A stretch of DNA of 64,000 nt from Clostridiaceae bacterium (lineage in GTDB: Bacteria > Bacillota > Clostridia > Peptostreptococcales > Peptostreptococcaceae). Position numbers and translations under genes: made by a program. Numbering within the stretch: the stretch's first letter is position 1; each line of letters starts with the position of its first letter. Positions 1 to 64,000 of this stretch are shown here, in pieces. The notes beneath the pieces are model-generated. The model was not told where the DNA came from. It saw only the letters and a program-made list of their open reading frames with translations, and ran no database searches. The DNA lies in the NCBI GenBank assembly GCA_902362365.1, contig CABIVQ010000003.1:40898-104897 (forward strand), read 5' to 3'.

Positions 1-678
1 TTTATGTGTCTTTATTAATTCGTTCAGCAAAGTAGATTTTCCTGCATTTGTATACCCAACAAGTGCAACTATCGGTATATTTGATTTTAAACGTTGTACT
101 CTTTGAGTTTCTCTGTTCTTTTTAACTTCTCTAAGTTCTCTTCTTATATCTGCTGCTTTATTTAAAATATGTCTTTTATCTACTTCTAGTTTTTGCTCTC
201 CCGGTCCTCTTGTTCCTATACCGGCACCAGTTCTACTCATTTCTCCACCCATACCATAAAGTCTAGGTAATCTATATTTTAACTGAGCAAGCTCAACTTG
301 AAGTTTTCCTTCTTTACTTAAGGCCCTTTGTGCAAATATATCTAGTATTAAAGTAGTTCTATCTATAACCTTAATCCCCACTATCTCCTCTATATTTCTT
401 ATATGTGCTCCTGATAGTTCATCGTTAAAAATTACCATAGAGGCATCTAATGATTCACAATAAGCTTTAAGTTCCTCAACCTTACCTTTACCTATATAAT
501 ATGCTGCATCTCTTGATTGCCTATTTTGAGTTATACTTCCTACAACTTCTGCTCCTGCAGCCTTTGTTAACTCTTTTAATTCTTCCATTGATTCGTTTAT
601 ATCTATATCATCTATTCTTCTTGATGTGGACGTTATATTAAGTCCAACAAGTAAAGCTCTTTCTTTTTTTTCTTGCAT
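1..678 (-). CDS. hflX: GTPase HflX, N-terminal part (runs off the left edge)
   Basis: HflX is a ribosome-associated GTPase that splits or rescues stalled ribosomes in the cytosol. The window holds 226 codons from an ATG at 678, preceded by an AGAGGTG ribosome site. The protein starts MQEKKERALLVGLN and carries the family N-terminal domain, including YYIGKGKVEEL, then the glycine-rich linker RTGAGIGTRGPGE. The G1 P-loop GYTNAGKST lies at about residues 208-216, right at the window edge. The family is usually about 400-430 residues, so the rest of the G domain lies outside. Family identity is firm; nothing can be said about the C-terminus. Confidence 0.93.
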   Translation of the reverse strand, partial: MQEKKERALLVGLNITSTSRRIDDIDINESMEELKELTKAAGAEVVGSITQNRQSRDAAYYIGKGKVEELKAYCESLDASMVIFNDELSGAHIRNIEEIVGIKVIDRTTLILDIFAQRALSKEGKLQVELAQLKYRLPRLYGMGGEMSRTGAGIGTRGPGEQKLEVDKRHILNKAADIRRELREVKKNRETQRVQRLKSNIPIVALVGYTNAGKSTLLNELIKTHK

Positions 679-843
679 CTGAACACCTCTTTAATCTGTG
701 ATTGTGAATTAAATTCCTTATTATTATACCATTGATGTAAATTTTTACTATATTATTATAAAACTTTAGTATAATTATATTGCGGATAATTTCAATAAAT
801 TATGTATCTTATATTATAGACATTTAAAACCTGGAGGTATACT

Positions 844-1107
844 ATGAGTGAAAATTATAAATTCTTTAATCATAAAAAATGTGAGTATTTTCCATGTCAT
901 AAAACGAATAAACCTGAAGAGTTTAACTGCCTATTTTGTTACTGCCCTTTATATGCTTTAGGAGAAGATTGCGGTGGTAACTTTAAATATAATGAAAATG
1001 GATTTAAAGATTGTAGTAAATGCCTTCTTCCTCATAATCCTAGAAATTTTGATTATATTATGAGCAGATATAAAGACATTATGAAGATTGCTTCAAAAAA
1101 AGATTAA
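844..1107 (+). CDS. small cysteine-rich protein (Cys-rich small domain family)
   Basis: This 87-residue soluble protein has Cys at 13, 18, 29, 32, 34, 43, 57 and 60, with the pattern CLFCYCPLY in the middle. The layout fits the cysteine-rich small domain family found as stand-alone proteins in Clostridia and archaea, sometimes near cobalamin genes. The cysteines suggest zinc or Fe-S binding, but no function is established. The start at 844 follows a strong GGAGGT site. It is a single gene divergent from hflX, and no terminator is obvious behind it. The family call is from recall of the Cys pattern. Confidence 0.75.
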   Translation: MSENYKFFNHKKCEYFPCHKTNKPEEFNCLFCYCPLYALGEDCGGNFKYNENGFKDCSKCLLPHNPRNFDYIMSRYKDIMKIASKKD

Positions 1108-1246
1108 TTAAATCTTTTTCAAATTATATTTATTATTAGAAATCTATATTATTTTAAAAGTTTTTTAATCAATTATTAATTTATTTTTATATTGATTTAT
1201 TATATTCAATTTATTAACATAGTATGTTCTTATTAAGTATGTATAC

Positions 1247-1876
1247 TTATCTTTTATTATTGTAACGCTTGTATATAATATGTAAAATAACACTACTTAG
1301 TAATATTAACATTACTATAAATAATCCTGCATGAAAAAAGAATTCTTGAGGAAGTATATTTATTACTGGATCTTTTGAAGGATCAAAGATCCAGTAGTCA
1401 TTATCAAACATTAACTCATGAAATGCAACAAATGTCTTATCAAAATTTATTAACATTGGTATTGATACTAAAATTGGTAGTATTATTACTAATTTTGATG
1501 TTATATTTAAGAATTCTATATTATTATTTTTCAAATTAGCAATTATTCCTATTATAGTTATTATTAAAGATACTATCAGTAGCTTGATTACATTTTGTAT
1601 AATCTCTTTTACTTCTTCAAAATGTACTTTTCCTTCTGGAGATGATTTTATCGTTGGTAGATCAAATTCTCCTGAAATCTTATTTAAGTTATAGTCTATC
1701 ATATAATCGTAATTAATCTTTATCTCTTCTTTTGTTAAATTATTTTGTTCTGATATATTTAAGTAGTTTATATCAAAATAGTATAATTGCTTAAATCCAA
1801 CGGTTATCATTGTACTTGAACCTATTATTAATAAACTAAAAAAAATACAAAAAATTAAATTCATTGTTTTTTTCAT
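1247..1876 (-). CDS. hypothetical membrane protein coupled to a MutS-like ATPase
   Basis: The product is about 209 residues and has three predicted membrane segments: an N-terminal one after MKKTMNLIFC, one near the middle (VIKLLIVSLIITIIGIIANL) and one at the C-terminus. A polar, presumably extracytoplasmic, region lies between the first two. The frame is open upstream to 1912, where it would overlap the preceding gene by 22 nt. I prefer the ATG at 1876, because AAAGGTAGGG sits 6 nt before it and the protein then begins as a signal/anchor sequence. It follows the MutS-like gene closely and is probably cotranscribed and translationally coupled. I recognise no family. Confidence 0.6.
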   Translation of the reverse strand: MKKTMNLIFCIFFSLLIIGSSTMITVGFKQLYYFDINYLNISEQNNLTKEEIKINYDYMIDYNLNKISGEFDLPTIKSSPEGKVHFEEVKEIIQNVIKLLIVSLIITIIGIIANLKNNNIEFLNITSKLVIILPILVSIPMLINFDKTFVAFHELMFDNDYWIFDPSKDPVINILPQEFFFHAGLFIVMLILLSSVILHIIYKRYNNKR

Positions 1877-1890
1877 CTTTTTCCCTACCT

Positions 1891-3579
1891 TTATTGCCAT
1901 TTTCCTGTACAAACGAATTTTTCTGCCCTTTCTTGTGCTCTTTTCACTATATTGTCACTATACCCCATAAAGCTTAGTAACTTTATAGCATTTCTACTCT
2001 CAGCCCTACCTTTATAAAGTTTGTAATCAAACCTAATATCATTATCTGTAATATTTTCCTCAAAGTGATAATTATTAAATCTATTTTCTAGTAAGTAGGT
2101 TAATTCTATATCATGTGTAGCTGCAAAGCAGATACAATTATCTTCACTAAGAGTTTTTAAAACCTCGCTAGATGATGCTATACGTTCAACAGTATTTGTT
2201 CCTCGTAGTATTTCATCTACAAAACATAAAGATGGAATTCTATCGTCTACATTATCTAAAATCCGTTTTAATGATTTGATTTCTACTATATAATAACTTT
2301 CATTACTTAATACACTATCTTTTAAAGCCATTGATGTATATATCTTAAAGTAAGATGATAAATATTCTTTAGCACAACAAGTATATATACTTTGTGCTAG
2401 AATAGCATTTATAGCAATAGTTTTTATAAAAGTCGACTTACCCGAAGCATTAGACCCTGTTATTAAAGCACTCTTATCAAAACTCCCAGAATTAGCTACT
2501 GGATTCTTAATTAAAGGATGATACATCTCTTTAAACATTAAATGTTTCTCACCTTTATTTATACTTTCATTCAAAACTGGCTTAGTAAAATAATCTAAAC
2601 TATCTCTAAAAGATGCTACAGCAATTAAGGCATCTATACTGCCTACAAATTCATATATATTAATTAAATAATCTTTATTTTCTATAATAATTTTCTTAAT
2701 TTTTTCATATGTAATTAATTCTGATAAGAAAAGCATATTTGTATATTCACTTAAAATATTTATCTCCGATATTAGTGAATTTGGATCACTACCTATACTT
2801 TTTCGTCTTATTTTTTTAACTCTCTTTAAATCCTCACTTATATCATCTAAATTCTCGTTTATTACATTTATATTTAGTGATTTTATTTTCCTCGCAATAT
2901 TTATAACTTTTATTAGATATGTAAATCCTTCTGTGCTATAATTTTTTCTTCTTTCATTTAAACTTATGTATATGTTCAGACAAGCAAATCCTATCATAGG
3001 TAATACAAAAAATTTGTTAAAAAATACTAATATCAAATTTATAATGGGTAATTTTGATAATATTTTATATTTTAATAATTTATTTTTTCCATTAAAATCT
3101 TCATTAAATAAGCAGTTAGATGTATAGGCTTCTTTGCTATATCCTAATTTCCCTAAAATATACTGTAATTTAAATCTATCACTTTCATTTTCTTTAAAAT
3201 AAGATATTATCCTATCTCTATTTTTCAAATTATCATCATATAAACTACGTCTTAACATATCATATAGTTTTTCTTGTCCAACTGTACTTTGAGTATTATT
3301 AATTTTTTTAAATACTTCGTCCATATTAAGATCATTCCAAGTTATGTCATCTACAATATTTGAGTTATCTATAATCTTAGCATTACACTTATTTTCATAA
3401 TAACTAGATACTCTATTCATTTTTATATCAACTTCGTCAATATCTATTTGTTGAGCATAACCTTCAATTATTTTTTTCTTTAAATTTTTTAATCTAACCA
3501 TATTACTATATGAAGAAATTAAAAATCCAACTAAAAATACACATCCTATCCCAATTAATATTTCTATTATCTCTTTCAT
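1891..3579 (-). CDS. membrane-anchored MutS-like ATPase (MutS domain V family)
   Basis: This 562-residue protein has a membrane anchor at residues 5-27 and a second hydrophobic segment near 180-210. Its C-terminal third is a MutS-type ABC ATPase: P-loop GSNASGKST near residue 375, Walker B CFVDEILRGTNT and a switch-like ATHD. It lacks the mismatch-recognition and connector domains of MutS1, so a role in mismatch repair is unlikely. Related membrane MutS-like proteins are scattered in Firmicutes with no settled function. The ATG at 3579 has a GGGG-rich ribosome site. It forms a pair with the small membrane protein downstream. Confidence 0.8.
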   Translation of the reverse strand: MKEIIEILIGIGCVFLVGFLISSYSNMVRLKNLKKKIIEGYAQQIDIDEVDIKMNRVSSYYENKCNAKIIDNSNIVDDITWNDLNMDEVFKKINNTQSTVGQEKLYDMLRRSLYDDNLKNRDRIISYFKENESDRFKLQYILGKLGYSKEAYTSNCLFNEDFNGKNKLLKYKILSKLPIINLILVFFNKFFVLPMIGFACLNIYISLNERRKNYSTEGFTYLIKVINIARKIKSLNINVINENLDDISEDLKRVKKIRRKSIGSDPNSLISEINILSEYTNMLFLSELITYEKIKKIIIENKDYLINIYEFVGSIDALIAVASFRDSLDYFTKPVLNESINKGEKHLMFKEMYHPLIKNPVANSGSFDKSALITGSNASGKSTFIKTIAINAILAQSIYTCCAKEYLSSYFKIYTSMALKDSVLSNESYYIVEIKSLKRILDNVDDRIPSLCFVDEILRGTNTVERIASSSEVLKTLSEDNCICFAATHDIELTYLLENRFNNYHFEENITDNDIRFDYKLYKGRAESRNAIKLLSFMGYSDNIVKRAQERAEKFVCTGKWQ

Positions 3580-3666
3580 TTTATTCCCCTTTTACTAATA
3601 TTAATTTAATTGTAATACATTTTTATACATATTTTTACTTTTTTATGATTATTTATATTATAAAAA

Positions 3667-3712
3667 TTGATAATGAATTTCATTTGCATTTTATTTTTAT
3701 ATATGCTATATT
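3667..3712 (+). promoter_or_regulatory. Fur-family-like operator overlapping a promoter (copy A)
   Basis: The sequence GATAATGAATTTCATTTGC (3669-3687) resembles the 19-bp Fur box and matches 12 of 14 positions of the 7-1-7 form TGATAAT-N-ATTATCA. It overlaps a -35 box TTGCAT (3684-3689), followed after 17 nt by a -10 TATATT (3707-3712). The block is repeated almost unchanged 314 bp downstream, in front of rpsD. No gene follows this copy. The operator may belong to Fur, Zur or PerR; the sequence alone cannot decide. Confidence 0.55.
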
Positions 3713-3718
3713 ATATTT

Positions 3719-3982
3719 AGGCTTAAAATTATTACCAAGGGATTGGGATTAATAATATACAATCTAATACTGCTTTATTAAGTACTTAGTAATTAATACT
3801 TTTTATAAAATATTCTCTGTCATATTTATTGTAACGTATCCGATTACACATTTATTAATACTAAAATATTTTAAAGCGTATTTACATTGTTCATATAGCC
3901 ATGAATTTCTTTACACTAATTATATGTGTAAATTACACTAACTTCTTCTAAAAGACCACGAATGCACGCGTGGTCTTTTTTT
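3719..3982 (+). ncRNA. candidate non-coding transcript under the copy A promoter
   Basis: A promoter with a Fur-like operator ends at 3712 and a strong rho-independent terminator lies at 3951-3982. The roughly 260 nt between them contain no credible coding frame; the only ATG frame (16 codons near 3899) has no ribosome site. An internal hairpin with arms TTTACAC/GTGTAAA lies near 3910-3932. This is the layout of a stand-alone regulated small RNA, but a decayed promoter duplication is an equally simple explanation. Confidence 0.35.
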
Positions 3983-3983
3983 G
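3951..3983 (+). terminator. rho-independent terminator upstream of rpsD
   Basis: A perfect 10-bp stem, AAAGACCACG paired with CGTGGTCTTT, encloses a short loop and is followed by a run of T. It ends just before the second Fur-like operator, so it isolates rpsD from transcription starting at copy A. Confidence 0.85.
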
Positions 3984-4026
3984 ATAATGAATTTCATTTG
4001 CATTGATTTTTCTTATATGTTATAAT
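3981..4026 (+). promoter_or_regulatory. Fur-family-like operator and promoter of rpsD (copy B)
   Basis: GATAATGAATTTCATTTGC at 3983-4001 is identical to the operator at 3669-3687. A good promoter overlaps it: TTGCAT (3998-4003), 17-nt spacer, TATAAT (4021-4026). The predicted leader to the rpsD ATG is about 48 nt, too short for the classical S4-binding leader. Metal-responsive repression of this S4 paralogue is inferred. Confidence 0.6.
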
Positions 4027-4080
4027 TATATTGGCTTAAAAATTATCGCGGCAATTTTAATTTTTAAGGAGAAGATAATT

Positions 4081-4677
4081 ATGGCAAAAATGATGGGACC
4101 TAGATTTAAACAATGTAGGAGATTAGGATTAAACGTATGTGGTCATCCAAAAGCAATGGACAGAGCTACAAAAGGAACTTCAAGAGCTGACAAAAAGTTA
4201 TCACCTTATGGAACTCAGTTACTTGAAAAGCAAAGATTAAAAGCTTACTATGGTGTTTTAGAAAAACAATTTTCTAATTACGTAAAAAAAGCGACAAAAT
4301 CTAAAGAATCTACAGGTACAGCATTAATCCAAATGTTAGAGTGTAGATTAGATAACTTAGTTTACAGATTAGGACTAGCTAGTTCTATAAGACAAGCTCG
4401 TCAAATGGTAGTTCATGGTCACATATTAGTAGATGGAAAAAAAGTAGATATACCTTCTTATGGAGTTTCTGTAGGACAAGTTATATCACTTAGAGAAAAA
4501 TCTCGTAACAATATACTGTTTAAAGAAAGTTTCTTAAGTAATGCCCTTAGCCAATTTGCATACTTAAGTAAAGATGTAGATTCATTCTCAGGTACTTTAA
4601 CGAAAATACCTGAAAGAAATGAAGTTCCAATTGAAATAAATGATATTTTAGTTGTTGAATACTACTCTAAACTATAA
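4081..4677 (+). CDS. rpsD: 30S ribosomal protein S4, zinc-free (C-minus) form
   Basis: S4 is a primary 16S rRNA-binding protein of the small subunit. This 198-residue protein has the S4 N-terminal domain and the S4 RNA-binding fold ([28 protein letters not shown]). The start is ATG 4081, 7 nt behind AAGGAGAAG; the upstream extension of the frame overlaps the promoter and is not real. Zinc-binding S4 proteins carry four N-terminal Cys; here only C12 and C20 remain in that region, so the zinc site is absent. Many clostridia keep another S4 in the alpha operon, so this is probably a paralogue for metal shortage. That fits the Fur-like operator in front. Confidence 0.9.
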
Positions 4678-4697
4678 AAGCGTTTTAATAGTATGAC

Positions 4698-4757
4698 ATT
4701 ATAAAAGCCATAAGAGTGATAGTTTCATATTTATCACAACTTATGGCTCTTATAATA
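4698..4757. terminator. bidirectional terminator between rpsD and mntP
   Basis: A long stem pairs the region around ATAAAAGCCATAAG with CTTATGGCTCTTATAA, with an inner AGTGAT/ATCAC extension. It lies between the convergent 3' ends of rpsD and mntP and could serve both. Confidence 0.7.
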
Positions 4758-4793
4758 TATTTACAATATGACAACTACATTGATATAAGAATA

Positions 4794-5372
4794 TTACCCT
4801 ATAATTCCTAAATGCTCTAGTAAAATTTTCACACCCATAAATATAAGTATTATTCCACCTACAAACTCTGCTTTAGATTTATATTTTATACCAAATACAT
4901 TACCTATTTTAACTCCAATAATTGATAAAACAAATGTAATTATTCCTATAAAAGATACAGCCGGAACTATATCAACCTGTAAAAATGCCAATGTAATTCC
5001 TACTGCTAGGGCATCTATACTAGTTGCAATAGCTAATACACTCATATTTTTAAAACTTAACATTTCATTTTCATCTTGTTTTTCATCTTCATCGTCTTCT
5101 TTACTAAGTGCTTCTTGTATCATTTTAATACCTAAAAAGCTTAAAAGTATAAATGCTATCCAATGATCAACACTCATTATATAATCTTTAAATTGTAATC
5201 CTAAAAAATATCCTATTAAAGGCATCCCAGCCTGAAATCCTCCAAAATAAAGACCTACAATTCCTGCTTTATTAATACTAACTTCTCTCATAGATAGCCC
5301 CTTGCATACAGCTACAGCAAAGGCATCCATTGATAAACCTACAGCTAAAATAAATAATTCCAATAAACTCAT
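4794..5372 (-). CDS. mntP: manganese efflux pump MntP
   Basis: MntP exports Mn2+ across the cytoplasmic membrane. The 192-residue protein has six membrane segments in two related halves, each with the family signature: [14 protein letters not shown] near residue 13 and [12 protein letters not shown] near residue 118. A charged Glu/Asp-rich loop ([11 protein letters not shown]) separates them. Length is normal for the family. The ATG at 5372 follows AAGGAGATATAG. The gene lies directly behind an Mn2+-sensing riboswitch, which independently supports the assignment and implies induction by excess Mn2+. Confidence 0.93.
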
Positions 5373-5419
5373 TACTATATCTCCTTCTTCAATATTTAAT
5401 TTATAATTCCTTAATATAT

Positions 5420-5563
5420 AAAAAAGACCTATCTACAGATATAGTATTCCCATATCTGCAGATAAGTCTCATTATTCAAAATAAAGCCAGATGGATAATT
5501 CCACCAGTATGTTGACCTTACTACACACTAAAAAGTGTGCCAACTACTCCCTCATCTATCTGT
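5420..5563 (-). ncRNA. yybP-ykoY manganese riboswitch with terminator
   Basis: On the minus strand the leader has the aptamer hallmarks GAGGGAGTAG near its 5' end and GGTCAACATACTGG in the second conserved segment, with P1 closed by AGATAGATGAG and GACTTATCT. It is followed by a strong terminator (5420-5469) whose 5' arm AGACTTATC is also the 3' strand of P1. Mn2+ binding would therefore prevent termination and turn mntP on. A promoter TTGACA with a TAATAT-type -10 lies just upstream (about 5565-5600). Confidence 0.85.
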
Positions 5564-5648
5564 AATATATTAACTTAAAATATAATTATATGTCAATAAA
5601 CAAAAAAAGTTTCATACAAATAAATTTTATTTCATTCTACAAAAGAAT

Positions 5649-5811
5649 GATTTTACTACTTCGTATCCAGCAAAGTCTGGCGAAGGGAATATAAAATATT
5701 ACAATTTATAAATCTATTTGCAAGACGCATTTTGTCTTGCATGGATTATAAACGTAAAATTTTATATTCCCGAAGCCTCACCATATCCTAAACTATCTTA
5801 GTAGTAAAATC
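5649..5811. repeat. long imperfect intergenic hairpin after the ABC-F gene (element 1)
   Basis: The core at 5679-5777 folds back with arms GGGAATATAAAAT and ATTTTATATTCCC and an inner TTGCAAGAC/GTCTTGCA stem. It is flanked by GGC-GAA-GGG on one side and CCC-GAA-GCC on the other, giving a symmetric GAA/GAA internal loop. Outside that, GATTTTACTACT (5649-5660) is the exact complement of 5800-5811 inside the 3' end of the gene. A second element with similar architecture lies at 23216-23301. Confidence 0.55.
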
Positions 5812-7338
5812 TTCAATATTCCAAACATCATCTACTATATCCATGTAGAATTCAGGTTCATGCGATACTAATACCACAGTCCCTTTAAATTCTTTTATAG
5901 CTTTCTTTAATTCATCTTTAGCTTCAACATCTAAGTGATTTGTAGGCTCATCTAGCACTAGTAAGTTTATGTCTTTTAACATTATCTTACATAGTCTAAC
6001 TTTAGCAGCTTCTCCCCCACTTAATACTCTAACTTGACTCGTTATATGTTCATTTGATAATCCACACTTAGAAAGTGCTTGTCTAACCTCAAAGTTTGTA
6101 AGTCCTGGGAATTCTGCCCAAACATCATCCATTGGAGTATTGTAGTTATCCTTAGAACTCTCTTGCTCAAAGTATCCTACTTCTAAATAATCTCCTAATT
6201 CAACTTCTCCATCAAAAGGCTTTATTATTCCAAGTAAAGTCTTTAATAAAGTAGACTTACCTATACCGTTCATACCTTTTAATGCAACTTTTTTATTTCT
6301 TTCTAATTCAAAGTTAAGAGGCTTAGTTAATGGCTCATTATATCCTAATACTAAATCTTTAGTCTTAAATATATATCTACTAGCCGCTCTAGCTTCTCTA
6401 AATTGGAATGTAGGCTTTATCTTCTCTTTTGGTCTTTCTAAGATTTCCATCTTATCAAGTATTTTTTGTCTACTGTTCGCCATTCCACGAGTAGCAACTC
6501 TTGCTTTATTTCTAGCAACGAAATCTTCAAGTTTCTTTCTTTCTTCAACTTGTCTTTCGTATGCACTCTCTTCTTGACGTTTCTTTATTTCATTTAATCT
6601 AACAAATTCATCGTAATTACCTTTATATCTATTTAATTCACCATTTTCTAAGTGGTAAATTACATTACATGTATCATTTATAAATGGTATATCATGAGAT
6701 ACAAGTATAAAACTATTTTCATATTCTTGTAAGTATCTAGTTAACCATACTATATGTTCTTCATCTAAGTAGTTAGTAGGCTCATCTAGTATTAATATTG
6801 TAGGATTCTCAAGTAATAACTTAGTTAAAAGTACTTTTGTTCTTTGACCTCCACTAAGATCAGTTACATCTCTATCTAATCCTATATCTCCAAGACCTAA
6901 CCCATTGGCAACTTCCTGGATTTTAGCATCTATCATATAGAAACCACTATTTTCAAGTATTGTTTGTATTTCTGCAGTATCTTCTAGAAGCTTAGTCATT
7001 AACTCTTCATCAGCTTCTCCCATTTTATCGTACATACCTATCATTTCTTGCTCTAAATCAAACATAGGTTTAAAAGCATCTCTTAATATATCTCTTATAG
7101 AATTTCCTTTTGCAAGTACTGAATGTTGGTCTAAGTATCCGACTGTTGCTCTTGAAGACCACTTTATATTACCCGCATCAGGCATTAATTTCTTTGTTAT
7201 TATATTTAAAAAGCTTGATTTTCCTTCTCCATTTGCCCCAACTAAAGCAATATGTTCACCTTTCTTTAATCTGAAAGAAACATTCTCTAGTATAGTTCTA
7301 GCTCCGAAACCATGACTTACGTTCTCTACTACTAGCAT
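5788..7338 (-). CDS. ABC-F family ATPase (YkpA/YbiT-like)
   Basis: ABC-F proteins are soluble twin-ATPase factors that act on the ribosome; some clear stalled or antibiotic-bound ribosomes. This 516-residue protein has two nucleotide-binding domains: P-loop GANGEGKSS with signature LSGGQRTKV and Walker B LILDEPTNYLD, then GMNGIGKST with LSGGEAAKV and LVLDEPTNHLD. A basic linker (about 230-310) joins them and there are no membrane segments. The start is ATG 7338, 5 nt after AGAGGTGG; the frame runs five codons further without a ribosome site. It most resembles the YkpA/YbiT subfamily, so a resistance role is not implied. Confidence 0.88.
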   Translation of the reverse strand: MLVVENVSHGFGARTILENVSFRLKKGEHIALVGANGEGKSSFLNIITKKLMPDAGNIKWSSRATVGYLDQHSVLAKGNSIRDILRDAFKPMFDLEQEMIGMYDKMGEADEELMTKLLEDTAEIQTILENSGFYMIDAKIQEVANGLGLGDIGLDRDVTDLSGGQRTKVLLTKLLLENPTILILDEPTNYLDEEHIVWLTRYLQEYENSFILVSHDIPFINDTCNVIYHLENGELNRYKGNYDEFVRLNEIKKRQEESAYERQVEERKKLEDFVARNKARVATRGMANSRQKILDKMEILERPKEKIKPTFQFREARAASRYIFKTKDLVLGYNEPLTKPLNFELERNKKVALKGMNGIGKSTLLKTLLGIIKPFDGEVELGDYLEVGYFEQESSKDNYNTPMDDVWAEFPGLTNFEVRQALSKCGLSNEHITSQVRVLSGGEAAKVRLCKIMLKDINLLVLDEPTNHLDVEAKDELKKAIKEFKGTVVLVSHEPEFYMDIVDDVWNIEDFTTKIV

Positions 7339-7655
7339 TGTCCACCTCTTCATTAATCGTTATTTTTCATAAATTCATTCTATACTATAATATATTCTTT
7401 TTTTACTTAAATCAAGTGTATGAAATACCCATAGAAAAATTTATCATTATTTTAAAATATTTCTTAATTTAAGGTTGTTCTATTATTATCAATTAATGAA
7501 TATACAATTGTAGTATTAAGAAAAATAAAATAATAAAACTTTATAAAGATTGTTTTAAATTTAACATAGTTGGTATAAATATAATGTTATTTTTTTATCA
7601 ATAAGATCATTCATATGTTACTATAAATATTAAATTTTAATGGAGGTAAATTTAC
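7339..7655. other. divergent intergenic region, ABC-F gene / NADH oxidase
   Basis: This AT-rich gap separates two divergent genes. A plausible promoter for the oxidase is TTGTTT (7550-7555), an 18-nt spacer and TATAAA (7574-7579). I see no operator, RNA element or small gene here. Confidence 0.4.
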
Positions 7656-8984
7656 ATGAAAATTGTTGTTGTAGGATGTACACACGCAGGAACCGCTGCT
7701 GTTGTAAATTTAAAAGAGCTTTATCCTGATAGTCAAATAACTATCTACGAAAAAAACGATAATATATCTTTCCTATCTTGTGGAATAGCTTTAAGTGTTA
7801 GTGATGTAGTTACAGAACCAGAAAAACTATTCTATAATTCACCTGAAAATCTAGCTTCACAGGGAATAATAACTAATATGAAGCATGAGGTTTTAGATAT
7901 AGATTTTAATAACAAAAAGCTTTCTGTCAAAAATCTAGTCACTGGAGAAACTGCAGAAGATAACTACGATAAACTAGTGCTAACATTAGGTTCTTGGCCT
8001 ATAGTCCCTAAATTTGAAGGTGGAAATTTAGAAAATATAGTTCTTTGCAAAAATTATGATCATGCTAAAACTATTATAGAAAAATCTAAAAATGCTAAAA
8101 ATGTTGTAGTAATAGGTGCCGGATATATAGGCGTTGAGCTTGCAGAAGCTTTTGAAATGAAAAGTAAGAATGTTACTCTTATAGATGCCGAAGATAGAAT
8201 AATGGCAAAATACCTAGATAAAGATTTTACAGATATAGCTGAAGCTGAATTCACTAAAAGAGGCGTTAATCTAGTTTTAGGTCAAAAAGTTCAAAAATTT
8301 GAGGGGGATAACAAGGTATCTAAAGTTATAACAGACAAAGGTGAATTCGAAGCCGACTTAGTTGTTCTGTGTATCGGATTTGCACCTAATACTAATTTAG
8401 TAAAAGGAAAATTAGACACCTTACCAAATGGAGCAATTATAATAGATGAGTATATGAGAACAAGTGAAAAGGATGTTTTTGCTGCAGGAGATTGTTGCGT
8501 TGTTAGGTTTAATCCTGCAAAAGAAAATAGATATATTCCATTAGCTACAAATGCAGTCAGAATGGGTACTTTAGTTGCTAAGAATTTAGTTAATCCTACT
8601 TTAAAATACATGGGTACTCAAGGTACTTCTGGAATAAAAATTTACGATTTATGTATCGCTTCAACAGGACTTACTGAAGAGGTTGCAAAAAACACTACTA
8701 ACTTAAATGTGTCATCCGTGACTGCTACAGATAACTACCGACCTGAATTTATGCCTTCATTTGAGGAAGCTACAGTAAAATTAGTATATGATAAAGATAC
8801 TAGAAAGGTAGTTGGAGGGCAAATTATTTCTAAAATGGATTTAACTCAATTTATGAATACACTATCAGTTGTCATCCAAAATGAAATGACTATAGAAGAG
8901 TTGGCTATGACAGATTTCTTCTTCCAACCACACTTTAATAAGCCGTGGAGTCTGCTAAATATAGCTGCACTTAAGGCTTTATAA
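7656..8984 (+). CDS. FAD-dependent NADH oxidase (Nox / CoA-disulfide reductase family)
   Basis: The enzyme probably reduces O2 to water with NADH, helping an anaerobe survive oxygen and regenerate NAD+. The 442-residue protein has an FAD-binding start (VVVGCTHAGTAA, His10), the redox-active Cys42 in FLSCGIAL, an NAD-binding GAGYIGVELAEAF near 155 and an FAD motif VFAAGDC near 270. The C-terminal dimerisation domain is intact. One redox Cys and this length fit the Nox family. The start follows GGAGGT. It is a single gene closed by a terminator at 9026. A CoA- or polysulfide-reductase activity cannot be excluded. Confidence 0.85.
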   Translation: MKIVVVGCTHAGTAAVVNLKELYPDSQITIYEKNDNISFLSCGIALSVSDVVTEPEKLFYNSPENLASQGIITNMKHEVLDIDFNNKKLSVKNLVTGETAEDNYDKLVLTLGSWPIVPKFEGGNLENIVLCKNYDHAKTIIEKSKNAKNVVVIGAGYIGVELAEAFEMKSKNVTLIDAEDRIMAKYLDKDFTDIAEAEFTKRGVNLVLGQKVQKFEGDNKVSKVITDKGEFEADLVVLCIGFAPNTNLVKGKLDTLPNGAIIIDEYMRTSEKDVFAAGDCCVVRFNPAKENRYIPLATNAVRMGTLVAKNLVNPTLKYMGTQGTSGIKIYDLCIASTGLTEEVAKNTTNLNVSSVTATDNYRPEFMPSFEEATVKLVYDKDTRKVVGGQIISKMDLTQFMNTLSVVIQNEMTIEELAMTDFFFQPHFNKPWSLLNIAALKAL

Positions 8985-9025
8985 ACTAATTTTTCATATA
9001 ATCTATTATTTTTCTTTAATATGCA

Positions 9026-9084
9026 TATATAAAATTCCTGATACACAGCTTCTATGTTGCTGAAAATATCAGGAATTTTATATA
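9026..9084 (+). terminator. hairpin terminator after NADH oxidase
   Basis: ATATAAAATTCCTGATA pairs with TATCAGGAATTTTATAT around a partly paired loop. It lies 40 nt after the stop and may also work for the converging gene cluster. Confidence 0.75.
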
Positions 9085-9164
9085 TCTATTAACTATATAT
9101 TATTCGATCTTTCTAATGTCTAACTTTTACTTAAATTATTCTATTCAAAATTATCGATATATAC

Positions 9165-9872
9165 TTAATTAAAATATAAGTCATCATAAAGCATTAACAT
9201 GCATCCTGCTGTTGTTCTTTGAGATACAGTAATTGCTTTTATCGCCGTTAAATAAAATTTTGTTGTTAAGTTTGTTATGCCTCTATACATATAGTCTAAA
9301 TCTAGAGCAAGGTTAGCATTATGCTCTATATAACTATCTATACTATCTAATAGTATAGGCTTATCCTCTGTTTTAAACCTTTTCATTTTTTTATAGTTTG
9401 ATTTCACATATACTTCAAACTGTCTATGGTTATCTAATAATTTTCCTTTTGCATGTTGAGGTATTGTAAGGTCCTGTATAATATGGCATGCTGCTCCAAA
9501 GTAAAACATTGCCCTTTCATAATTTCCTATACTTAAGTATTTAATACTTCTATTATAATAACTCTTCGCTACTGTTAATGCATTATCATCATATCCAAAT
9601 TTACCCTTTTGTAGTTTTGGATTATAAAAATGGTGATAGCACTTAAAATCTTGATCTGCCCATACCAATCCTTTATTTACTTGTGGCATATACATTTTGA
9701 AAAATTCATATTCTCCTTCATATCCATTTGCTTTTAATATATTCAGTGCATTTTCTTGTATAAATATATGAACTTCACAATCTGTTTTTATTATATTTCT
9801 TTTTATTGGAGCCACCATTTTAAAGGTATTTGATAGCGCAGTTGCATACACATTCTCTAAAGCATCTCTCAT
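9165..9872 (-). CDS. zinc-dependent phospholipase C / S1-P1 nuclease-like protein
   Basis: The 235-residue product carries the metal-binding core of the zinc phospholipase C superfamily: FGAACHIIQDLTIPQHA, followed by a conserved HRQFEVYV, plus an upstream DQDFKCYHHFYNP. These supply the His/Asp/Glu ligands seen in bacterial PLC. Unlike clostridial alpha-toxins, it has no signal peptide, no N-terminal Trp ligand that I can identify and no C2-like membrane domain. The start is ATG 9872 behind AGGTGATATTA; the GTG at 9881 lies within that site. It follows the amidase gene by 15 nt, so a joint role in the cell envelope or spore is inferred. Confidence 0.7.
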   Translation of the reverse strand: MRDALENVYATALSNTFKMVAPIKRNIIKTDCEVHIFIQENALNILKANGYEGEYEFFKMYMPQVNKGLVWADQDFKCYHHFYNPKLQKGKFGYDDNALTVAKSYYNRSIKYLSIGNYERAMFYFGAACHIIQDLTIPQHAKGKLLDNHRQFEVYVKSNYKKMKRFKTEDKPILLDSIDSYIEHNANLALDLDYMYRGITNLTTKFYLTAIKAITVSQRTTAGCMLMLYDDLYFN

Positions 9873-9887
9873 TAATATCACCTAATG

Positions 9888-10754
9888 TCATTTTGTTTTA
9901 AAATATTCTTCTATTCCATCTGCAATACTTCGCATCAATTTTCTTTGGTAATCTGGATTTGACATCATTTGATCTTCACTATAATTACTCATAAATCCCA
10001 TCTCTACTAAAACTACAGGAACCTTAGACCAGTTAAACCCTGTTAAATCCCCTCTTTGGAAAATCCCATTTAGTTGTATCCCTGATTCATTCATTTTACC
10101 TTTTATGAATTCTGCGCATTTATTGCTTTCTTCATAAATTGAAGCTGTATATTTTCCACCTTCTTCTGGAACTAAAATTGATGCTCCTGTTTTTGAAGAA
10201 TTATCTAAGCTATCAGCATGAATTCTAACTACCATATTTGCATTTTTATTATTTGCAAAAATAGCTCTCTCACTATTACTTATGTTTACATCATGACCTT
10301 CTCTAGTCATAATTACACTATATCCTTTACCTTCTAGTATATGTTTTAAAACTACAGATGCTTCTAAATTTAATACATATTCTGGTTTTTTAGTGGCTAC
10401 ACCCACTGTCCCAGAAGATACCCTTGCTTTTTTGTATGGTGAACCGGGTGCTACAGGTTCCAAATTAGGATCACCTTTTGTTTGATGTCCTGGATCTATA
10501 CAAATTAAAATTTTACTATTTTCATCTGTAGTATTTCTGCCTTCCTCATTATTACCTTGTGTATTTTTTTTATCTGTACTATCTTTTTGGCTACCTTTAT
10601 TTTTTGTGTTATCACTTTCTATATTTCTATCCTTATTTATTCCATTACTTATCAATCCTGTTGTTTTATAAAAACTTGTTAGAGGATCTGATGTTCCAAT
10701 AAGAATAATTCCCATAGCAATTATTACCATTATTATTAGCCTATATTTTTTCAT
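9888..10754 (-). CDS. N-acetylmuramoyl-L-alanine amidase (Amidase_3 family)
   Basis: The enzyme cleaves the bond between muramic acid and L-alanine in peptidoglycan using one zinc ion. The 288-residue protein has an uncleaved anchor or signal segment at residues 4-22, a polar Asn/Lys/Asp-rich linker to about residue 78, then the catalytic domain. Zinc and catalytic motifs are present: IDPGHQ, the Glu in LNLEASV, RIHADS and VEMGFMSN. The overall plan resembles CwlD-type sporulation amidases, but that is not proven. It is first in a two-gene operon with the PLC-like gene and divergent from a small Asn-rich protein. Confidence 0.88.
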   Translation of the reverse strand: MKKYRLIIMVIIAMGIILIGTSDPLTSFYKTTGLISNGINKDRNIESDNTKNKGSQKDSTDKKNTQGNNEEGRNTTDENSKILICIDPGHQTKGDPNLEPVAPGSPYKKARVSSGTVGVATKKPEYVLNLEASVVLKHILEGKGYSVIMTREGHDVNISNSERAIFANNKNANMVVRIHADSLDNSSKTGASILVPEEGGKYTASIYEESNKCAEFIKGKMNESGIQLNGIFQRGDLTGFNWSKVPVVLVEMGFMSNYSEDQMMSNPDYQRKLMRSIADGIEEYFKTK

Positions 10755-10953
10755 TGCTCTGCTCCTTCTACATTTAATTTAAATATTGGTATAATATAAA
10801 TTTTATTATCCCCATTAGTTTCATTTTTTATTTTTAATAATACCTATTTATTACCTTATAAATAATATCTATAAAACTTCTAAATACATATATATATGCT
10901 TCATGTACATATATATTTATATAGCTTTATTTTAGGAGGTGATTCTAAACTCT

Positions 10954-11427
10954 ATGCCTAAAAAAATACCTTCAAATTATAACAAACGTTTAAGATATTC
11001 TAATGAAAATAATACTCCGAATAATAATAGTAACTCTAATACAGATTCATTTAATCCAAGTAATACAAGTAATAGTTCGAATGGATCTGTTAATACTTCA
11101 AATGATTCTGGTAACACAAGCTCAAAATTATGTTGTTTTGGGTATGTAGATTACATAATTCTAGCTTCAACTCTAGCAATTGCATTAGGCGAAGAATTAG
11201 ATAACACCGACTTAAGTATTTTATCTACTTTTTTTGCAGTTCTTTCTGATGAATTAGCTTTAATAACCTCAGTTAACAGTTGTTCTAATAATACGCCAGA
11301 TGAAACTTTTGTTGCACCTGTTCCAGATGTTGCAATAACTGGTGATTATAAAAATTTAAATGTACATAATAAAAAAAATAGGACTAGAGTAAAAAAAATA
11401 ATTAAAAAGAAAGTAAAAAAGAAATAA
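10954..11427 (+). CDS. small Asn/Ser-rich protein with basic tail, function unknown
   Basis: The protein has about 157 residues in three parts: an Asn/Ser/Thr-rich low-complexity N-terminus (to about 60), a compact central segment starting CCFGYVDYIILASTLAIAL, and a very basic tail ending KKVKKK. The centre resembles a short helical motif common in small clostridial proteins (IALA..L...L..L..F...L.D.L..I). No catalytic residues are visible. AGGAGGT at 10934 lies 13 nt from ATG 10954; the GTG at 10939 overlaps it. A spore-coat or surface role is only a guess from composition and neighbours. Confidence 0.6.
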   Translation: MPKKIPSNYNKRLRYSNENNTPNNNSNSNTDSFNPSNTSNSSNGSVNTSNDSGNTSSKLCCFGYVDYIILASTLAIALGEELDNTDLSILSTFFAVLSDELALITSVNSCSNNTPDETFVAPVPDVAITGDYKNLNVHNKKNRTRVKKIIKKKVKKK

Positions 11428-11475
11428 AAACACTCTATTAGAAATTTATGTAGTGTTATTATTTCTTTTTTTTAA
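11421..11475 (+). terminator. weak hairpin after the Asn-rich gene
   Basis: AACACT pairs with AGTGTT across a 17-nt loop, and a T run begins about 5 nt later. It is a weak but well-placed terminator candidate. Confidence 0.4.
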
Positions 11476-11634
11476 TAAATATTGATATTTCTATACTTTT
11501 AAATTATGCTTTGTTTTTTTTTGAAAACTACGGTTTTATTGAATCTCTTTTCCAAGAATTAAAAAATAATAACTGTACACCATAATATTAAAGCACCGTA
11601 AAAACATCATAGTACTTCAGAAAGAAGGTGTTTT

Positions 11635-12642
11635 ATGTTATCTAAAAACTTTTATTCAAAAAAACAACATTTACTAAACTTAAAGATTAAGTCAAAAATT
11701 ATAATTTTTTCATGTTTATTATTTTGTTTATATTTTTTCTCAAATAATTTAATTTATGCAAATAATATTGAAAAAGGAGATGCAGACTATCTAGTACCAA
11801 TTGGTAATGTACTGCAAATAGATGCAGAGTTAAAAACTATTATCGTCAGAAATGAAATTGAAGATTCTCCATTTCAAGTAGGAGATGCCATATTAAAAGT
11901 TGAAAATAAATCAATAACTAATTACGGTGAGTTTTCTTCTATTTTGTACTCATTACCAAGCGATTGCAATGTAAAATTAGAAGTAAATAGAAGTGGAAAC
12001 ATTGTAAATTTAAACTGTAAAAAAGAAGTTTTAGAGAAAATTAATTTTAACAATTTAATATCTGGATTTGCAACTTTAACTTATATTAATCCTGAAAATA
12101 ATGAATTTGGTGCTGTTGGTCATCCTATTAATGTAGGAAATTCAAGAAAAATACCTATAAAAAATGGATTAATATCAACTACTACTGATATAAAAGTTCA
12201 AAAATCTTATAAAGGCAATGTTGGAACTATTAGTGCTAGACGTAATTATAGTATTGGTAACTTTACTGAAAATACTAACTTTGGTATAAAAGGAAACATA
12301 AATAACTTTGATGTTTCTAAATTAGAAAAATATAAAGTTGCTTCTCTTGATGAAATTCATTTGGGTAAAGCTGAAATAATTTTACAAAATCAGTCAAACA
12401 AATGTGAAAAATATGATATAGAAATAATTAATATAGAGAAACAAAAATCTCCAAGCCCAAAAACATTTAAAATTAGAATTACAGATAAGGACCTATTAAT
12501 TAGAACAGGTGGTATCGTTCAAGGTATGAGTGGGACTCCAATTGTTCAAGGAGATAAAATAATAGGTGCAGTTTCTCATGCAGTAGAAAATGATCCTACA
12601 TTAGGATATGGAGTTTTTATAGGCTGGATGATGAATAATTAA
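11635..12642 (+). CDS. SpoIVB-family serine peptidase (S55) with PDZ domain
   Basis: SpoIVB is the secreted signalling protease that triggers pro-sigma-K processing; clostridia often carry more than one member. This 335-residue protein has a membrane/signal segment at about 22-43, a PDZ domain at about 50-115 (FQVGDAILKVENKSI) and a C-terminal S55 domain. The likely catalytic residues are His in GAVGHPI, Asp in ITDKDL and Ser in GMSGTPIVQG. It is shorter than Bacillus SpoIVB, which has a longer N-terminal part. GAAGGTG precedes the ATG. A second clostridial SpoIVB (SpoIVB2-like) is a likely identity, but spoIVB proper cannot be excluded. Confidence 0.83.
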   Translation: MLSKNFYSKKQHLLNLKIKSKIIIFSCLLFCLYFFSNNLIYANNIEKGDADYLVPIGNVLQIDAELKTIIVRNEIEDSPFQVGDAILKVENKSITNYGEFSSILYSLPSDCNVKLEVNRSGNIVNLNCKKEVLEKINFNNLISGFATLTYINPENNEFGAVGHPINVGNSRKIPIKNGLISTTTDIKVQKSYKGNVGTISARRNYSIGNFTENTNFGIKGNINNFDVSKLEKYKVASLDEIHLGKAEIILQNQSNKCEKYDIEIINIEKQKSPSPKTFKIRITDKDLLIRTGGIVQGMSGTPIVQGDKIIGAVSHAVENDPTLGYGVFIGWMMNN

Positions 12643-12664
12643 TATATTGTTGTCTCTTAATTTT

Positions 12665-12705
12665 AAAGGGATGTTTCAAATAAAATTTTGAAGCATCCCT
12701 TTTTA
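12665..12705 (+). terminator. rho-independent terminator after the S55 peptidase
   Basis: AAAGGGATG pairs with CATCCCTTT, extended by TTTCAAA/TTTTGAAG inside, and ends in a T run. Confidence 0.85.
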
Positions 12706-12746
12706 TAAGTATTTAATTATATTATTTTAAACAATTTATTAATATT

Positions 12747-13418
12747 TTATTTATTTGTTGTGTTATCTAAATTAGGTATTATACTTTGAACTCCTGATTC
12801 TGGTATATTTACATAGCTTTGTGGTACATCACCTACTATTATTGTTTCACATACTGGTATTTGTGCATTTACCTCTTGAGTTGATGTTGTTAGTGGTATT
12901 ACTACTCTTACTTTAGTCTTTGCTTCTATGTATATAATATGTCTTGTTTGGTTTATTCCCGAAGATTCAAATTTAGTTTTAAAATCTACCGAAACAGTTC
13001 CTATTGGCTCTATTGATACTTTTAATTGAGGCCCATACTTTGCCAAAATTGGGCTACCTAAAGCTGTTCCTATTGGAATATAAGAGCTTGTAGATTTAAC
13101 TTTTTTTAGTTCATCTTGTATTTCTAATGCAACATTGGAAGCCATCTCATTCATCATTACAGTGTTTGCTTGTATCATTGTTATTTTACCATCAGAATCT
13201 AATTGCACATTCATTAGGTCTTTATAATTTATTTGCCCCTTTACAACCTCTGCTACGGATTTATTTATAGATTTATTTGCAAGTTCCAAAGCTTTTGTTT
13301 CTGCTAAAACTGTTATTGTCGGCCTTAAGGTTTTATCTATGTACAAAAAGCTTCCTATAAATAAAGAAATTATAAATAGTATAGCAAATATTATGGAAGT
13401 CTTTTTAAAGTCACTCAA
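12747..13418 (-). CDS. yunB: sporulation protein YunB
   Basis: YunB is a mother-cell sporulation protein conserved in endospore formers; mutants in Bacillus have a mild defect. The 223-residue protein has one N-terminal membrane anchor (residues 9-27) and an extracytoplasmic domain with family features such as ALELANKSINKSV, YIPIGTALGSPILAKYGP and the C-terminal VPQSYVNI. The start appears to be TTG 13418, placed behind GGGGGTGATAT. It is transcribed divergently from the class A PBP gene. No clear sigma-E promoter was recognised. Confidence 0.85.
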   Translation of the reverse strand: MSDFKKTSIIFAILFIISLFIGSFLYIDKTLRPTITVLAETKALELANKSINKSVAEVVKGQINYKDLMNVQLDSDGKITMIQANTVMMNEMASNVALEIQDELKKVKSTSSYIPIGTALGSPILAKYGPQLKVSIEPIGTVSVDFKTKFESSGINQTRHIIYIEAKTKVRVVIPLTTSTQEVNAQIPVCETIIVGDVPQSYVNIPESGVQSIIPNLDNTTNK

Positions 13419-13674
13419 AATATCACCCCCATAATATTTTATGTATTTATTTTCAATTAATGAATATTTAGCAATAACATAAATTTTATAATATTAGCTA
13501 AAAATAGTAATATAATTTATAAGTACATATAAGACTATTTTAATATTTTTTATATTATAATAAATGTAGTATTATATTTGTACAGAAAGTTACACTCTAT
13601 TCATTTTTATCTATATTTTACAAAAGTGTGGATTTATATGTTATAATATTGCATTAAGTAAGGAGGTTTAACTT

Positions 13675-16356
13675 ATGAATAATGGCAATAATGAAGACCA
13701 AAATAAGATAAGAAGAAAAAAGGTTAGTTCCTCTAATAACACTAATAAACCTAACAACTCCTCTACTGAAAATAACAGTAGAACAAAGTCTAGAAAGAAA
13801 AATAATAAAAAGGATAAATTTAGATTTTTTAGATTAACAGGAGTATTTATTTTAGCTTTATTGGTAGTTGTTGCTGCTGTAGGAACTGGGTTGGTATTTT
13901 CATCTCTTAAAGATGTTCAACCTGTTACAAAAGCGCTATTAGATGAAAAAACTTACCAAACTACAAAAATTTATTATGCTAATGGAGATTTATTATCTAA
14001 TGCTCCTAGTGTTAATAAAAAAGAACCAGTTTCTCTTGATAAAATGTCTCCTCATCTAAAAAATGCTATCGTAGCTATAGAAGACGAGCGTTTTTATGAG
14101 CATAATGGTGTTGACATTGTAGGTCTTGCTAGATCTGCAGTTAAAACTTTATTAGGAAAGACTCAAGGTGGTAGTACAATCCCTATGCAGGTTTCAAAAA
14201 TGTTACTAACATCTTCAGAACAAACTTTACCTCGTAAGGTAAAAGATATTTATTACGCTTATGAAATGAGTAAAACTTTATCTAAAGAAGAAATATTAGA
14301 AGCATATTTAAACAATTTTTCCGTAGGTAGAGGACTTATTGGAGCAGAAGCTGGAGCTCAAGGATATTTTAGCAAAAAGGCTGAAAAATTAGAACTAGAA
14401 GAAGCTGCTTTACTTGCAGGTTCAACTAAAAATCCATCGGCTTATAGAGCTTACAATGCTGAAAAGTTAGATGGTACTGAAACTAAAGAAGATTTAGAAA
14501 ACAAAATATTATTATATACACATACTGCTGATGATGATTGGGATGATTCAACTGATATCGACTTAAATATGCTTCCTAAGCTAAAATCCTGGGGGCTTAT
14601 TGATAATGATACTGCTGACCAAATCAGAGCGGGAACACTTATAATTAGAAAAGCTGTTCTTAATCCTAAAGCTAAAGCAAGACAAGAAGTAGTTTTAGGT
14701 AAAATGTTAGAACTTGGGTATATAACTCAAGAAGAACATGATAAGGCTGTAGCTGCAAAAATAGAAATTAAATTACCTAAAGTTGAAGACCCTGTTGTTT
14801 CTTCAGTTCAAGACCTTATAGAATCTGAAGTTGTAAAAGCTTTAATGAATCAAGGTCATACTTGGGATGAAGCAGATAATTTATTCCGTAATGGTGGTTT
14901 ACATATACAAACTACTATAGACCCTAATATGCAAGATGTATTAGAGGAAACATATGCAAATAACTCTAACTTCCCACAAACTAGAGACAACGGAACTGGA
15001 GTAGTTCAGCCTCAATCTGCGATGGTTATACTTGATTATAGAACAGGTCAGATTAAAGCGCTTGTTGGTGGTAGACACATAAAAGGAAGAAAGACTCTAA
15101 ACAGAGCTACTACTGCTCAACAACCTGGTTCTACTATAAAACCTTTATCAGTATATACTCCTGCTATAGACACTTTAGAAATTACTCAAGCTGATTCTTT
15201 AAGTGATGCTAGGGGAGGATATGAATTTAATCAAAATGCAAAATGGAATCCAAGTACTACAACTGCTGGAAGTGGATACATGTCTTTACGTAAAGCATTA
15301 GCTTATTCTTCTAACACAATAGCTGTAAAAACAGCTGAGATGTTAGGCGATAGTTATGAAGAATGTGTAGATGTTATGCTTGACTACTTAAAGAACTTTG
15401 GAATTTCAACTTTAAAAGATAGTAAAACTGGTGATATAAATGAGGGAGATAGACGTTTCCCTGCTTTAACACTTGGTGGTATGACATATGGTGTTTCTCC
15501 ATTAGAAATGGCTTCTGCATACGGTACTCTTGCCAACGGAGGAGTTTATATAGAACCTACTATATTTAGTACTATAAAGACTTACGATGGTACTTTACTA
15601 GTAAAGGCTAGTCCACAAGAAAATAGAGTTGTAAGTTCAGAAGTAGCTTACGTTATAACAGATATGTTAAAAGCTGTTGTAACAGAAGGTATCGGTGGAG
15701 CTGCTTCTATCGGTGGAAAAATTGATGTTGCCGGTAAAACTGGTACTACTAATGGTAAGTTAGATGCATGGTTTGTAGGATATACACCATACTATGTTGC
15801 ATCTACTTATATAGGTGATGATGCAGGTAGAAAAGACCCTAATACACAAAAAACTATACCTCGTCAAGGAGTTGTTGGAAGTAGTTCAAGTGCAGCTAAG
15901 TTATGGTCTACAGTTATGAAAAAAGTTCATGCAAATCTAACTGAAGCACACTTTACTCCGCCAGATAATATATACTTTGCTAAAATTAACTTAATTGATG
16001 GTGGAATTTCTTCAACTGGTTCAAATGCAGCCTTTATAAATGGTACAGCTCCAAGAAGAGTTAGTACTCAACAGGTTGTTAAGCCACCTAAAGAAGAAGA
16101 ATCTCAAGAAGAAACTCCAGATAACAATGATACGTCTTCTGATCCACCTGATAATGATAATAGTAATAGCGACAACAATAACAATAATAACAATAATAAC
16201 AGCAACAATAATAGTGATAACAACAATAGTAATAGTAATAACAATAACAGTAATAACAATAGTAACAACAATAATAATGATGGTGGAACAACTACTCCAC
16301 CTGATAATAGTGGCGGCGGAACAACTACTCCACCTGTTGAAGAACCAACAGAATAG
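13675..16356 (+). CDS. class A penicillin-binding protein (bifunctional PBP1)
   Basis: This enzyme polymerises and cross-links peptidoglycan at the outer face of the membrane. The 893-residue protein has a basic, Asn-rich cytoplasmic start, one membrane segment at about 52-74, a glycosyltransferase domain (catalytic Glu136 in EDERFYEH, then QGGSTIPMQ) and a transpeptidase domain with S486-T-I-K489, S545-S-N547 and K688-T-G690. From about 800 it ends in a Pro/Glu stretch, an Asn/Ser/Asp homopolymer-like tract and a short TTTPP repeat, a probable wall-spanning tail. AAGGAGG precedes the ATG. Convergent with spoVA and closed by a terminator. Confidence 0.92.
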   Translation: MNNGNNEDQNKIRRKKVSSSNNTNKPNNSSTENNSRTKSRKKNNKKDKFRFFRLTGVFILALLVVVAAVGTGLVFSSLKDVQPVTKALLDEKTYQTTKIYYANGDLLSNAPSVNKKEPVSLDKMSPHLKNAIVAIEDERFYEHNGVDIVGLARSAVKTLLGKTQGGSTIPMQVSKMLLTSSEQTLPRKVKDIYYAYEMSKTLSKEEILEAYLNNFSVGRGLIGAEAGAQGYFSKKAEKLELEEAALLAGSTKNPSAYRAYNAEKLDGTETKEDLENKILLYTHTADDDWDDSTDIDLNMLPKLKSWGLIDNDTADQIRAGTLIIRKAVLNPKAKARQEVVLGKMLELGYITQEEHDKAVAAKIEIKLPKVEDPVVSSVQDLIESEVVKALMNQGHTWDEADNLFRNGGLHIQTTIDPNMQDVLEETYANNSNFPQTRDNGTGVVQPQSAMVILDYRTGQIKALVGGRHIKGRKTLNRATTAQQPGSTIKPLSVYTPAIDTLEITQADSLSDARGGYEFNQNAKWNPSTTTAGSGYMSLRKALAYSSNTIAVKTAEMLGDSYEECVDVMLDYLKNFGISTLKDSKTGDINEGDRRFPALTLGGMTYGVSPLEMASAYGTLANGGVYIEPTIFSTIKTYDGTLLVKASPQENRVVSSEVAYVITDMLKAVVTEGIGGAASIGGKIDVAGKTGTTNGKLDAWFVGYTPYYVASTYIGDDAGRKDPNTQKTIPRQGVVGSSSSAAKLWSTVMKKVHANLTEAHFTPPDNIYFAKINLIDGGISSTGSNAAFINGTAPRRVSTQQVVKPPKEEESQEETPDNNDTSSDPPDNDNSNSDNNNNNNNNNSNNNSDNNNSNSNNNNSNNNSNNNNNDGGTTTPPDNSGGGTTTPPVEEPTE
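16162..16284 (+). repeat. Asn/Ser codon repeat tract in the PBP tail
   Basis: A run of AAC, AAT, AGC, AGT and GAT codons forms an imperfect trinucleotide repeat that encodes an Asn/Ser/Asp tract. It lies inside the coding frame and is the kind of sequence that changes length by slippage. Confidence 0.75.
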
Positions 16357-16359
16357 AAA

Positions 16360-16396
16360 AAAAGCGATGAACCTAACTAGTTCATCGCTTTTTATT
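16360..16396. terminator. bidirectional terminator between PBP and spoVAE
   Basis: AAAAGCGATGAAC pairs perfectly with GTTCATCGCTTTT around a 7-nt loop. A-rich and T-rich flanks on each side allow termination in both directions. Confidence 0.88.
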
Positions 16397-16401
16397 ATAT
16401 A

Positions 16402-16764
16402 TCAAGGCTTAGCTTTTGGATTAAATATTACAGCCATACTATACCCAAAGAATATAGCTGCTGCTATACCTCCTGCTGTAGCAATTGTACCTCCTGTAAA
16501 AATACCGAGAAATCCATCTTCTCCTATAGCCTTTATTACTCCTTTCGCTAAAGAGTATCCAAATCCTATTATAGGTACTGTTGCACCTGAACCTCCAAAG
16601 TCAACTAAAGGTTCATATAATCCTATAAAAGTTAATATAACACCTGTTGTTACATAAGTTACCATTACATATGGTGTCTGTAGTTTGAAATAATCCATCA
16701 TTATTTGAGCTATTAAACAGATTATACCTCCTACTATAAATACCTTCACATAATCCATTAACAA
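16402..16764 (-). CDS. spoVAE: stage V sporulation protein AE
   Basis: SpoVAE is a membrane subunit of the channel that moves calcium-dipicolinate into the forespore and out again in germination. The protein of about 120 residues has four predicted membrane segments and the family pattern VTTGVILTFIGLYEPLVDFGGSG and the like. The start is uncertain: AGGAGGTG is spaced best for TTG 16764, while ATG 16758 gives MDYVKVF. It is last in spoVAA-AB-AC-AD-AE, 12 nt after spoVAD. It corresponds to the membrane form (AEb) of Bacillus; AEa and AF are absent here. Confidence 0.88.
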   Translation of the reverse strand: MLMDYVKVFIVGGIICLIAQIMMDYFKLQTPYVMVTYVTTGVILTFIGLYEPLVDFGGSGATVPIIGFGYSLAKGVIKAIGEDGFLGIFTGGTIATAGGIAAAIFFGYSMAVIFNPKAKP

Positions 16765-16776
16765 AAGAAACACCTC

Positions 16777-17790
16777 CTATTCATTTACTATTACAACTGC
16801 ATTTGCTATGCAAGGTATAGTTTGCTTTTGCAATGTACTATTTGGTGATAACATAGCTCCTGTTGATACTAACATTACTTTATTAAATTCTTTTTTCTTT
16901 AGCTTGTCATATATATATCCAGAAAATACTGATGCTGAACAACCACATCCACTACCACCACAGTGAACATCTTGCCCTTTTAAATCAAATATCTCTAATC
17001 CACAATCAGTGTAAACCTTAGATATATCTAGATTTTTTTGCTTTAATAGATCTAAAGTTATAGTTTTACCAACTGTACCTAAATCTCCAGTAGCTATTAA
17101 ATCAAAACTATTTGGATCATCATTTGTATCATTAAAGTAAGCTAGTATTGTATCTATGGCTGCTGGTGCCATTGCTGCACCCATATTATTCCCATCCTTT
17201 ATACCTTTATCTATAATTTTACCTATAGTAACATACTTAACTTTTGGTCCATCTCCATATTGAGATAGTAATACACAGCCAGCTCCAGTTACTGTCCATT
17301 GCGCTGTCATTGGTTTTTGATTACCCAACTCTAAAGGAAATCTAAATTGTCTTTCAGCTGTACAATAATGACTACATGTACCTGCTAGTACATTTTGAGC
17401 AAATCCTCCATCTATTAACATAGCTCCTAAACACATACTTTGAGCCATGGTAGAACAAGCTCCATATACACCTATAAAAGGTACATCTAAATCCCTAGCT
17501 GCAAATGAAAATGGCCATATTTGATTTATTAAATCTCCACCAATAAGGTAGTCTACTTCTTTTAATCCTTTATCTGATTTCTTTATAGCTAATTCAATCG
17601 TATCTTTCATCATTTTACATTCAGATAATTCCCAAGTTTTTTCACCATCTAAATCATCATCTAATATTCTATCAAAATAATCTCTAAGTGGACCTTTACC
17701 CTCTTTAGGGCCAACAATAGAAGCTGTGGATATAATAACCGGCATATGCTGCATTTCTACAGTTCTACTTCCTATTCTTTTGTTCTTCAT
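16777..17790 (-). CDS. spoVAD: stage V sporulation protein AD
   Basis: SpoVAD is the soluble dipicolinic acid-binding subunit of the SpoVA complex. The 337-residue protein has a thiolase-like fold with the conserved start GSRTVEMQHMPVIIST, YGACSTMAQS around the position of a thiolase cysteine, and HCGGSGCGCSASVF near the C-terminus. Length matches the family. The ATG at 17790 follows AAGGATGTG, 12 nt after spoVAC. Expression in the forespore is expected from its role, but I could not identify a sigma-G promoter. Confidence 0.95.
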   Translation of the reverse strand: MKNKRIGSRTVEMQHMPVIISTASIVGPKEGKGPLRDYFDRILDDDLDGEKTWELSECKMMKDTIELAIKKSDKGLKEVDYLIGGDLINQIWPFSFAARDLDVPFIGVYGACSTMAQSMCLGAMLIDGGFAQNVLAGTCSHYCTAERQFRFPLELGNQKPMTAQWTVTGAGCVLLSQYGDGPKVKYVTIGKIIDKGIKDGNNMGAAMAPAAIDTILAYFNDTNDDPNSFDLIATGDLGTVGKTITLDLLKQKNLDISKVYTDCGLEIFDLKGQDVHCGGSGCGCSASVFSGYIYDKLKKKEFNKVMLVSTGAMLSPNSTLQKQTIPCIANAVVIVNE

Positions 17791-17802
17791 TGTCTCACAT
17801 CC

Positions 17803-18249
17803 TTATATGAAAATTTTTACTAGATAATAAATAAATCCAAATAATATTGATGATCCTACTCCATAAACTAAAACAGGTCCTGCGATTTTAAACATATTTG
17901 CACCAACACCTAAAACATAACCTTCTCTTTTAAACTCCATTGCTGGAGATACTATTGAATTTGCAAAACCTGTAATAGGAATTATTGATCCAGCTCCTGC
18001 TCTTTTTCCTATTAGGTCATAAACACCTAGCCCTGTTAAAAAGGAACCTATAAAAATTAATGTAATAGATGTAGCTGATGATGCTGCTAACTTATCTAGG
18101 TTTATAACCTTCATGAAAAAGTCATTAATACCTTGACCTATCATACAAATTATTCCGCCTACTATAAATGCAAGAATATAGTTCTTAACGTATGTAGGCT
18201 TTGGACTTACCTGATCTACATATTTGTTATAATCATCTTTTTTTCCCAT
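17803..18249 (-). CDS. spoVAC: stage V sporulation protein AC
   Basis: SpoVAC is the membrane channel subunit of the SpoVA dipicolinate transporter and is mechanosensitive in Bacillus. The 148-residue protein has a polar N-terminus (KDDYNKYVDQVSPKPTYVKN) typical of the family and four to five membrane segments, with GAGSIIPITGFANSI near residue 88. It lies third in the operon, between spoVAB and spoVAD, with gaps of about 12 nt on both sides. Confidence 0.94.
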   Translation of the reverse strand: MGKKDDYNKYVDQVSPKPTYVKNYILAFIVGGIICMIGQGINDFFMKVINLDKLAASSATSITLIFIGSFLTGLGVYDLIGKRAGAGSIIPITGFANSIVSPAMEFKREGYVLGVGANMFKIAGPVLVYGVGSSILFGFIYYLVKIFI

Positions 18250-18261
18250 ATAAATACCTCC

Positions 18262-18669
18262 TTAAATTATTGCCCATCCTATAAGTGATCCTATAACCTT
18301 ACCTATAATTAATGATATAACTATATATTTTAAATATATACTTGGTAACTTCAACCTCCTTGATATTACAGGAATATAATATATTACCTCTGTAATCCCA
18401 GAACTTAAAAACCCTAAAAACACTCCATAGGCTAAGCCCGCTATTATAGTTAGTATTTTACCTCCACTAATTCCTATATTATGAAGCGATAATATACTTC
18501 CAAAAAATGTACCTAAAACTAATAAATTTTCATATAAGTTTACAAATTCTTTTGTATTAGTTATATGAGATATTCTAGGCACTAAACCTATTAATATTAA
18601 CACTGCAACTACCCCTGCTCCAACTATTATTCCCGATGATACACCATATATTACTAAGAATAACTTCAC
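18262..18669 (-). CDS. spoVAB: stage V sporulation protein AB
   Basis: This 135-residue integral membrane protein has four membrane segments and matches SpoVAB (SGIIVGAGVVAVLILIGLVPR near the start and GITEVIYYIPVISRRL near residue 90). Its exact job in the SpoVA complex is not known. Some related clostridia lack spoVAA and spoVAB, so their presence here makes this a fuller set. It starts 4 nt after spoVAA, suggesting translational coupling. Confidence 0.9.
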   Translation of the reverse strand: MKLFLVIYGVSSGIIVGAGVVAVLILIGLVPRISHITNTKEFVNLYENLLVLGTFFGSILSLHNIGISGGKILTIIAGLAYGVFLGFLSSGITEVIYYIPVISRRLKLPSIYLKYIVISLIIGKVIGSLIGWAII

Positions 18670-18673
18670 TTTC

Positions 18674-19261
18674 TTAATCTTTTCCCCTCAGTTGATTTTC
18701 TATTTCTTTATTTAAAGAAATCATTTTTAATTCCATTGGGCTAGGTTCATATTTAGTATATGTAGGAATAAATTTATTAAAAAATAAAGCTACCCCTACA
18801 CCAATACCTATAGAATATGGAATTTGAAAATATGGTAAATATCTTTTAGCATCTCTAGTTAATACATCTACCATTTTATACTGAGATGCATACATATTTA
18901 CATCAGCATGAAAGTTCATTATTCCCATTACAGATCCCATCAGAACTACTATAGAAACTATAGCTACTCTTATATACTTAGTTTTATCTTTTTTATAATT
19001 TTCAAAAAAGATTACTGTATCATCTGCTTTTAGAAAATTTATTTTTACCATGGGAAATTCACCATTTATCTTTTCTATTACTTCCCCTAGATGTATCACA
19101 TCGTACCTTAAATTATTGTCTTTATAATTACGAAGGATTATATTATTTAGTAAAGATTCTCTATTCTTGGGGTAAACAGCATAAATATCTTTTAGATATA
19201 TATTTTTTATATTTACATTAAAAGGCTTCACTTTCTTCGGTATTAAGTAAATATCGTCCAT
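18674..19261 (-). CDS. spoVAA: stage V sporulation protein AA
   Basis: This is the first gene of the spoVA operon. The 195-residue product has a soluble N-terminal part with the family start DIYLIPKKV and HLGEVIEKINGEFPMVKINF, then two membrane segments at about 98-117 and 145-165. The ATG at 19261 follows GGGAGGTAG. It lies 141 nt downstream of sigF in the same direction, separated by a terminator. A forespore promoter is expected in the gap, but I could not place one with confidence. Confidence 0.88.
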   Translation of the reverse strand: MDDIYLIPKKVKPFNVNIKNIYLKDIYAVYPKNRESLLNNIILRNYKDNNLRYDVIHLGEVIEKINGEFPMVKINFLKADDTVIFFENYKKDKTKYIRVAIVSIVVLMGSVMGIMNFHADVNMYASQYKMVDVLTRDAKRYLPYFQIPYSIGIGVGVALFFNKFIPTYTKYEPSPMELKMISLNKEIENQLRGKD

Positions 19262-19292
19262 AATTAGCTACCTCCCTCTATTTCTATTATTT

Positions 19293-19381
19293 GTTATAAA
19301 AAAAAAAATAAACCTTATTTTTCTATAGCTATCTATTTAGTATTTCACTAAACACAAATAACTATTTAAAGGTTTATTTTG
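19293..19381 (-). terminator. terminator of the spoIIA operon
   Basis: On the minus strand AAAATAAACCTT pairs with AAGGTTTATTTT and is followed by a long T run. An inner stem TTTAGT/ACTAAA supports a compact structure. It separates sigF from spoVAA. Confidence 0.75.
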
Positions 19382-19402
19382 CATTTTATATTTATAATAT
19401 TT

Positions 19403-20167
19403 TTAACTAATATATGACTTTAGCTTAGATAGAACTTTCTTTTCTATCCTAGATACTTGTACCTGAGATATATTTAATATATCTCCAATTTCACTTTGTG
19501 TTTTATCTTCAAAGTATCTTAGTACAATTATTTGTCTTTCTCTTTTTTCTAACTTATCTAATACTTGTTTAAGTAATAGATTATCAATTACTCTTTCTTC
19601 TTCATTTTCTCCTTTTAAGCTAATTTTATCTATCAGACAAATCGGAGAACCTTCTTCTTCATGAATTACTCCATGAAGATATTCAACAGAGAAATTCGCC
19701 TCCATTGCCATTACTAAATCTTCTTTTTCTACGTCTAACTCATGTGCTAACTCTTCAATAGATGGCTCTCTACCTAGCTTCTTTGTTAATATTTCTGTCT
19801 GTGTTTTCGCCTTTATAGCTATTTGCTTTAAAGACCTTGAAACTTTAACCATACCATCATCTCTAAGATATCTTTTTATCTCTCCTAAAATCATCGGGAC
19901 AGCATATGTAGAAAATTTCACATTAAACTTCGGATCAAATTTATATATGGACTTAATTAATCCTATCGATCCTAACTGAAATAAATCATCTCTCTCGTAA
20001 CCTATATTTGAAAATTTACTTATTACACTTCTAACTAATCCTAAATTATTTTTTATTAAAATTTCCTTGGCTTCTTCATCGCCATTTTGAACTTTTTCAA
20101 TTAGTTCTAATGTTTCTTCATGGCTTAGCAATTTCTTTTTTTCTTCTTTATTAGCAGTTATCCCCAT
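19403..20167 (-). CDS. sigF: RNA polymerase sigma-F factor (SpoIIAC)
   Basis: Sigma-F is the first compartment-specific sigma factor, active in the forespore once released from SpoIIAB. The 254-residue protein has region 2 (LGLVRSVISKF, DDLFQLGSIGLIKSIYKFD, FSTYAVPMILGEIKRYLRDD), region 3 and a region 4 helix-turn-helix (KTQSEIGDILNISQVQVSRIEKK). Sigma-F and sigma-G are close relatives, but position behind spoIIAA and spoIIAB fixes this as sigma-F. It is third in the operon, 26 nt after spoIIAB. Confidence 0.95.
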   Translation of the reverse strand: MGITANKEEKKKLLSHEETLELIEKVQNGDEEAKEILIKNNLGLVRSVISKFSNIGYERDDLFQLGSIGLIKSIYKFDPKFNVKFSTYAVPMILGEIKRYLRDDGMVKVSRSLKQIAIKAKTQTEILTKKLGREPSIEELAHELDVEKEDLVMAMEANFSVEYLHGVIHEEEGSPICLIDKISLKGENEEERVIDNLLLKQVLDKLEKRERQIIVLRYFEDKTQSEIGDILNISQVQVSRIEKKVLSKLKSYIS

Positions 20168-20193
20168 AATAAAACCTCTATTCTCTTTGGATT

Positions 20194-20622
20194 TTATTTA
20201 GGTAAGTTTATATTTTTTAGCATAATAACTTTTGTCCCTTTATTTTTTATAGAACTTACCTTTACATCATCCATAAAGCTTTCCATAACAGAAAATCCCA
20301 TTCCTGATCTCTCTAGCTCTGGTTTTGATGTATATAACGGTTGCATAGCCAAGTCTACATCTTCTATTCCATGTCCCTCATCTTCAACTATAATTTCTAC
20401 TTTATTACCTTCTATCTTGCATTTTAAATATACAAATTTTGATTCATCTTCATCGTAACCATGTATGATAGCATTAGTTACAGCTTCTGATACTGCTGTT
20501 TTTATATCTGCAATCTCGTCTAAAGTTGGATCTAACTTTGCTGCAAAAGATGCAGCTATAACCCTTGCTAAGCTTTCATTTTCAGATTTGGCAGAAAACC
20601 TTACTTCCATAATATTACTCAT
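20194..20622 (-). CDS. spoIIAB: anti-sigma-F factor / serine kinase SpoIIAB
   Basis: SpoIIAB binds and inhibits sigma-F and phosphorylates SpoIIAA. The 142-residue protein has the GHKL ATPase boxes: N box EAVTNAIIHGYD, G1 DEGHGIEDV and G2 RSGMGFSVME. Start ATG 20622 lies 8 nt behind AAGGGGG; the TTG at 20625 is in frame but less likely. The gap to spoIIAA is 13 nt. Partner switching with the two neighbouring gene products is well established for this family. Confidence 0.95.
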   Translation of the reverse strand: MSNIMEVRFSAKSENESLARVIAASFAAKLDPTLDEIADIKTAVSEAVTNAIIHGYDEDESKFVYLKCKIEGNKVEIIVEDEGHGIEDVDLAMQPLYTSKPELERSGMGFSVMESFMDDVKVSSIKNKGTKVIMLKNINLPK

Positions 20623-20635
20623 CAACTTTTCCCCC

Positions 20636-20971
20636 TTACAAAGAACTTAGTGCTTCTTCATATGAACTATAAACATTTATTATTTTGTTCATTCCTGATA
20701 AATCAAACACCTTTTTTACTCTTGGATTTATATTTATCACTGATACTGTCCCTTTGTCGCTAGAGATCTTTTTGTATCTACCTATAATTACACCTATTCC
20801 TGAAGAATCCATAAAGTTAATATTTTTAAAATCAAATATTATATTTTTTACTGATTTTGTCATTAATATTTCATCAATTTCTTCTCTTATAGATCTTGAT
20901 ACATGATGATCTAACTCTGTCATTTCAAACTTAACTAGTAAGTTTTTATTATTCAAAGAGTATCTTACCAT
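20636..20971 (-). CDS. spoIIAA: anti-sigma-F antagonist SpoIIAA
   Basis: SpoIIAA, when dephosphorylated, displaces sigma-F from SpoIIAB. The 111-residue protein is a single STAS domain with the phosphorylation site FMDSSGIGV (probable target Ser57). It heads the spoIIA operon. Its ribosome site is an unusual run of six G (AGGGGGG) 7 nt before the ATG, a possible target for C-rich antisense pairing. A sigma-H-type promoter lies about 110 nt upstream. Confidence 0.95.
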   Translation of the reverse strand: MVRYSLNNKNLLVKFEMTELDHHVSRSIREEIDEILMTKSVKNIIFDFKNINFMDSSGIGVIIGRYKKISSDKGTVSVININPRVKKVFDLSGMNKIINVYSSYEEALSSL

Positions 20972-21085
20972 TATTATTCCCCCCTAATAAAATTTGCTTT
21001 AACTAATGTATTAAACATAGTTGCTTAAATTAAGTTGACTGGATATTATAATATCCTTACTATTAAAAACTACAACGTGTAATCA

Positions 21086-21113
21086 ATTCTATTAAGTCAA
21101 AATGTTATCCTTC
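21086..21113 (-). promoter_or_regulatory. sigma-H-type promoter of the spoIIA operon
   Basis: On the minus strand GAAGGATAA (21105-21113) fits the sigma-H -35 pattern RnAGGAwWW. After 12 nt, ATAGAAT (21086-21092) fits the -10 pattern RnnGAAT. spoIIA is transcribed by sigma-H in Bacillus and Clostridioides, so location and sequence agree. The leader also holds a 16-bp perfect palindrome, GGATATTATAATATCC (21041-21056), of unknown role. Confidence 0.7.
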
Positions 21114-21125
21114 AATGAAATTTAA

Positions 21126-23117
21126 CTAGTTTTGTTTTATTATGTCTACGAAGGTTTCGTTATAAGTTACTTGACCACCTAAATCTGATACATTGCTACT
21201 TGTAATAAAATTGGGATTACCATGTCTTTTCCACCATCCAACATACATTTGGACTATATTATCCTTAACATTATTGTCTATTACTATTTGTACATTTATT
21301 TTACCATTTTCCGATTGAAGACTTACAATCTCGTTATTGGCTATTTTTCTAATTATTGCCATTTCTTCATTAATATATGCTTTAGAAATACCTTTTTTAT
21401 CCATATAATGTTGACTAAATAATGTTTCTCTATGGTGAGTTGTTATTAATCTAAACTCACCCCCCCTTATTTTTTCAGGTTCAATATAAGTTGGTATAGG
21501 TGTTATACCCAAACTTTTAACTTTACTAGAATATAATTCAAATTTTCTCGATGGAGTTTCAAACTTCTTATCTTTCCAAGGAATACTTTTATGTATAGTA
21601 ATATATTCATTTTTTATTTTGTCTAAGTTTATAGATTTATCAACAGTCTTCAAAGGTTCAATAACTTTATTTAAATATTCTTTTTTTGATACCTGTGGAT
21701 AGTTATTAATTTTCATAACCTTAGCTAACTCCCTAAAGAAATAGTATTCATCCATTAACTTGTTCATTGGCTCTACTGCTTTTTCATTATAAGTTATATA
21801 AGGATTGCACATAGAACTATATAATAAATCTTCACTTTCTAGAGTTGCTGAGCATGGTATAAACAAATCACATTGACTTGCTGTATCTGTCATAAACATA
21901 TCAAAACACACTTTAAACTCAATCTTATCGAAAGAAGATTCCAACTTATTTAAATTTGGTAACTGATTTAATAAATTACTTTTTACTATAACAGCCATCT
22001 TTAAAACAGCGTTATCCCCATTATTCACTGTACATTTTATAGAATTGTCTATAAATTCACTCAACTTATGCACATAAAACTCTCTATTCTGTGCATAAAC
22101 ATAACTACAATAAGGATCTGTGTTCAATATAGCAGGGTACACTTTATTAGCATAATTAATACCACCTCCAGGGTACCCTATTTGTCCGGTAATTGCTCCT
22201 AAAGCATCTATTGCTCTTATTGTATTACCACCATTTCTATACTTTTGCATTCCATAGCCTAACCAAATAGAGCTATATTTTTGGCCATAAAGTTTAGCTA
22301 ATTCTTTAATCGTATCTAATTCAATACCACACTCTCTAGATAAATAATCTAATTCTAAAGTATCTAGATAATTCTTATACTCTTCATATCCAAGCACATA
22401 AGAATCTATATATTCTTTATCGCAAAGATTCTCTTTTATAATAATCTTAGTCATAGCCATTGCTAAAGCTCCATCTGTACCAGGATTTATTTGTATATAA
22501 TAATCAGCAATATTTGCAGTTGAAGTTTTTATTGGATCTATAACTATAACTTTACATCCATTTAATTTTGCATTTTGTAATATCTGCATAGTATGTATAG
22601 TTGTATATGCAGGGTTTTTCCCCCATATAAATATATTTTTACTATTTTTCATATCCTCTAAAGAGTGACTTCTAACATCTCCAAAGTCATAAGTTTGAGC
22701 CTTAATTCCAGCACTCCAGCAAGGACCTCCTTTTTGTTTGCTTACTCCACCATAAAAATTAAAAAATATATCTCCTATAGACTTTAATAATCCTCCATTT
22801 CCATATTGCTCATAATACATGATGGACTGTGAGGAGTACTTATTTTTATAAAAATTAAGCTTTTCTGCCATTATTTCTATTGCTCTTTCAAAGGTAATCT
22901 CTACCCATTCTCCATCTACCTTTAGTAAAGGATTATAAATTCTATCTGGATGATTTAATCTATCTAAATGAGATCTCCCCTTATTACAAATAAATCCCTT
23001 CGTAAAAGGATGCTCTTTATCACCTTCAATCTTAATAACCTTATTGTTTTCAACATGAACCTTTAATCTACATGCATCAAAGCAGTCTAAGGTGCAACCT
23101 TGACTAACAGTCTTCAC
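21126..23117 (-). CDS. molybdopterin oxidoreductase, YyaE/YoaE-type (DMSO reductase family)
   Basis: This 663-residue cytoplasmic enzyme has an N-terminal [4Fe-4S] site (C8-x3-C12-x3-C16-x27-C44), the large molybdopterin domains (GGPCWSAGIKAQ, IWGKNPAYTTIHT, VIDPIKTSTANIADYY, IAYPGGG-like QIGYPGGGINY) and the C-terminal cofactor-binding barrel (ITTHHRETLFSQHY, SNVSDLGGQ). No Tat signal is present. It looks most like the YyaE/YoaE branch, whose substrate is unknown. No partner Fe-S or membrane subunit lies nearby, so the electron partner is open. It is a single gene upstream of the spoIIA promoter. Confidence 0.85.
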   Translation of the reverse strand: MKTVSQGCTLDCFDACRLKVHVENNKVIKIEGDKEHPFTKGFICNKGRSHLDRLNHPDRIYNPLLKVDGEWVEITFERAIEIMAEKLNFYKNKYSSQSIMYYEQYGNGGLLKSIGDIFFNFYGGVSKQKGGPCWSAGIKAQTYDFGDVRSHSLEDMKNSKNIFIWGKNPAYTTIHTMQILQNAKLNGCKVIVIDPIKTSTANIADYYIQINPGTDGALAMAMTKIIIKENLCDKEYIDSYVLGYEEYKNYLDTLELDYLSRECGIELDTIKELAKLYGQKYSSIWLGYGMQKYRNGGNTIRAIDALGAITGQIGYPGGGINYANKVYPAILNTDPYCSYVYAQNREFYVHKLSEFIDNSIKCTVNNGDNAVLKMAVIVKSNLLNQLPNLNKLESSFDKIEFKVCFDMFMTDTASQCDLFIPCSATLESEDLLYSSMCNPYITYNEKAVEPMNKLMDEYYFFRELAKVMKINNYPQVSKKEYLNKVIEPLKTVDKSINLDKIKNEYITIHKSIPWKDKKFETPSRKFELYSSKVKSLGITPIPTYIEPEKIRGGEFRLITTHHRETLFSQHYMDKKGISKAYINEEMAIIRKIANNEIVSLQSENGKINVQIVIDNNVKDNIVQMYVGWWKRHGNPNFITSSNVSDLGGQVTYNETFVDIIKQN

Positions 23118-23188
23118 TTTACAATCCCTCCTAAGTTGAATATTTTGCTAACCTAAGTATATCTTATCTTTCCCCCATAAAAAATAGA

Positions 23189-23335
23189 ATGTTTCAAATT
23201 AAGTTTAAGCGCAAAGCGAAGGGCGTCAATATGAAATTGCAATAGCATTTGCAGCATTTTTTCAGCTGCATGCTATGTAATTCATATTGACGCCCAAGCG
23301 CCCTGCGAATAAACCTACTTAAAACATCCCTGTTT
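23189..23335. repeat. long imperfect intergenic hairpin after the DEAD-box gene (element 2)
   Basis: The core at 23216-23301 pairs GGGCGTCAATATG with CATATTGACGCCC and continues through AATAGCA/TGCTAT and TTGCAGC/GCTGCA to a small loop. The base carries GCG-AA-GGG opposite CCC-AAG-CGC. Weaker pairing extends outward to about 23189 and 23335, next to the stop codon of the helicase gene. Architecture resembles element 1 at 5679-5777, although the stem sequence differs. Confidence 0.55.
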
Positions 23336-23337
23336 TA

Positions 23338-24963
23338 TTACTTCTTTCTTCTATTCGCTTTTTCTATGTTAACTTTATTTCCTTTTATCTTTATATCCTT
23401 AACATTTTCTAATACTTTTTTAACATTTTGCTTTGGTACTTCAACGAAAGTATATTTATCATATATATCTATAGTTCCTATTAATTTACCAGATATTCCA
23501 GCTTCACCAGCTATAGCACCTAATATATCTTTAGCCTGAACTCTTTGGTTTCTACCAACATTTATGAATAGTCTAACCATTCCTTCCTTAGCTCCAGTGT
23601 CTGATCCTTTACCTTTACGATCTCTTCTATCTCTATTTCTTGATGGTTCTTCTATTATTTCTTCTTTTTCTTCATCTCCTAGAGCTAATTTAACTAAAGC
23701 AGCTGCTACATCTATTACTTCAACATCAGACTCATTACAGAATCCTTCTAACCATTGTAATTGCTTAGTTAAGTTACCTTCATCCATTATTCCTTTAACT
23801 TGCTTGAAGAATGCACTAACTTTCTTTTCTTCAACATCAGCTACTGACGGTATACTATGCTTAACTAATTTAGCCTTAGTATATCTTTCTATATCTCTCA
23901 TCTTTCTCATTTCTTTTCCAAATACAAAACTGAAAGATACTCCTGTTCTACCAGCACGTCCTGTTCTACCGATTCTGTGTACATAGTATTCTTCGTCTTG
24001 TGGTAAATCATAGTTGAATACAGCTTCAACATCATCTACATCAATTCCTCTAGCTGCAACGTCAGTAGCAACTAATATATCTATAGTACCTTGTCTAAAC
24101 TTATCCATTACTATATCTCTTTGAGTTTGCTTTAAGTCTCCGTGTAAAGCATCTGCAAAGTATCCTCTAGCTTGTAATTCACTTACTAATTCATCAGCAC
24201 CTCTTTTTGTATTAGTAAACACAACTGATAACTTTGGATTATATACATCTATTAATCTGCATAATACTTCTAATTTATTAGCATTTCTTGTCTCTATATA
24301 GTATTGAGATATGTTTGGTACAGTTATTTCTTTTCTTACTATTTTTATATGCTCTGGGTCATTTTGATATTTTCTAGTTAAATCTAATATTCCCTTTGGC
24401 ATAGTAGCTGAGAAAAATGTAGTTTGTCTATTTTCAGGAGTCTTGTTTAATATCATTTCGATATCTTCTCTGAATCCCATATCTAACATTTCATCAGCTT
24501 CATCTAATATAAGCATTTTAACATTATCCATTTTTAATGTTTTTCTGTTTATATGGTCAATTACACGTCCTGGAGTTCCTATTACTATTTGTACTCCACC
24601 TTTTAATGATTTTATTTGTCTATCTATTGGTTGTCCACCATAAACTGGTAGTGATTTTATTCCGTGCATATACTTAGATAATTTCTTTATTTCTTTTGAA
24701 ACTTGAATTGCAAGTTCTCTAGTAGGACAAAGTACTACTGCTTGTAAACTCTTATCTTCTGGATTAACAGTTTCTAATACAGGTATACTAAACGCAGCTG
24801 TTTTTCCCGTTCCAGTTTGCGCCTGCCCTATAACATCCTTTCCTGATAGTATTACAGGTATTGATTGTGATTGTATTGGTGATGGTTCCTCAAACCCCAT
24901 ATCCGCTATTGCTCTTTTTATATCGTCGCTAATTGGTAAATCTTCAAATTTAGTTATATTCAT
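23338..24963 (-). CDS. DEAD-box RNA helicase with DbpA-type RNA-binding domain
   Basis: The protein unwinds RNA and is expected to help ribosome assembly or growth in the cold. It has 541 residues with the full DEAD core: Q-motif region MNITKFEDLPIS, AQTGTGKT, PTRELAIQ, LDEADEMLDMGF, FSATMP, ARGIDVDDV and HRIGRTGRAG. A linker with a basic RNRDRRDRKGKG patch leads to a C-terminal DbpA RNA-binding domain (MVRLFINVGRNQRVQAKDIL onward), which in DbpA/YxiN directs binding to 23S rRNA. ATG 24963 has AAAGGA 8 nt before it; eight upstream codons have no such site. Confidence 0.92.
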   Translation of the reverse strand: MNITKFEDLPISDDIKRAIADMGFEEPSPIQSQSIPVILSGKDVIGQAQTGTGKTAAFSIPVLETVNPEDKSLQAVVLCPTRELAIQVSKEIKKLSKYMHGIKSLPVYGGQPIDRQIKSLKGGVQIVIGTPGRVIDHINRKTLKMDNVKMLILDEADEMLDMGFREDIEMILNKTPENRQTTFFSATMPKGILDLTRKYQNDPEHIKIVRKEITVPNISQYYIETRNANKLEVLCRLIDVYNPKLSVVFTNTKRGADELVSELQARGYFADALHGDLKQTQRDIVMDKFRQGTIDILVATDVAARGIDVDDVEAVFNYDLPQDEEYYVHRIGRTGRAGRTGVSFSFVFGKEMRKMRDIERYTKAKLVKHSIPSVADVEEKKVSAFFKQVKGIMDEGNLTKQLQWLEGFCNESDVEVIDVAAALVKLALGDEEKEEIIEEPSRNRDRRDRKGKGSDTGAKEGMVRLFINVGRNQRVQAKDILGAIAGEAGISGKLIGTIDIYDKYTFVEVPKQNVKKVLENVKDIKIKGNKVNIEKANRRKK

Positions 24964-25136
24964 ACATTGTATCCTTTCCGTAATCAATTAATATTAACCT
25001 ATCCATTATATATTTATTTCTGGTAATATGCAATTAGTATTTTTACCTCTTAGTATGTATTATATACAATTTGAGAAACCTTATAATCAAATATGTATTT
25101 ATAATTCTTATACTTTACTATATTATTTAAATAAAT

Positions 25137-26105
25137 TTAAGACATATACATAAAGTATAAAGTTGTTATGTAAGCTCCATAAAGTAGTAATAACATTAAG
25201 CCTTGAAACCTATAAAGTTTATCCTTTTTAATTGTAGGTAGTATAAGAACAAGAATTAAAGCTATCATAAAAGGGTAATCAATATTTACATTTTGAGATA
25301 ATATAGGTATGTCGTTAGGTATTGACGATAATGCTATTACAGATGTTATATTTAATATGTTTGCACCTAATACATTTCCTACAGATATAGCATGATGTTT
25401 CTTTCTTATTGCCGTTAATGATGATACTAACTCTGGTAAAGATGTTCCTAATGCTATTATTGTCAAGCTTATAATCCCTTGAGGTATTCCTATAAATTCA
25501 GCAAGTTTTGAACCATTATCTACCAGCAACCTAGATCCGGCTACCATCATAACTAGCCCCAATAAAAACAAACAGATGATTTTTAGTAATTCCCCTACTT
25601 TAGTATCTGTATTTTTCTTTTCTTGAAGATTTACAGCACTTCTTTTGCTTACTTTCTCAGATGTAACACTTTTATAATTAGTATACATAAATATAGCTAA
25701 TATAATTAGGAGTACTATAGAATCCTTTTCGTTTACAGTTCCATCTAGGCCGACTATTACTAGTCCCAAAATTGAAATTAACAACAAAGTAGATTTTGAT
25801 AAGAACATCTTTCTATCTACTTTAAATGGACTAATAAAAGCTACTAGACCTAATATTAATCCTGTATTGCATATTATAGACCCTACTGCATTTCCTAAGC
25901 TCATTGTCGTTTGATTATTTATTGATGCGCATAATGATACTGTTAGTTCTGGAAGAGTTGTAGCAAAACTAACTATTGTAGCCCCCAATACCAACTCTGA
26001 CACATGAGTTTTTTTCCCTATTTCAACTGTACAATTTATAAATATATCTGCCCCCTTAGTTATTAATATAAATCCTATTATAAATAGAATTAATGTAGAT
26101 ATCAC
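25137..26105 (-). CDS. CaCA-family Na+(or K+)/Ca2+ exchanger (YrbG-like)
   Basis: A membrane antiporter that probably expels Ca2+. The 322-residue protein has about ten membrane segments in two homologous halves joined by a Lys-rich cytosolic loop near 155-170. Both alpha repeats are present: SFATTLPELTVSLCASINN with GNAVGSIICNTGLILG, and ALGTSLPELVSSLTAIRKK with GNVLGANILNITSV. The GTG start at 26105 is 6 nt behind a GGGGA site. It is a single gene. The coupling ion cannot be read from sequence. Confidence 0.88.
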   Translation of the reverse strand: MISTLILFIIGFILITKGADIFINCTVEIGKKTHVSELVLGATIVSFATTLPELTVSLCASINNQTTMSLGNAVGSIICNTGLILGLVAFISPFKVDRKMFLSKSTLLLISILGLVIVGLDGTVNEKDSIVLLIILAIFMYTNYKSVTSEKVSKRSAVNLQEKKNTDTKVGELLKIICLFLLGLVMMVAGSRLLVDNGSKLAEFIGIPQGIISLTIIALGTSLPELVSSLTAIRKKHHAISVGNVLGANILNITSVIALSSIPNDIPILSQNVNIDYPFMIALILVLILPTIKKDKLYRFQGLMLLLLYGAYITTLYFMYMS

Positions 26106-26462
26106 AAAATCCCCTCCCCTCCTATTTAATAACTATTCATTTTTATCTTATATATGCTAATTTAATCTTGAAATTATCTATACTATTTTTATCGATATAA
26201 TTTTTTCCAAATAATTATAATTTTTTTTCAATTTTCTGTTTTAAAGTATATATATCGGGTATTTATATGAACACATAACTAAATAATACAGTTGATAAAT
26301 AAACTTATATTTTTATATTAAATTTAAATACAAAATTACTTATAAATTTTGTATACAAAATACTATTTTTATGATATTATCTAATTGTTAAAAAAAAATC
26401 TAGCTAGATAAAAATTTATATAATAAAAACTTATACCTGATTTAAACAAGGAGGATTTCACT
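26106..26462 (+). promoter_or_regulatory. pflB upstream region with TTTTGTATACAAAA palindrome
   Basis: A perfect 16-bp palindrome ATTTTGTATACAAAAT lies at 26346-26361. Its TTGTAT (26349-26354) can act as a -35 box 17 nt before TGATAT. The same core TTGTATACAA stands in the pflA promoter region at 29127-29136. A TTGTTAA half-site (about 26386) resembles half of a Rex box but has no partner. The rest is AT-rich. Confidence 0.5.
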
Positions 26463-28700
26463 ATGACTATGAATGCATGGGAAGGCTTTAAAACTGGTAG
26501 ATGGACTAAAGAAATAGATGTTAGAGGGTTCATCCAAGATAACTACACTCCATATGAGGGAGATGATTCTTTCTTAGCTGGTGCTACTGAAAACACTAAG
26601 CAATTATGGGCAGATGTAATGGAATTATTTAAAAAGGAAAGAGAAAATGGTGGTACTCTTGACGTTGATACTAAAACAGTATCTGCTATAGATGCTTATG
26701 CACCTGGATATATAAATAAAGACAAGGAAACTGTTGTAGGTTTACAAACTGATGCACCTTTAAAAAGAGCTATAATGCCAGAAGGTGGTATAAGAATGGT
26801 TGAAAGTGCTTGTGAAGCTTACGGATTCAAATGTGATCCAGAAGTAAGTGAAATATTCACTAAGTACAGAAAAACTCACAACCAAGGTGTATTCGATGCT
26901 TATACTTCTGAAATGAGAGCTGCTAGAAGATCTGGTATAATAACAGGACTTCCAGATGCTTACGGAAGAGGTAGAATAATAGGTGACTACAGAAGAGTTG
27001 CTTTATACGGTGTTGATAGATTAATAGAAGACAAAAACGAGCAAAAAAATTCTTTAGAAGTTTCTTGCATGGACGAAAATACTATAAGATTAAGAGAAGA
27101 AATATCTGATCAAATAAAAGCTTTACAAGCATTAAAGAGAATGGCAAATTCTTATGGATTTGATATATCAGGACCAGCTACTAACTCAAGAGAAGCTGTA
27201 CAATGGTTATACTTCGCTTACTTAGCAGCTATAAAAGATCAAAACGGTGCTGCTATGTCAATCGGTAGAACTTCTACTTTCTTAGATATATACTTTGAAA
27301 GAGATTTAGCTAACGGAACTATAACTGAAGAAGAAGTTCAAGAATTAATGGACCACTTCGTTATGAAATTAAGAATGGTTAAATTCTTAAGAACTCCTGA
27401 TTACAATGAATTATTCTCTGGAGACCCAACTTGGGTAACTGAATCAATTGGTGGTATAGGTGTTGATGGTAGACCATTAGTAACTAAGAACTCATTCAGA
27501 GTTTTAAATACTCTTTATACTCTTGGACCATCTCCAGAACCAAACTTAACAGTACTTTGGTCAACTAAATTCCCTCAAGGATTCAAAGACTTCTGTTCTA
27601 AAGTATCTATAGATACAAGTTCAGTTCAATACGAAAATGATGACCTAATGAGACCTTACTGGGGAGATGACTATGCTATAGCTTGTTGTGTATCTGCAAT
27701 GAGAGTTGGTAAGCAAATGCAATTCTTCGGAGCTAGAGTTAACTTAGCTAAGACATTATTATACGCTATAAACGGTGGTGTTGATGAAAAATCAGGTGCT
27801 CAAGTAGGACCAAGATTTGAACCAATAATGGATGAATACTTAGATTACGATAAAGTAATGGAAAGATTCGAACCATTTACTGATTGGTTAGCAAACTTAT
27901 ATGTAAATACATTAAACGTAATCCACTACATGCATGATAAGTACTCTTATGAAGCATTAGAAATGGCTTTACATGATAGAGATGTATTCAGAACTATGGC
28001 TTGTGGTATAGCTGGTTTATCAGTTGCTGCTGACTCATTATCTGCTATAAAATATGCTAAAGTTAAAACTATAAGAAATGAACAAGGTGTAGCAGTTGAC
28101 TTCGAAATAGAAGGAGACTATCCAAAATACGGAAACAACGATGATAGAGTTGATGATATAGCTATATACTTAGTTGAATCTATGATGAACAAAATAAGAA
28201 AGAACAAAACTTACAGAGATTCTGTTCATACTCAATCTGTATTAACAATAACTTCAAACGTTGTTTACGGTAAGAAGACTGGTAATACTCCATGTGGTAG
28301 AAGAGCTGGACAACCATTTGCTCCAGGTGCTAACCCAATGCACGGAAGAGATAATAGTGGTGCATTAGCTTCATTATCTTCAGTTGCTAAATTACCATAC
28401 GAACATTCTCAAGATGGTATATCTAACACATTCTCTATAGTACCAGGTGCTTTAGGAAAAGATATGAACGAAAGAATAACTAACCTATCAGCAATGATGG
28501 ACGGATACTTCGGAGATGGAGCTCATCACTTAAACGTTAACGTATTCGATAGAGCTACATTAGAAGATGCTATGGAACATCCAGAAGAGTATCCTCAATT
28601 AACTATAAGAGTTTCAGGATACGCTGTAAACTTCATAAAATTAACAAGAGATCAACAATTAGACGTTATAAACAGAACATTCCACGGAAAAATGGCTTAA
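26463..28700 (+). CDS. pflB: pyruvate formate-lyase
   Basis: PflB converts pyruvate and CoA to acetyl-CoA and formate in anaerobic fermentation, by a glycyl radical mechanism. The 745-residue protein has the catalytic pair Cys408-Cys409 in [11 protein letters not shown] and the radical Gly719 in RVSGYAVNF close to the C-terminus, with the usual length. Codon choice is strongly biased to AGA, GGA and ATA, as in highly expressed genes of low-GC clostridia. AAGGAGG precedes the ATG. It is closed by its own terminator; the activase gene follows 516 nt on with its own promoter. Confidence 0.97.
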
Positions 28701-28782
28701 TTTATAACCGATAATAAATAACTATACTAATTATAAAAATAAATATTACAATCATCCAATAATATTTAAACTTACGTCTATA

Positions 28783-28816
28783 AGAGTGCAGGCTCATCCA
28801 CCTGCACTCTTTTTTT
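28783..28816 (+). terminator. rho-independent terminator after pflB
   Basis: AGAGTGCAGG pairs perfectly with CCTGCACTCT across an 8-nt loop and is followed by seven T. Confidence 0.93.
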
Positions 28817-29216
28817 ATCTCTTTTTATCATATCCCCTATTCTCTCTTTTACATACTAAGAGATTATAACTTATCTGGTTTGTGATAATTTATCCCTCCC
28901 CTTTAAAGTTGAAATGTTTCGCCAATACATTGCTCAAGTAACGGATGAAGTCGCTGCCGATATTAGCGAAGCAAATTTCTATTTTTAATACTTACTAATT
29001 TTTTAATATTTAATGTTTTAACTACATAACCTTGGGTATTATAGTAATATAATACAATACAAATAATTTAAAGATAAGATATAGACTTTGTTTAATAAAT
29101 ATCATATAATTTAGTTGTAAATAATTTTGTATACAATATATAATATATATTAACCATAATTATAAAATAAATTCATTTTAATATAATTTTTAAAATATAC
29201 TTATGAGGTGGATAAG
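28817..29216 (+). promoter_or_regulatory. pflA upstream region: hairpin and palindromic operator
   Basis: An imperfect hairpin lies at 28911-28979 (GAAATGTTTCGC against GCGAAGCAAATTTC). Further on, TTGTATACAA (29127-29136) repeats the core of the pflB palindrome and sits between a TTGTAA -35 (29115-29120) and a TATAAT -10 (29139-29144). The shared site suggests that one regulator controls both genes; a GntR-type site TGTNNACA is one possible reading. Confidence 0.5.
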
Positions 29217-29960
29217 ATGATAAAAGGAAGAGTTCATTCAATAGAAACATTTGGTACAGTAGATGGACCAGGAATAAGATTTATACTATTTATGCAAGGA
29301 TGCCCATTAAGATGTAAATACTGTCATAACAGAGATACATGGGATACAAAATGCGGTACTGAATATACTACAGATCAAATAATAACACAAGCACTTAAAT
29401 ATTCTTCATATATGAGATCATCTGGTGGTGGTATAACAGCATCTGGAGGAGAAGCAACTCTACAACCAGAATTCTTAGCTGAATTATTCGCTAAAGCTAA
29501 AAAGAACAAAATCCATACATGCTTAGACACTTCAGGTTTTGTAAATATAGATACAATAGCTCCAGTTCTAGAAAACACTGATTTAGTTTTACTAGACATA
29601 AAGCATATGGTTGAAGAAAAAGCGAAAGAATTAACTGGTGTGGGAATTGAAAAGACTTTAAAGTTAGCTAGACACTTAAGTGATAGAAACATACCAGTTT
29701 GGATAAGACATGTATTAGTACCAGGAGTTACTGATGACCAAGAAAACTTAGAAAAATTAGCTGAGTTTGTTAGTACTTTAAATAATGTAGAAAGATTTGA
29801 AATATTACCATACCACACTATGGGAGTTCATAAGTGGGAGAATATGGGATTAGATTATGAATTAAAAAATGTTGAGGATGGAACTCAAGAAGATATAGAT
29901 AGAGCGATAGACATAATGTCTAAATACGAAGTAGAAATATTTAATAAAAGATCAGCATAA
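29217..29960 (+). CDS. pflA: pyruvate formate-lyase activating enzyme
   Basis: PflA is a radical SAM enzyme that installs the glycyl radical on PflB. The 247-residue protein has the cluster motif C29-PLR-C33-KY-C36, the SAM-binding SGGGITASGGEATLQ and the conserved LVPGVTDDQENL. ATG 29217 lies 6 nt behind GAGGTG; the GTG at 29208 is part of that site. It follows pflB in the same direction but after a terminator, so it has its own promoter. Confidence 0.95.
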   Translation: MIKGRVHSIETFGTVDGPGIRFILFMQGCPLRCKYCHNRDTWDTKCGTEYTTDQIITQALKYSSYMRSSGGGITASGGEATLQPEFLAELFAKAKKNKIHTCLDTSGFVNIDTIAPVLENTDLVLLDIKHMVEEKAKELTGVGIEKTLKLARHLSDRNIPVWIRHVLVPGVTDDQENLEKLAEFVSTLNNVERFEILPYHTMGVHKWENMGLDYELKNVEDGTQEDIDRAIDIMSKYEVEIFNKRSA

Positions 29961-29976
29961 GCTGATCTTTTATTTT
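29946..29976 (+). terminator. terminator overlapping the pflA stop codon
   Basis: AAAAGATCAGC pairs with GCTGATCTTTT around a loop that contains the pflA TAA stop, followed by a T-rich tail. Confidence 0.85.
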
Positions 29977-29981
29977 TATTA

Positions 29982-30596
29982 CTAAGCTACTTCAGTTTTA
30001 TTATTTATATCTAAATATAAATTAGTAAATGTTGCTTCATAGTAAGGTATGACATACAATCCAGCTATTCCGCATGTAATAGTTGTTAATATCCCCCATA
30101 ATATAAAGCTTAACATCAACACAAAATAATTCCATTTTTGACCACGCATCATTAGTCTACTTTCCTTTAAGCATTTTACAATTCCTATATTAGGATTTTC
30201 AGCTAATATATAATACGCTTGAGAATACATAATAGATAAAATAATACCTGGTATAATCAATAAAATAAAACCTATACATATAATTATTTCAACTAAAATT
30301 GATACTCCTATTACTTTTAAGAAATTCTTGTAACCTAAAAATACATCTGAACATTTTCCATCTTTATTTTTAGCTAATTTTAAAAAGAATATAGACTGCC
30401 CTAATCCTAATGGTGCCGTAATTAAAAAAGCAACTATACACAGTAATGTAGGAGCCCATATACTCTCATCACATCTAACACTTAAAAAACTTAAGCAACC
30501 TGTAATAACTGCAATTATTAATATAACTCCTATGGCAGTCCACCAGTTACCTTTTAATTGTTGTTTCGCTCTAGTTTTCAATTCTTTTCTTGTCAT
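29982..30596 (-). CDS. DUF975 family membrane protein
   Basis: This 204-residue membrane protein starts MTRKELKTRAKQQLKGNWW, which is the signature start of the DUF975 family, and has five to six membrane segments with the conserved FLGYKNFLKVIGVSIL, LIIPGIILSIMYSQAYYIL and ESRLMMRGQKWNYFVL. No function is established. ATG 30596 follows AGGGGGTG; the frame extends 29 codons upstream without a ribosome site and is not credible there. It lies between pflA (convergent) and the thiI terminator. Confidence 0.82.
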   Translation of the reverse strand: MTRKELKTRAKQQLKGNWWTAIGVILIIAVITGCLSFLSVRCDESIWAPTLLCIVAFLITAPLGLGQSIFFLKLAKNKDGKCSDVFLGYKNFLKVIGVSILVEIIICIGFILLIIPGIILSIMYSQAYYILAENPNIGIVKCLKESRLMMRGQKWNYFVLMLSFILWGILTTITCGIAGLYVIPYYEATFTNLYLDINNKTEVA

Positions 30597-30684
30597 ATAA
30601 TACACCCCCTTTATATTTTTTACATTAATATAATATGAATTTAAATTTATTTCGGTTACGTAATTAGTACTAAATTTAGGCATA

Positions 30685-30725
30685 AAAAAAGAGCTTTTAA
30701 TTCTAAAACTAAAAGCTCTTTTTTA
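30685..30725 (-). terminator. rho-independent terminator after thiI
   Basis: A stem of about 15 bp (AAAAAAGAGCTTTTA with TAAAAGCTCTTTTTT) begins right after the thiI stop and ends in T on the minus strand; flanks allow activity in both directions. Confidence 0.85.
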
Positions 30726-31898
30726 TTAAAATTCTATATCTTCTACTTCTATATTATCTATAGCATCTTGTATTAACTTTTCTACATCTAGTTTCTCTTC
30801 TGACTTCTCTATTCTTTCTAATCTTGGCTTAGTCACAGGTTTCTTTGGTGCGAAAACTGTACAACAATCTTCTTCTGGTAATATAGAAGTTTCAAAAGTG
30901 CCTATTTTTTGAGCTATATCTATTATTTCAGTCTTATCCATAGCTATTAACGGTCTGAATACTGGCATAGTTACAGATGCATTTGTGCAAGTTAATCCTT
31001 GTATTGTTTGAGATGCAACTTGTCCTATACTTTCTCCTGTAACTAAAGCATCACATCTTCTGCTTTCTGCTACTGCTTGAGCTATTCTCATCATGAATCT
31101 TCTTGATATTATAGTCATTTCTTCATCGTTACAGTTCATTCCTATAGCTTTTTGTATTTCTAATATATTTACTTTGTGAAGTCTAAGTCTTCCACAGTAT
31201 TTAGATAATATTCTAGCTAAGTCTCTTACTTTCTCTTGTGATTTTTCACTAGTGAATGGGTATGTGTGGAAGTGTATTGCTTCTATTTCCATACCTCTCT
31301 TAGCAACCATCCACGATGCAACTGGAGAATCTATACCTCCAGATAAAAGAGACATTGCTCTACCGTTAGTTCCAAGTGGTAATCCACCGTATCCTGGTAT
31401 TGTATCACTGTATACCATTACGTGATTTTGTCTGTATTCACATATTATCTTAGTTTCTGGATTTCTTATATCTACACCTATTCTATCATGAACTTTAGAT
31501 ACTAAGAATCCAGCTATATCTATACTCATTTCTTGAGAAGTAAATTTGAAATCTTTATCTCCTCTTTTTGATTCTACTTTGAAAGTCTTAGCACCCGATT
31601 CTATTTTTTCTTCTAGTACTTGAAGTGCTAATTCTTTTAATTTATCATAATCTTTTTCTGCCCTTATTGCTGGACAAACTCCTACTATACCAAATACTTT
31701 TCTTACTTCTTCAGCTACTTCTTCGTAGTCATGATCTTCTAAATTAACATATATTCTTCCGTATTCTTTATATACATCAAACTTTCCTATTGGTTTTAGC
31801 ATATTCTTAACGTTTTTTACTAGTTTGTTTTCAAATAGGTATCTATTCTTTCCTTTAACACCTATTTCCCCGTACTTAACTATTAGTATATTGTACAA
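30726..31898 (-). CDS. thiI: tRNA 4-thiouridine synthase ThiI
   Basis: ThiI adenylates U8 of tRNA and transfers sulfur to it, and may also serve thiamine synthesis. The 390-residue protein has a ferredoxin-like/THUMP start ([18 protein letters not shown]) and a PP-loop [11 protein letters not shown] with the later [10 protein letters not shown] and [10 protein letters not shown]. It lacks the C-terminal rhodanese domain of the E. coli enzyme, as in Bacillus. I prefer TTG 31898, 6 nt behind GAGGTG, to the GTG at 31907 that lies within the site. It follows the cysteine desulfurase gene, its expected sulfur donor. Confidence 0.93.
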
Positions 31899-31988
31899 AT
31901 TGGTCACCTCTTAGTTATATTTTTAATGTCTTTACCTATTTTTATAGGTTTTCATAATTTATAATTAATAATTCAAATTTATTAATAA

Positions 31989-33140
31989 TTATCTTCTTCT
32001 TATTATCATTCTTAAATCACTTACTGATTCTTTTAGTGTTTTTACAACTTCTACCATTTCATTTTCTGTATTTAAGTCTGATAAACTAAATCTTATTGCA
32101 CCCTCTATTTCATTCGCCGTAAGCCCTATTGCATTTAATACATGGCTTCCTTTTTTCTTAGATGAACATGCAGAACCAGTTGATACATATATTCCTTTTT
32201 GCTCTAAGTAATGAAGTAATACTTCTCCTCTTATATATTTAAATGAAATATTTAATATGTGGCAAACACCATCTTCTGGTGAATTTATTTTTATGTCATC
32301 TATATTTTTTACTATTTCTTCTTTTAATAGATTCTTTAATTTCGCAATTTTTTCTATAGTTTGGTTTAGGTCCTCATTTAGTATTTTCACCGCTTCACCT
32401 AATCCATATATACCAGGCACATTTTCTGTACCTGATCTTACTCCTATTTCTTGACCTCCACCTGTAAGTATAGGCTTTAATCTGTTATTTTCCTTTATAT
32501 ACATGAATCCTATTCCTTTCGGACCATGTAACTTATGTCCACTAACACTCATAAAGTCTATATTATATCTTGAAGGCTTGAAGTTTATCTTAGCATATGA
32601 TTGCACTGCATCTACATGGAAGTATACTTTATCCTTTAGAGTCTTTAGGTACTTTCCTATTTCTTCTATCGGCTGTATAGTTCCTATTTCATTATTTACA
32701 TGCATTATAGTTATTAAACTTGTACTTGGCTTTATAGAATTTTTTAATTCTTCTATATTTATTTTACCTTCTTTATCAACTTTTAAATATGTAACTTCAA
32801 ATCCATCATCTTCTAAATCCTTTAAAGTATTTAAAACTGATGGGTGTTCTATTTCAGTTGATATTATATGGTTCTTTCTTTTTTTATATAAATTAGAAAC
32901 TCCTCTTATTATAGCGTTATTAGATTCCGTTCCACCTGATGTGAAGTATATTTCTTTATCCTTTACACCTATTGTTCTTGCGATATCTTGTCTTATTGCT
33001 TTTATATTTTTTTCTACTTCTATACCTTTTCTATGTAATGAAGAAGGATTTGCATAATCAGTAGTAAGGGCATAAACCATTTTATCTACAACTTCTTGAT
33101 ACGGTTTAGTTGTAGCACTGTTATCTAAATATATTTCCAT
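31989..33140 (-). CDS. cysteine desulfurase (IscS/NifS family, ThiI partner)
   Basis: A PLP enzyme that releases sulfur from cysteine as a persulfide. The 383-residue protein has the PLP lysine in SVSGHKLHGPKGIGF, the substrate/PLP loop TSGGTESNNA and the persulfide Cys in STGSACSSKKKGSHVL, a long flexible loop of the IscS/NifS type. Directly upstream of thiI, it corresponds to the dedicated desulfurase (NifZ/YrvO-like) that feeds tRNA thiolation. The ribosome site is weak (GGTG 8-9 nt before ATG). A general role in Fe-S assembly cannot be excluded. Confidence 0.92.
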   Translation of the reverse strand: MEIYLDNSATTKPYQEVVDKMVYALTTDYANPSSLHRKGIEVEKNIKAIRQDIARTIGVKDKEIYFTSGGTESNNAIIRGVSNLYKKRKNHIISTEIEHPSVLNTLKDLEDDGFEVTYLKVDKEGKINIEELKNSIKPSTSLITIMHVNNEIGTIQPIEEIGKYLKTLKDKVYFHVDAVQSYAKINFKPSRYNIDFMSVSGHKLHGPKGIGFMYIKENNRLKPILTGGGQEIGVRSGTENVPGIYGLGEAVKILNEDLNQTIEKIAKLKNLLKEEIVKNIDDIKINSPEDGVCHILNISFKYIRGEVLLHYLEQKGIYVSTGSACSSKKKGSHVLNAIGLTANEIEGAIRFSLSDLNTENEMVEVVKTLKESVSDLRMIIRRR

Positions 33141-33334
33141 ATACTACACCAACTTTCTTTCATTAATAAGTTTTATATTCTTCCTATTTTAGTTTTGACA
33201 AATTTATAAATTAATTACAAGAATACTATATAAATAAACTTTATCCTAATCTTTGCAATTACTATATTTATTCACATCTTTTTATTATACCACTAAAACT
33301 TAAGTTTTTTAATATTTTTCTACTCTTACTACTT

Positions 33335-33341
33335 TGTCGAA
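33335..33341 (+). promoter_or_regulatory. Spo0A-box-like motif upstream of the small-RNA units
   Basis: TGTCGAA in the context CTTTGTCGAAAAC matches the 0A-box consensus TGNCGAA. It lies about 70 bp upstream of the predicted start of the first small-RNA unit. Confidence 0.45.
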
Positions 33342-33370
33342 AACTTTTTTAACTTATTTTTGTAAAACTA

Positions 33371-33523
33371 TTGCTTTTGTTGTCGAAGATTGTTATTATT
33401 AATACATGGTTATCCCCCTGATAACCTTAGTAAAATCTCTATTCCCAATACCCCTTTTAAATGAATACTTTTATATTCATTTGACACCTACTTCTGATCG
33501 GAAAATGAAGTAGGTATTTTTTT
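33371..33523 (+). ncRNA. candidate small RNA 1 (tandem unit, C-rich, Spo0A-box in promoter)
   Basis: Promoter TTGCTT (33371-33376), 17 nt, TATTAT (33394-33399), with the 0A-box-like TGTCGAA (33381-33387) inside the spacer. The predicted RNA (about 33406-33523) starts with the hairpin GGTTATC-CCCCT-GATAACC (33408-33426), then carries single-stranded CCCAATACCCC, a second hairpin AAATGAATA/TATTCATTT (33459-33482) and a terminator ACCTACTTC/GAAGTAGGT with seven T. No coding frame is credible. It is duplicated 229 bp downstream. Such C-rich loops are typical of small RNAs that pair with ribosome-binding sites. Confidence 0.65.
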
Positions 33524-33599
33524 GCATTTTTTACAAATATTTATTATGTATATATTTAACATAGATTTAATAAAAAAATATATTTTTTTTGAAAAACTA

Positions 33600-33777
33600 T
33601 TGATTTTTTTGTCGAAGATTGTTATTATTAATACATGGTTATCCCCCTGATAACCTTAATTAAAATCTCTATTCCCAATACCCCTTTTGAACGGATATAC
33701 TTTATATCCATTAGTTTAAGGTGATAACGGAAATCAACTTAAACAGAAAAAAAGAGCTTCCCCAGCTCTTTTTTTTT
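33600..33777 (+). ncRNA. candidate small RNA 2 (paralogue of unit 1)
   Basis: Promoter TTGATT (33600-33605), 17 nt, TATTAT (33623-33628), again with TGTCGAA (33610-33616) in the spacer. The predicted RNA (about 33635-33777) shares about 75 nt with unit 1, including the 5' hairpin (33637-33655) and both C-rich stretches. The second hairpin keeps its position but has different sequence (GGATATA/TATATCC, 33693-33709). A third hairpin GTTTAAG/CTTAAAC (33714-33744) is unique, and the terminator AAAGAGCT-TCCCC-AGCTCTTT is unrelated. Different 3' parts on a conserved 5' part suggest selection on structure. Confidence 0.65.
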
Positions 33778-33901
33778 ATTTATTTTTACAATTAAAGGAA
33801 CTTTTTTATTTTTTAAGATGATAGATTAGTTTTATTGTTTTTGTTATAATTTATATTTAGTAGTAAAAATATTAATTTAGTAAATAAAGAGGTGGAATAT
33901 T

Positions 33902-34897
33902 ATGACTAATAAGAAGAAAGTTGCTATAGTTTTCACTGGTGGAACTATATCTATGACAGTTGACGAAAAAGTTGGAGCCGCAATACCTACTTTATCTGGG
34001 GAACAAATAATGTCTATGGTGACTAATATTGATAAAGTTGCCGATGTTGAAGTTTTAAATTTCGATGAAATTCCAGGACCTCATATGACACCTGAAAGAA
34101 TGATGGAATTAAAGCATTATGTAAATAATTTATTAAAAAGAGAAGATATATGCGGTGTTGTAATTACACATGGTACTGACAGTTTAGAAGAAACTGCTTA
34201 TTTCTTAGATTTAACTATAGATAATGAAAAACCTGTAATAGTTACAGGCGCTATGAGAAGTAGCTCTGAACTTGGATACGATGGACCAAGTAACTTATCT
34301 GGTGCAGTTTGTACAGCTATCTCAGATAGCGCTCGTGGAAAAGGAGTTCTTATTGTATTAAACAATGAAGTCATAGCAGCTTCTGAAGCTACAAAAACAG
34401 ATACACTAGCTTTAAATACTTTCCAATCTGTAACAGGAGGACCTTTAGGTGTAATAGATTGTAATGAACTTCTTTTATACAAACACATAGCTAAAAGAAC
34501 AATCATTGATACAGATACTGTAGAACCTAATGTAGCATTATTTAAAGCAGCAGTAGGAATGGATGAAACTTTTATAAAACTAGCTGTAGATAATGGATAT
34601 AAAGGTATTGTAATAGAAGCAATGGGTAGAGGTAATATACCTCCCAGAATGTATGAAGGTGTAAAATATGCTAGGGAAAATAACATACCAGTAGTAATAG
34701 TTTCAAGATGCCACTCAGGTAGAGTTTTCGATAGTTACGGATACTTAGGCTCAGGAAGAGACTTAAGGAATCTAGGATGCATCTTTGGAGGAGACCTGCC
34801 AGGTCATAAAGCTAGACTAAAGTTAATCCTTGCACTTGGAAAGACAAATAGTTTAAATGAAATAAAAGATTATTTCGAAGAAGGAATTTACTACTAA
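33902..34897 (+). CDS. ansA: L-asparaginase, type I (cytoplasmic)
   Basis: The enzyme hydrolyses asparagine to aspartate and ammonia. The 331-residue protein has no signal peptide and carries both catalytic motifs: Thr15 in FTGGTISM and THGTDSLEE near residue 90, with the downstream Lys in TGAMRSSSELGYDG region. Length matches AnsA-type enzymes. AGAGGTGG precedes the ATG. It is a single gene, just downstream of the small-RNA units and separated from them by the second terminator. Confidence 0.9.
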   Translation: MTNKKKVAIVFTGGTISMTVDEKVGAAIPTLSGEQIMSMVTNIDKVADVEVLNFDEIPGPHMTPERMMELKHYVNNLLKREDICGVVITHGTDSLEETAYFLDLTIDNEKPVIVTGAMRSSSELGYDGPSNLSGAVCTAISDSARGKGVLIVLNNEVIAASEATKTDTLALNTFQSVTGGPLGVIDCNELLLYKHIAKRTIIDTDTVEPNVALFKAAVGMDETFIKLAVDNGYKGIVIEAMGRGNIPPRMYEGVKYARENNIPVVIVSRCHSGRVFDSYGYLGSGRDLRNLGCIFGGDLPGHKARLKLILALGKTNSLNEIKDYFEEGIYY

Positions 34898-34901
34898 TGA
34901 T

Positions 34902-34965
34902 AATCCACTTTTCTATTATATTCTTACTCTCTATAGGGTAGATTTATTTTATGGAAAAGTGGATT
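34902..34965. terminator. hairpin between asparaginase and lipoprotein genes
   Basis: AATCCACTTTTC pairs with GAAAAGTGGATT across a long loop, between two convergent genes. The T run is short, so termination is less sure than the stem. Confidence 0.55.
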
Positions 34966-34970
34966 TTGAT

Positions 34971-35618
34971 TTATTCAGCTTTACTCCTTTTCGTTAGAGC
35001 TCCTTTTTCTATATTAACAATTTTCCACTTATTATTTAATTTTTCTAGATAGTATATTCTTTTCTCTTGATAAACTTCATCTAAATTCATTTGATTTTTA
35101 TCAAGATAATCTTTATTTGCTTTTTTAACTATAAACTCTGATTCAACTGTCACCTTGCAAGTAGTCATATCTTCATTAAAGTAATTGCGATACCATACTA
35201 AATTCTCATGTTTTATAGCCAATTTATTACTTTCATACATTGACTGTACTGATTCTTTATAATTTCCTTTTTTTAAAACTTTAATAAAGTTATCACTATA
35301 TAAATTATATTCATTCTCTAAATTTAATTTATTAAAATCTCTATTATCTACAATTAAACAATGTTTATCTATAATATCTACTATTTGTTCTACATCCTTA
35401 TTATCATCCTTTAACATTTCTTTATCATTACCGTCTTTATCTAATACTGTCCATAAAGTTTGCTTACTCCTTTCTTCTTGCTTTTTATCTTCATCTTCAT
35501 AATTTATATCACTATTATTTGAACTACTGCTTGCTATGTTAGTATCTGGCTCACTAACACTACATCCAGAAAACATCGAAATCATCATACAAAGTATAAC
35601 TACATTTAAAATCTTCAT
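34971..35618 (-). CDS. hypothetical lipoprotein
   Basis: The 215-residue protein begins with a lipoprotein signal peptide ending in MFSGC, with Cys19 as the lipidated residue. The mature part starts with a Ser/Asn/Asp/Glu-rich linker. The C-terminal half (ETKTVESEF-like TCKVTVESEFIVKK, QEKRIYYLEKLNNKWKIVNIEKG) has the shape of a small alpha+beta domain of the NTF2/SnoaL kind, but this is a weak reading. No family is recognised. AAAGAGGT precedes the ATG. It follows the GH16 gene by 30 nt and may be cotranscribed with it. Confidence 0.6.
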   Translation of the reverse strand: MKILNVVILCMMISMFSGCSVSEPDTNIASSSSNNSDINYEDEDKKQEERSKQTLWTVLDKDGNDKEMLKDDNKDVEQIVDIIDKHCLIVDNRDFNKLNLENEYNLYSDNFIKVLKKGNYKESVQSMYESNKLAIKHENLVWYRNYFNEDMTTCKVTVESEFIVKKANKDYLDKNQMNLDEVYQEKRIYYLEKLNNKWKIVNIEKGALTKRSKAE

Positions 35619-35648
35619 AATATATTACCTCTTTTTCGAGCATTAAGT

Positions 35649-36944
35649 CTATTTAACTTCTAAATCCACTGGGATTAACTCCCACTGGCTACTCCAATAT
35701 TCCTTAGGAACATTTCCATATTGAACTACACCCATTTGGTCTTCTATGTGGATATATGAATTATTTTTCCATCTATTATTAAATCTTAAGTAATTTCCTT
35801 CATTTTCTGATTTCCACTGAGCACTATAGTATGTTTTAGGTACTTTTCCATGTTCTAAAAATCCACTTTGACTTTCTACATGAAGATAATCTTCTGTTTT
35901 TTCATTTTTTAATCTAATGTAATCACCAGCTTGTTCTTTTTTCCAAACTCCATTTGTATCAAACTCGTTAAGATCTCCATATGATACTTTATCATTATTT
36001 TCTTCTATGTATAAGTACTTTCCTGTTTCTCTATTTTTTATATGGTATGAAGGTATTTCATAACCACCATCTTTTTTCCAAACACGGAAGTAATCTATAG
36101 CCCACTGTTTAGGCCAAACATTATTATGCTCTCCTGAACCTGCATCTGTGTATATATTTAAAATTGTACCCATTGGATAGTCTGGTGCTTGATTTATTTC
36201 TTTATATAATTCGTTATCATAATAGAATTTAAGGCTTCCTGGTGACCAGTCAAGTCCATATATATGATATTCAGACGTTGGGTCTCCTGATGGGACTGGC
36301 TCTTCAGAAATCATCCAACTTGTTTGGAAGTTTGGATCATTCCATCCATATGCTGCTATTCTCCAAGTATCTGGCTTACTAAAAAAAGATTCTATAATAT
36401 CTATTTCTCCAGTTTCCATTGAGTTAAACCAGTCATCAGTATCATTTTGCATACCTACCATCCACCAAGCTTGATGACCGCCTCCACTACAGTCAGCAAA
36501 CTTTGCACGTATTTCAAAATATCCATAAGTAGTAGCATACCCTACCCAAGGTTCTCTATCTTGATTATCTGTAGTACCACTAAAGTTATGAATCCAGTTT
36601 TTATCAAATGACATTATAGCTGATGAACGAACTGTTCCATCATGCTCAGGACTCCAAGGCTTTTGGTCTTCAGTTATATACTCTATTAAAGAACCATCTT
36701 CAAACTTATATTGTGCTTTTGCATTTTCTGGATTTTTCGTCCAGTGAGGTAAATAATAATCTGTCCATTTTGTTTTATCTAACTCTGGTCCATTAAATTC
36801 ATCTGAAAAATCTAGCGTATATCCTTCTTTGATCAAAGGATTAGGTGGCTGATCGGCTGCATAAGTCGATGAAGTAAAAACAGTAGATATAACCATCAAT
36901 AATGTCATTATAAACCCTGAGATCTTTTTTAAGATTTTATACAT
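35649..36944 (-). CDS. secreted GH16 glycosidase with C-terminal beta-trefoil-like module
   Basis: A secreted enzyme of glycoside hydrolase family 16, which cleaves beta-1,3/1,4-glucans and related polymers. The 431-residue protein has a signal peptide (cut near TYAADQ), a GH16 domain at about 40-290 with the catalytic motif ETGEIDIIES and aromatic surface residues (GGHQAWWMVGMQ, YGLDWSPGSLKFYYDN). Residues 300-425 hold three repeats of about 40 residues, each with a Y(L/I)HIE-like core, likely a sugar-binding beta-trefoil. Substrate cannot be fixed. AGGGGGA precedes the ATG. It lies downstream of the PTS operon. Confidence 0.87.
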   Translation of the reverse strand: MYKILKKISGFIMTLLMVISTVFTSSTYAADQPPNPLIKEGYTLDFSDEFNGPELDKTKWTDYYLPHWTKNPENAKAQYKFEDGSLIEYITEDQKPWSPEHDGTVRSSAIMSFDKNWIHNFSGTTDNQDREPWVGYATTYGYFEIRAKFADCSGGGHQAWWMVGMQNDTDDWFNSMETGEIDIIESFFSKPDTWRIAAYGWNDPNFQTSWMISEEPVPSGDPTSEYHIYGLDWSPGSLKFYYDNELYKEINQAPDYPMGTILNIYTDAGSGEHNNVWPKQWAIDYFRVWKKDGGYEIPSYHIKNRETGKYLYIEENNDKVSYGDLNEFDTNGVWKKEQAGDYIRLKNEKTEDYLHVESQSGFLEHGKVPKTYYSAQWKSENEGNYLRFNNRWKNNSYIHIEDQMGVVQYGNVPKEYWSSQWELIPVDLEVK

Positions 36945-37050
36945 AGTATAATCCCCCTCTTAAAATAATTTTGTTTACTCCCATTTACTACTAACATTTC
37001 AAAAGCCCTTACTTTTTAATATTTTTTCATATATATTGTGAAACTATATT

Positions 37051-37086
37051 ATAAGCACTCACAACTAATATATTATGAGTGCTTAT
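37051..37086. terminator. hairpin after the GH4 gene
   Basis: ATAAGCACTCA pairs perfectly with TGAGTGCTTAT. It lies between the GH4 stop and the GH16 gene; the T run is on the plus side, so on the minus transcript it may be a pause or stability hairpin. Confidence 0.55.
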
Positions 37087-37103
37087 TTTTATAATTTATT
37101 ACT

Positions 37104-38429
37104 TTATTTTAATGTTGGCCAAAAATCTCTATTAGCTTCCATTAGTTCATCTAATACAGCCTTACCTACTCTATAAGAAGGTATTGTTTTATTAAGTAAA
37201 ATAGCTTCCATTGCAGTATTATAAGATCCTGTTAAAGCTGTTTCTACTGTTAATTTTTCATATGCCTTTTGCATTTCCATCATACCTTTATGGAATGTTG
37301 GTATATTTCCAACTGTAACTGGTTCTGGTCCTGTGGCTCCGACATAACAAGGAACTTCTACGACAGCTTCACTATTAAAATTATTAATTGCTCCATTATT
37401 TTTTATATTTATAATAAACCTTTCTTTAGTATCATGTATTATAGCATTAGTTATATCTACTATATAATTCCCATGAACTCCACCTAATAGTTTAGAATCT
37501 TTAGCTGTACCTAATTCTATAACCCTTTTGCACTCTTCAAATACTGTAATTTCTCTAGTACTTAATACATATGAACCTCTCGTAAATTCAATATTATCTG
37601 ATTCAACCATTTCATCTGCAAAATAGTAATATTGTAAGTAGCAATTAGGAAAATACTGAGGATACATCTTAAATGCTTTAATTACATTTTGGAATGTCTT
37701 AGTCCAGTAGTCATCTCCTACAATCTCTTCATTAGTTTGTATTAATCCCTTTAATTCTCCCAATTCCACCTTTTCTCTTATTCCTGGTAATAAATCCTTT
37801 CCATTCTTATCATAAATATTAGTCCACCATCCAAAGTGGTTTAGACCAAAATATTTAAAAGTTAAATCTTTATATGGTATATCTAAGTACTCTGCTAAAG
37901 TTTCTTCTATACTTATTGGCATATCACATATACATAAGCACTTAGCATTAGGGAATTTCTTATATATAGCCTCTGAGATTATAGCTTCTGGATTAGTGTA
38001 ATTTAATATCCAAGCATCAGGGCAAACTTCTTGCGCAACTTCTACTATTTTTAAAATCTCAGGTATAACTCTTAGTGCAAAAGAAAATCCTCCTAAGCCA
38101 CATGTTTCTTGACCTACAACTCCGTGTTTTAAGCATATTTTCTCATCAATTTCTCTTTGATTATTAAGACCTGGTCTTATTTGAACATATAAGAAATTAG
38201 CATTTTTAAAAGCCTCTCTTATATCTGTGGTATAAGAGACTTTAACATCTGAGTTATTATCTCTATAATAGATTCTTGTAAACTCACCTATAAGATAGTT
38301 TCTTTCTTTATTATTATCGTATAATACTATTTCTTCTAATTGCAAATCTTTTGAGCGATTTCTAAGCACTTCTACTATTCCTGGCGTATGTGTAGATCCT
38401 CCACCAACTATTACTATTTTATTCCCCAT
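37104..38429 (-). CDS. GH4 6-phospho-alpha-glucosidase
   Basis: GH4 enzymes use NAD+ and a divalent metal to cleave phosphorylated disaccharides delivered by a PTS. The 441-residue protein has the Rossmann start IVIVGGGSTHTPG, LNYTNPEAI, the metal/substrate site CICDMPISIEE and YFGLNHFGWWTNI, and a C-terminus that closely follows GlvA/MalH 6-phospho-alpha-glucosidases (GATGPEPVTVGNIPTF, LMEANRDFWPTL). A 6-phospho-beta-glucosidase is the alternative. ATG 38429 lies behind AAGGAGGAAA; ten further codons overlap the PTS gene and are not needed. It is cotranscribed with the PTS gene. Confidence 0.88.
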   Translation of the reverse strand: MGNKIVIVGGGSTHTPGIVEVLRNRSKDLQLEEIVLYDNNKERNYLIGEFTRIYYRDNNSDVKVSYTTDIREAFKNANFLYVQIRPGLNNQREIDEKICLKHGVVGQETCGLGGFSFALRVIPEILKIVEVAQEVCPDAWILNYTNPEAIISEAIYKKFPNAKCLCICDMPISIEETLAEYLDIPYKDLTFKYFGLNHFGWWTNIYDKNGKDLLPGIREKVELGELKGLIQTNEEIVGDDYWTKTFQNVIKAFKMYPQYFPNCYLQYYYFADEMVESDNIEFTRGSYVLSTREITVFEECKRVIELGTAKDSKLLGGVHGNYIVDITNAIIHDTKERFIINIKNNGAINNFNSEAVVEVPCYVGATGPEPVTVGNIPTFHKGMMEMQKAYEKLTVETALTGSYNTAMEAILLNKTIPSYRVGKAVLDELMEANRDFWPTLK

Positions 38430-38430
38430 A

Positions 38431-39867
38431 TTATTTTCCTCCTTCACTTGCTGATTCACTTAATAGTGCATTAAATTCTTTCATTACATGAACTACTTCT
38501 GTTCCTACTATAATTTGTATATTGTTTTTATTTACTTTTACTACGCCTTTTGCACCTGTTTTCTTTATGTTATCTTCATTTATCAAGCTTATGTCTTTTA
38601 TTTCTAAACGCATTCTTGTAACGCAGTTTTCAGCATTAACTATATTTTCAACTCCTCCAACATTTTGTAATAATTTCTTTGCCATATATGAATAATTTGA
38701 GTGAGATAATTTTAATTCTTTTTCATCTATACCTTCAGTTATATTTTCACTTCTTCCTGGAGTTTTTATATCCTTTTTAAGAATAATTGTCTTAAAAGTG
38801 AAGTAATATAAGAAGAAGAATGCTATCCCTACAGGTATTATATAAATCACATTATTACCCATATTCCAGTTTAAAGTTAAGTCTATAATATTAAATCCAA
38901 ATGCAAAACCAAGTCTTGAATTAAATAAGTATAATATTGCTCCTGCTAAACCTGTAAATACTGAATGTATAAAATATAAAAGTGGAGATGTAAACATGAA
39001 TGAAAATTCTATTGGCTCTGTTACACCTGCAACTATTGAAGTTAGTGCTCCACTATTTGCTAATCCTTTTACTTCTTCTTTATTTTCTGGGCGTGCTGTT
39101 TTATACATTGCAGCAGCTACACCAGGTATTCCAAATACCATTATTACGTAAAACATTACTAAAAATGATCCTGCACTTGGATCTCCTGCTAAAAATCTTG
39201 TCATTTCACCTGTTACTACTGTTCCATTTGCTGTTGTATAACTGCCTAATTCATAAAATATATAGGCATTAAAAACATGATGTAATCCTGTTGGTATTAA
39301 AGCACGGTTTAAAAATCCAAATAAGAATACTCCAAAAATCCCCATAGATCCTAGACCTATTGCAAAAGCATCTAATCCTGCTTCTATTGGAGGCCATATA
39401 AAACTAAATACTCCTGCTAAAATAAGTGAAAATATTGGACCTAAAGTTATTGCTAACTTCTCACCTGCAAAGAAAGAAAACATACTAGGAACTTTCCAAT
39501 TTTTACTGTAGTTATATATAATAGCAGTACTTACACCTGATACTATACCTCCAAATACTCCCATACTAATACTTTCATTTAAGTATGTAAGCGCTTGCCT
39601 AAATACCATAACTGAAAGCACTCCGGCCAAAACTGCAGATGATTTATCTTTGCTTTTTGTATATGCAAGTATACATCCAACAGCAAATAATAAATCTAAA
39701 TTTCCAAATATAACATCCGATGCAATTTTTAATATGTCTAAGTTTAATAAATCTGGTTGCCCAAGTCTGGATAAAAGACCTGCAACAGGCATAGCAACGA
39801 CTGGAATCAGCATTGCTTTCCCTAGTTTAGATAATTGATTACTTACTACTCGAAGTGAATTAGACAA
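38431..39867 (-). CDS. PTS EIICB, alpha-glucoside/maltose-type (glucose superfamily)
   Basis: A membrane permease that imports and phosphorylates a glucoside. The 478-residue protein has an EIIC domain with about ten membrane segments (AMLIPVVAMPVAGLL at the start; VTEPIEFSFMFTSPLLYF near 285) and a C-terminal EIIB domain with the phosphocysteine in NAENCVTRMRLEI near residue 415. No EIIA is attached, so a separate EIIA must serve it. The GH4 partner suggests alpha-glucosides such as maltose. It starts 20 nt after the ChbG-like gene, with a GGGGGAT ribosome site. Confidence 0.88.
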   Translation of the reverse strand: MSNSLRVVSNQLSKLGKAMLIPVVAMPVAGLLSRLGQPDLLNLDILKIASDVIFGNLDLLFAVGCILAYTKSKDKSSAVLAGVLSVMVFRQALTYLNESISMGVFGGIVSGVSTAIIYNYSKNWKVPSMFSFFAGEKLAITLGPIFSLILAGVFSFIWPPIEAGLDAFAIGLGSMGIFGVFLFGFLNRALIPTGLHHVFNAYIFYELGSYTTANGTVVTGEMTRFLAGDPSAGSFLVMFYVIMVFGIPGVAAAMYKTARPENKEEVKGLANSGALTSIVAGVTEPIEFSFMFTSPLLYFIHSVFTGLAGAILYLFNSRLGFAFGFNIIDLTLNWNMGNNVIYIIPVGIAFFFLYYFTFKTIILKKDIKTPGRSENITEGIDEKELKLSHSNYSYMAKKLLQNVGGVENIVNAENCVTRMRLEIKDISLINEDNIKKTGAKGVVKVNKNNIQIIVGTEVVHVMKEFNALLSESASEGGK

Positions 39868-39887
39868 AATAGTATCCCCCTTTATTT

Positions 39888-40658
39888 TTATATATTATTA
39901 TAATTGCAAAGCTCTATATCATATTTATTTATAAGCTCTCTCATATACGGATCACATAGTATATCTACTTCTCTTACCCTAGGTATATTGAAAGATGATC
40001 CCTCTAGTAGTGGACTATCTATAAATGCAGGATGACACATTGCTTCACTTTTTTTAAATTCAATATTTTTAAGTATATTTGATTCTATAATTTCAAAACA
40101 CTTTTCTCTAACTGATATATACTTGCTAGACATATCTCTTATAGGTTCATAATTACATAAATCTAAAAAGTTTATATCATTATCATCTACTGCTTTATTA
40201 CAGTTTCTAACTGGCAAGTTATATTCTTTAGAAAGTGTTTTTACTATTTCAGCGGTCTGATTAAATGTATGTATATGATGATGTGAATCAATATGGCTTA
40301 ACTTAATCCCGAGAGAATATAATTTATCTATTTGAGTTTTCCACTCATCATAAAGTTCATTTTCATCAATTTTTACATTTTCATTTTCAAAATCACATAA
40401 ATTATAAAAGTTTCCATCATTACGAATTAATGAACTTACTTTTTTACCTAAAATAGGCTTACCACATGTTAATGTTAAATGCACTCCTACTGCTAAGGTA
40501 GGCATTTGTTTAGATAATTCAACTGCATGTTCTGTTCCTGACATATTTGCCATTAATGTTGTTGATGTTAAAACACCCTTTATATGACTTTTAACTATTC
40601 CTAAGTTTACAGCATTAGAATATCCAAAATCATCGCCATTAATAATTAACCTTTTAAT
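39888..40658 (-). CDS. ChbG/YdjC-family carbohydrate deacetylase, start region frameshifted or non-ATG
   Basis: ChbG-type enzymes deacetylate acetylated sugars with a divalent metal. The family's N-terminal metal motif is encoded here (RLIINGDDFGYSNAV), as are SHIDSHHHIHTF and GVHLTLTCGKP. The first in-frame ATG (40553) comes only after the metal motif. The expected start ATG at 40661-40663, behind AAGGGGG, is one nucleotide out of frame: one more A in the AAAA run at 40652-40655 would give MILKRLIINGDDFG. Either the gene is frameshifted, or it starts at ATT 40658 (256 codons). First gene of the PTS-GH4 operon, divergent from the RpiR regulator. Confidence 0.7.
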   Translation of the reverse strand: MKRLIINGDDFGYSNAVNLGIVKSHIKGVLTSTTLMANMSGTEHAVELSKQMPTLAVGVHLTLTCGKPILGKKVSSLIRNDGNFYNLCDFENENVKIDENELYDEWKTQIDKLYSLGIKLSHIDSHHHIHTFNQTAEIVKTLSKEYNLPVRNCNKAVDDNDINFLDLCNYEPIRDMSSKYISVREKCFEIIESNILKNIEFKKSEAMCHPAFIDSPLLEGSSFNIPRVREVDILCDPYMRELINKYDIELCNYNNI

Positions 40659-40663
40659 ATCAT

Positions 40664-40834
40664 TCTCCCCCTTTGCTTTTATATATTTAAAGTATATATC
40701 CTTTTTTAGTACATTAATATACTTTTAACTACAATTGTAACATATGTATAATAGCGTAACATGTTTCAATACATAAATGCTTTATGATATAATAATCCCA
40801 TATACTAAATATTGAATTTAGAAGGGGGATGTCT
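40664..40834. promoter_or_regulatory. divergent control region of the PTS operon and rpiR
   Basis: Holds promoters for both directions, including a TATAAT near 40787 for the regulator. GTAACAT occurs twice (about 40737 and 40756) with a following TGTTTCA, a plausible RpiR operator region. No riboswitch or small gene is seen. Confidence 0.45.
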
Positions 40835-41554
40835 ATGAGCAAAACATTTCATGTAGGAAGAATCTTTAAAAATCAGAATTTATCAGATTCAGAAGTGAAG
40901 ATACTTGAGTACATATTTACAAACCCAGAAAAGATAAAAAAAGAGGGTATAAGACAACTTGCAAAATCAAACTTTACTTCTACTGCGTCTATTATTAGGT
41001 TAGCAAAAAAACTTGGGTACAGTGGATACAACGAATTAATTTTTGATATAAAGAGAATGACATCGGATACTTTACATAGTAACACCTACAAAGAAAACGA
41101 TTTCATGTGGAATTCAAAAAAACCTCTAACTAATTTTAATGAGTTATCTAAAACATACTTAAATAAGGAAAAATATATTTATCTATATGGAGAGGGATTT
41201 TGTGAATTTGTAACAGGATACATACATAGAAAACTTTTAGTGAAAAAGTATAATGTTATATTGTTACATGGTCTAGAAATACCTATAGTATATGAACAAG
41301 ATCACAATCCTACCCTAATAGTAATCTCTAAATCTGGCGAAAATTTTGCATGTATTAGAAAAATTGAACAGTTAACTAATCTTGGAGGAGATATTCTATC
41401 TATAACTTCCAATTCTAATAGTAGCATTAGTGTTATGTCTGATGTGTCTCTTTCTATACCTGTTCGCTATATAACAGATAGCAAAAATGAAGAGTTTACA
41501 ACTTTTTATGGAGATAGTATAAATCTATTAGAAGACTTATTCTCTAGAGTTTAA
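40835..41554 (+). CDS. RpiR-family transcriptional regulator
   Basis: RpiR regulators sense phosphorylated sugars. The 239-residue protein has an N-terminal helix-turn-helix (LAKSNFTSTASIIRLAKKLGYSGYNE) and a C-terminal SIS sugar-isomerase fold (TLIVISKSGENFACIRKIEQL). ATG 40835 lies 6 nt behind AAGGGGG; the ATG at 40829 abuts that site. It is divergent from the ChbG-PTS-GH4 operon and very likely regulates it, using a phosphorylated disaccharide as effector. The GTAACAT repeats in the gap are possible operators. Confidence 0.87.
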   Translation: MSKTFHVGRIFKNQNLSDSEVKILEYIFTNPEKIKKEGIRQLAKSNFTSTASIIRLAKKLGYSGYNELIFDIKRMTSDTLHSNTYKENDFMWNSKKPLTNFNELSKTYLNKEKYIYLYGEGFCEFVTGYIHRKLLVKKYNVILLHGLEIPIVYEQDHNPTLIVISKSGENFACIRKIEQLTNLGGDILSITSNSNSSISVMSDVSLSIPVRYITDSKNEEFTTFYGDSINLLEDLFSRV

Positions 41555-41707
41555 TATTTTTTAATCTACATATAAAAATACTCCTTCATGGCGTTGATTT
41601 TATATTATCATTGCCATAAAGGAATATTAATTTAATCAGCCATAAATTATATTTATACCCTATTTATCCTAAAAATTTTCTAGAAAAATCTCTAATATGC
41701 CTATATA

Positions 41708-42433
41708 CTAAGCTAATATCTTAGCTAAAAATTCTTGTGTTCTAGGGTGAGTAGGATTATTAAACACTGCTTCTGGAGTGTCATCTTCTACTATCTTGCC
41801 ACCATCCACAAATATAACTCTATCTGCTACTTCTTTTGCAAATCCCATTTCATGAGTTACTATTGCCATAGTCATTCCCTCTTTTGCAAGTTCCTTTATA
41901 ACGTCTAGTACCTCTTTTACCATCTCAGGATCTAGGGCTGAAGTTGGTTCATCAAATAACATCATATCAGGCTCCATAGCAAGGGCTCTTGCTATAGCTA
42001 TTCTTTGTTTTTGACCTCCTGATAATTGGGCTGGGTATGCATCTTTTTTATCTAAAAGCCCAACTCTATCTAATAAGTATTCAGCTTTTTTATCTGCCTC
42101 TACCTTGCTCATTTTCTTTAATAGAATTGGAGCTAATGTTATATTTTCTAATACTGTTTTATGAGGAAATAAGTTAAAATTTTGAAATACCATTCCTATT
42201 TTTTGTCTAATCTCATCTATATTAACCTTTTTATCAGCTATATTAGTACCTTCAAATATTATTTCGCCTTCAGTAGGTATTTCCAGTAAATTTATACATC
42301 TTAGCAAAGTACTTTTGCCTGAACCACTGGGTCCAACTATAGCCATTATTTCACCTTTATCCATTTCTAAATCTATTCCTTTTAATACACGTATATCTCC
42401 AAATGATTTATTTAAATTTTTTATCTTAATCAT
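41708..42433 (-). CDS. polar amino-acid ABC transporter, ATP-binding protein
   Basis: The cytoplasmic ATPase of a family-3 amino-acid importer (GlnQ/ArtP/TcyC type). The 241-residue protein has Walker [11 protein letters not shown]-loop [11 protein letters not shown], signature [16 protein letters not shown], Walker [14 protein letters not shown] and the switch His in IVTHEMGFA. It is last in the operon SBP-permease-ATPase, 24 nt after the permease. The T-box before the operon implies control by one uncharged tRNA, so one amino acid is the main substrate. Confidence 0.93.
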
Positions 42434-42457
42434 AATATCACTTTCCCTCTAATTATT

Positions 42458-43132
42458 TTATGCATTAGCCTTAGCAAGCTTTTTCTCAAATTTTCCTACT
42501 AATTTAGATAATGTAAATGTTAATACAAAATATATAATAGCTGCTACTATTAAAGGTTCTAATGGCTTAAAAGTCTTATTTTTAACTATAGATGCTGTGA
42601 ACATTATCTCTCTTACACCTATAACAGAAATTATTGCTGATTCTTTTACAAGTGTTATAAATTCATTTGCTAAAGATGGTAATATGTTTTTTATAGCCTG
42701 AGGTATTATTACATGTCTCATAGTTGATGCATATCCTAATCCTAAAGATCTACTCGCCTCCATTTGTCCATTATCAACTGACTGTATCCCTGATCTTAAA
42801 ATTTCTGCTACATACGCCCCTGAGTTAATTGATAATGCAAAAGCACCTGATATAAAATCGCTAGATATACCAAATATACTTGGGAAATCTATTCCTATTT
42901 GAGGGAATCCAAAATAAATTATATATATTTGTACAAATAGAGGTGTCCCTCTTAATATTTCAATATAAGTTGTAGCAATTGCTCTTAATACTTTAAAAGC
43001 AGACAGCTTCATTAAACAAATTAACATACCCATAATACAACCAAATACTAACGCTACTAATGAAATTATTACTGTTACCGATGTGCCTTCAATAAATAAG
43101 CTACTGTATTTACTAAAAAAACTAAAATCCAT
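42458..43132 (-). CDS. polar amino-acid ABC transporter, permease
   Basis: The membrane channel of the importer. The 224-residue protein has five membrane segments, the HisM/GlnP family sequence EILRGTPLFVQIYIIYFG and the coupling EAA loop EASRSLGLGYASTMRHVIIPQAIKNILPS. A single permease gene suggests a homodimer. It lies 26 nt after the binding-protein gene. Confidence 0.93.
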   Translation of the reverse strand: MDFSFFSKYSSLFIEGTSVTVIISLVALVFGCIMGMLICLMKLSAFKVLRAIATTYIEILRGTPLFVQIYIIYFGFPQIGIDFPSIFGISSDFISGAFALSINSGAYVAEILRSGIQSVDNGQMEASRSLGLGYASTMRHVIIPQAIKNILPSLANEFITLVKESAIISVIGVREIMFTASIVKNKTFKPLEPLIVAAIIYFVLTFTLSKLVGKFEKKLAKANA

Positions 43133-43158
43133 ATTATCATCTCCTAAACTATTTATGC

Positions 43159-43989
43159 CTATTGTTCATCAGCTAATTTTATAGCTTCTTGCATATATTC
43201 ATCTACTTTACCTTCATCTTGTAATTTTTTTATAACTTTATTTATTAACTCTACTAAAGAATCATTACCGTCAGATTTCTTTAGGGCTACGGCTCCACTC
43301 TCTTCGCAATTTTCGCCTACGTTACTATTTCCTATAGCTACATTGTCATAATTTTGAACATTTATAGCTGCTACATTTTTACCTGTTACTATTGTATCTA
43401 TATTTCCATTTTGAAGCTCTAACATTAAATCAGGTATTTTAGTTAAACTCTTGTAGTTTGTACTCCCTAATGTATCTACAACAAACCTTTCTTGAGTACT
43501 TCCTCTTTGCACTCCAACATTTATATTTTTTAAATCTTCATCAGATTTAATTTTATCTTCTTCATCTTTTCTTACTATAACTACATTTTTATCCTCATAG
43601 TATAATTCTGAAAAATCAGCATTCTTAACTCTCTCTTCATCAGGAGTCATACAAGCTAATACTATATCTGCTTTATCTGCATTCAATGCTCCTAGTAATC
43701 CATCAAAATCCATATCCATTACTTCTAATTCAACACCTATTTCATCTGCTATTGCCTTAGCTATACTAACATCAAATCCAACTATTGTATCTTTACCATC
43801 TACCATTGCATGAAATTCATATGGCGAATAGTCTGCACTAGTTGCTAAAACTAACTTTCCTGAATCTTTTATTTGTTGTAATTTATCCCCTACTTCTTCT
43901 TTGTCCTTTCCTGATGAACTGCATGCTACCATTCCTAATGATAAAGTTAATGCTAATCCTAATCCTAATAATTTTTTTATTCCTTTCAT
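43159..43989 (-). CDS. polar amino-acid ABC transporter, substrate-binding lipoprotein
   Basis: The extracellular receptor of the importer. The 276-residue protein has a lipoprotein signal with Cys23 in GMVACSSS and a family-3 binding fold (LVLATSADYSPYEFH, IVGFDVSIAKAIADEIG, DIVLACMTPDEERVKNADFSE, VGVQRGSTQE). Ligand identity is open: cystine, arginine, glutamine and histidine are all possible. GGGAGG precedes the ATG. It is first in the operon, behind a long structured leader (44039-44440). Confidence 0.92.
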   Translation of the reverse strand: MKGIKKLLGLGLALTLSLGMVACSSSGKDKEEVGDKLQQIKDSGKLVLATSADYSPYEFHAMVDGKDTIVGFDVSIAKAIADEIGVELEVMDMDFDGLLGALNADKADIVLACMTPDEERVKNADFSELYYEDKNVVIVRKDEEDKIKSDEDLKNINVGVQRGSTQERFVVDTLGSTNYKSLTKIPDLMLELQNGNIDTIVTGKNVAAINVQNYDNVAIGNSNVGENCEESGAVALKKSDGNDSLVELINKVIKKLQDEGKVDEYMQEAIKLADEQ

Positions 43990-44038
43990 AATTCAACCTC
44001 CCATTAATTTATAAATTTATAATTCCTAACAGTTTTAC

Positions 44039-44082
44039 TTCACTAATATACTCATTAGTTAACTAATGAGTATATTAGTGAA
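44039..44082. repeat. 44-bp perfect palindrome in the transporter leader
   Basis: TTCACTAATATACTCATTAG continues directly into its exact reverse complement with no loop (centre between 44060 and 44061). It lies 50 nt upstream of the binding-protein start codon and downstream of both terminators. It has no T run on the minus side, so it is not an obvious terminator. Confidence 0.8.
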
Positions 44083-44091
44083 TATCTGTAC

Positions 44092-44210
44092 AAAAAAAGT
44101 CTCTTAGCTTAATAGCTAAGAGACGAATTACCGCGTTACCACTCTTTTTGATAAATTATACATATTAAATTTTTTAGCACACGATATAGAAAATTAAAAT
44201 TTTCTACAAT
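44092..44210 (-). ncRNA. second T-box antiterminator/terminator module without Stem I
   Basis: On the minus strand AAAAAGAGTGGTAACGCGG is followed by GTCTCTTAGC-TATTAA-GCTAAGAGAC and seven T. This repeats the expression platform of the upstream T-box almost exactly. The 50-60 nt before it are AT-rich and contain no specifier stem or AG bulge. Confidence 0.7.
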
Positions 44211-44440
44211 AAAAAAGTCTCTTAGTCATAAAGACTAAGAGACGAATTATATCCGCGTTACCACTCTTTTTGATAAGTATTACTTATCCTCTCAATCCCT
44301 TAAGGCAGGTATACCAATTATCATACTCTAGTTCTGATAATCTCCTCCAAAGCTCTCTTCACACTAAACTTCAATACTAGGCTCACACCATATCCTAGTT
44401 CGCTGAAAATCCATTTAAGTTACTCTCTTTTTCTCAGGAT
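44211..44440 (-). ncRNA. T-box riboswitch leader of the amino-acid transporter
   Basis: On the minus strand the leader begins with AGAAAAAGAGAGTAAC and the Stem I distal part CAGCGAACTAGGATATGGTG with a closing CCTAGT. It continues with a Stem III-like hairpin, then the T-box sequence AGAGTGGTAACGCGG, and a terminator GTCTCTTAGTC/GACTAAGAGAC with six T. The specifier loop is near GTGAAGAGAGC; GAG, AGA or AGC could be the codon, so I do not name the tRNA. Uncharged tRNA should allow read-through. Confidence 0.88.
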
Positions 44441-44569
44441 TTTTTAATTTAAAATTGTTAATACAATTATAGTGTTGTATATAATAAGTGTCAATTTTAT
44501 TTTAATATTTATATGTATTTTTATTTTTTTATGAACTAAAAATATTTTAAGCCATGCTCATTGTCTATA

Positions 44570-46609
44570 TTATACGTGTATTACATTATTTAAAATACAT
44601 ACTCTATAATTTAAAATTCTAGTTCCATCAGAAAACTTAACCCTTATAGAATCACCATCTTTTGCAACTATAGTTCCTCCTTTAAACCTTTTATGATATA
44701 TTGTATCTCCTATAGATATACTATCCATTTCTTCTTTAGTAGGAGCCTTTATATCATCTATGAAAGTAGAAACAGACACCTTTCTTCCATATTTATTTTG
44801 AGGCGAACTTATGCATAGATTATCTTCAGCTCTTGTTATTGCCACATACATAAGTCTTCTTTCTTCTTCAATCTGCTCATCTTTTTTACTATCATCATCT
44901 AAGTCATAAGATTTTTCATGAGGTATAGTTCCTTCATTTACACCTATTATATATACATTTTTAAACTCTAATCCCTTAGCACTATGCATTGTTGTAAATA
45001 TTACACCATCGCCTTGGTCTTTATTTTTATTTCCTACTACCTCTGACTTTACTCTATCTATATGATCTAAATATTCTTTTATAGTCTTGAAGTTTGTTGC
45101 AGAACTTTCTAATTCATTTAAAATCTCAATTAGACCATTGGACTTAATTTTCCTATTTGAACAATAATCTAGTATATACATATCATATTCTAAGCTTGTT
45201 CTAATATAAGAAATAGCATTTTGAGGATTTAAAGTTTTTAAATAACTTAAATCTATATCTAGGTCATTTATAGTTTTTACTTGTTTTGGATGTAGATTAC
45301 ACTTTGTTATTAAAGCGTTAATAAAGTCTTTTTCATCCTTAATACTATTAATACTATCTCTAGATATGTATCTAAATGGTTTATTTATAATCCTTACCCA
45401 ATCTTTACTTAAACTTGAATCAAGTCCTAACCTCAAATATGCGAGTATATCTTGAGCTGCCCAGTGATCATATATAGTTACTATAGAGTCCTTAACTACA
45501 AAAGGAATTCTCATATCCATAAAAACATCAACTAATGCTCTTGATTGTATATTCGTTCTATATATAACTGCAAAATCACTATATTCTACAAAATCTTTTT
45601 TTATTTCTTCTAAAATTTCTTTACCTATAAGTACTGCTTCTTCTTCGGAATCCTTTGGAGCTATATAACTAATATTTCCACCATTTCCTTGGCTACATTT
45701 AATTACCTTTTCATATCTATTAGAATTCTTTTCAATTAATCTATTTGCAACATCTATGATTTCACCCTTAGATCTATAATTTATATCTAGCATAACTTTT
45801 TTAGTTCCTGAAAAGTATTCTTCAAATTCTAATAAAAAGTCTGGTCTCGCCCCTCTAAATCCATATATACTCTGATCTTCATCTCCAACTACAAAAATAT
45901 TATTTTGAGGGTTTGAAATTAATTTTAAAACTTCAAATTGCACCTTATTTATATCTTGAAACTCATCTACTAGAATATATCTATATACACTCCTTACAGT
46001 CTCTAATGCTTTAGAATTATTTTTTAGTAAATAATAAGTTCTAAGTAACATATCATCAAAATCGATTTTTTTAATTTGATGCTTATGCTCTTCATATAAG
46101 TTGTATGCTTTTATAAATTCATCTTTACTTACTACCTCTGAATTAAAATCTCCTTTATCCATTAATTCATTTTTCACAAAAGAAATTTCATTGATAAGCT
46201 GTCCCACAACTTCATCATCTTCACCATTTTCAACATTTAAGCTTTTTAAAATCCCCTTTATAGCTAATCTTTTAGATTTTTCATCTAAAATACTATCTAG
46301 ATTATATTTTTCAAAATGCCTTAGTATTCTAAAGAAAACTGAATGAAATGTTCCATATGTAACCTTATTAATTCTAGGATCTTGGCTTAATGAAATTGCC
46401 CTATTTTTCATTTCCGTAGAAGATGCTTTTGTAAAGCTTATTGCAAGTATGCTTGTTGGCCTTGTATTATGATTTACAACCATATTTGCAATCCTATAAG
46501 TTATAACCCTTGTCTTTCCTGATCCAGGTCCTGCTAGAACCATACAAGGACCATCTATATGATTTATTGCATCTTTCTGATTTTTATTTAATCTATCTAT
46601 ATTTATCAT
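44570..46609 (-). CDS. UvrD/PcrA-like superfamily I DNA helicase
   Basis: An ATP-driven 3'-5' DNA helicase. The 679-residue protein has the SF1A motifs: Q motif LNKNQKDAI, Walker A AGPGSGKTR, IDFDDML, VDEFQDINK, GDEDQSIYGFRGA, MHSAKGLEFKNV and RLMYVAITRAED. The last 50 residues form a small beta domain (GDTIYHKRFKGGTIVAKDGD), as in PcrA tails. ATG 46609 lies 5 nt behind AAGGTGG. It is shorter than typical PcrA (about 720-750), so it may be a second, paralogous helicase rather than the housekeeping PcrA. Confidence 0.9.
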   Translation of the reverse strand: MINIDRLNKNQKDAINHIDGPCMVLAGPGSGKTRVITYRIANMVVNHNTRPTSILAISFTKASSTEMKNRAISLSQDPRINKVTYGTFHSVFFRILRHFEKYNLDSILDEKSKRLAIKGILKSLNVENGEDDEVVGQLINEISFVKNELMDKGDFNSEVVSKDEFIKAYNLYEEHKHQIKKIDFDDMLLRTYYLLKNNSKALETVRSVYRYILVDEFQDINKVQFEVLKLISNPQNNIFVVGDEDQSIYGFRGARPDFLLEFEEYFSGTKKVMLDINYRSKGEIIDVANRLIEKNSNRYEKVIKCSQGNGGNISYIAPKDSEEEAVLIGKEILEEIKKDFVEYSDFAVIYRTNIQSRALVDVFMDMRIPFVVKDSIVTIYDHWAAQDILAYLRLGLDSSLSKDWVRIINKPFRYISRDSINSIKDEKDFINALITKCNLHPKQVKTINDLDIDLSYLKTLNPQNAISYIRTSLEYDMYILDYCSNRKIKSNGLIEILNELESSATNFKTIKEYLDHIDRVKSEVVGNKNKDQGDGVIFTTMHSAKGLEFKNVYIIGVNEGTIPHEKSYDLDDDSKKDEQIEEERRLMYVAITRAEDNLCISSPQNKYGRKVSVSTFIDDIKAPTKEEMDSISIGDTIYHKRFKGGTIVAKDGDSIRVKFSDGTRILNYRVCILNNVIHV

Positions 46610-46713
46610 AGTTACCACCTTGAAGTATTATTTAATTACTTTATAATATTTATATAATATTTTATAATATTACCAAACTATTATAATATAGAATCTCAAA
46701 AAGGAGAAATTTT

Positions 46714-47628
46714 ATGGAGATTATTACACATATATCTGATGATTTTATAGGTATTCCTGACAATCACTTTGTATTTGATATAGAGACAACTGGACTTAGT
46801 GCTAAATTCTGTAAAGTTATATTAATTGGCATTGTTTATAATGAAGGCAATCAAACCATAATAAAGCAATTTTTCGCTTTAAATGAAGATGAAGAAAAAG
46901 AACTTCTACTAGCTTTTATTAATGAAATTTCTTCATTTAATAAACATATAACCTTTAATGGTTTTACATTTGATATTCCCTTTTTAAATTCTAGATTTCA
47001 AAAACATAATATATATTTTTCTTTAGATAAGGCTGATGATATTGATATCTTAAGATTAGTAAAACCATATAAAGAAAAACTATCTCTATTGGATTGTAAA
47101 CTTAAAACCATAGAAAAATACATTGGAATTAACAGAAATGACACTATATCTGGAAAAGAAAGTGTAGAGCTTTACAAAGAGTTTGCATCTACTCAAGATA
47201 AGGATTTAAAAGACAAAATACTTCTTCACAATTATGAAGATATTTATTATTTAGCCAAAATATTTAAGATAAAAGATTTATTAGCTGATAAACTAAATCC
47301 ACTATACATTGAATCTAATAATATAAGTCTTAGAATATTGCCTATGTCATATAAATTGAATAAAACTAATTTAATAATGAAATATAATATTTTTTCAGGT
47401 ACACTGAGCAATATAAATATCTATAAAGATAATTACTCTATAACTTATGGTGAAAGCTCTCTGACTATAAATATTGATATAAAAAAAGGCATAGATTCGA
47501 ATAAAAATGAAATACTATTTTATAATTTATCAACTATAATTCCTTTAAAATTCAACTCGAATTTTTTAGAAGATAATATTTTTAATCTATGTAACTTCTT
47601 AATGAAGAAAGAGTTAAGTTCATTATAA
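46714..47628 (+). CDS. YprB-like 3'-5' exonuclease (RNase H-like fold)
   Basis: A predicted metal-dependent nuclease of the DEDD group. The 304-residue protein has Asp22 and Glu24 in FDIETTGLS, an Asp in NGFTFDIPFL, and HNYEDIYYLAKIF near 170, which supply the four acidic residues. The C-terminal 120 residues resemble no domain I know and are rich in Asn and Ile. It corresponds to the nuclease half of Bacillus YprB. AAAAGGAG precedes the ATG; it is divergent from the helicase gene, suggesting a shared DNA-maintenance context. Confidence 0.8.
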   Translation: MEIITHISDDFIGIPDNHFVFDIETTGLSAKFCKVILIGIVYNEGNQTIIKQFFALNEDEEKELLLAFINEISSFNKHITFNGFTFDIPFLNSRFQKHNIYFSLDKADDIDILRLVKPYKEKLSLLDCKLKTIEKYIGINRNDTISGKESVELYKEFASTQDKDLKDKILLHNYEDIYYLAKIFKIKDLLADKLNPLYIESNNISLRILPMSYKLNKTNLIMKYNIFSGTLSNINIYKDNYSITYGESSLTINIDIKKGIDSNKNEILFYNLSTIIPLKFNSNFLEDNIFNLCNFLMKKELSSL

Positions 47629-47785
47629 TGACATTAGAATAAACAAAAAAGAAAAATGGGTTGTCTTAAGAATTTAAAATATCTTATTACAACCCTTATA
47701 ATTTGATTTAATTCTTACTTTTGGGGAAAGTAGAATATTGAATAAATATTAAGCTAAAATTTGATGTCGACTATTGATCATAGAA

Positions 47786-47818
47786 CAAAAAAGCCAGGCG
47801 ACAAAAGTCTCCTGACTT
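47786..47818 (-). terminator. terminator after the ClC gene
   Basis: On the minus strand AGTCAGGAGAC pairs with GTCGCCTGGCT (one G-U and one mismatch) and is followed by six T. Confidence 0.8.
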
Positions 47819-47936
47819 ATATATAGATATTTTCAAATATCTTTATTTCTATTTCAATATGTAATCTTAACTTAATTGTAGTTTTACTTACTTGGTTTGT
47901 CAACAAATTTACCAATAAAATATTTTTAAGTTTGTA

Positions 47937-49502
47937 TTAGCTACTTGTTGAAATTATTTCAATACTATCTAATACATTCGAATAAATCTTTTCATCTGTC
48001 ATTATTGTCAAATAATCTCCTCCAATTATTTCTATATCACCTCTAGGTATTATCTCCTTATTGCCTCTTAAAATTGAAACTACTAAACAATTCTCTGGCC
48101 ATGATATATCTTTTATATATTTGCCATCAATTTCACTATCCATGTGTACCGCTACTTCTAATAATAGTTTTTTACTTTCATTTACTTCACATCTATAAGA
48201 AGTTTTTTCTAAAAGTCTATCTAATAAGCTCTCATAAATAGGTTCAGAATTCAAAATATCTGATGTTAATTGTGAAACTACCACCACTACAGCTAATGAT
48301 AATAAATGATCTAAAGAACCTGTCATTTCAGATATTAATATTAGAGAAGTTATTGGTGCTTTAACTATAGATGCAAAATGACCTGCCATAGCCAGTATAA
48401 TAAAGTTTATAATATATACTTCACTTATTCCTAAGTAGCTCGTTAATATAAGTCCTGTTAAATTACCAACTAATGCTCCTAATACAAGTAATGGAAAGAA
48501 TATCCCCCCTGGTATACCAGATCCAAAGCAAATAAATGTAAATAAAAATTTGACAACTATAAATGTTAATAGCACTGTAATTGTAAAATTTTGCTCTTTC
48601 AAAGCCATTATAAGGTCATGTCCTCCACCCAATAAAATCGGATATACTAATCCTACTATACCTGTAATCACAAAAGGAATTATACATTTTATTTCAGTGC
48701 TAAATTTCGATTTTTTAAATATTTCTTGAGTTTTTAATATTCCAGCATTAAAAATAACACCACTTACTCCTATTATTAAACCTATAATAATAAGAGACCA
48801 ATAATACTTTAATGGTAATTCCTGAATTTTTTCAAAATATAAAGAAGGTGTTGTTCCAAAGAATTGTTTCGATACAAAATCTGAGCTAAGAGACGCTATC
48901 ATTGCTGATAATAAAACTAATGGTGAAAAATTTCTATGTGCTTCTTCTAATGCAAACATAACGCCCGATATAGGTGCATTAAAAGCTGCAGATAATCCTG
49001 CACTAGCGCCACTTGTTATTAAGTACTTTTCTTCATTATCTAAATTTTTTAATTTTTTTGATATCCCTTCACCTACACATGCTCCCATTTGAACAGAAGG
49101 ACCTTCTCTACCTACTGATAATCCTGCACATAGACAAATTAGCCCTCCTACAAACTTATAAAATAATACCCTTAACCAATTCATTTTTAATTTTCTAGTT
49201 AATATCCCCTCTACCTGAGGTATACCACTACCACTTATCATCGGCTCTTTTTTTACACACTTACCAACTAAATAACCTGTAACTATAAGTATGGTAAAAA
49301 TCAATGGTATTAAAGCAAAATTAGTACTACCTTTTTCATAAAATTTTAGAAATAGAGGTGATATCTTTGATAAAATTAATCTATGAATCACAATAATTAA
49401 TCCTACCATTCCCCCTACTATCAAAGAATCGCCTACCAAACGATATTTTAGATTTTGGACTCTTTCTAACATGTTAAATACTCTATTCTTACTACTTATC
49501 AT
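47937..49502 (-). CDS. ClC-family chloride transporter with TrkA-C domain
   Basis: A membrane protein that exchanges chloride for protons. The 521-residue protein has the ClC signatures GSGIPQVEG, GREGPSVQMGA (gating Glu133) and GSGIPGGIFFPLLVLGA. The conserved gating Glu favours an antiporter over a channel. After about residue 435 the protein continues into a TrkA-C (RCK_C) regulatory domain (GKYIKDISWPENCLVVSILR). It is a single gene; AGGGGATG precedes the ATG. Confidence 0.92.
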   Translation of the reverse strand: MISSKNRVFNMLERVQNLKYRLVGDSLIVGGMVGLIIVIHRLILSKISPLFLKFYEKGSTNFALIPLIFTILIVTGYLVGKCVKKEPMISGSGIPQVEGILTRKLKMNWLRVLFYKFVGGLICLCAGLSVGREGPSVQMGACVGEGISKKLKNLDNEEKYLITSGASAGLSAAFNAPISGVMFALEEAHRNFSPLVLLSAMIASLSSDFVSKQFFGTTPSLYFEKIQELPLKYYWSLIIIGLIIGVSGVIFNAGILKTQEIFKKSKFSTEIKCIIPFVITGIVGLVYPILLGGGHDLIMALKEQNFTITVLLTFIVVKFLFTFICFGSGIPGGIFFPLLVLGALVGNLTGLILTSYLGISEVYIINFIILAMAGHFASIVKAPITSLILISEMTGSLDHLLSLAVVVVVSQLTSDILNSEPIYESLLDRLLEKTSYRCEVNESKKLLLEVAVHMDSEIDGKYIKDISWPENCLVVSILRGNKEIIPRGDIEIIGGDYLTIMTDEKIYSNVLDSIEIISTSS

Positions 49503-49553
49503 TTTTTCATCCCCTCAAAATAATTTTATACAATATAAATCGCATTGACAATT

Positions 49554-50372
49554 TTATTTGAGTAATATTTCAATCTTTGCTAGAGACTTTGCTACACCAT
49601 CCTTACTTACCCTCGTCATCTCATGAGTTTCATAGAAGTTCCCAAGTACATCTATATTATTTTTTCTTATATAGTCTTTAACTTCACTATAATACTTTTT
49701 AATGTCATAGAAATTATCATCATAATAAAAAGTTATATACTTACCCTCTGGCAAAGTTACTATTGTATCATCATCGCCTAGTACACCTTCATCCAGCTCT
49801 ATCATAGTTTTTGTGTGAACTACTTCATTATTTTCTATTAAATCTTTATAGGATGTTTCAAATGCAATCTTAGAGTTAAAGCTATTATATTCTTTTTCTA
49901 TATCTATTAATGATTTTCTCAATTGCATTTCAAACTCTTCTGTATATCTACTTGTATAGTTATATTTTCTTAACTTCCTTTGTTCATAAAATTTTATAAA
50001 AGGCTTATTAATCCCAATTTCCAATGCTTCTTCTATACTATTTTCAAGATTCTCAATACCATTCTTTATACTATTAAGCTCGACTATCTTTTTATCTATA
50101 ATTTCTTTTTGATTTTTTATTATATTTAAAACAGAATCTAATGACGTATAATCATTTATGATCTCTTTTATCTCATCTAAAGAAAGCCCTATTGCCTTAC
50201 ATTGTTTAATTAAATAAATTGTTATAAAACTCTTAGTTGAATAATATCGATATCCTGTTTTTTCATTTATATATTCCGGTTTAAGTATACCAAATCTATC
50301 GTAATGTCTAAGTGTCTCTATTGAAATATTATGTAATTTTGACATTTCTCCAATTGTAAAATATTTCTTCAT
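49554..50372 (-). CDS. MerR-family regulator with GyrI-like effector domain (BmrR type)
   Basis: A transcription activator of drug-efflux genes. The 272-residue protein has an N-terminal MerR helix-turn-helix (YFTIGEMSKLHNISIETLRHYD, KTGYRYY), a coiled-coil to about 120 and a C-terminal GyrI-like ligand domain of about 150 residues, as in BmrR. It lies 85 nt downstream of the MATE gene, after a terminator, with its own ribosome site (AGAGAGG). The MATE promoter has the 19-bp spacer and dyad that MerR proteins act on, so it is probably the target. Confidence 0.88.
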   Translation of the reverse strand: MKKYFTIGEMSKLHNISIETLRHYDRFGILKPEYINEKTGYRYYSTKSFITIYLIKQCKAIGLSLDEIKEIINDYTSLDSVLNIIKNQKEIIDKKIVELNSIKNGIENLENSIEEALEIGINKPFIKFYEQRKLRKYNYTSRYTEEFEMQLRKSLIDIEKEYNSFNSKIAFETSYKDLIENNEVVHTKTMIELDEGVLGDDDTIVTLPEGKYITFYYDDNFYDIKKYYSEVKDYIRKNNIDVLGNFYETHEMTRVSKDGVAKSLAKIEILLK

Positions 50373-50413
50373 AATATAAAACCTCTCTTTTAAATATTAT
50401 AAGATTATATTAA

Positions 50414-50453
50414 TTTTAAAAGGGGTATGAAACTCTTAGCTTCACTACCCCTC
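50414..50453 (-). terminator. terminator after the MATE gene
   Basis: On the minus strand AGGGGTAGTGAA pairs with TTTCATACCCCT across an 8-nt loop and ends in TTTT. It lies directly after the MATE stop. Confidence 0.8.
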
Positions 50454-50457
50454 ACTT

Positions 50458-51792
50458 TTATGCTGCCCTTAATTCTTCTTTTCCATTAGAACTTTTTATA
50501 GATTTTAATGTATTTGATTTTATATTAGTAATTAAATTTATTGCGGTAAATGTTATAGTTTCTGCAAATAATGTTCCTCCCCATACACCGTTTACTCCAA
50601 ATATATTCGATAGTAATATAAGACCTATTGGTAGGAATATTATTGATCTAAATAAACAAATTAGATTTGAATACTTAGGCATTTCTATTGCTTGATAATA
50701 AGTTATTGTATTTAAGTTTAATCCTACAAAGAAATAACTTATGCTAGCAAATCTTAAACCTGTATATGCCAATTCTAGTATTTCCTTATCTGATGTAAAT
50801 ATTTGAATTAAATTTCTTCCAAATATATAACATATTGAAACTGCTATACAAGTAAATAATGTTGATGATACACAAGTTATTTTATAAAAACTTAGCATTT
50901 TTTTATCATCTCTTTTTCCATAATTATAACTTATTAGAGGCTGAGCTCCTAGAGTCAATCCGAATAATACCATATATATATTCGTACCAATATAATTTAT
51001 TATACTGTATGCTGAAACTCCTATTTCACCTATATTTTTAGTTATTATTACATTATGAAGTAAAACAATTACTGAAAAACTAGCTTGAGCAAAAAATGAC
51101 GGGAATCCTATTTTTAAGAATTCTTTTATACTTTCTATTTGCAGCTTCACTTTTCCAAAACTTAAATAACCTTTCTTCTTTATAAAGTGAGGTAATAATA
51201 TACTTACTGTTACTATTTGACCAAGACCTGTTGCTATTGCTGCTCCTTTTATTCCAAATCCAAACTTAAATATAAACACATAATCTAGTATTATATTAGT
51301 TATAGCTCCTGATATTATTGAAACCATAGCTAATTTAGGCTTTTGATCATTTCTTACAAAACTATTCAGAACTATACCTATTAAGTTAGGTATAGAGAAC
51401 AACGCATAAAATCTAAGGTAATCTACAGCTAGCCCTTGTAAATTCTTTGTTGCTCCTAATAATTTTACTATTTGATTTGTAAAAATAACACATATAATAC
51501 TTATAACTATACTTAGTATCAAAAGAAATTTACATACTTGTCTAAATATATTTACAGCCTTATCTATTTCTTTTGCTCCAATATTTTTTGATACTAGTGC
51601 TCCACCTCCTACTGCCATCATATTAGCCATTCCTACTAATATTACTGTAAAAGGTAAAACTATATTAACTGCAGCTAGCGCTGCATCTCCAACACCTTGA
51701 CCTACAAATATTCCATCTATAATTGTATATAATGCCGATATAAACATAGAAAATGCCGATGGAATAGCATATTTTAAAAATTCATTTATCAT
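50458..51792 (-). CDS. MATE-family multidrug efflux transporter
   Basis: A Na+- or H+-coupled exporter of drugs or metabolites. The 444-residue protein has about 12 membrane segments in two halves and MATE features: YTIIDGIFVGQGVGDAALAAV in the first half, AMVSIISGAITNIILDYVFIFKFGFGIKGAAIATGLGQ in short stretches mid-protein, and GLTLGAQPLISYNYG in the second half. AGGAGAGGAG precedes the ATG. Its promoter carries a MerR-type operator. Substrate is unknown. Confidence 0.9.
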   Translation of the reverse strand: MINEFLKYAIPSAFSMFISALYTIIDGIFVGQGVGDAALAAVNIVLPFTVILVGMANMMAVGGGALVSKNIGAKEIDKAVNIFRQVCKFLLILSIVISIICVIFTNQIVKLLGATKNLQGLAVDYLRFYALFSIPNLIGIVLNSFVRNDQKPKLAMVSIISGAITNIILDYVFIFKFGFGIKGAAIATGLGQIVTVSILLPHFIKKKGYLSFGKVKLQIESIKEFLKIGFPSFFAQASFSVIVLLHNVIITKNIGEIGVSAYSIINYIGTNIYMVLFGLTLGAQPLISYNYGKRDDKKMLSFYKITCVSSTLFTCIAVSICYIFGRNLIQIFTSDKEILELAYTGLRFASISYFFVGLNLNTITYYQAIEMPKYSNLICLFRSIIFLPIGLILLSNIFGVNGVWGGTLFAETITFTAINLITNIKSNTLKSIKSSNGKEELRAA

Positions 51793-51824
51793 AACTATCT
51801 CCTCTCCTATTTTTTCTATTACAC

Positions 51825-51855
51825 ATTATAAAGTCTTGTGTTACACAAGAGTCAA
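51825..51855 (-). promoter_or_regulatory. MerR-type promoter of the MATE gene
   Basis: On the minus strand TTGACT and TATAAT are separated by 19 nt, longer than the usual 17. The spacer holds the perfect inverted repeat CTTGTGT-A-ACACAAG (51835-51849). This layout is diagnostic of promoters activated by MerR-family proteins, which twist the DNA to realign the boxes. Confidence 0.8.
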
Positions 51856-51866
51856 TAGATATTTAT

Positions 51867-51899
51867 AAAAAAAAGACTATCGAAATCGATAATCTTTAC
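51867..51899 (-). terminator. terminator after tRNA-Ser
   Basis: On the minus strand AAGATTATCG pairs with CGATAGTCTT around a 4-nt loop, followed by eight T. It starts directly after the encoded CCA. Confidence 0.88.
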
Positions 51900-51991
51900 T
51901 GGCGGAGAAGGAGGGATTCGAACCCTCGCACCGGTTTACCCAGCCTAATCCCTTAGCAGGGGATCCTCTTGAGCCACTTGAGTACTTCTCC
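51900..51991 (-). tRNA. tRNA-Ser (anticodon GCT)
   Basis: On the minus strand the sequence folds as a class II tRNA: acceptor GGAGAAG with CTTCTCC, an anticodon arm ATCCC-CTGCTAA-GGGAT (anticodon GCT), a long variable arm and a T arm GAGGG-TTCGAAT-CCCTC. The CCA end is encoded (51900-51902). The anticodon reads AGC and AGT serine codons. Confidence 0.96.
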
Positions 51992-52070
51992 TTAATATAT
52001 TAATATTATATATTATAATTTAAATCAAGTCAATATTAAATTTACAATTTAATTCCAAGTTCTATAATTA

Positions 52071-52859
52071 TTATTTATACTCATCTATATCATAATTTGT
52101 CATATTCTTTACGCTATGTGCATCTGATCCAAATACTACTGGAATTTTATATTTTTTTACTAACTCTAATAAATGTCCACTTATATACGGTTCTTTGCAA
52201 TATTCTTTTAACAATCCCGATACATTATAATCTAGTTCATATCCTTTTTCTTTTATAAGCATTAACAGTTCTTCTAGTACAATATTATTATCATAGTTAT
52301 ATGGAAAAACTCTATTGAACTTTCTAACTAAATTCAGATGACCTATTCTCTTAGGCTTATATTCCCCTAAATCTGTTCTTACAGCTTTTTTAAGTGTTTT
52401 ATAATACTTGTAATATACATCACTTACTCCACCCATCAAGTTAGATATATTTTCAAACTCTTCTTTACTATAATCTATAACATAATATTCTCCATTAAAA
52501 TTTAATATATGAACAGATAATATAGAATCGTCAAAATACATTCCATACTTATCTAAAAGCCTCCTTGTTTCCTCTTCATATCCTTCCAAGTAATCTACTT
52601 CTACGCCTAAATTTATTTTTATTTTATCATTATATTTATATTTAAGATTTCTCACTTCTTCCATATATTTATGTAGTTGATTTACACTCATGGCACTATC
52701 ATTCTCTGGAGATGGGTCTTTAAAGTTTTCTGGTAATGGTAAATGTTCTGTAAAAGTTATTTCATCTAAACCTATTTCTATAGCCCTCTTTACATAGTCT
52801 TCTAAAGCATCCTTACTGCCATGTGGACAATAAGGTGAGTGTATATGACCGTCTTTCAT
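52071..52859 (-). CDS. histidinol-phosphatase, PHP family (HisJ/HisK)
   Basis: A metal-dependent phosphatase of the histidine pathway type. The 262-residue protein opens with the PHP metal motif DGHIHSPYCPHG (His5, His7) and has EHLPLP near residue 40, LGVEVDY, a conserved SVHILN and the C-terminal FGSDAHSV. All PHP ligands appear present. No other his genes are in the window, so another phosphoester substrate is possible. GAGGGGG precedes the ATG. It is a single gene between the tRNA and the ABC operon. Confidence 0.85.
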   Translation of the reverse strand: MKDGHIHSPYCPHGSKDALEDYVKRAIEIGLDEITFTEHLPLPENFKDPSPENDSAMSVNQLHKYMEEVRNLKYKYNDKIKINLGVEVDYLEGYEEETRRLLDKYGMYFDDSILSVHILNFNGEYYVIDYSKEEFENISNLMGGVSDVYYKYYKTLKKAVRTDLGEYKPKRIGHLNLVRKFNRVFPYNYDNNIVLEELLMLIKEKGYELDYNVSGLLKEYCKEPYISGHLLELVKKYKIPVVFGSDAHSVKNMTNYDIDEYK

Positions 52860-53013
52860 AAAATATCCCCCCTCTATAAAATTCCTTATCTAAAGTATAC
52901 TATATGACTACCTATCGTGTCCTTATACTAAAAAATAATAGAACTTATCAAAATAATATTGAGAATATCCTAATAACTAGGTTGATTTCAATAATTTTGT
53001 AAGTTCTATCCTT

Positions 53014-53862
53014 TTAAGCATGTATATGATGACTGTGTACTCCATTAAATCCATCTTCATGAATATGATCTACACCTATACCATTAACATGCTCGTGGGT
53101 ATGCATAAATGATACCTGTAATTTGTTATTTACTGGGTTAACTCCTACATATGCATTTACTCCAAATACATTTTTAAGCATTTCTGATGTTATAACCTCT
53201 TCAACAGTTCCAAAGTTTATTATTTTTCCTGCTTTCATAACTATCAAATAATCACAGTACATAGATGCTATATTCATATCATGTATAGCTGATAATGTAG
53301 TTATATTAAGACTTCTAACTAAATCCATAAGTTGTATTTGATAACCTATATCTAAATGATTAGTAGGTTCATCTAATATTAAAAAATCTGTATTTTGAAC
53401 TAAGGCTCTAGCTATTAATGTTCTCTGCTTTTCTCCCCCCGATAAGTTTGAAAAGCTTCTATCACTATAACCATCTAATCCTACTTTTTTTAACATATCT
53501 CTAACCATCTGCAAATCTTTTTTAGAATAATCTTCAAACATACTCTTATATGGATATCGTCCCATTTTAACTATTTGTTCTACAGTAAAATCAAATTGCG
53601 AATTACTTTCCTGTGCTAAAACTGCTATTTCTTTTGCACAATCTTTATCCTTCATCTTTGATAATTCTTTGTTATCTAAAAGTATATTTCCGCTTGATGG
53701 CTTATACAGTCTGTATATATTTTTAAGTAATGTAGACTTACCCGAACCATTAGGTCCTATAATACCTATAAACGCCCCCTTTGGGACATCAAAAGAAATA
53801 TCATTTAATATCTCTTTTTTATCTATGCTAAATTTTAAGTTTTTAACTTGTACCTTAAGCAT
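53014..53862 (-). CDS. metal/siderophore/cobalamin ABC transporter ATPase with His-rich tail
   Basis: The ATPase of a FecCD/BtuCD-type importer. The 282-residue protein has Walker A GPNGSGKST, signature LSGGEKQRTLIARAL and Walker B LILDEPTNHLDIG. After the usual end (about 250) it has a tail rich in His: HTHEHVNGIGVDHIHEDGFN followed by GVHSHHIHA. Such tails bind Zn, Ni or Co and are not typical of siderophore ATPases, which hints at a metal substrate or metal sensing. Its start overlaps the permease stop by one base (TAATG). Confidence 0.9.
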   Translation of the reverse strand: MLKVQVKNLKFSIDKKEILNDISFDVPKGAFIGIIGPNGSGKSTLLKNIYRLYKPSSGNILLDNKELSKMKDKDCAKEIAVLAQESNSQFDFTVEQIVKMGRYPYKSMFEDYSKKDLQMVRDMLKKVGLDGYSDRSFSNLSGGEKQRTLIARALVQNTDFLILDEPTNHLDIGYQIQLMDLVRSLNITTLSAIHDMNIASMYCDYLIVMKAGKIINFGTVEEVITSEMLKNVFGVNAYVGVNPVNNKLQVSFMHTHEHVNGIGVDHIHEDGFNGVHSHHIHA

Positions 53863-54944
53863 TAATCATTTCCTCCAAAAGAGTAATTTTTTGTAGAAAT
53901 AAGATATAAGAAGAATGGTCCACCAACCAATGATGTTATTATTCCTATAGGTATTTCTATTGGAGGGAATAGCCCTCTTGCTGCAACATCGGATAATATT
54001 AAAAATATTGCTCCTACTAAACTTGATAGAATAATAAGCTTTTTATGATCACTTCCAGCTATTGTTCTACATATATGAGGTACTACAAGCCCAATAAAAC
54101 CTATGGCTCCAGTTATTGCAACTAAAGTTGATGTAAGTAATGTTGCTAATAATATTATTATTGATTTTACCAGTTTTACATTTATGCCTAATATAACGGC
54201 ACTATCATCTCCTAAAAGTAACACATCTAATGATTTAGACATTAAAAAAGCTACTACTATAACTACTACTAATACTATAAATGGCAATAATAGCACATCC
54301 CATTTTGCACCACCTAAGCTACCTATTGTCCAAAATAGTGCATTCTTTGCTTGATTTGAATTTTTTGCTGAATATATTAATAAGTTTGTAAGTGCTCCAA
54401 ATATAGTTGATATTGCCATGCCAGAAAGAACTAACCTTGTCGTAGACGTTGTTTTCCCCATTTGAGTACCTATGGCAAAAACTAAAATCCCTGACAATAG
54501 AGATCCTACAAATGCTCCACCTGTTATACTAGTTATCCCAAGTGTTGAAATTCCTCCTAAAACTATAACCGCAACTGCTCCACAAGATGCTCCTGATGAA
54601 ATTCCTAATATGTATGGTTCTGCTATTGGATTTTTCGTTACACACTGCATAAGTACACCACAAATAGCAAGACCCGCTCCACAAATAGCGCCTAGTATAA
54701 CCCTTGGCAATCTTATTTCCCATATTATATTTTCAAACATAGTATTCCAAGTTACATCAAACATTACACCATTTGATAACTTATTAAGCAGTACCTTGTA
54801 CACCACTCCAGGTTCTATGTAAGTGCTACCAACTGCTATAGCAACTATTATAGCTAATACTAAAAAAAAGCTAAGCCCTATAGTCCAAAATAAGAAACCT
54901 CTCTTTTTAGAGAAATTTACTTTATTTTCCATACTTATATCCAT
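53862..54944 (-). CDS. FecCD-family ABC transporter permease
   Basis: The membrane subunit of the importer. The 360-residue protein has about ten membrane segments and the family sequences IRLPRVILGAICGAGLAICG, NPIAEPYILGISSGASCGA and IGFIGLVVPHICRTIAGSDH. Both ends overlap the neighbouring genes by one base (TAATG), so all three subunits are translationally coupled. Confidence 0.93.
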   Translation of the reverse strand: MDISMENKVNFSKKRGFLFWTIGLSFFLVLAIIVAIAVGSTYIEPGVVYKVLLNKLSNGVMFDVTWNTMFENIIWEIRLPRVILGAICGAGLAICGVLMQCVTKNPIAEPYILGISSGASCGAVAVIVLGGISTLGITSITGGAFVGSLLSGILVFAIGTQMGKTTSTTRLVLSGMAISTIFGALTNLLIYSAKNSNQAKNALFWTIGSLGGAKWDVLLLPFIVLVVVIVVAFLMSKSLDVLLLGDDSAVILGINVKLVKSIIILLATLLTSTLVAITGAIGFIGLVVPHICRTIAGSDHKKLIILSSLVGAIFLILSDVAARGLFPPIEIPIGIITSLVGGPFFLYLISTKNYSFGGND

Positions 54945-55972
54945 TATTTATTTTCTCCATAGAAATATCCATACATTTTTTCTATAACTTTAGAATTTCT
55001 AACTCCTGGAGATAAGTCAGCTAATCCCACAACATATATCCTATCATTTTTTATGGCATCTACATCTTTAAGGGCTGGATGACTCTTTAAGAAGTCTATT
55101 TTATCTTGTACTGGAGAACCTGCAAGGTAATCAGTTACCACTATTACCTCTGGATTTTCAGCTACAACACTTTCCCATGTAGCATTTATGTATGGTTGTT
55201 TTTCTTCACCAAATATATTATCTCCGCCTGCTAACTCTATTAAGTTGTTTGCTAGACCTGATCCAACGGCCATAGCTTTATCTTCTCCTGAATCATATAC
55301 CATTACTTTTACTCTATCTTCATCTTTGATATTTCCAACTTTATCAGTTACAGCTTTTATATCACTTTTCATTTTTTCTACAACTTCTTTAGCTTTATCT
55401 TCTACCCCAAATATTTTACCTAATAACTCAAAATCTTCATATACAGTTTCTACTGTTGCATCCGGAGAATAAGATTTAGCTAAGAATGGAGTTATATCTT
55501 TTTCTATAAGCTCATCTGGAGCTCCTGTAGTTTGTTCATTTATAGACATATCCCATCCACTTACAAAGTCAGCACCTGTAGCTATAAAAGCTTCTTTAGA
55601 TATATTGTGTCCTTCTCCAATTTCAAGTTCTGGTATTTTTTTATAAGCTTCTTCAAATTCAGGAAGTATTGGATTATCTAAAAGAGCTGTTCCAACCATT
55701 TTATCCCCTAAATCTAATGCTAACAACATCTCTGTCATAAATTGAGACAATGTTACTGCTTTTTGTCTTGGAGTTTCAACCTTTACATCATAATCTTTTG
55801 CTCCATCTGAATAAACAAACTCTACAGTTTTAAAATTACTTGCTTCTACTGATGAATTAGGAGTTTCACTTCCACTTTCTTTAGAATTATTAGCGCAACC
55901 CACTGCAGATAAAGATATACCTACTATACTTAAAACTGCTAAAAATCTTCTTAAACTTTTGCTTTTTACCAT
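54944..55972 (-). CDS. ABC transporter substrate-binding lipoprotein (FepB/BtuF type)
   Basis: The extracellular receptor of the importer. The 342-residue protein has a lipoprotein signal with Cys26 in SAVGCANN and a helical-backbone binding fold (PRQKAVTLSQFMTEMLLALDLGDKMVG in parts, ATGADFVSGWD, VEKMKSDIKAVTDKV, NPEVIVVTDYLAGS). The ligand, whether ferric siderophore, haem, cobalamin or another metal complex, is not decided. GAGGGAG precedes the ATG. An IS30-family element starts 37 bp upstream and has split the operon from its former promoter region. Confidence 0.88.
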   Translation of the reverse strand: MVKSKSLRRFLAVLSIVGISLSAVGCANNSKESGSETPNSSVEASNFKTVEFVYSDGAKDYDVKVETPRQKAVTLSQFMTEMLLALDLGDKMVGTALLDNPILPEFEEAYKKIPELEIGEGHNISKEAFIATGADFVSGWDMSINEQTTGAPDELIEKDITPFLAKSYSPDATVETVYEDFELLGKIFGVEDKAKEVVEKMKSDIKAVTDKVGNIKDEDRVKVMVYDSGEDKAMAVGSGLANNLIELAGGDNIFGEEKQPYINATWESVVAENPEVIVVTDYLAGSPVQDKIDFLKSHPALKDVDAIKNDRIYVVGLADLSPGVRNSKVIEKMYGYFYGENK

Positions 55973-56009
55973 TTTTATTTTCTCCCTCTATATACTTATA
56001 TATTTTTAA

Positions 56010-57123
56010 ATGATAAATTATCATATTAAGTGCAACATCTAAAAATATGTAAAAAAATAGTTCACAAGTTTATGTTCATGTTACAGTAATAATAATCACA
56101 AAACTACTTTACATGAAAGGACATAAATTTATGAACTACAAACATATTACCACAAATGAAAGATGCTGCATAGCAAATTTCCTAAGTTTAGGATTGAGTC
56201 TAAGAAAAATTGCAAAACATTTAAATCGAAATGTATCTACTATTTCAAGAGAAGTTAAGAGAAATTCTACTAATGGTAAATATCTAGCACATATTGCATG
56301 TGAAAATTACGCTAAAAATAGAAAAAATTGCGGAGCAAAAGGAAAATCAAGTAACCCTACATTAATTAAATATATAGAAGATGGATTAGAGAAAACTTGG
56401 TCACCAGAGCAAATAGCCGGTAGGCTACGCCTAGATTACCAGGATGATAAATCTATGAAAATCGGTTTTAAAACAATATATAGATGGCTATATCAAAAAA
56501 TTATTGCAAAAGGAAATGTGAATAGATTAAGAAGAAAAGGAAAATCACTAAATCCTAAAGAGACTAGAGGTAAATTTAATATAGGCAAAAGTATTAAAGA
56601 TAGACCAAAAGAAGTTCGAAAAAGAGAAACTATAGGACATTGGGAACTAGATACTGTTGTATCTAGCAGAGGAAAATCAAAAGCTTGCCTTTCAACTTTT
56701 GTCGAGAGGAAAAGTAGATTTTTAATAGCTCAAGTTATGGAAAATAGGAAATCTTCAACATTCAACTTCCATTGCTTTACTGCTTTTAAAGATATTCCAA
56801 CTAATTTAATTAAAACATTTACAGTTGATAGAGGTAAAGAGTTTGCAGGGTATGTAGATATTGAAAATACACTAAATATAGATGTCTACTTTGCAGATGC
56901 GTATGCTTCTTGGCAAAGGGGGACAAATGAAAATACAAATGGATTATTAAGAGAGTTTTACCCTAAAAAGTTTGATTTTTCTTCTATAAATCAGAAAGAA
57001 CTTGATAATATTGTTACCATAATAAATAATAGACCTCGCAAGTGTCTTGGATATAAGACACCTGCAGAGGTATTTGATGCAACATGAATATAAAGTGTTG
57101 CACTTATATTGACAATCTATCAT
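56010..57123 (+). mobile_element. IS30-family insertion sequence, complete copy
   Basis: The element is 1,114 bp. Its ends form imperfect inverted repeats of 28 bp (23 matches): ATGATAAATTATCATATTAA at the left and the complement of the sequence ending GACAATCTATCAT at the right. Both ends contain AAGTGCAACA. The flanks allow a 2-bp AA target duplication. The left end is identical to that of a second copy at 63495. It sits between a divergent ABC operon and amidohydrolase gene. Confidence 0.88.
56131..57087 (+). CDS. IS30-family transposase
   Basis: DDE transposase of the element. It has an N-terminal helix-turn-helix (LSLRKIAKHLNRNVSTISREVKRN) and the catalytic core with Asp in HWELDTVVSS, Asp in TVDRGKEFAG and Glu in RGTNENTNGLLREF. 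The frame opens at ATG 56113 (324 residues), but AAAGGA lies 9 nt before ATG 56131 (318 residues), which I prefer. The reading frame is intact, so this copy may be active. Confidence 0.9.
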   Translation: MNYKHITTNERCCIANFLSLGLSLRKIAKHLNRNVSTISREVKRNSTNGKYLAHIACENYAKNRKNCGAKGKSSNPTLIKYIEDGLEKTWSPEQIAGRLRLDYQDDKSMKIGFKTIYRWLYQKIIAKGNVNRLRRKGKSLNPKETRGKFNIGKSIKDRPKEVRKRETIGHWELDTVVSSRGKSKACLSTFVERKSRFLIAQVMENRKSSTFNFHCFTAFKDIPTNLIKTFTVDRGKEFAGYVDIENTLNIDVYFADAYASWQRGTNENTNGLLREFYPKKFDFSSINQKELDNIVTIINNRPRKCLGYKTPAEVFDAT

Positions 57124-57201
57124 AAAAAATTAATATATTCTAAAAAAATTCGTATATATTCGTACTTTTAAAACACCCTATATACTTTTCATTCATTTTT
57201 A

Positions 57202-57230
57202 TTGATTCATCAACTTTTTTTCTGTATAAT
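57202..57230 (+). promoter_or_regulatory. promoter of the amidohydrolase gene
   Basis: TTGATT (57202-57207), a 17-nt spacer and TATAAT (57225-57230) form a good vegetative promoter, 31 bp before the start codon and outside the IS. Confidence 0.65.
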
Positions 57231-57260
57231 ACATATAAAATACATTCGAGGTGATAATTT

Positions 57261-58622
57261 ATGACACAATTATTTATAAAAAATGCTTACTTAATAACTA
57301 TGAACAACAATAGAGATGTATATAAAAGCGGTAATATTTTGATAGAAGATAATATTATAAAAGCTGTAGGTCATTTTGATGAAAGTATAGTAAATGAAAA
57401 TGCTGAAACTTATGATGCTAATGGCAAAATACTTATGCCAGGTCTTGTTAATACTCATGTCCATTTATCTCAACAATTAGGACGTGGAATTTCTGATGAT
57501 GTAGACTTATTAACATGGCTTAGAAATAGAATTTGGCCTTATGAAAGTAGTTTTAATTATGAAGATTCATTAATTTCTTCAACTGCTTGTTGTGTAGAAT
57601 TAATACGTTCTGGAGTAACTACTTTCTTAGAATCAGGTGGTCAATATGTCGATGCAATGGTAGAAGCTGTCGATAAAACAGGACTTAGAGCTTGTCTTGC
57701 AAAATCAGTTATGGATCAAGGAGAAGGTCTTCCAAAAGCTTGGCAAAAAACAACTGAGGAAGAGTTAACTACTCAAATAGATTTATTTAATAAATTTAAT
57801 AATACTTCAAATGAAAGAATTAAGATATGGTTTGGTTTAAGAACTATATTCAATAACTCTGATGAGTTAATAGTAAAAACAAAAGAATTAGCTGATAAGT
57901 ACAACACTGGTATACATATGCATATTGCTGAAATCGCAGATGAAGTAGACTTTGCAAAACTTCGTAATGGATTACCAACTGTTGAGCATTTAAATAGCTT
58001 AGGCGTTTTAGGCCCTAATCTACTAGCAGTACATACTGTTTGGCTTACTAATAGAGAACTTGACTTATTTAGATTAAACAACGTTAAAGTTTCTCATAAT
58101 CCAGCTGCTGCTATGAAAGTTGTTTTAGGGTTTGCATCTATTCCAGAAATGCTTGATAAAGGTATTCCTGTATCAATAGGTACTGACGGTGCTCCTTCTA
58201 ACAATAGAATGGATATGATGAGAGATATGTATTTAACATCTTTAATTCATAAAGGAAGGACATTAAACCCTACAGTTGTTAATGCTGAAAAGATTTTAGA
58301 AATGGTAACTATAAATGGAGCTAAATGTGCTTTACTTGATGATGTAATAGGTAGCTTAGAGGTTGGAAAGAAAGCTGATATGATTATTCTAAATCCAAAT
58401 ACTATACATTCATTACCAATGCATAATCCAATAGGAAATATAGTTTATTCTATGAGTAGTGAAAATGTTGAATCTACTATTTGTGATGGTAAATGGCTAA
58501 TGAAAGAAAAAGAAATTTTAGTTTTAGATGAAAATGAATTATTAATAAAAGTAAAAGAACAGGCTAATAAAATAAGAGAAAAAGCAAATATTAATTTAAC
58601 TTCTAATTTTAATATAATATAG
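57261..58622 (+). CDS. ATZ/TRZ-family amidohydrolase (nucleoside/S-adenosylhomocysteine deaminase-like)
   Basis: A cytosolic metal-dependent deaminase or hydrolase. The 453-residue protein has the metal site His66/His68 in NTHVHLSQ, HMHIAEI near residue 220, AVHTVWLT near 255 and SIGTDGAPSNN near 310, the normal order in the ATZ/TRZ branch. Members deaminate S-adenosylhomocysteine, 5'-methylthioadenosine, guanine or other heterocycles, and the substrate cannot be chosen here. GAGGTG precedes the ATG. It is a single gene with its own promoter and terminator. Confidence 0.85.
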   Translation: MTQLFIKNAYLITMNNNRDVYKSGNILIEDNIIKAVGHFDESIVNENAETYDANGKILMPGLVNTHVHLSQQLGRGISDDVDLLTWLRNRIWPYESSFNYEDSLISSTACCVELIRSGVTTFLESGGQYVDAMVEAVDKTGLRACLAKSVMDQGEGLPKAWQKTTEEELTTQIDLFNKFNNTSNERIKIWFGLRTIFNNSDELIVKTKELADKYNTGIHMHIAEIADEVDFAKLRNGLPTVEHLNSLGVLGPNLLAVHTVWLTNRELDLFRLNNVKVSHNPAAAMKVVLGFASIPEMLDKGIPVSIGTDGAPSNNRMDMMRDMYLTSLIHKGRTLNPTVVNAEKILEMVTINGAKCALLDDVIGSLEVGKKADMIILNPNTIHSLPMHNPIGNIVYSMSSENVESTICDGKWLMKEKEILVLDENELLIKVKEQANKIREKANINLTSNFNII

Positions 58623-58672
58623 TTGTATTTACCAATATCATATATAATATTATAATCTAAATACAACTTAAA

Positions 58673-58722
58673 ATAACTAAGGGTCTAGTTTACATAAACT
58701 GTATACTAGGCCCTTAGTTATT
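58673..58722. terminator. bidirectional terminator between amidohydrolase and NirB-like gene
   Basis: AACTAAGGGTCTAGT pairs with ACTAGGCCCTTAGTT (one mismatch) with T-rich flanks, between two convergent genes. Confidence 0.85.
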
Positions 58723-59370
58723 TTATATATATTTAATTAATATTTCTATGCTTACCCTATCAATAAAGCTAGTAAATCTCTCACCTTCTATAGCATTTTC
58801 TTTATAAAATTTAAGTACTTTATTAATAATATACATAACTTGATTTTCATTTAAATTTTCAGCTAATATATTATATTTTCTAGGATTTAATCCTCCTTTT
58901 CCACCTACTACAATAAATAATTTCTCATCAGCATTTGATAATACTCCTATATCTTTAGAATATGCATTTATACATGCATTTTTGCAACCAGCTACAGCAA
59001 TTTTAACTTTACCTGGTAGTTCCATACCATGAAATTTTTTAGTGATCTTCATACCTAATCCTATTATTGGATATTTTGACCTTCTACAAAAATTCGCTGA
59101 ACACACCTCAACATTAATTACTGAGCATATATTCTTTATTGCTGGTTCCATATCTAGCTCTTCCCAAATATTATCTATATCTTCTTCTTTTAAATTTCCT
59201 ATGGCTATTTTTTGAGCTGAAGTTACTCTTAAAGATGCATTATATTTTTTCGCTACTTCACCTATTTTTATAAGTTTTTCAGGTGTTATATAACCACCAG
59301 GTATTTGCGGTGTAATTACATATTTATCTTTTCCATCTATATTTTTTTGTAATTTAGCATACTTAGACAT
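58723..59370 (-). CDS. small siroheme/[4Fe-4S] nitrite-sulfite reductase-like protein
   Basis: The 215-residue protein is one sulfite/nitrite reductase repeat unit: a ferredoxin-like half (YVITPQIPGGYITPEKLI, RVTSAQKIAIGNL) and a cluster half with CSANFC (C-x4-C) and GCKNAC (C-x3-C), the ligands of the siroheme-coupled [4Fe-4S] cluster. Full reductases have two such units and 500 or more residues. Short forms occur alone in anaerobes with unknown substrates and partners. AAGGAG precedes the ATG. No other sulfur or nitrite genes lie nearby. Confidence 0.75.
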   Translation of the reverse strand: MSKYAKLQKNIDGKDKYVITPQIPGGYITPEKLIKIGEVAKKYNASLRVTSAQKIAIGNLKEEDIDNIWEELDMEPAIKNICSVINVEVCSANFCRRSKYPIIGLGMKITKKFHGMELPGKVKIAVAGCKNACINAYSKDIGVLSNADEKLFIVVGGKGGLNPRKYNILAENLNENQVMYIINKVLKFYKENAIEGERFTSFIDRVSIEILIKYI

Positions 59371-59420
59371 ATTTATCTCCTTACTTTCATTATTATCAAT
59401 ACATTATGAAATATCCTCTA

Positions 59421-60212
59421 CTACCATTTAATAACTTTATTAAAGCTATATTTAAGCTTATTCTTTTTTCTTTGATCTCTTATAATTATAGTCCATAAAA
59501 TAACACCCATTATTATATTCAGAGGGTTACATAGTAGAGATACTTTAGATACTTCTACACCAATTAATGATGATGCCATAAGGATAAAATTCCATATGAC
59601 ATGAAAAATTACAACTGGCCATATATTATTTAGCTTGATAGCTAAAGCAACAAATGAAAATCCTAATAAACTTGAATATATAACATTTATAATAGCTTCA
59701 ATTAATGATTTCCCCATAAATATAGTTGTAATATGTGCAATTGAAAATCCTATACTACTAATAATCATTGCTCCTATTATAGACTTATCTGATTTAAAAG
59801 AATTTAATATCATTCCTCTAAATATTACTTCTTCAGAAAAACCTGCTAGTGAAGTTCCTACTAAAGTAATTATAATTGTTAACCATGTTTCATAACTAAA
59901 TGAACCCAAATTTTCATAAATGCTTTGCACTAGCTTAAATCCCATAGGTATTAATATAAGTACATAGGGTAAAAACCAAATTAAACTTTTAAAATTAAGT
60001 TTCCCAAACCCCACATCTTTCCACCCGTAATATTTTTTTATAATATAAAATATATAAGCAGATGATACCAATTGAATTATTGAACGACTAACTAATTCAC
60101 CTGAATTATTTTCCATACTACTAAAAAAGTTATTATTTATGCTTACTCCAATTATCATGATTAGTAAGTATATTATTATAGATACTATTGCTCTTTTCTT
60201 ATTATCCAACAT
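59421..60212 (-). CDS. CPBP-family intramembrane metalloprotease
   Basis: A membrane protein of the CAAX protease and bacteriocin-processing (Abi) family. The 263-residue protein has seven to eight membrane segments and the three motifs EEVIFRG, FSIAHI and VVIFHVIWN, which give the Glu/His metal site. Function varies across the family, including bacteriocin immunity and protein maturation, and none is indicated here. GGAGGGTG precedes the ATG. It lies 50 nt upstream of the siroheme-type gene, in the same direction. Confidence 0.85.
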   Translation of the reverse strand: MLDNKKRAIVSIIIYLLIMIIGVSINNNFFSSMENNSGELVSRSIIQLVSSAYIFYIIKKYYGWKDVGFGKLNFKSLIWFLPYVLILIPMGFKLVQSIYENLGSFSYETWLTIIITLVGTSLAGFSEEVIFRGMILNSFKSDKSIIGAMIISSIGFSIAHITTIFMGKSLIEAIINVIYSSLLGFSFVALAIKLNNIWPVVIFHVIWNFILMASSLIGVEVSKVSLLCNPLNIIMGVILWTIIIRDQRKKNKLKYSFNKVIKW

Positions 60213-60354
60213 ACACCCTCCAATTCTATAATGACTATGTATAATTCACTATATTTTACCATAAAAAAAGAGCAGTTAAAATGCTCTCATCTAAATAACT
60301 ATACTATCTAACTCTATAGTTTATTTTTAATTTCCGTGGAAATATTTTCCCAAA

Positions 60355-61206
60355 TTAATTTTCATCCATAAATTCTAAAATACTACCATAAGCTTCTTTT
60401 GCGTCATTGTATCCATCCTCATATAATTTATTGAGCTTAGACACACTTTTTTCAATTTGACTTATTTTTACTGGTTTTTTCGGCCTAATTACAAAAGCAT
60501 CTCCAGATTTGGCTAATTTGCTTACTAAGTCTAAACTTTCATTGTAATTAATATATCTATTTTCTATAGCTTGTACAAGCTTAGGGTATTTTCTATATTT
60601 TCTTTTTACTGCATGCATAAATTTAAGATTGCTTTTTCTATATGTTTCATCTCTTGTTAATATAACTATATTTTTCTTACACCCGTTATTTATAGCGTAT
60701 TCTATAGGTATAGAATCAGCAACTCCTCCATCTAAAAGTTTATAACCATCAACTTCTACTATATTTGCAAACATAGGTATAGATGAAGACGCCTGTAAAT
60801 AAATAATTTCTTTTTCTAAATCTTTTAACTCAAAATATTCAGCTTTACCAGTTTCACAATTAGTTGCTACTGCAATAAACTTTGCTTTTGATTTTTTAAA
60901 AGTATCATGATCATAAATATTTAATTCATTAGGTATTTTGTTGAATAAAAAATCCATTCCAAATATGGATCCTGTTTTTATAAAATTTCTAAAGCTTAAA
61001 TAATTCTTATTCTTCAAATAATCTATATTTACATGATATGCTCTTTTATATTGCTTTGATAAATAAGAAGCTCCATTGCAACTACCCGCAGAAACACCTA
61101 CTACTAAGTCTACTTCTATATCTTTTTCTATAAAAAAATCTAGAACACCAGCTGTATAGATGCCTCTCATACCTCCACCTTCTAATATTAGACCTATCTT
61201 TCCCAT
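60355..61206 (-). CDS. patatin-like phospholipase (RssA/YjjU type)
   Basis: A lipid acyl hydrolase with a Ser-Asp dyad. The 283-residue protein has the oxyanion motif GGGMRGIY near residue 10, the nucleophile elbow GVSAGSCNG (Ser near 39) and the Asp in LDGGVADSIP near 160. The C-terminal part is basic. No signal peptide is visible, so it is cytosolic. ATG 61206 follows GAAAGGTG; eight earlier codons in the frame have no ribosome site. It is a single gene, divergent from the LTA-synthase-like gene. Confidence 0.88.
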   Translation of the reverse strand: MGKIGLILEGGGMRGIYTAGVLDFFIEKDIEVDLVVGVSAGSCNGASYLSKQYKRAYHVNIDYLKNKNYLSFRNFIKTGSIFGMDFLFNKIPNELNIYDHDTFKKSKAKFIAVATNCETGKAEYFELKDLEKEIIYLQASSSIPMFANIVEVDGYKLLDGGVADSIPIEYAINNGCKKNIVILTRDETYRKSNLKFMHAVKRKYRKYPKLVQAIENRYINYNESLDLVSKLAKSGDAFVIRPKKPVKISQIEKSVSKLNKLYEDGYNDAKEAYGSILEFMDEN

Positions 61207-61608
61207 ATAACACCTTTCTATATATATCACGTTTAGATTTTTATATAATACATATGTTTATTTAAAATTAACTTTTAATTTCTTTAAACCCTGTTTTTCA
61301 AAATAAATAATAAAATATATTTTTTCCATATTTATCACTTATAAAATAACTCTTTTAATTCATTATAATATATTTTTTTAATTGAAAGTAAATTATTTAA
61401 CTAAAAAATCAATACTTATATCATTTTTGTTACAGTTTTGAAATTTTTATCATTTTTCTACAAAATATGATATTATATTCCTATATTTATACATTTTATA
61501 TTAATTAAATAAGTATATATAAATTGCTTATGCTTAATATTCAAATTGTTTAAATATGTATTATTTTTATTAAACATAGTGTTAACTTGCATGTTAGAGG
61601 GAGGATTT
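61207..61608. other. AT-rich divergent region, patatin / LTA-synthase-like gene
   Basis: About 400 bp, very AT-rich, between two divergent genes. TTGAAA near 61437 could be a -35 box for the rightward gene, but no -10 stands out. I see no operator, RNA element or small gene with a ribosome site. Confidence 0.35.
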
Positions 61609-63480
61609 ATGCAAATAATAACTTATTTAATCACGGGTATTATATTAGCTCTAGCAAATCATTTTTTATTTGAAAAAAATAAAAAAACTTTAGCTATTGT
61701 AAATGACCTATTATTTTTTATCGTACCATTTAATATAGTATCATTAAGCTTACTAAAATATCTTTTCAGCAAGCCTAATATACTTGAAAGTTCTATATAC
61801 ACATCTGTATTTAGTCTTATATATATTGGTTTCACATTAATTTGTGGTGCAATATTTTTATTTACAAAATCAATATTAAACTCAAAAGTTATTTTAAGTT
61901 CGAAAATTAATTTTTCAAAGTCTACAGATGAATCAACTAAAAAAAGTTTATTAATAAAAGTTATATCTATTTTATTCTTTATAATCGGAGTCACTTTTAT
62001 CTTCTTTTCAAATTGGTTTATTGATTATTTTGGAATAATCACACCTGAACAATTTTTATTCAACTTAAAATCACCACTTAAAGGTACAAGTACTGATATG
62101 TTTAAAGAAATTTTTATGACACCAGTATTTGCTATTATAGCTAGTACTACTGTATTTTTAATCTTTATGAATTTTTCTTATGATATATCTTTGACTAAAG
62201 ATAGTATAAAAAAGAAAATATTATCAAAAAGAATCTTAAGTAAAGTATCATTTATATTAGCATTTGTATGCCTTGTAATTGGTGTACCATACGGTTCTCA
62301 TAAACTTAATTTATCAAAGGTAGTTAAAGCATATTATTCTAATTCAAATTATTTTGATGAAAATTATGTTGATCCACGTGATGTAAAAATGTCATTTCCA
62401 TCTAAAAAAAGAAATTTAATTCATATTTACCTAGAATCTATTGAAAATACATATCTTTCTGAGGAATTAGGTGGATATATGAATTATAACCTAATGCCTG
62501 AGTTAACTGAATTATCTAAAGAAGGTATTTCATTCTCAAATAATGATAAATTTGGAGGTCCATATCAAACATACGGATCATCATGGTCAGTTGCAGGTAT
62601 GGTAAATATGAGTGCAGGTATTCCACTAAAAATACCTATAGGTGCTAACTCTTATGGTAAATCTGGTAGCTTCTTACCTGGAACTATTACTATAGGTGAT
62701 ATACTAGAAGCCCAAGGATATAATCAAACTATAATGTTTGGAGCCGATTCTGATAGTGGAGGATTAACAACATTCTTCAATACACACGGTAGTTTCAATA
62801 TTTTTGATTACAAAGCAGCAAAAGAAAAAGGCTTAATTCCTAAAGATTATAATGTATGGTGGGGATTTGAAGATGACAAATTATACGAATATGCTAAAGA
62901 TGAGTTAACTCGTCTACACAAGGAAGGTAAACCATTTAACTTCACTATGGAGACAGCTGATACACACTTCCCTGATGGATATTTATCTGAAAATGTAGAA
63001 AATAAATACCCTGAACAATATTCAAACGTCATCGCTTATTCAACAAAAGAAGCAGTTAAGTTTATAAGATGGATTCAAGAACAGCCGTTTTATGAAAATA
63101 CTACAATCGTAGTGACAGGTGACCATTTAAGTATGGATAAAAATTATTTCAAGGAATTTGATCCTTCATATCATAGAACTATATTTAACTTAATACTTAA
63201 TGCACCGATAACAACTGATAATGTTAAAAATAGAGAATTTGCGCCATTTGATATGTTCCCAACTATTTTAGCTAGTATGGATGTACAATTTGAAGGAGAT
63301 AAGTTAGGATTAGGTACTAACCTTTTCTCAGATAAAAAAACCTTAATCGAAGAAGAAGGATTAGAATCTCTTCAAGATGGCTTAGAACGTAATAGTAATT
63401 ACTTTAATGATAAATTTATATCAGAAAAAAGAAATAGCATTTTTGAAAACACATTAGTAACTTATAGAAAAAATAATTAA
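61609..63480 (+). CDS. LTA synthase-family phosphoglycerol transferase (sulfatase fold)
   Basis: A membrane enzyme with an extracellular sulfatase-fold domain that transfers glycerol phosphate or a similar group to a surface polymer. The 623-residue protein has about five membrane segments in the first 230 residues, then a catalytic domain: IYLESIENTYLS with metal ligand Glu276 and nucleophile Thr281, FGADSDSGGL, ETADTHFPDG and VVTGDHLSMD. Length and plan match LtaS. ATG 61609 lies behind GAGGGAGG; the frame extends 21 codons upstream without a ribosome site. A second IS30 copy starts 15 bp after the stop. Confidence 0.87.
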   Translation: MQIITYLITGIILALANHFLFEKNKKTLAIVNDLLFFIVPFNIVSLSLLKYLFSKPNILESSIYTSVFSLIYIGFTLICGAIFLFTKSILNSKVILSSKINFSKSTDESTKKSLLIKVISILFFIIGVTFIFFSNWFIDYFGIITPEQFLFNLKSPLKGTSTDMFKEIFMTPVFAIIASTTVFLIFMNFSYDISLTKDSIKKKILSKRILSKVSFILAFVCLVIGVPYGSHKLNLSKVVKAYYSNSNYFDENYVDPRDVKMSFPSKKRNLIHIYLESIENTYLSEELGGYMNYNLMPELTELSKEGISFSNNDKFGGPYQTYGSSWSVAGMVNMSAGIPLKIPIGANSYGKSGSFLPGTITIGDILEAQGYNQTIMFGADSDSGGLTTFFNTHGSFNIFDYKAAKEKGLIPKDYNVWWGFEDDKLYEYAKDELTRLHKEGKPFNFTMETADTHFPDGYLSENVENKYPEQYSNVIAYSTKEAVKFIRWIQEQPFYENTTIVVTGDHLSMDKNYFKEFDPSYHRTIFNLILNAPITTDNVKNREFAPFDMFPTILASMDVQFEGDKLGLGTNLFSDKKTLIEEEGLESLQDGLERNSNYFNDKFISEKRNSIFENTLVTYRKNN

Positions 63481-63494
63481 AAATAATTTTTAAT

Positions 63495-64000
63495 ATGATA
63501 AATTATCATATTAAGTGCAACATCTAAAAATATGTAAAAAAATAGTTCATAAGTTTATGTTCATGTTACAGTAATAATAACCACAAAACTACTTTACATG
63601 AAAGGACATAAATTTATGAACTACAAACATATTACCACAAATGAAAGATGCTGCATAGCAAATTTCCTAAGTTTAGGATTGAGTCTAAGAAAAATTGCAA
63701 AACATTTAAATCGAAATGTATCTACTATTTCAAGAGAAGTTAAGAGAAATTCTACTAATGGTAAATATCTAGCACATATTGCATGTGAAAATTACGCTAA
63801 AAATAGAAAAATTGCGGAGCAAAAGGAAAATCAAATAACCCTACATTAATTAAATATATAGAAGATGGATTAGAGAAAACTTGGTCACCAGAGCAAATAG
63901 CCGGTAGGCTACGCCTAGATTACCAAGATGATAAATCTATGAAAATCGGTTTTAAAACAATATATAGATGGCTATATCAAAAAATTATTGCAAAAGGAAA
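63495..64000 (+). mobile_element. IS30-family insertion sequence, second copy (runs off the right edge)
   Basis: The first 506 bp match the copy at 56010 almost base for base and have the same left inverted repeat. Differences seen are few single-base changes and one deletion in an A run. The copy has the same orientation. Its right end is outside the window. Confidence 0.88.
63616..64000 (+). pseudogene. IS30-family transposase, frameshifted and partial
   Basis: Identical in start to the transposase at 56131, but the A run that has six A in the first copy (56322-56327) has five here (63807-63811). The frame shifts and stops at 63849, after the DNA-binding domain and before the catalytic core. 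The rest of the coding sequence continues in the other frame to the window edge. Unless slippage restores it, this copy makes no active transposase. Confidence 0.82.

Follow-up and report, generated by a model that had tools for sequence, protein, structure and literature searches.

Tandem C-rich RNA units with putative Spo0A boxes in their promoters belong to a widespread clostridial RNA family

The 64,000-nucleotide stretch of a Clostridiaceae bacterium genome analysed here (the window) carries two tandem units that are almost certainly RNA genes. They belong to an RNA family that is widespread in clostridia and apparently unnamed, and whose promoters carry a putative Spo0A box that mostly tracks the presence of spo0A. 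Taken as a whole, the reading we favour, with confidence somewhat above even, is that the units encode trans-acting sRNAs that would be repressed by Spo0A and would block GGGGG-type ribosome sites, plausibly including the site of spo0A itself.

Results

Two tandem units in the window

An earlier note on this DNA, made from the letters alone, proposed two tandem paralogous RNA units about 229 bp apart, and direct repeats bear this out: an 82-nt block (33354-33435 vs 33583-33664, 93% identity, spacing 229) overlaps a 37-nt block (33431-33467 vs 33661-33697, 92% identity, spacing 230). Together the blocks span 33354-33467 and 33583-33697, and the shared segment, which the note put at about 75 nt, comes to about 114 nt with the promoter included. 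The TATTAT hexamers, the TGTCGAA between -35 and -10 and the 5' hairpin with a C-run loop followed by CCCAATACCCC are all present as described (Table 1), the promoter hexamers lying 17 bp apart in both units with TGTCGAA within the spacer. Both predicted RNAs follow the order C-run-loop hairpin, unpaired CCCAATACCCC, hairpin 2, and then one further hairpin in unit 1 and two in unit 2. No shuffle out of 200 folds as well as either unit (z-scores in Table 1). The covariance model R1 (see below) matches unit 1 at 33405-33466 with 84.2 bits (1.2e-22; the window sequence is among the 59 training sequences of R1) and unit 2 at 33634-33696 with 85.4 bits (5.2e-23).

TGTCGAA occurs in the window only at 33335, 33381 and 33610, the first being the third, upstream copy that had also been noticed, and this copy recurs in G079, the closest genome read (86% identity over 2785 nt). 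Three occurrences are ordinary, since 33 of 100 shuffles of the window reach that count, and it is therefore the position of the box, not its number, that matters. Elsewhere in the window, Rfam matches over the cut-off fall at 44797-44896 and 44235-44444, both on the minus strand (n00280 and a T-box leader); the Rfam description gives n00280 as a C. difficile sRNA inside a helicase gene.

Table 1. Positions of the two RNA units, their predicted elements and the neighbouring genes in the window
Feature	Position	Strand	Basis
Aminotransferase class V gene (cysteine-desulfurase-like), divergent neighbour	31989..33140	-	PF00266
Third, upstream TGTCGAA box	33335..33341	+	Exact match; likewise 5' of unit 1 in G079
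Unit 1 sigma-A-like promoter	33371..33399	+	TTGCTT 33371-33376, 17 bp, TATTAT 33394-33399; layout recurs in relatives
Unit 1 putative Spo0A box TGTCGAA, in spacer	33381..33387	+	Exact match, comparison with relatives; contacted bases as given in the accessible part of PMC3485338
Unit 1 RNA, predicted including both ends, about 118 nt	33406..33523	+	R1 match, fold z -5.10
Unit 1 hairpin 1, C-run loop	33408..33426	+	Fold
Unit 1 unpaired CCCAATACCCC	33444..33454	+	Fold, alignment
Unit 1 hairpin 2	33457..33484	+	Fold
Unit 1 terminator: hairpin 33486-33515 with CGGA in loop, then T-run	33486..33523	+	Fold
Unit 2 sigma-A-like promoter	33600..33628	+	TTGATT 33600-33605, 17 bp, TATTAT 33623-33628 (sequence)
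Unit 2 putative Spo0A box TGTCGAA, in spacer	33610..33616	+	Exact match, promoter comparison
Unit 2 RNA, predicted including both ends, about 142 nt	33635..33776	+	R1 match, fold z -5.58
Unit 2 hairpin 1, C-run loop	33637..33655	+	Fold
Unit 2 unpaired CCCAATACCCC	33674..33684	+	Centroid structure, alignment
Unit 2 hairpin 2	33693..33709	+	Fold, pair counts
Unit 2 hairpin 3, CGGA in loop	33714..33744	+	Covariation in 28 and in 36 sequences
Unit 2 terminator, C-rich loop	33746..33776	+	Fold
Asparaginase gene, downstream neighbour	33902..34897	+	PF00710, PF17763

The RNA family in clostridia

Scanning genome contigs for the exact pattern TATCCCCCTNNTAN{15,35}CCCAATACCCC returned at least 118 clostridial loci. 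Titles among the matches listed include Tissierella, Anaerosalibacter, Romboutsia, Paraclostridium, Alkaliphilus, Tepidibacter and Family XIII, with many MAGs. The same pattern gave no match in viral contigs or in phage records, and we rejected carriage by viruses or phages on this basis. The loci listed and the window together supplied 124 cores, corresponding to 59 distinct sequences of 59 to 65 nt, and R1 was built on these; in their alignment 32 of 65 columns are invariant, 22 because the pattern imposes them and 10 independently of it. R1 matches all 30 genomes holding pattern loci, as expected by construction, and 60 of the 71 genomes of the Romboutsia-like family. Under stricter filters it also matches 5 of 398 genomes sampled across the phylum, clearly in G001 and G386; the three weak matches (6e-5 to 6.5e-4) come without a promoter and look like chance. 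Duplication of the units is likewise seen in relatives, with tandem copies at most 300 nt apart in 16 of the 71 Romboutsia-like family genomes.

Eight genomes of this family (G033-G040, 3.9 to 4.8 Mb), which we take for the C. difficile group partly from gene order, carry a divergent copy scoring 53 bits. In the two C. difficile-like copies examined, the RNA adjoins the same aminotransferase class V gene as in the window, and an ABC transporter ATPase gene lies convergent to it (Pfam for L161). R1 matches outside the training set, with divergent copies at 42 to 63 bits, rule out a chance origin together with the fold z-scores and the covariation described below. The Rfam search proposed in the earlier note yielded no family over the gathering score at the window units, nor at the L161 copy. 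We recognised no publication describing the family in the literature searched, where none combines an sRNA with a 0A box; to judge from the accessible part of PMC3649979, the C. difficile copy may be listed in the supplements of earlier sRNA work.

In G079 there is also a third paralog, which is C-rich and carries the same box in its promoter spacer. As a separate observation, a second class of C-rich RNA is seen at G079:C1:697272-697349 (minus strand) and at L160, L179, L364 and L365; it has the hairpin TTATTCCCC or a similar one, extra C-runs and a unit 1-like terminator, and most copies read have TGTCGAA in the promoter spacer.

Conserved RNA structure

Covariation was scored on 28 of the 36 unit-2-type RNAs; L166, L167, L170-L173, L177 and L180 were omitted, of which L166, L170, L171, L173 and L177 have an altered hairpin 3 region. 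The window-derived structure pairs 96.8% of cells in these sequences, against 89.2% in shuffled and at most 44.4% in slid versions, a comparison biased toward the unslid version by the derivation of the structure from one of the 28 sequences. The covariation score lies above all 500 shuffles, and all 12 pairs of hairpin 3 have two-sided changes. Given no structure and all 36 sequences, RNAalifold recovered hairpins 1, 2 and 3 and did not predict the terminator; its seven predicted pairs in hairpin 3 had all changed on both sides, each being broken in 2 to 7 sequences. The selection on structure that the earlier note suspected, and the covariance and hairpin conservation in relatives that it named as checks, are therefore seen, most clearly in hairpin 3.

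Hairpin 1 is nearly invariant among the 36 sequences and gives little information. Across the 59 cores its outer pairs partly change together, one pair is unpaired in 42 of 59, and the changed-pair count shows no excess over shuffles. Hairpin 2 keeps its position between the units, as had been noted, but its sequence is homologous rather than unrelated, with stem changes that compensate. Nor are the two terminator regions unrelated, as had been thought: the terminator hairpin of unit 1 and hairpin 3 of unit 2 occupy the same position and both have CGGA loops (33495-33506 and 33726-33732, respectively), and the unit 1 terminator also resembles that of the third paralog in G079. A pattern demanding the terminator stem of unit 1 finds 15 distinct unit 1-type sequences, the window included, and these occur in 14 of the 16 genomes that carry tandem copies.

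The CGGA loops suggested CsrA as a candidate partner. CGGA is found in the hairpin 3 region of 29 of the 36 unit-2-type RNAs and is missing in 7. A csrA gene was not found in G079, G073-G075, G043-G046 or G058-G060, and the copies read from G079, G073-G075, G043, G044, G046 and G058-G060 retain CGGA. We rejected CsrA because the loops persist in genomes without detected csrA, and the seven RNAs that have no CGGA point the same way.

A coding function for the units is scarcely credible. The earlier remark that no coding frame explains the units needs a correction, as each predicted 5' end opens an ATG frame, of about 35 codons in one unit and 29 in the other. Linker lengths, however, differ by amounts not divisible by three, cores ranging from 59 to 65 nt, and the ATG is missing in many family members, so that coding is unlikely and short peptides were rejected as products for want of a frame conserved across the family. 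In unit 1 the ATG is the predicted start of the RNA, and other family members do not preserve this leaderless frame.

Position of the Spo0A box and co-occurrence with spo0A

Within the box, Spo0A contacts bases G2, C4 and G5, as described in the accessible part of PMC3485338. We used the 120 promoters, of 124 cores, with 75 nt upstream; the linker splits them into 53 ATT promoters, two of which are the window's, and 67 AAT promoters. Among the matches listed, 52 of the 53 ATT promoters have TGTCG at -29 to -31 from the loop, and 20 of 53 have the exact TGTCGAA. The TGTCG core retains the three contacted bases, and both window units have the exact box. The sole ATT promoter without TGTCG, L029, comes from a Soehngenia MAG with no spo0A over the cut-off.

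Counted per genome (112 genomes, with the window and L094 left out), the ATT branch has the core in 39/39 genomes with spo0A vs 6/7 without among the matches listed, a trend at p 0.15 with kinship uncorrected, and the exact heptamer is not associated with spo0A (13/39 vs 2/7, p 1.0). The six spo0A-negative genomes that keep the core comprise five MAGs and a draft isolate, which makes their absence of spo0A uncertain, as it is for the Soehngenia MAG. In the AAT branch, where both strands were considered over 75 nt, 11/25 genomes with spo0A vs 0/41 without have an exact box among the matches listed (Fisher 4e-6, kinship uncorrected), which leaves 14 of the 25 genomes with spo0A devoid of an exact box.

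Promoters were read in 48 of the 60 Romboutsia-like family genomes with an R1 match, and the core is present in 40/43 with spo0A vs 2/5 without (Fisher 0.01, kinship uncorrected). The two spo0A-negative genomes that keep it are one draft and one 1-Mb assembly; the three with neither are G058, G059 and G060. For G059 and G060, the missing box was seen first, and the absence of spo0A was then predicted and found. Three family genomes with spo0A have no core, two of them having TGTCC. Four promoters of G079 have a box in the spacer, an unexceptional number next to a mean of 2.2 in 10 random sequences; three of the four belong to the RNA family and the paralog. The fourth, the sole other in 2.4 Mb, lies at G079:C1 near 321840 (minus strand), 5' of a frame that looks transporter-like by eye.

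The link to Spo0A that the earlier note drew has good comparative support, in that the box is position-locked and mostly tracks spo0A, and we consider the putative box very probably functional. Repression is the probable outcome, because the box sits between -35 and -10. Activation by Spo0A instead is improbable. In the AAT branch the position of the box varies, and six promoters (L011, L053, L057, L090, L100 and L109) have an exact box at -50, directly 5' of the -35, a place compatible with activation; five of these six have a degenerate ATC-A-AA-like second site near -30, about 20 bp downstream. In the ATT branch, however, the box lies between the hexamers of a good sigma-A promoter, a protein bound there should block polymerase, and the box-less promoters of genomes without spo0A retain recognisable sigma-A hexamers.

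Genomic neighbourhood

Conservation of the gene downstream raises the alternative that the units are a cis-acting leader or attenuator. Among 119 loci listed, 105 have a downstream ORF, and within each branch this gene is conserved, being asparaginase-like at 41 loci and RNase_H_2-type at 47 (RNase_H_2 Pfam from one member). The downstream genes nevertheless differ between the two branches, the next gene is convergent in both C. difficile-like copies read, and the two window units each come with a promoter and a terminator of their own. A -10-like TGTTATAAT seen by eye at 33842-33851, 5' of the asparaginase gene, suggests that this gene has its own promoter as well. For these reasons we read the conservation as inherited neighbourhood and regard control in cis as very improbable, a small read-through effect being possible.

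Predicted pairing with ribosome sites

In G079, pairing was predicted over 2.4 Mb (77%) and 2149 predicted genes, with starts assigned by a simple rule. A G-run of at least 5 lies within 22 nt of the start in 310 of these genes, and the best predicted partners of the loop are AGGGGGAU-type sites. For the loop the spo0A gene ranks 245 of 2149, and for the single-stranded module its rank is 728; spo0A as the single best target is unsupported in this genome. Ranked by pairing with the loop of its own genome, spo0A lies in the top 0.1 to 9.5% relative to a pooled background of 901 genes, and does so in 28 of 28 genomes, with the strongest predicted pairing in Geosporobacter, Anaerosalibacter, Anaerosolibacter and Anaerophilus.

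The ribosome site of spo0A has GGGGG in all 30 relatives, 29 of them without a GGAGG-like motif (in G041 and G047, counted here, the RNA is matched only weakly or by a paralog). In 40 distant genomes from the phylum sample, one of which, G476, has a weak R1 match, 11 have GGGGG, 6 have GGGGG without a GGAGG-like motif and 31 have a GGAGG-like motif. Median spo0A-loop pairing is -15.2 in relatives vs -11.0 in distant genomes, and anti-Shine-Dalgarno pairing is alike (-11.2 and -11.4). The two sets differ in GC content (25% vs 34%) and kinship is uncorrected, and the contrast between them is suggestive only. We think it fairly likely that the RNA acts by blocking GGGGG-type ribosome sites, and the chances that spo0A is among the predicted targets appear evenly balanced. 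Many genomes without detected spo0A keep the RNA; spo0A is therefore not its sole target, and other targets must exist.

These observations also bear on another possibility, namely that the C-rich RNAs are controlled by Spo0A but serve central metabolism as a counterpart of RoxS/RsaE, the G-run at spo0A being incidental and no feedback existing. The modest rank of spo0A in G079 and the retention of the RNA in spo0A-less genomes are in its favour, as are several top-ranked loop partners in G079 that, from their first residues, are presumably metabolic. GGGGG at spo0A in 30/30 relatives against 56/901 background genes (from fetched loci), however, speaks against it, and we regard this alternative as unlikely, though the most serious of those weighed here.

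Discussion

RsaE runs from a C-rich loop through a C-rich single strand to a terminator, an order similar to that of the RNA family described here. Like this family, RsaE/RoxS (RF01820) is a small RNA of Firmicutes in which C-rich stretches stay unpaired, and our units, by their folds and duplex predictions, have such stretches that could pair with ribosome sites. We rejected membership in RsaE/RoxS, as no RF01820 match exceeds the cut-off: the model scores 19.8 bits on unit 2 vs a gathering score of 79 bits, and in five genomes it gave only below-cut-off matches, none listed at family loci. LhrC of Listeria, as described in the accessible part of PMC4132741, is a multicopy sRNA and in this resembles the tandem units; it belongs to another genus and has a promoter controlled by LisRK, and we compared it by description only.

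A precedent for blocking the spo0A ribosome site is SpoY (nc020), for which we draw on the accessible part of PMC10267692. SpoY is an Hfq-associated C. difficile sRNA derived from a 5'UTR, with a start shared with a coding gene; it prefers G-rich ribosome-site motifs, inhibits spo0A translation and peaks in early growth (PMC10267692). In our family the corresponding pairing is predicted. The same article reports nine further spo0A chimeras, of which eight involve sRNAs; a SpoY-like profile was seen for eight of the nine (PMC10267692). The family is unlikely to be SpoY itself, judged by the position of the pairing region rather than by SpoY sequence: spo0A protects SpoY nucleotides 30-41 (PMC10267692), which would fall in the A/U-rich linker of the C. 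difficile-like copy. In addition, that part of the article discusses no Spo0A box for SpoY, whereas the RNA family has a putative one.

The abrB, sigH and spo0A promoters have a TGTCGAA core with the contacted G2, C4 and G5, as the window units do, and the Spo0A-box targets described in the accessible part of PMC3485338 are regions 5' of protein genes, whereas here the box lies in putative sRNA promoters. On the features that mark the Spo0A regulon, both units have a promoter 0A box with the three contacted bases, and the box co-occurs with spo0A across the genomes compared, the ATT branch by itself giving only a trend (p 0.15).

A mechanism consistent with these data is that the units are tandem paralogs within a clostridial family of trans-acting sRNAs belonging to the Spo0A regulon. 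During growth, the sigma-A promoter would transcribe the RNA, and at commitment to sporulation, phosphorylated Spo0A bound to TGTCGAA between -35 and -10 would switch the promoter off. While present, the RNA would expose C-rich modules, namely the hairpin loop, the single-stranded CCCAATACCCC and, in unit 2, the terminator loop, which may base-pair with Shine-Dalgarno sites of the GGGGG type and so keep a set of genes from being translated. If spo0A belongs to this set, a double-negative loop would result, giving sharper entry into sporulation. The earlier note missed how widespread the family is, its C-rich pairing modules and this possible feedback on spo0A.

More broadly, and tentatively, since we hold it somewhat less probable than its opposite, the family may represent a conserved switch in several clostridial groups, in which Spo0A represses the RNAs and the RNAs repress spo0A through its GGGGG site. 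The gate would have been duplicated in the Romboutsia-like lineage, and several spo0A-less lineages would have lost the box and kept the RNA for other targets. In the part of PMC10267692 available to us, sRNAs acting on spo0A are proposed to replace in part the Bacillus phosphorelay in the clostridial sporulation decision. An RNA family with putative Spo0A boxes and without an Rfam model, its C. difficile-like copy included, would be a concrete candidate for a feedback element in this decision, and the lineages that have lost spo0A offer a natural experiment on it.
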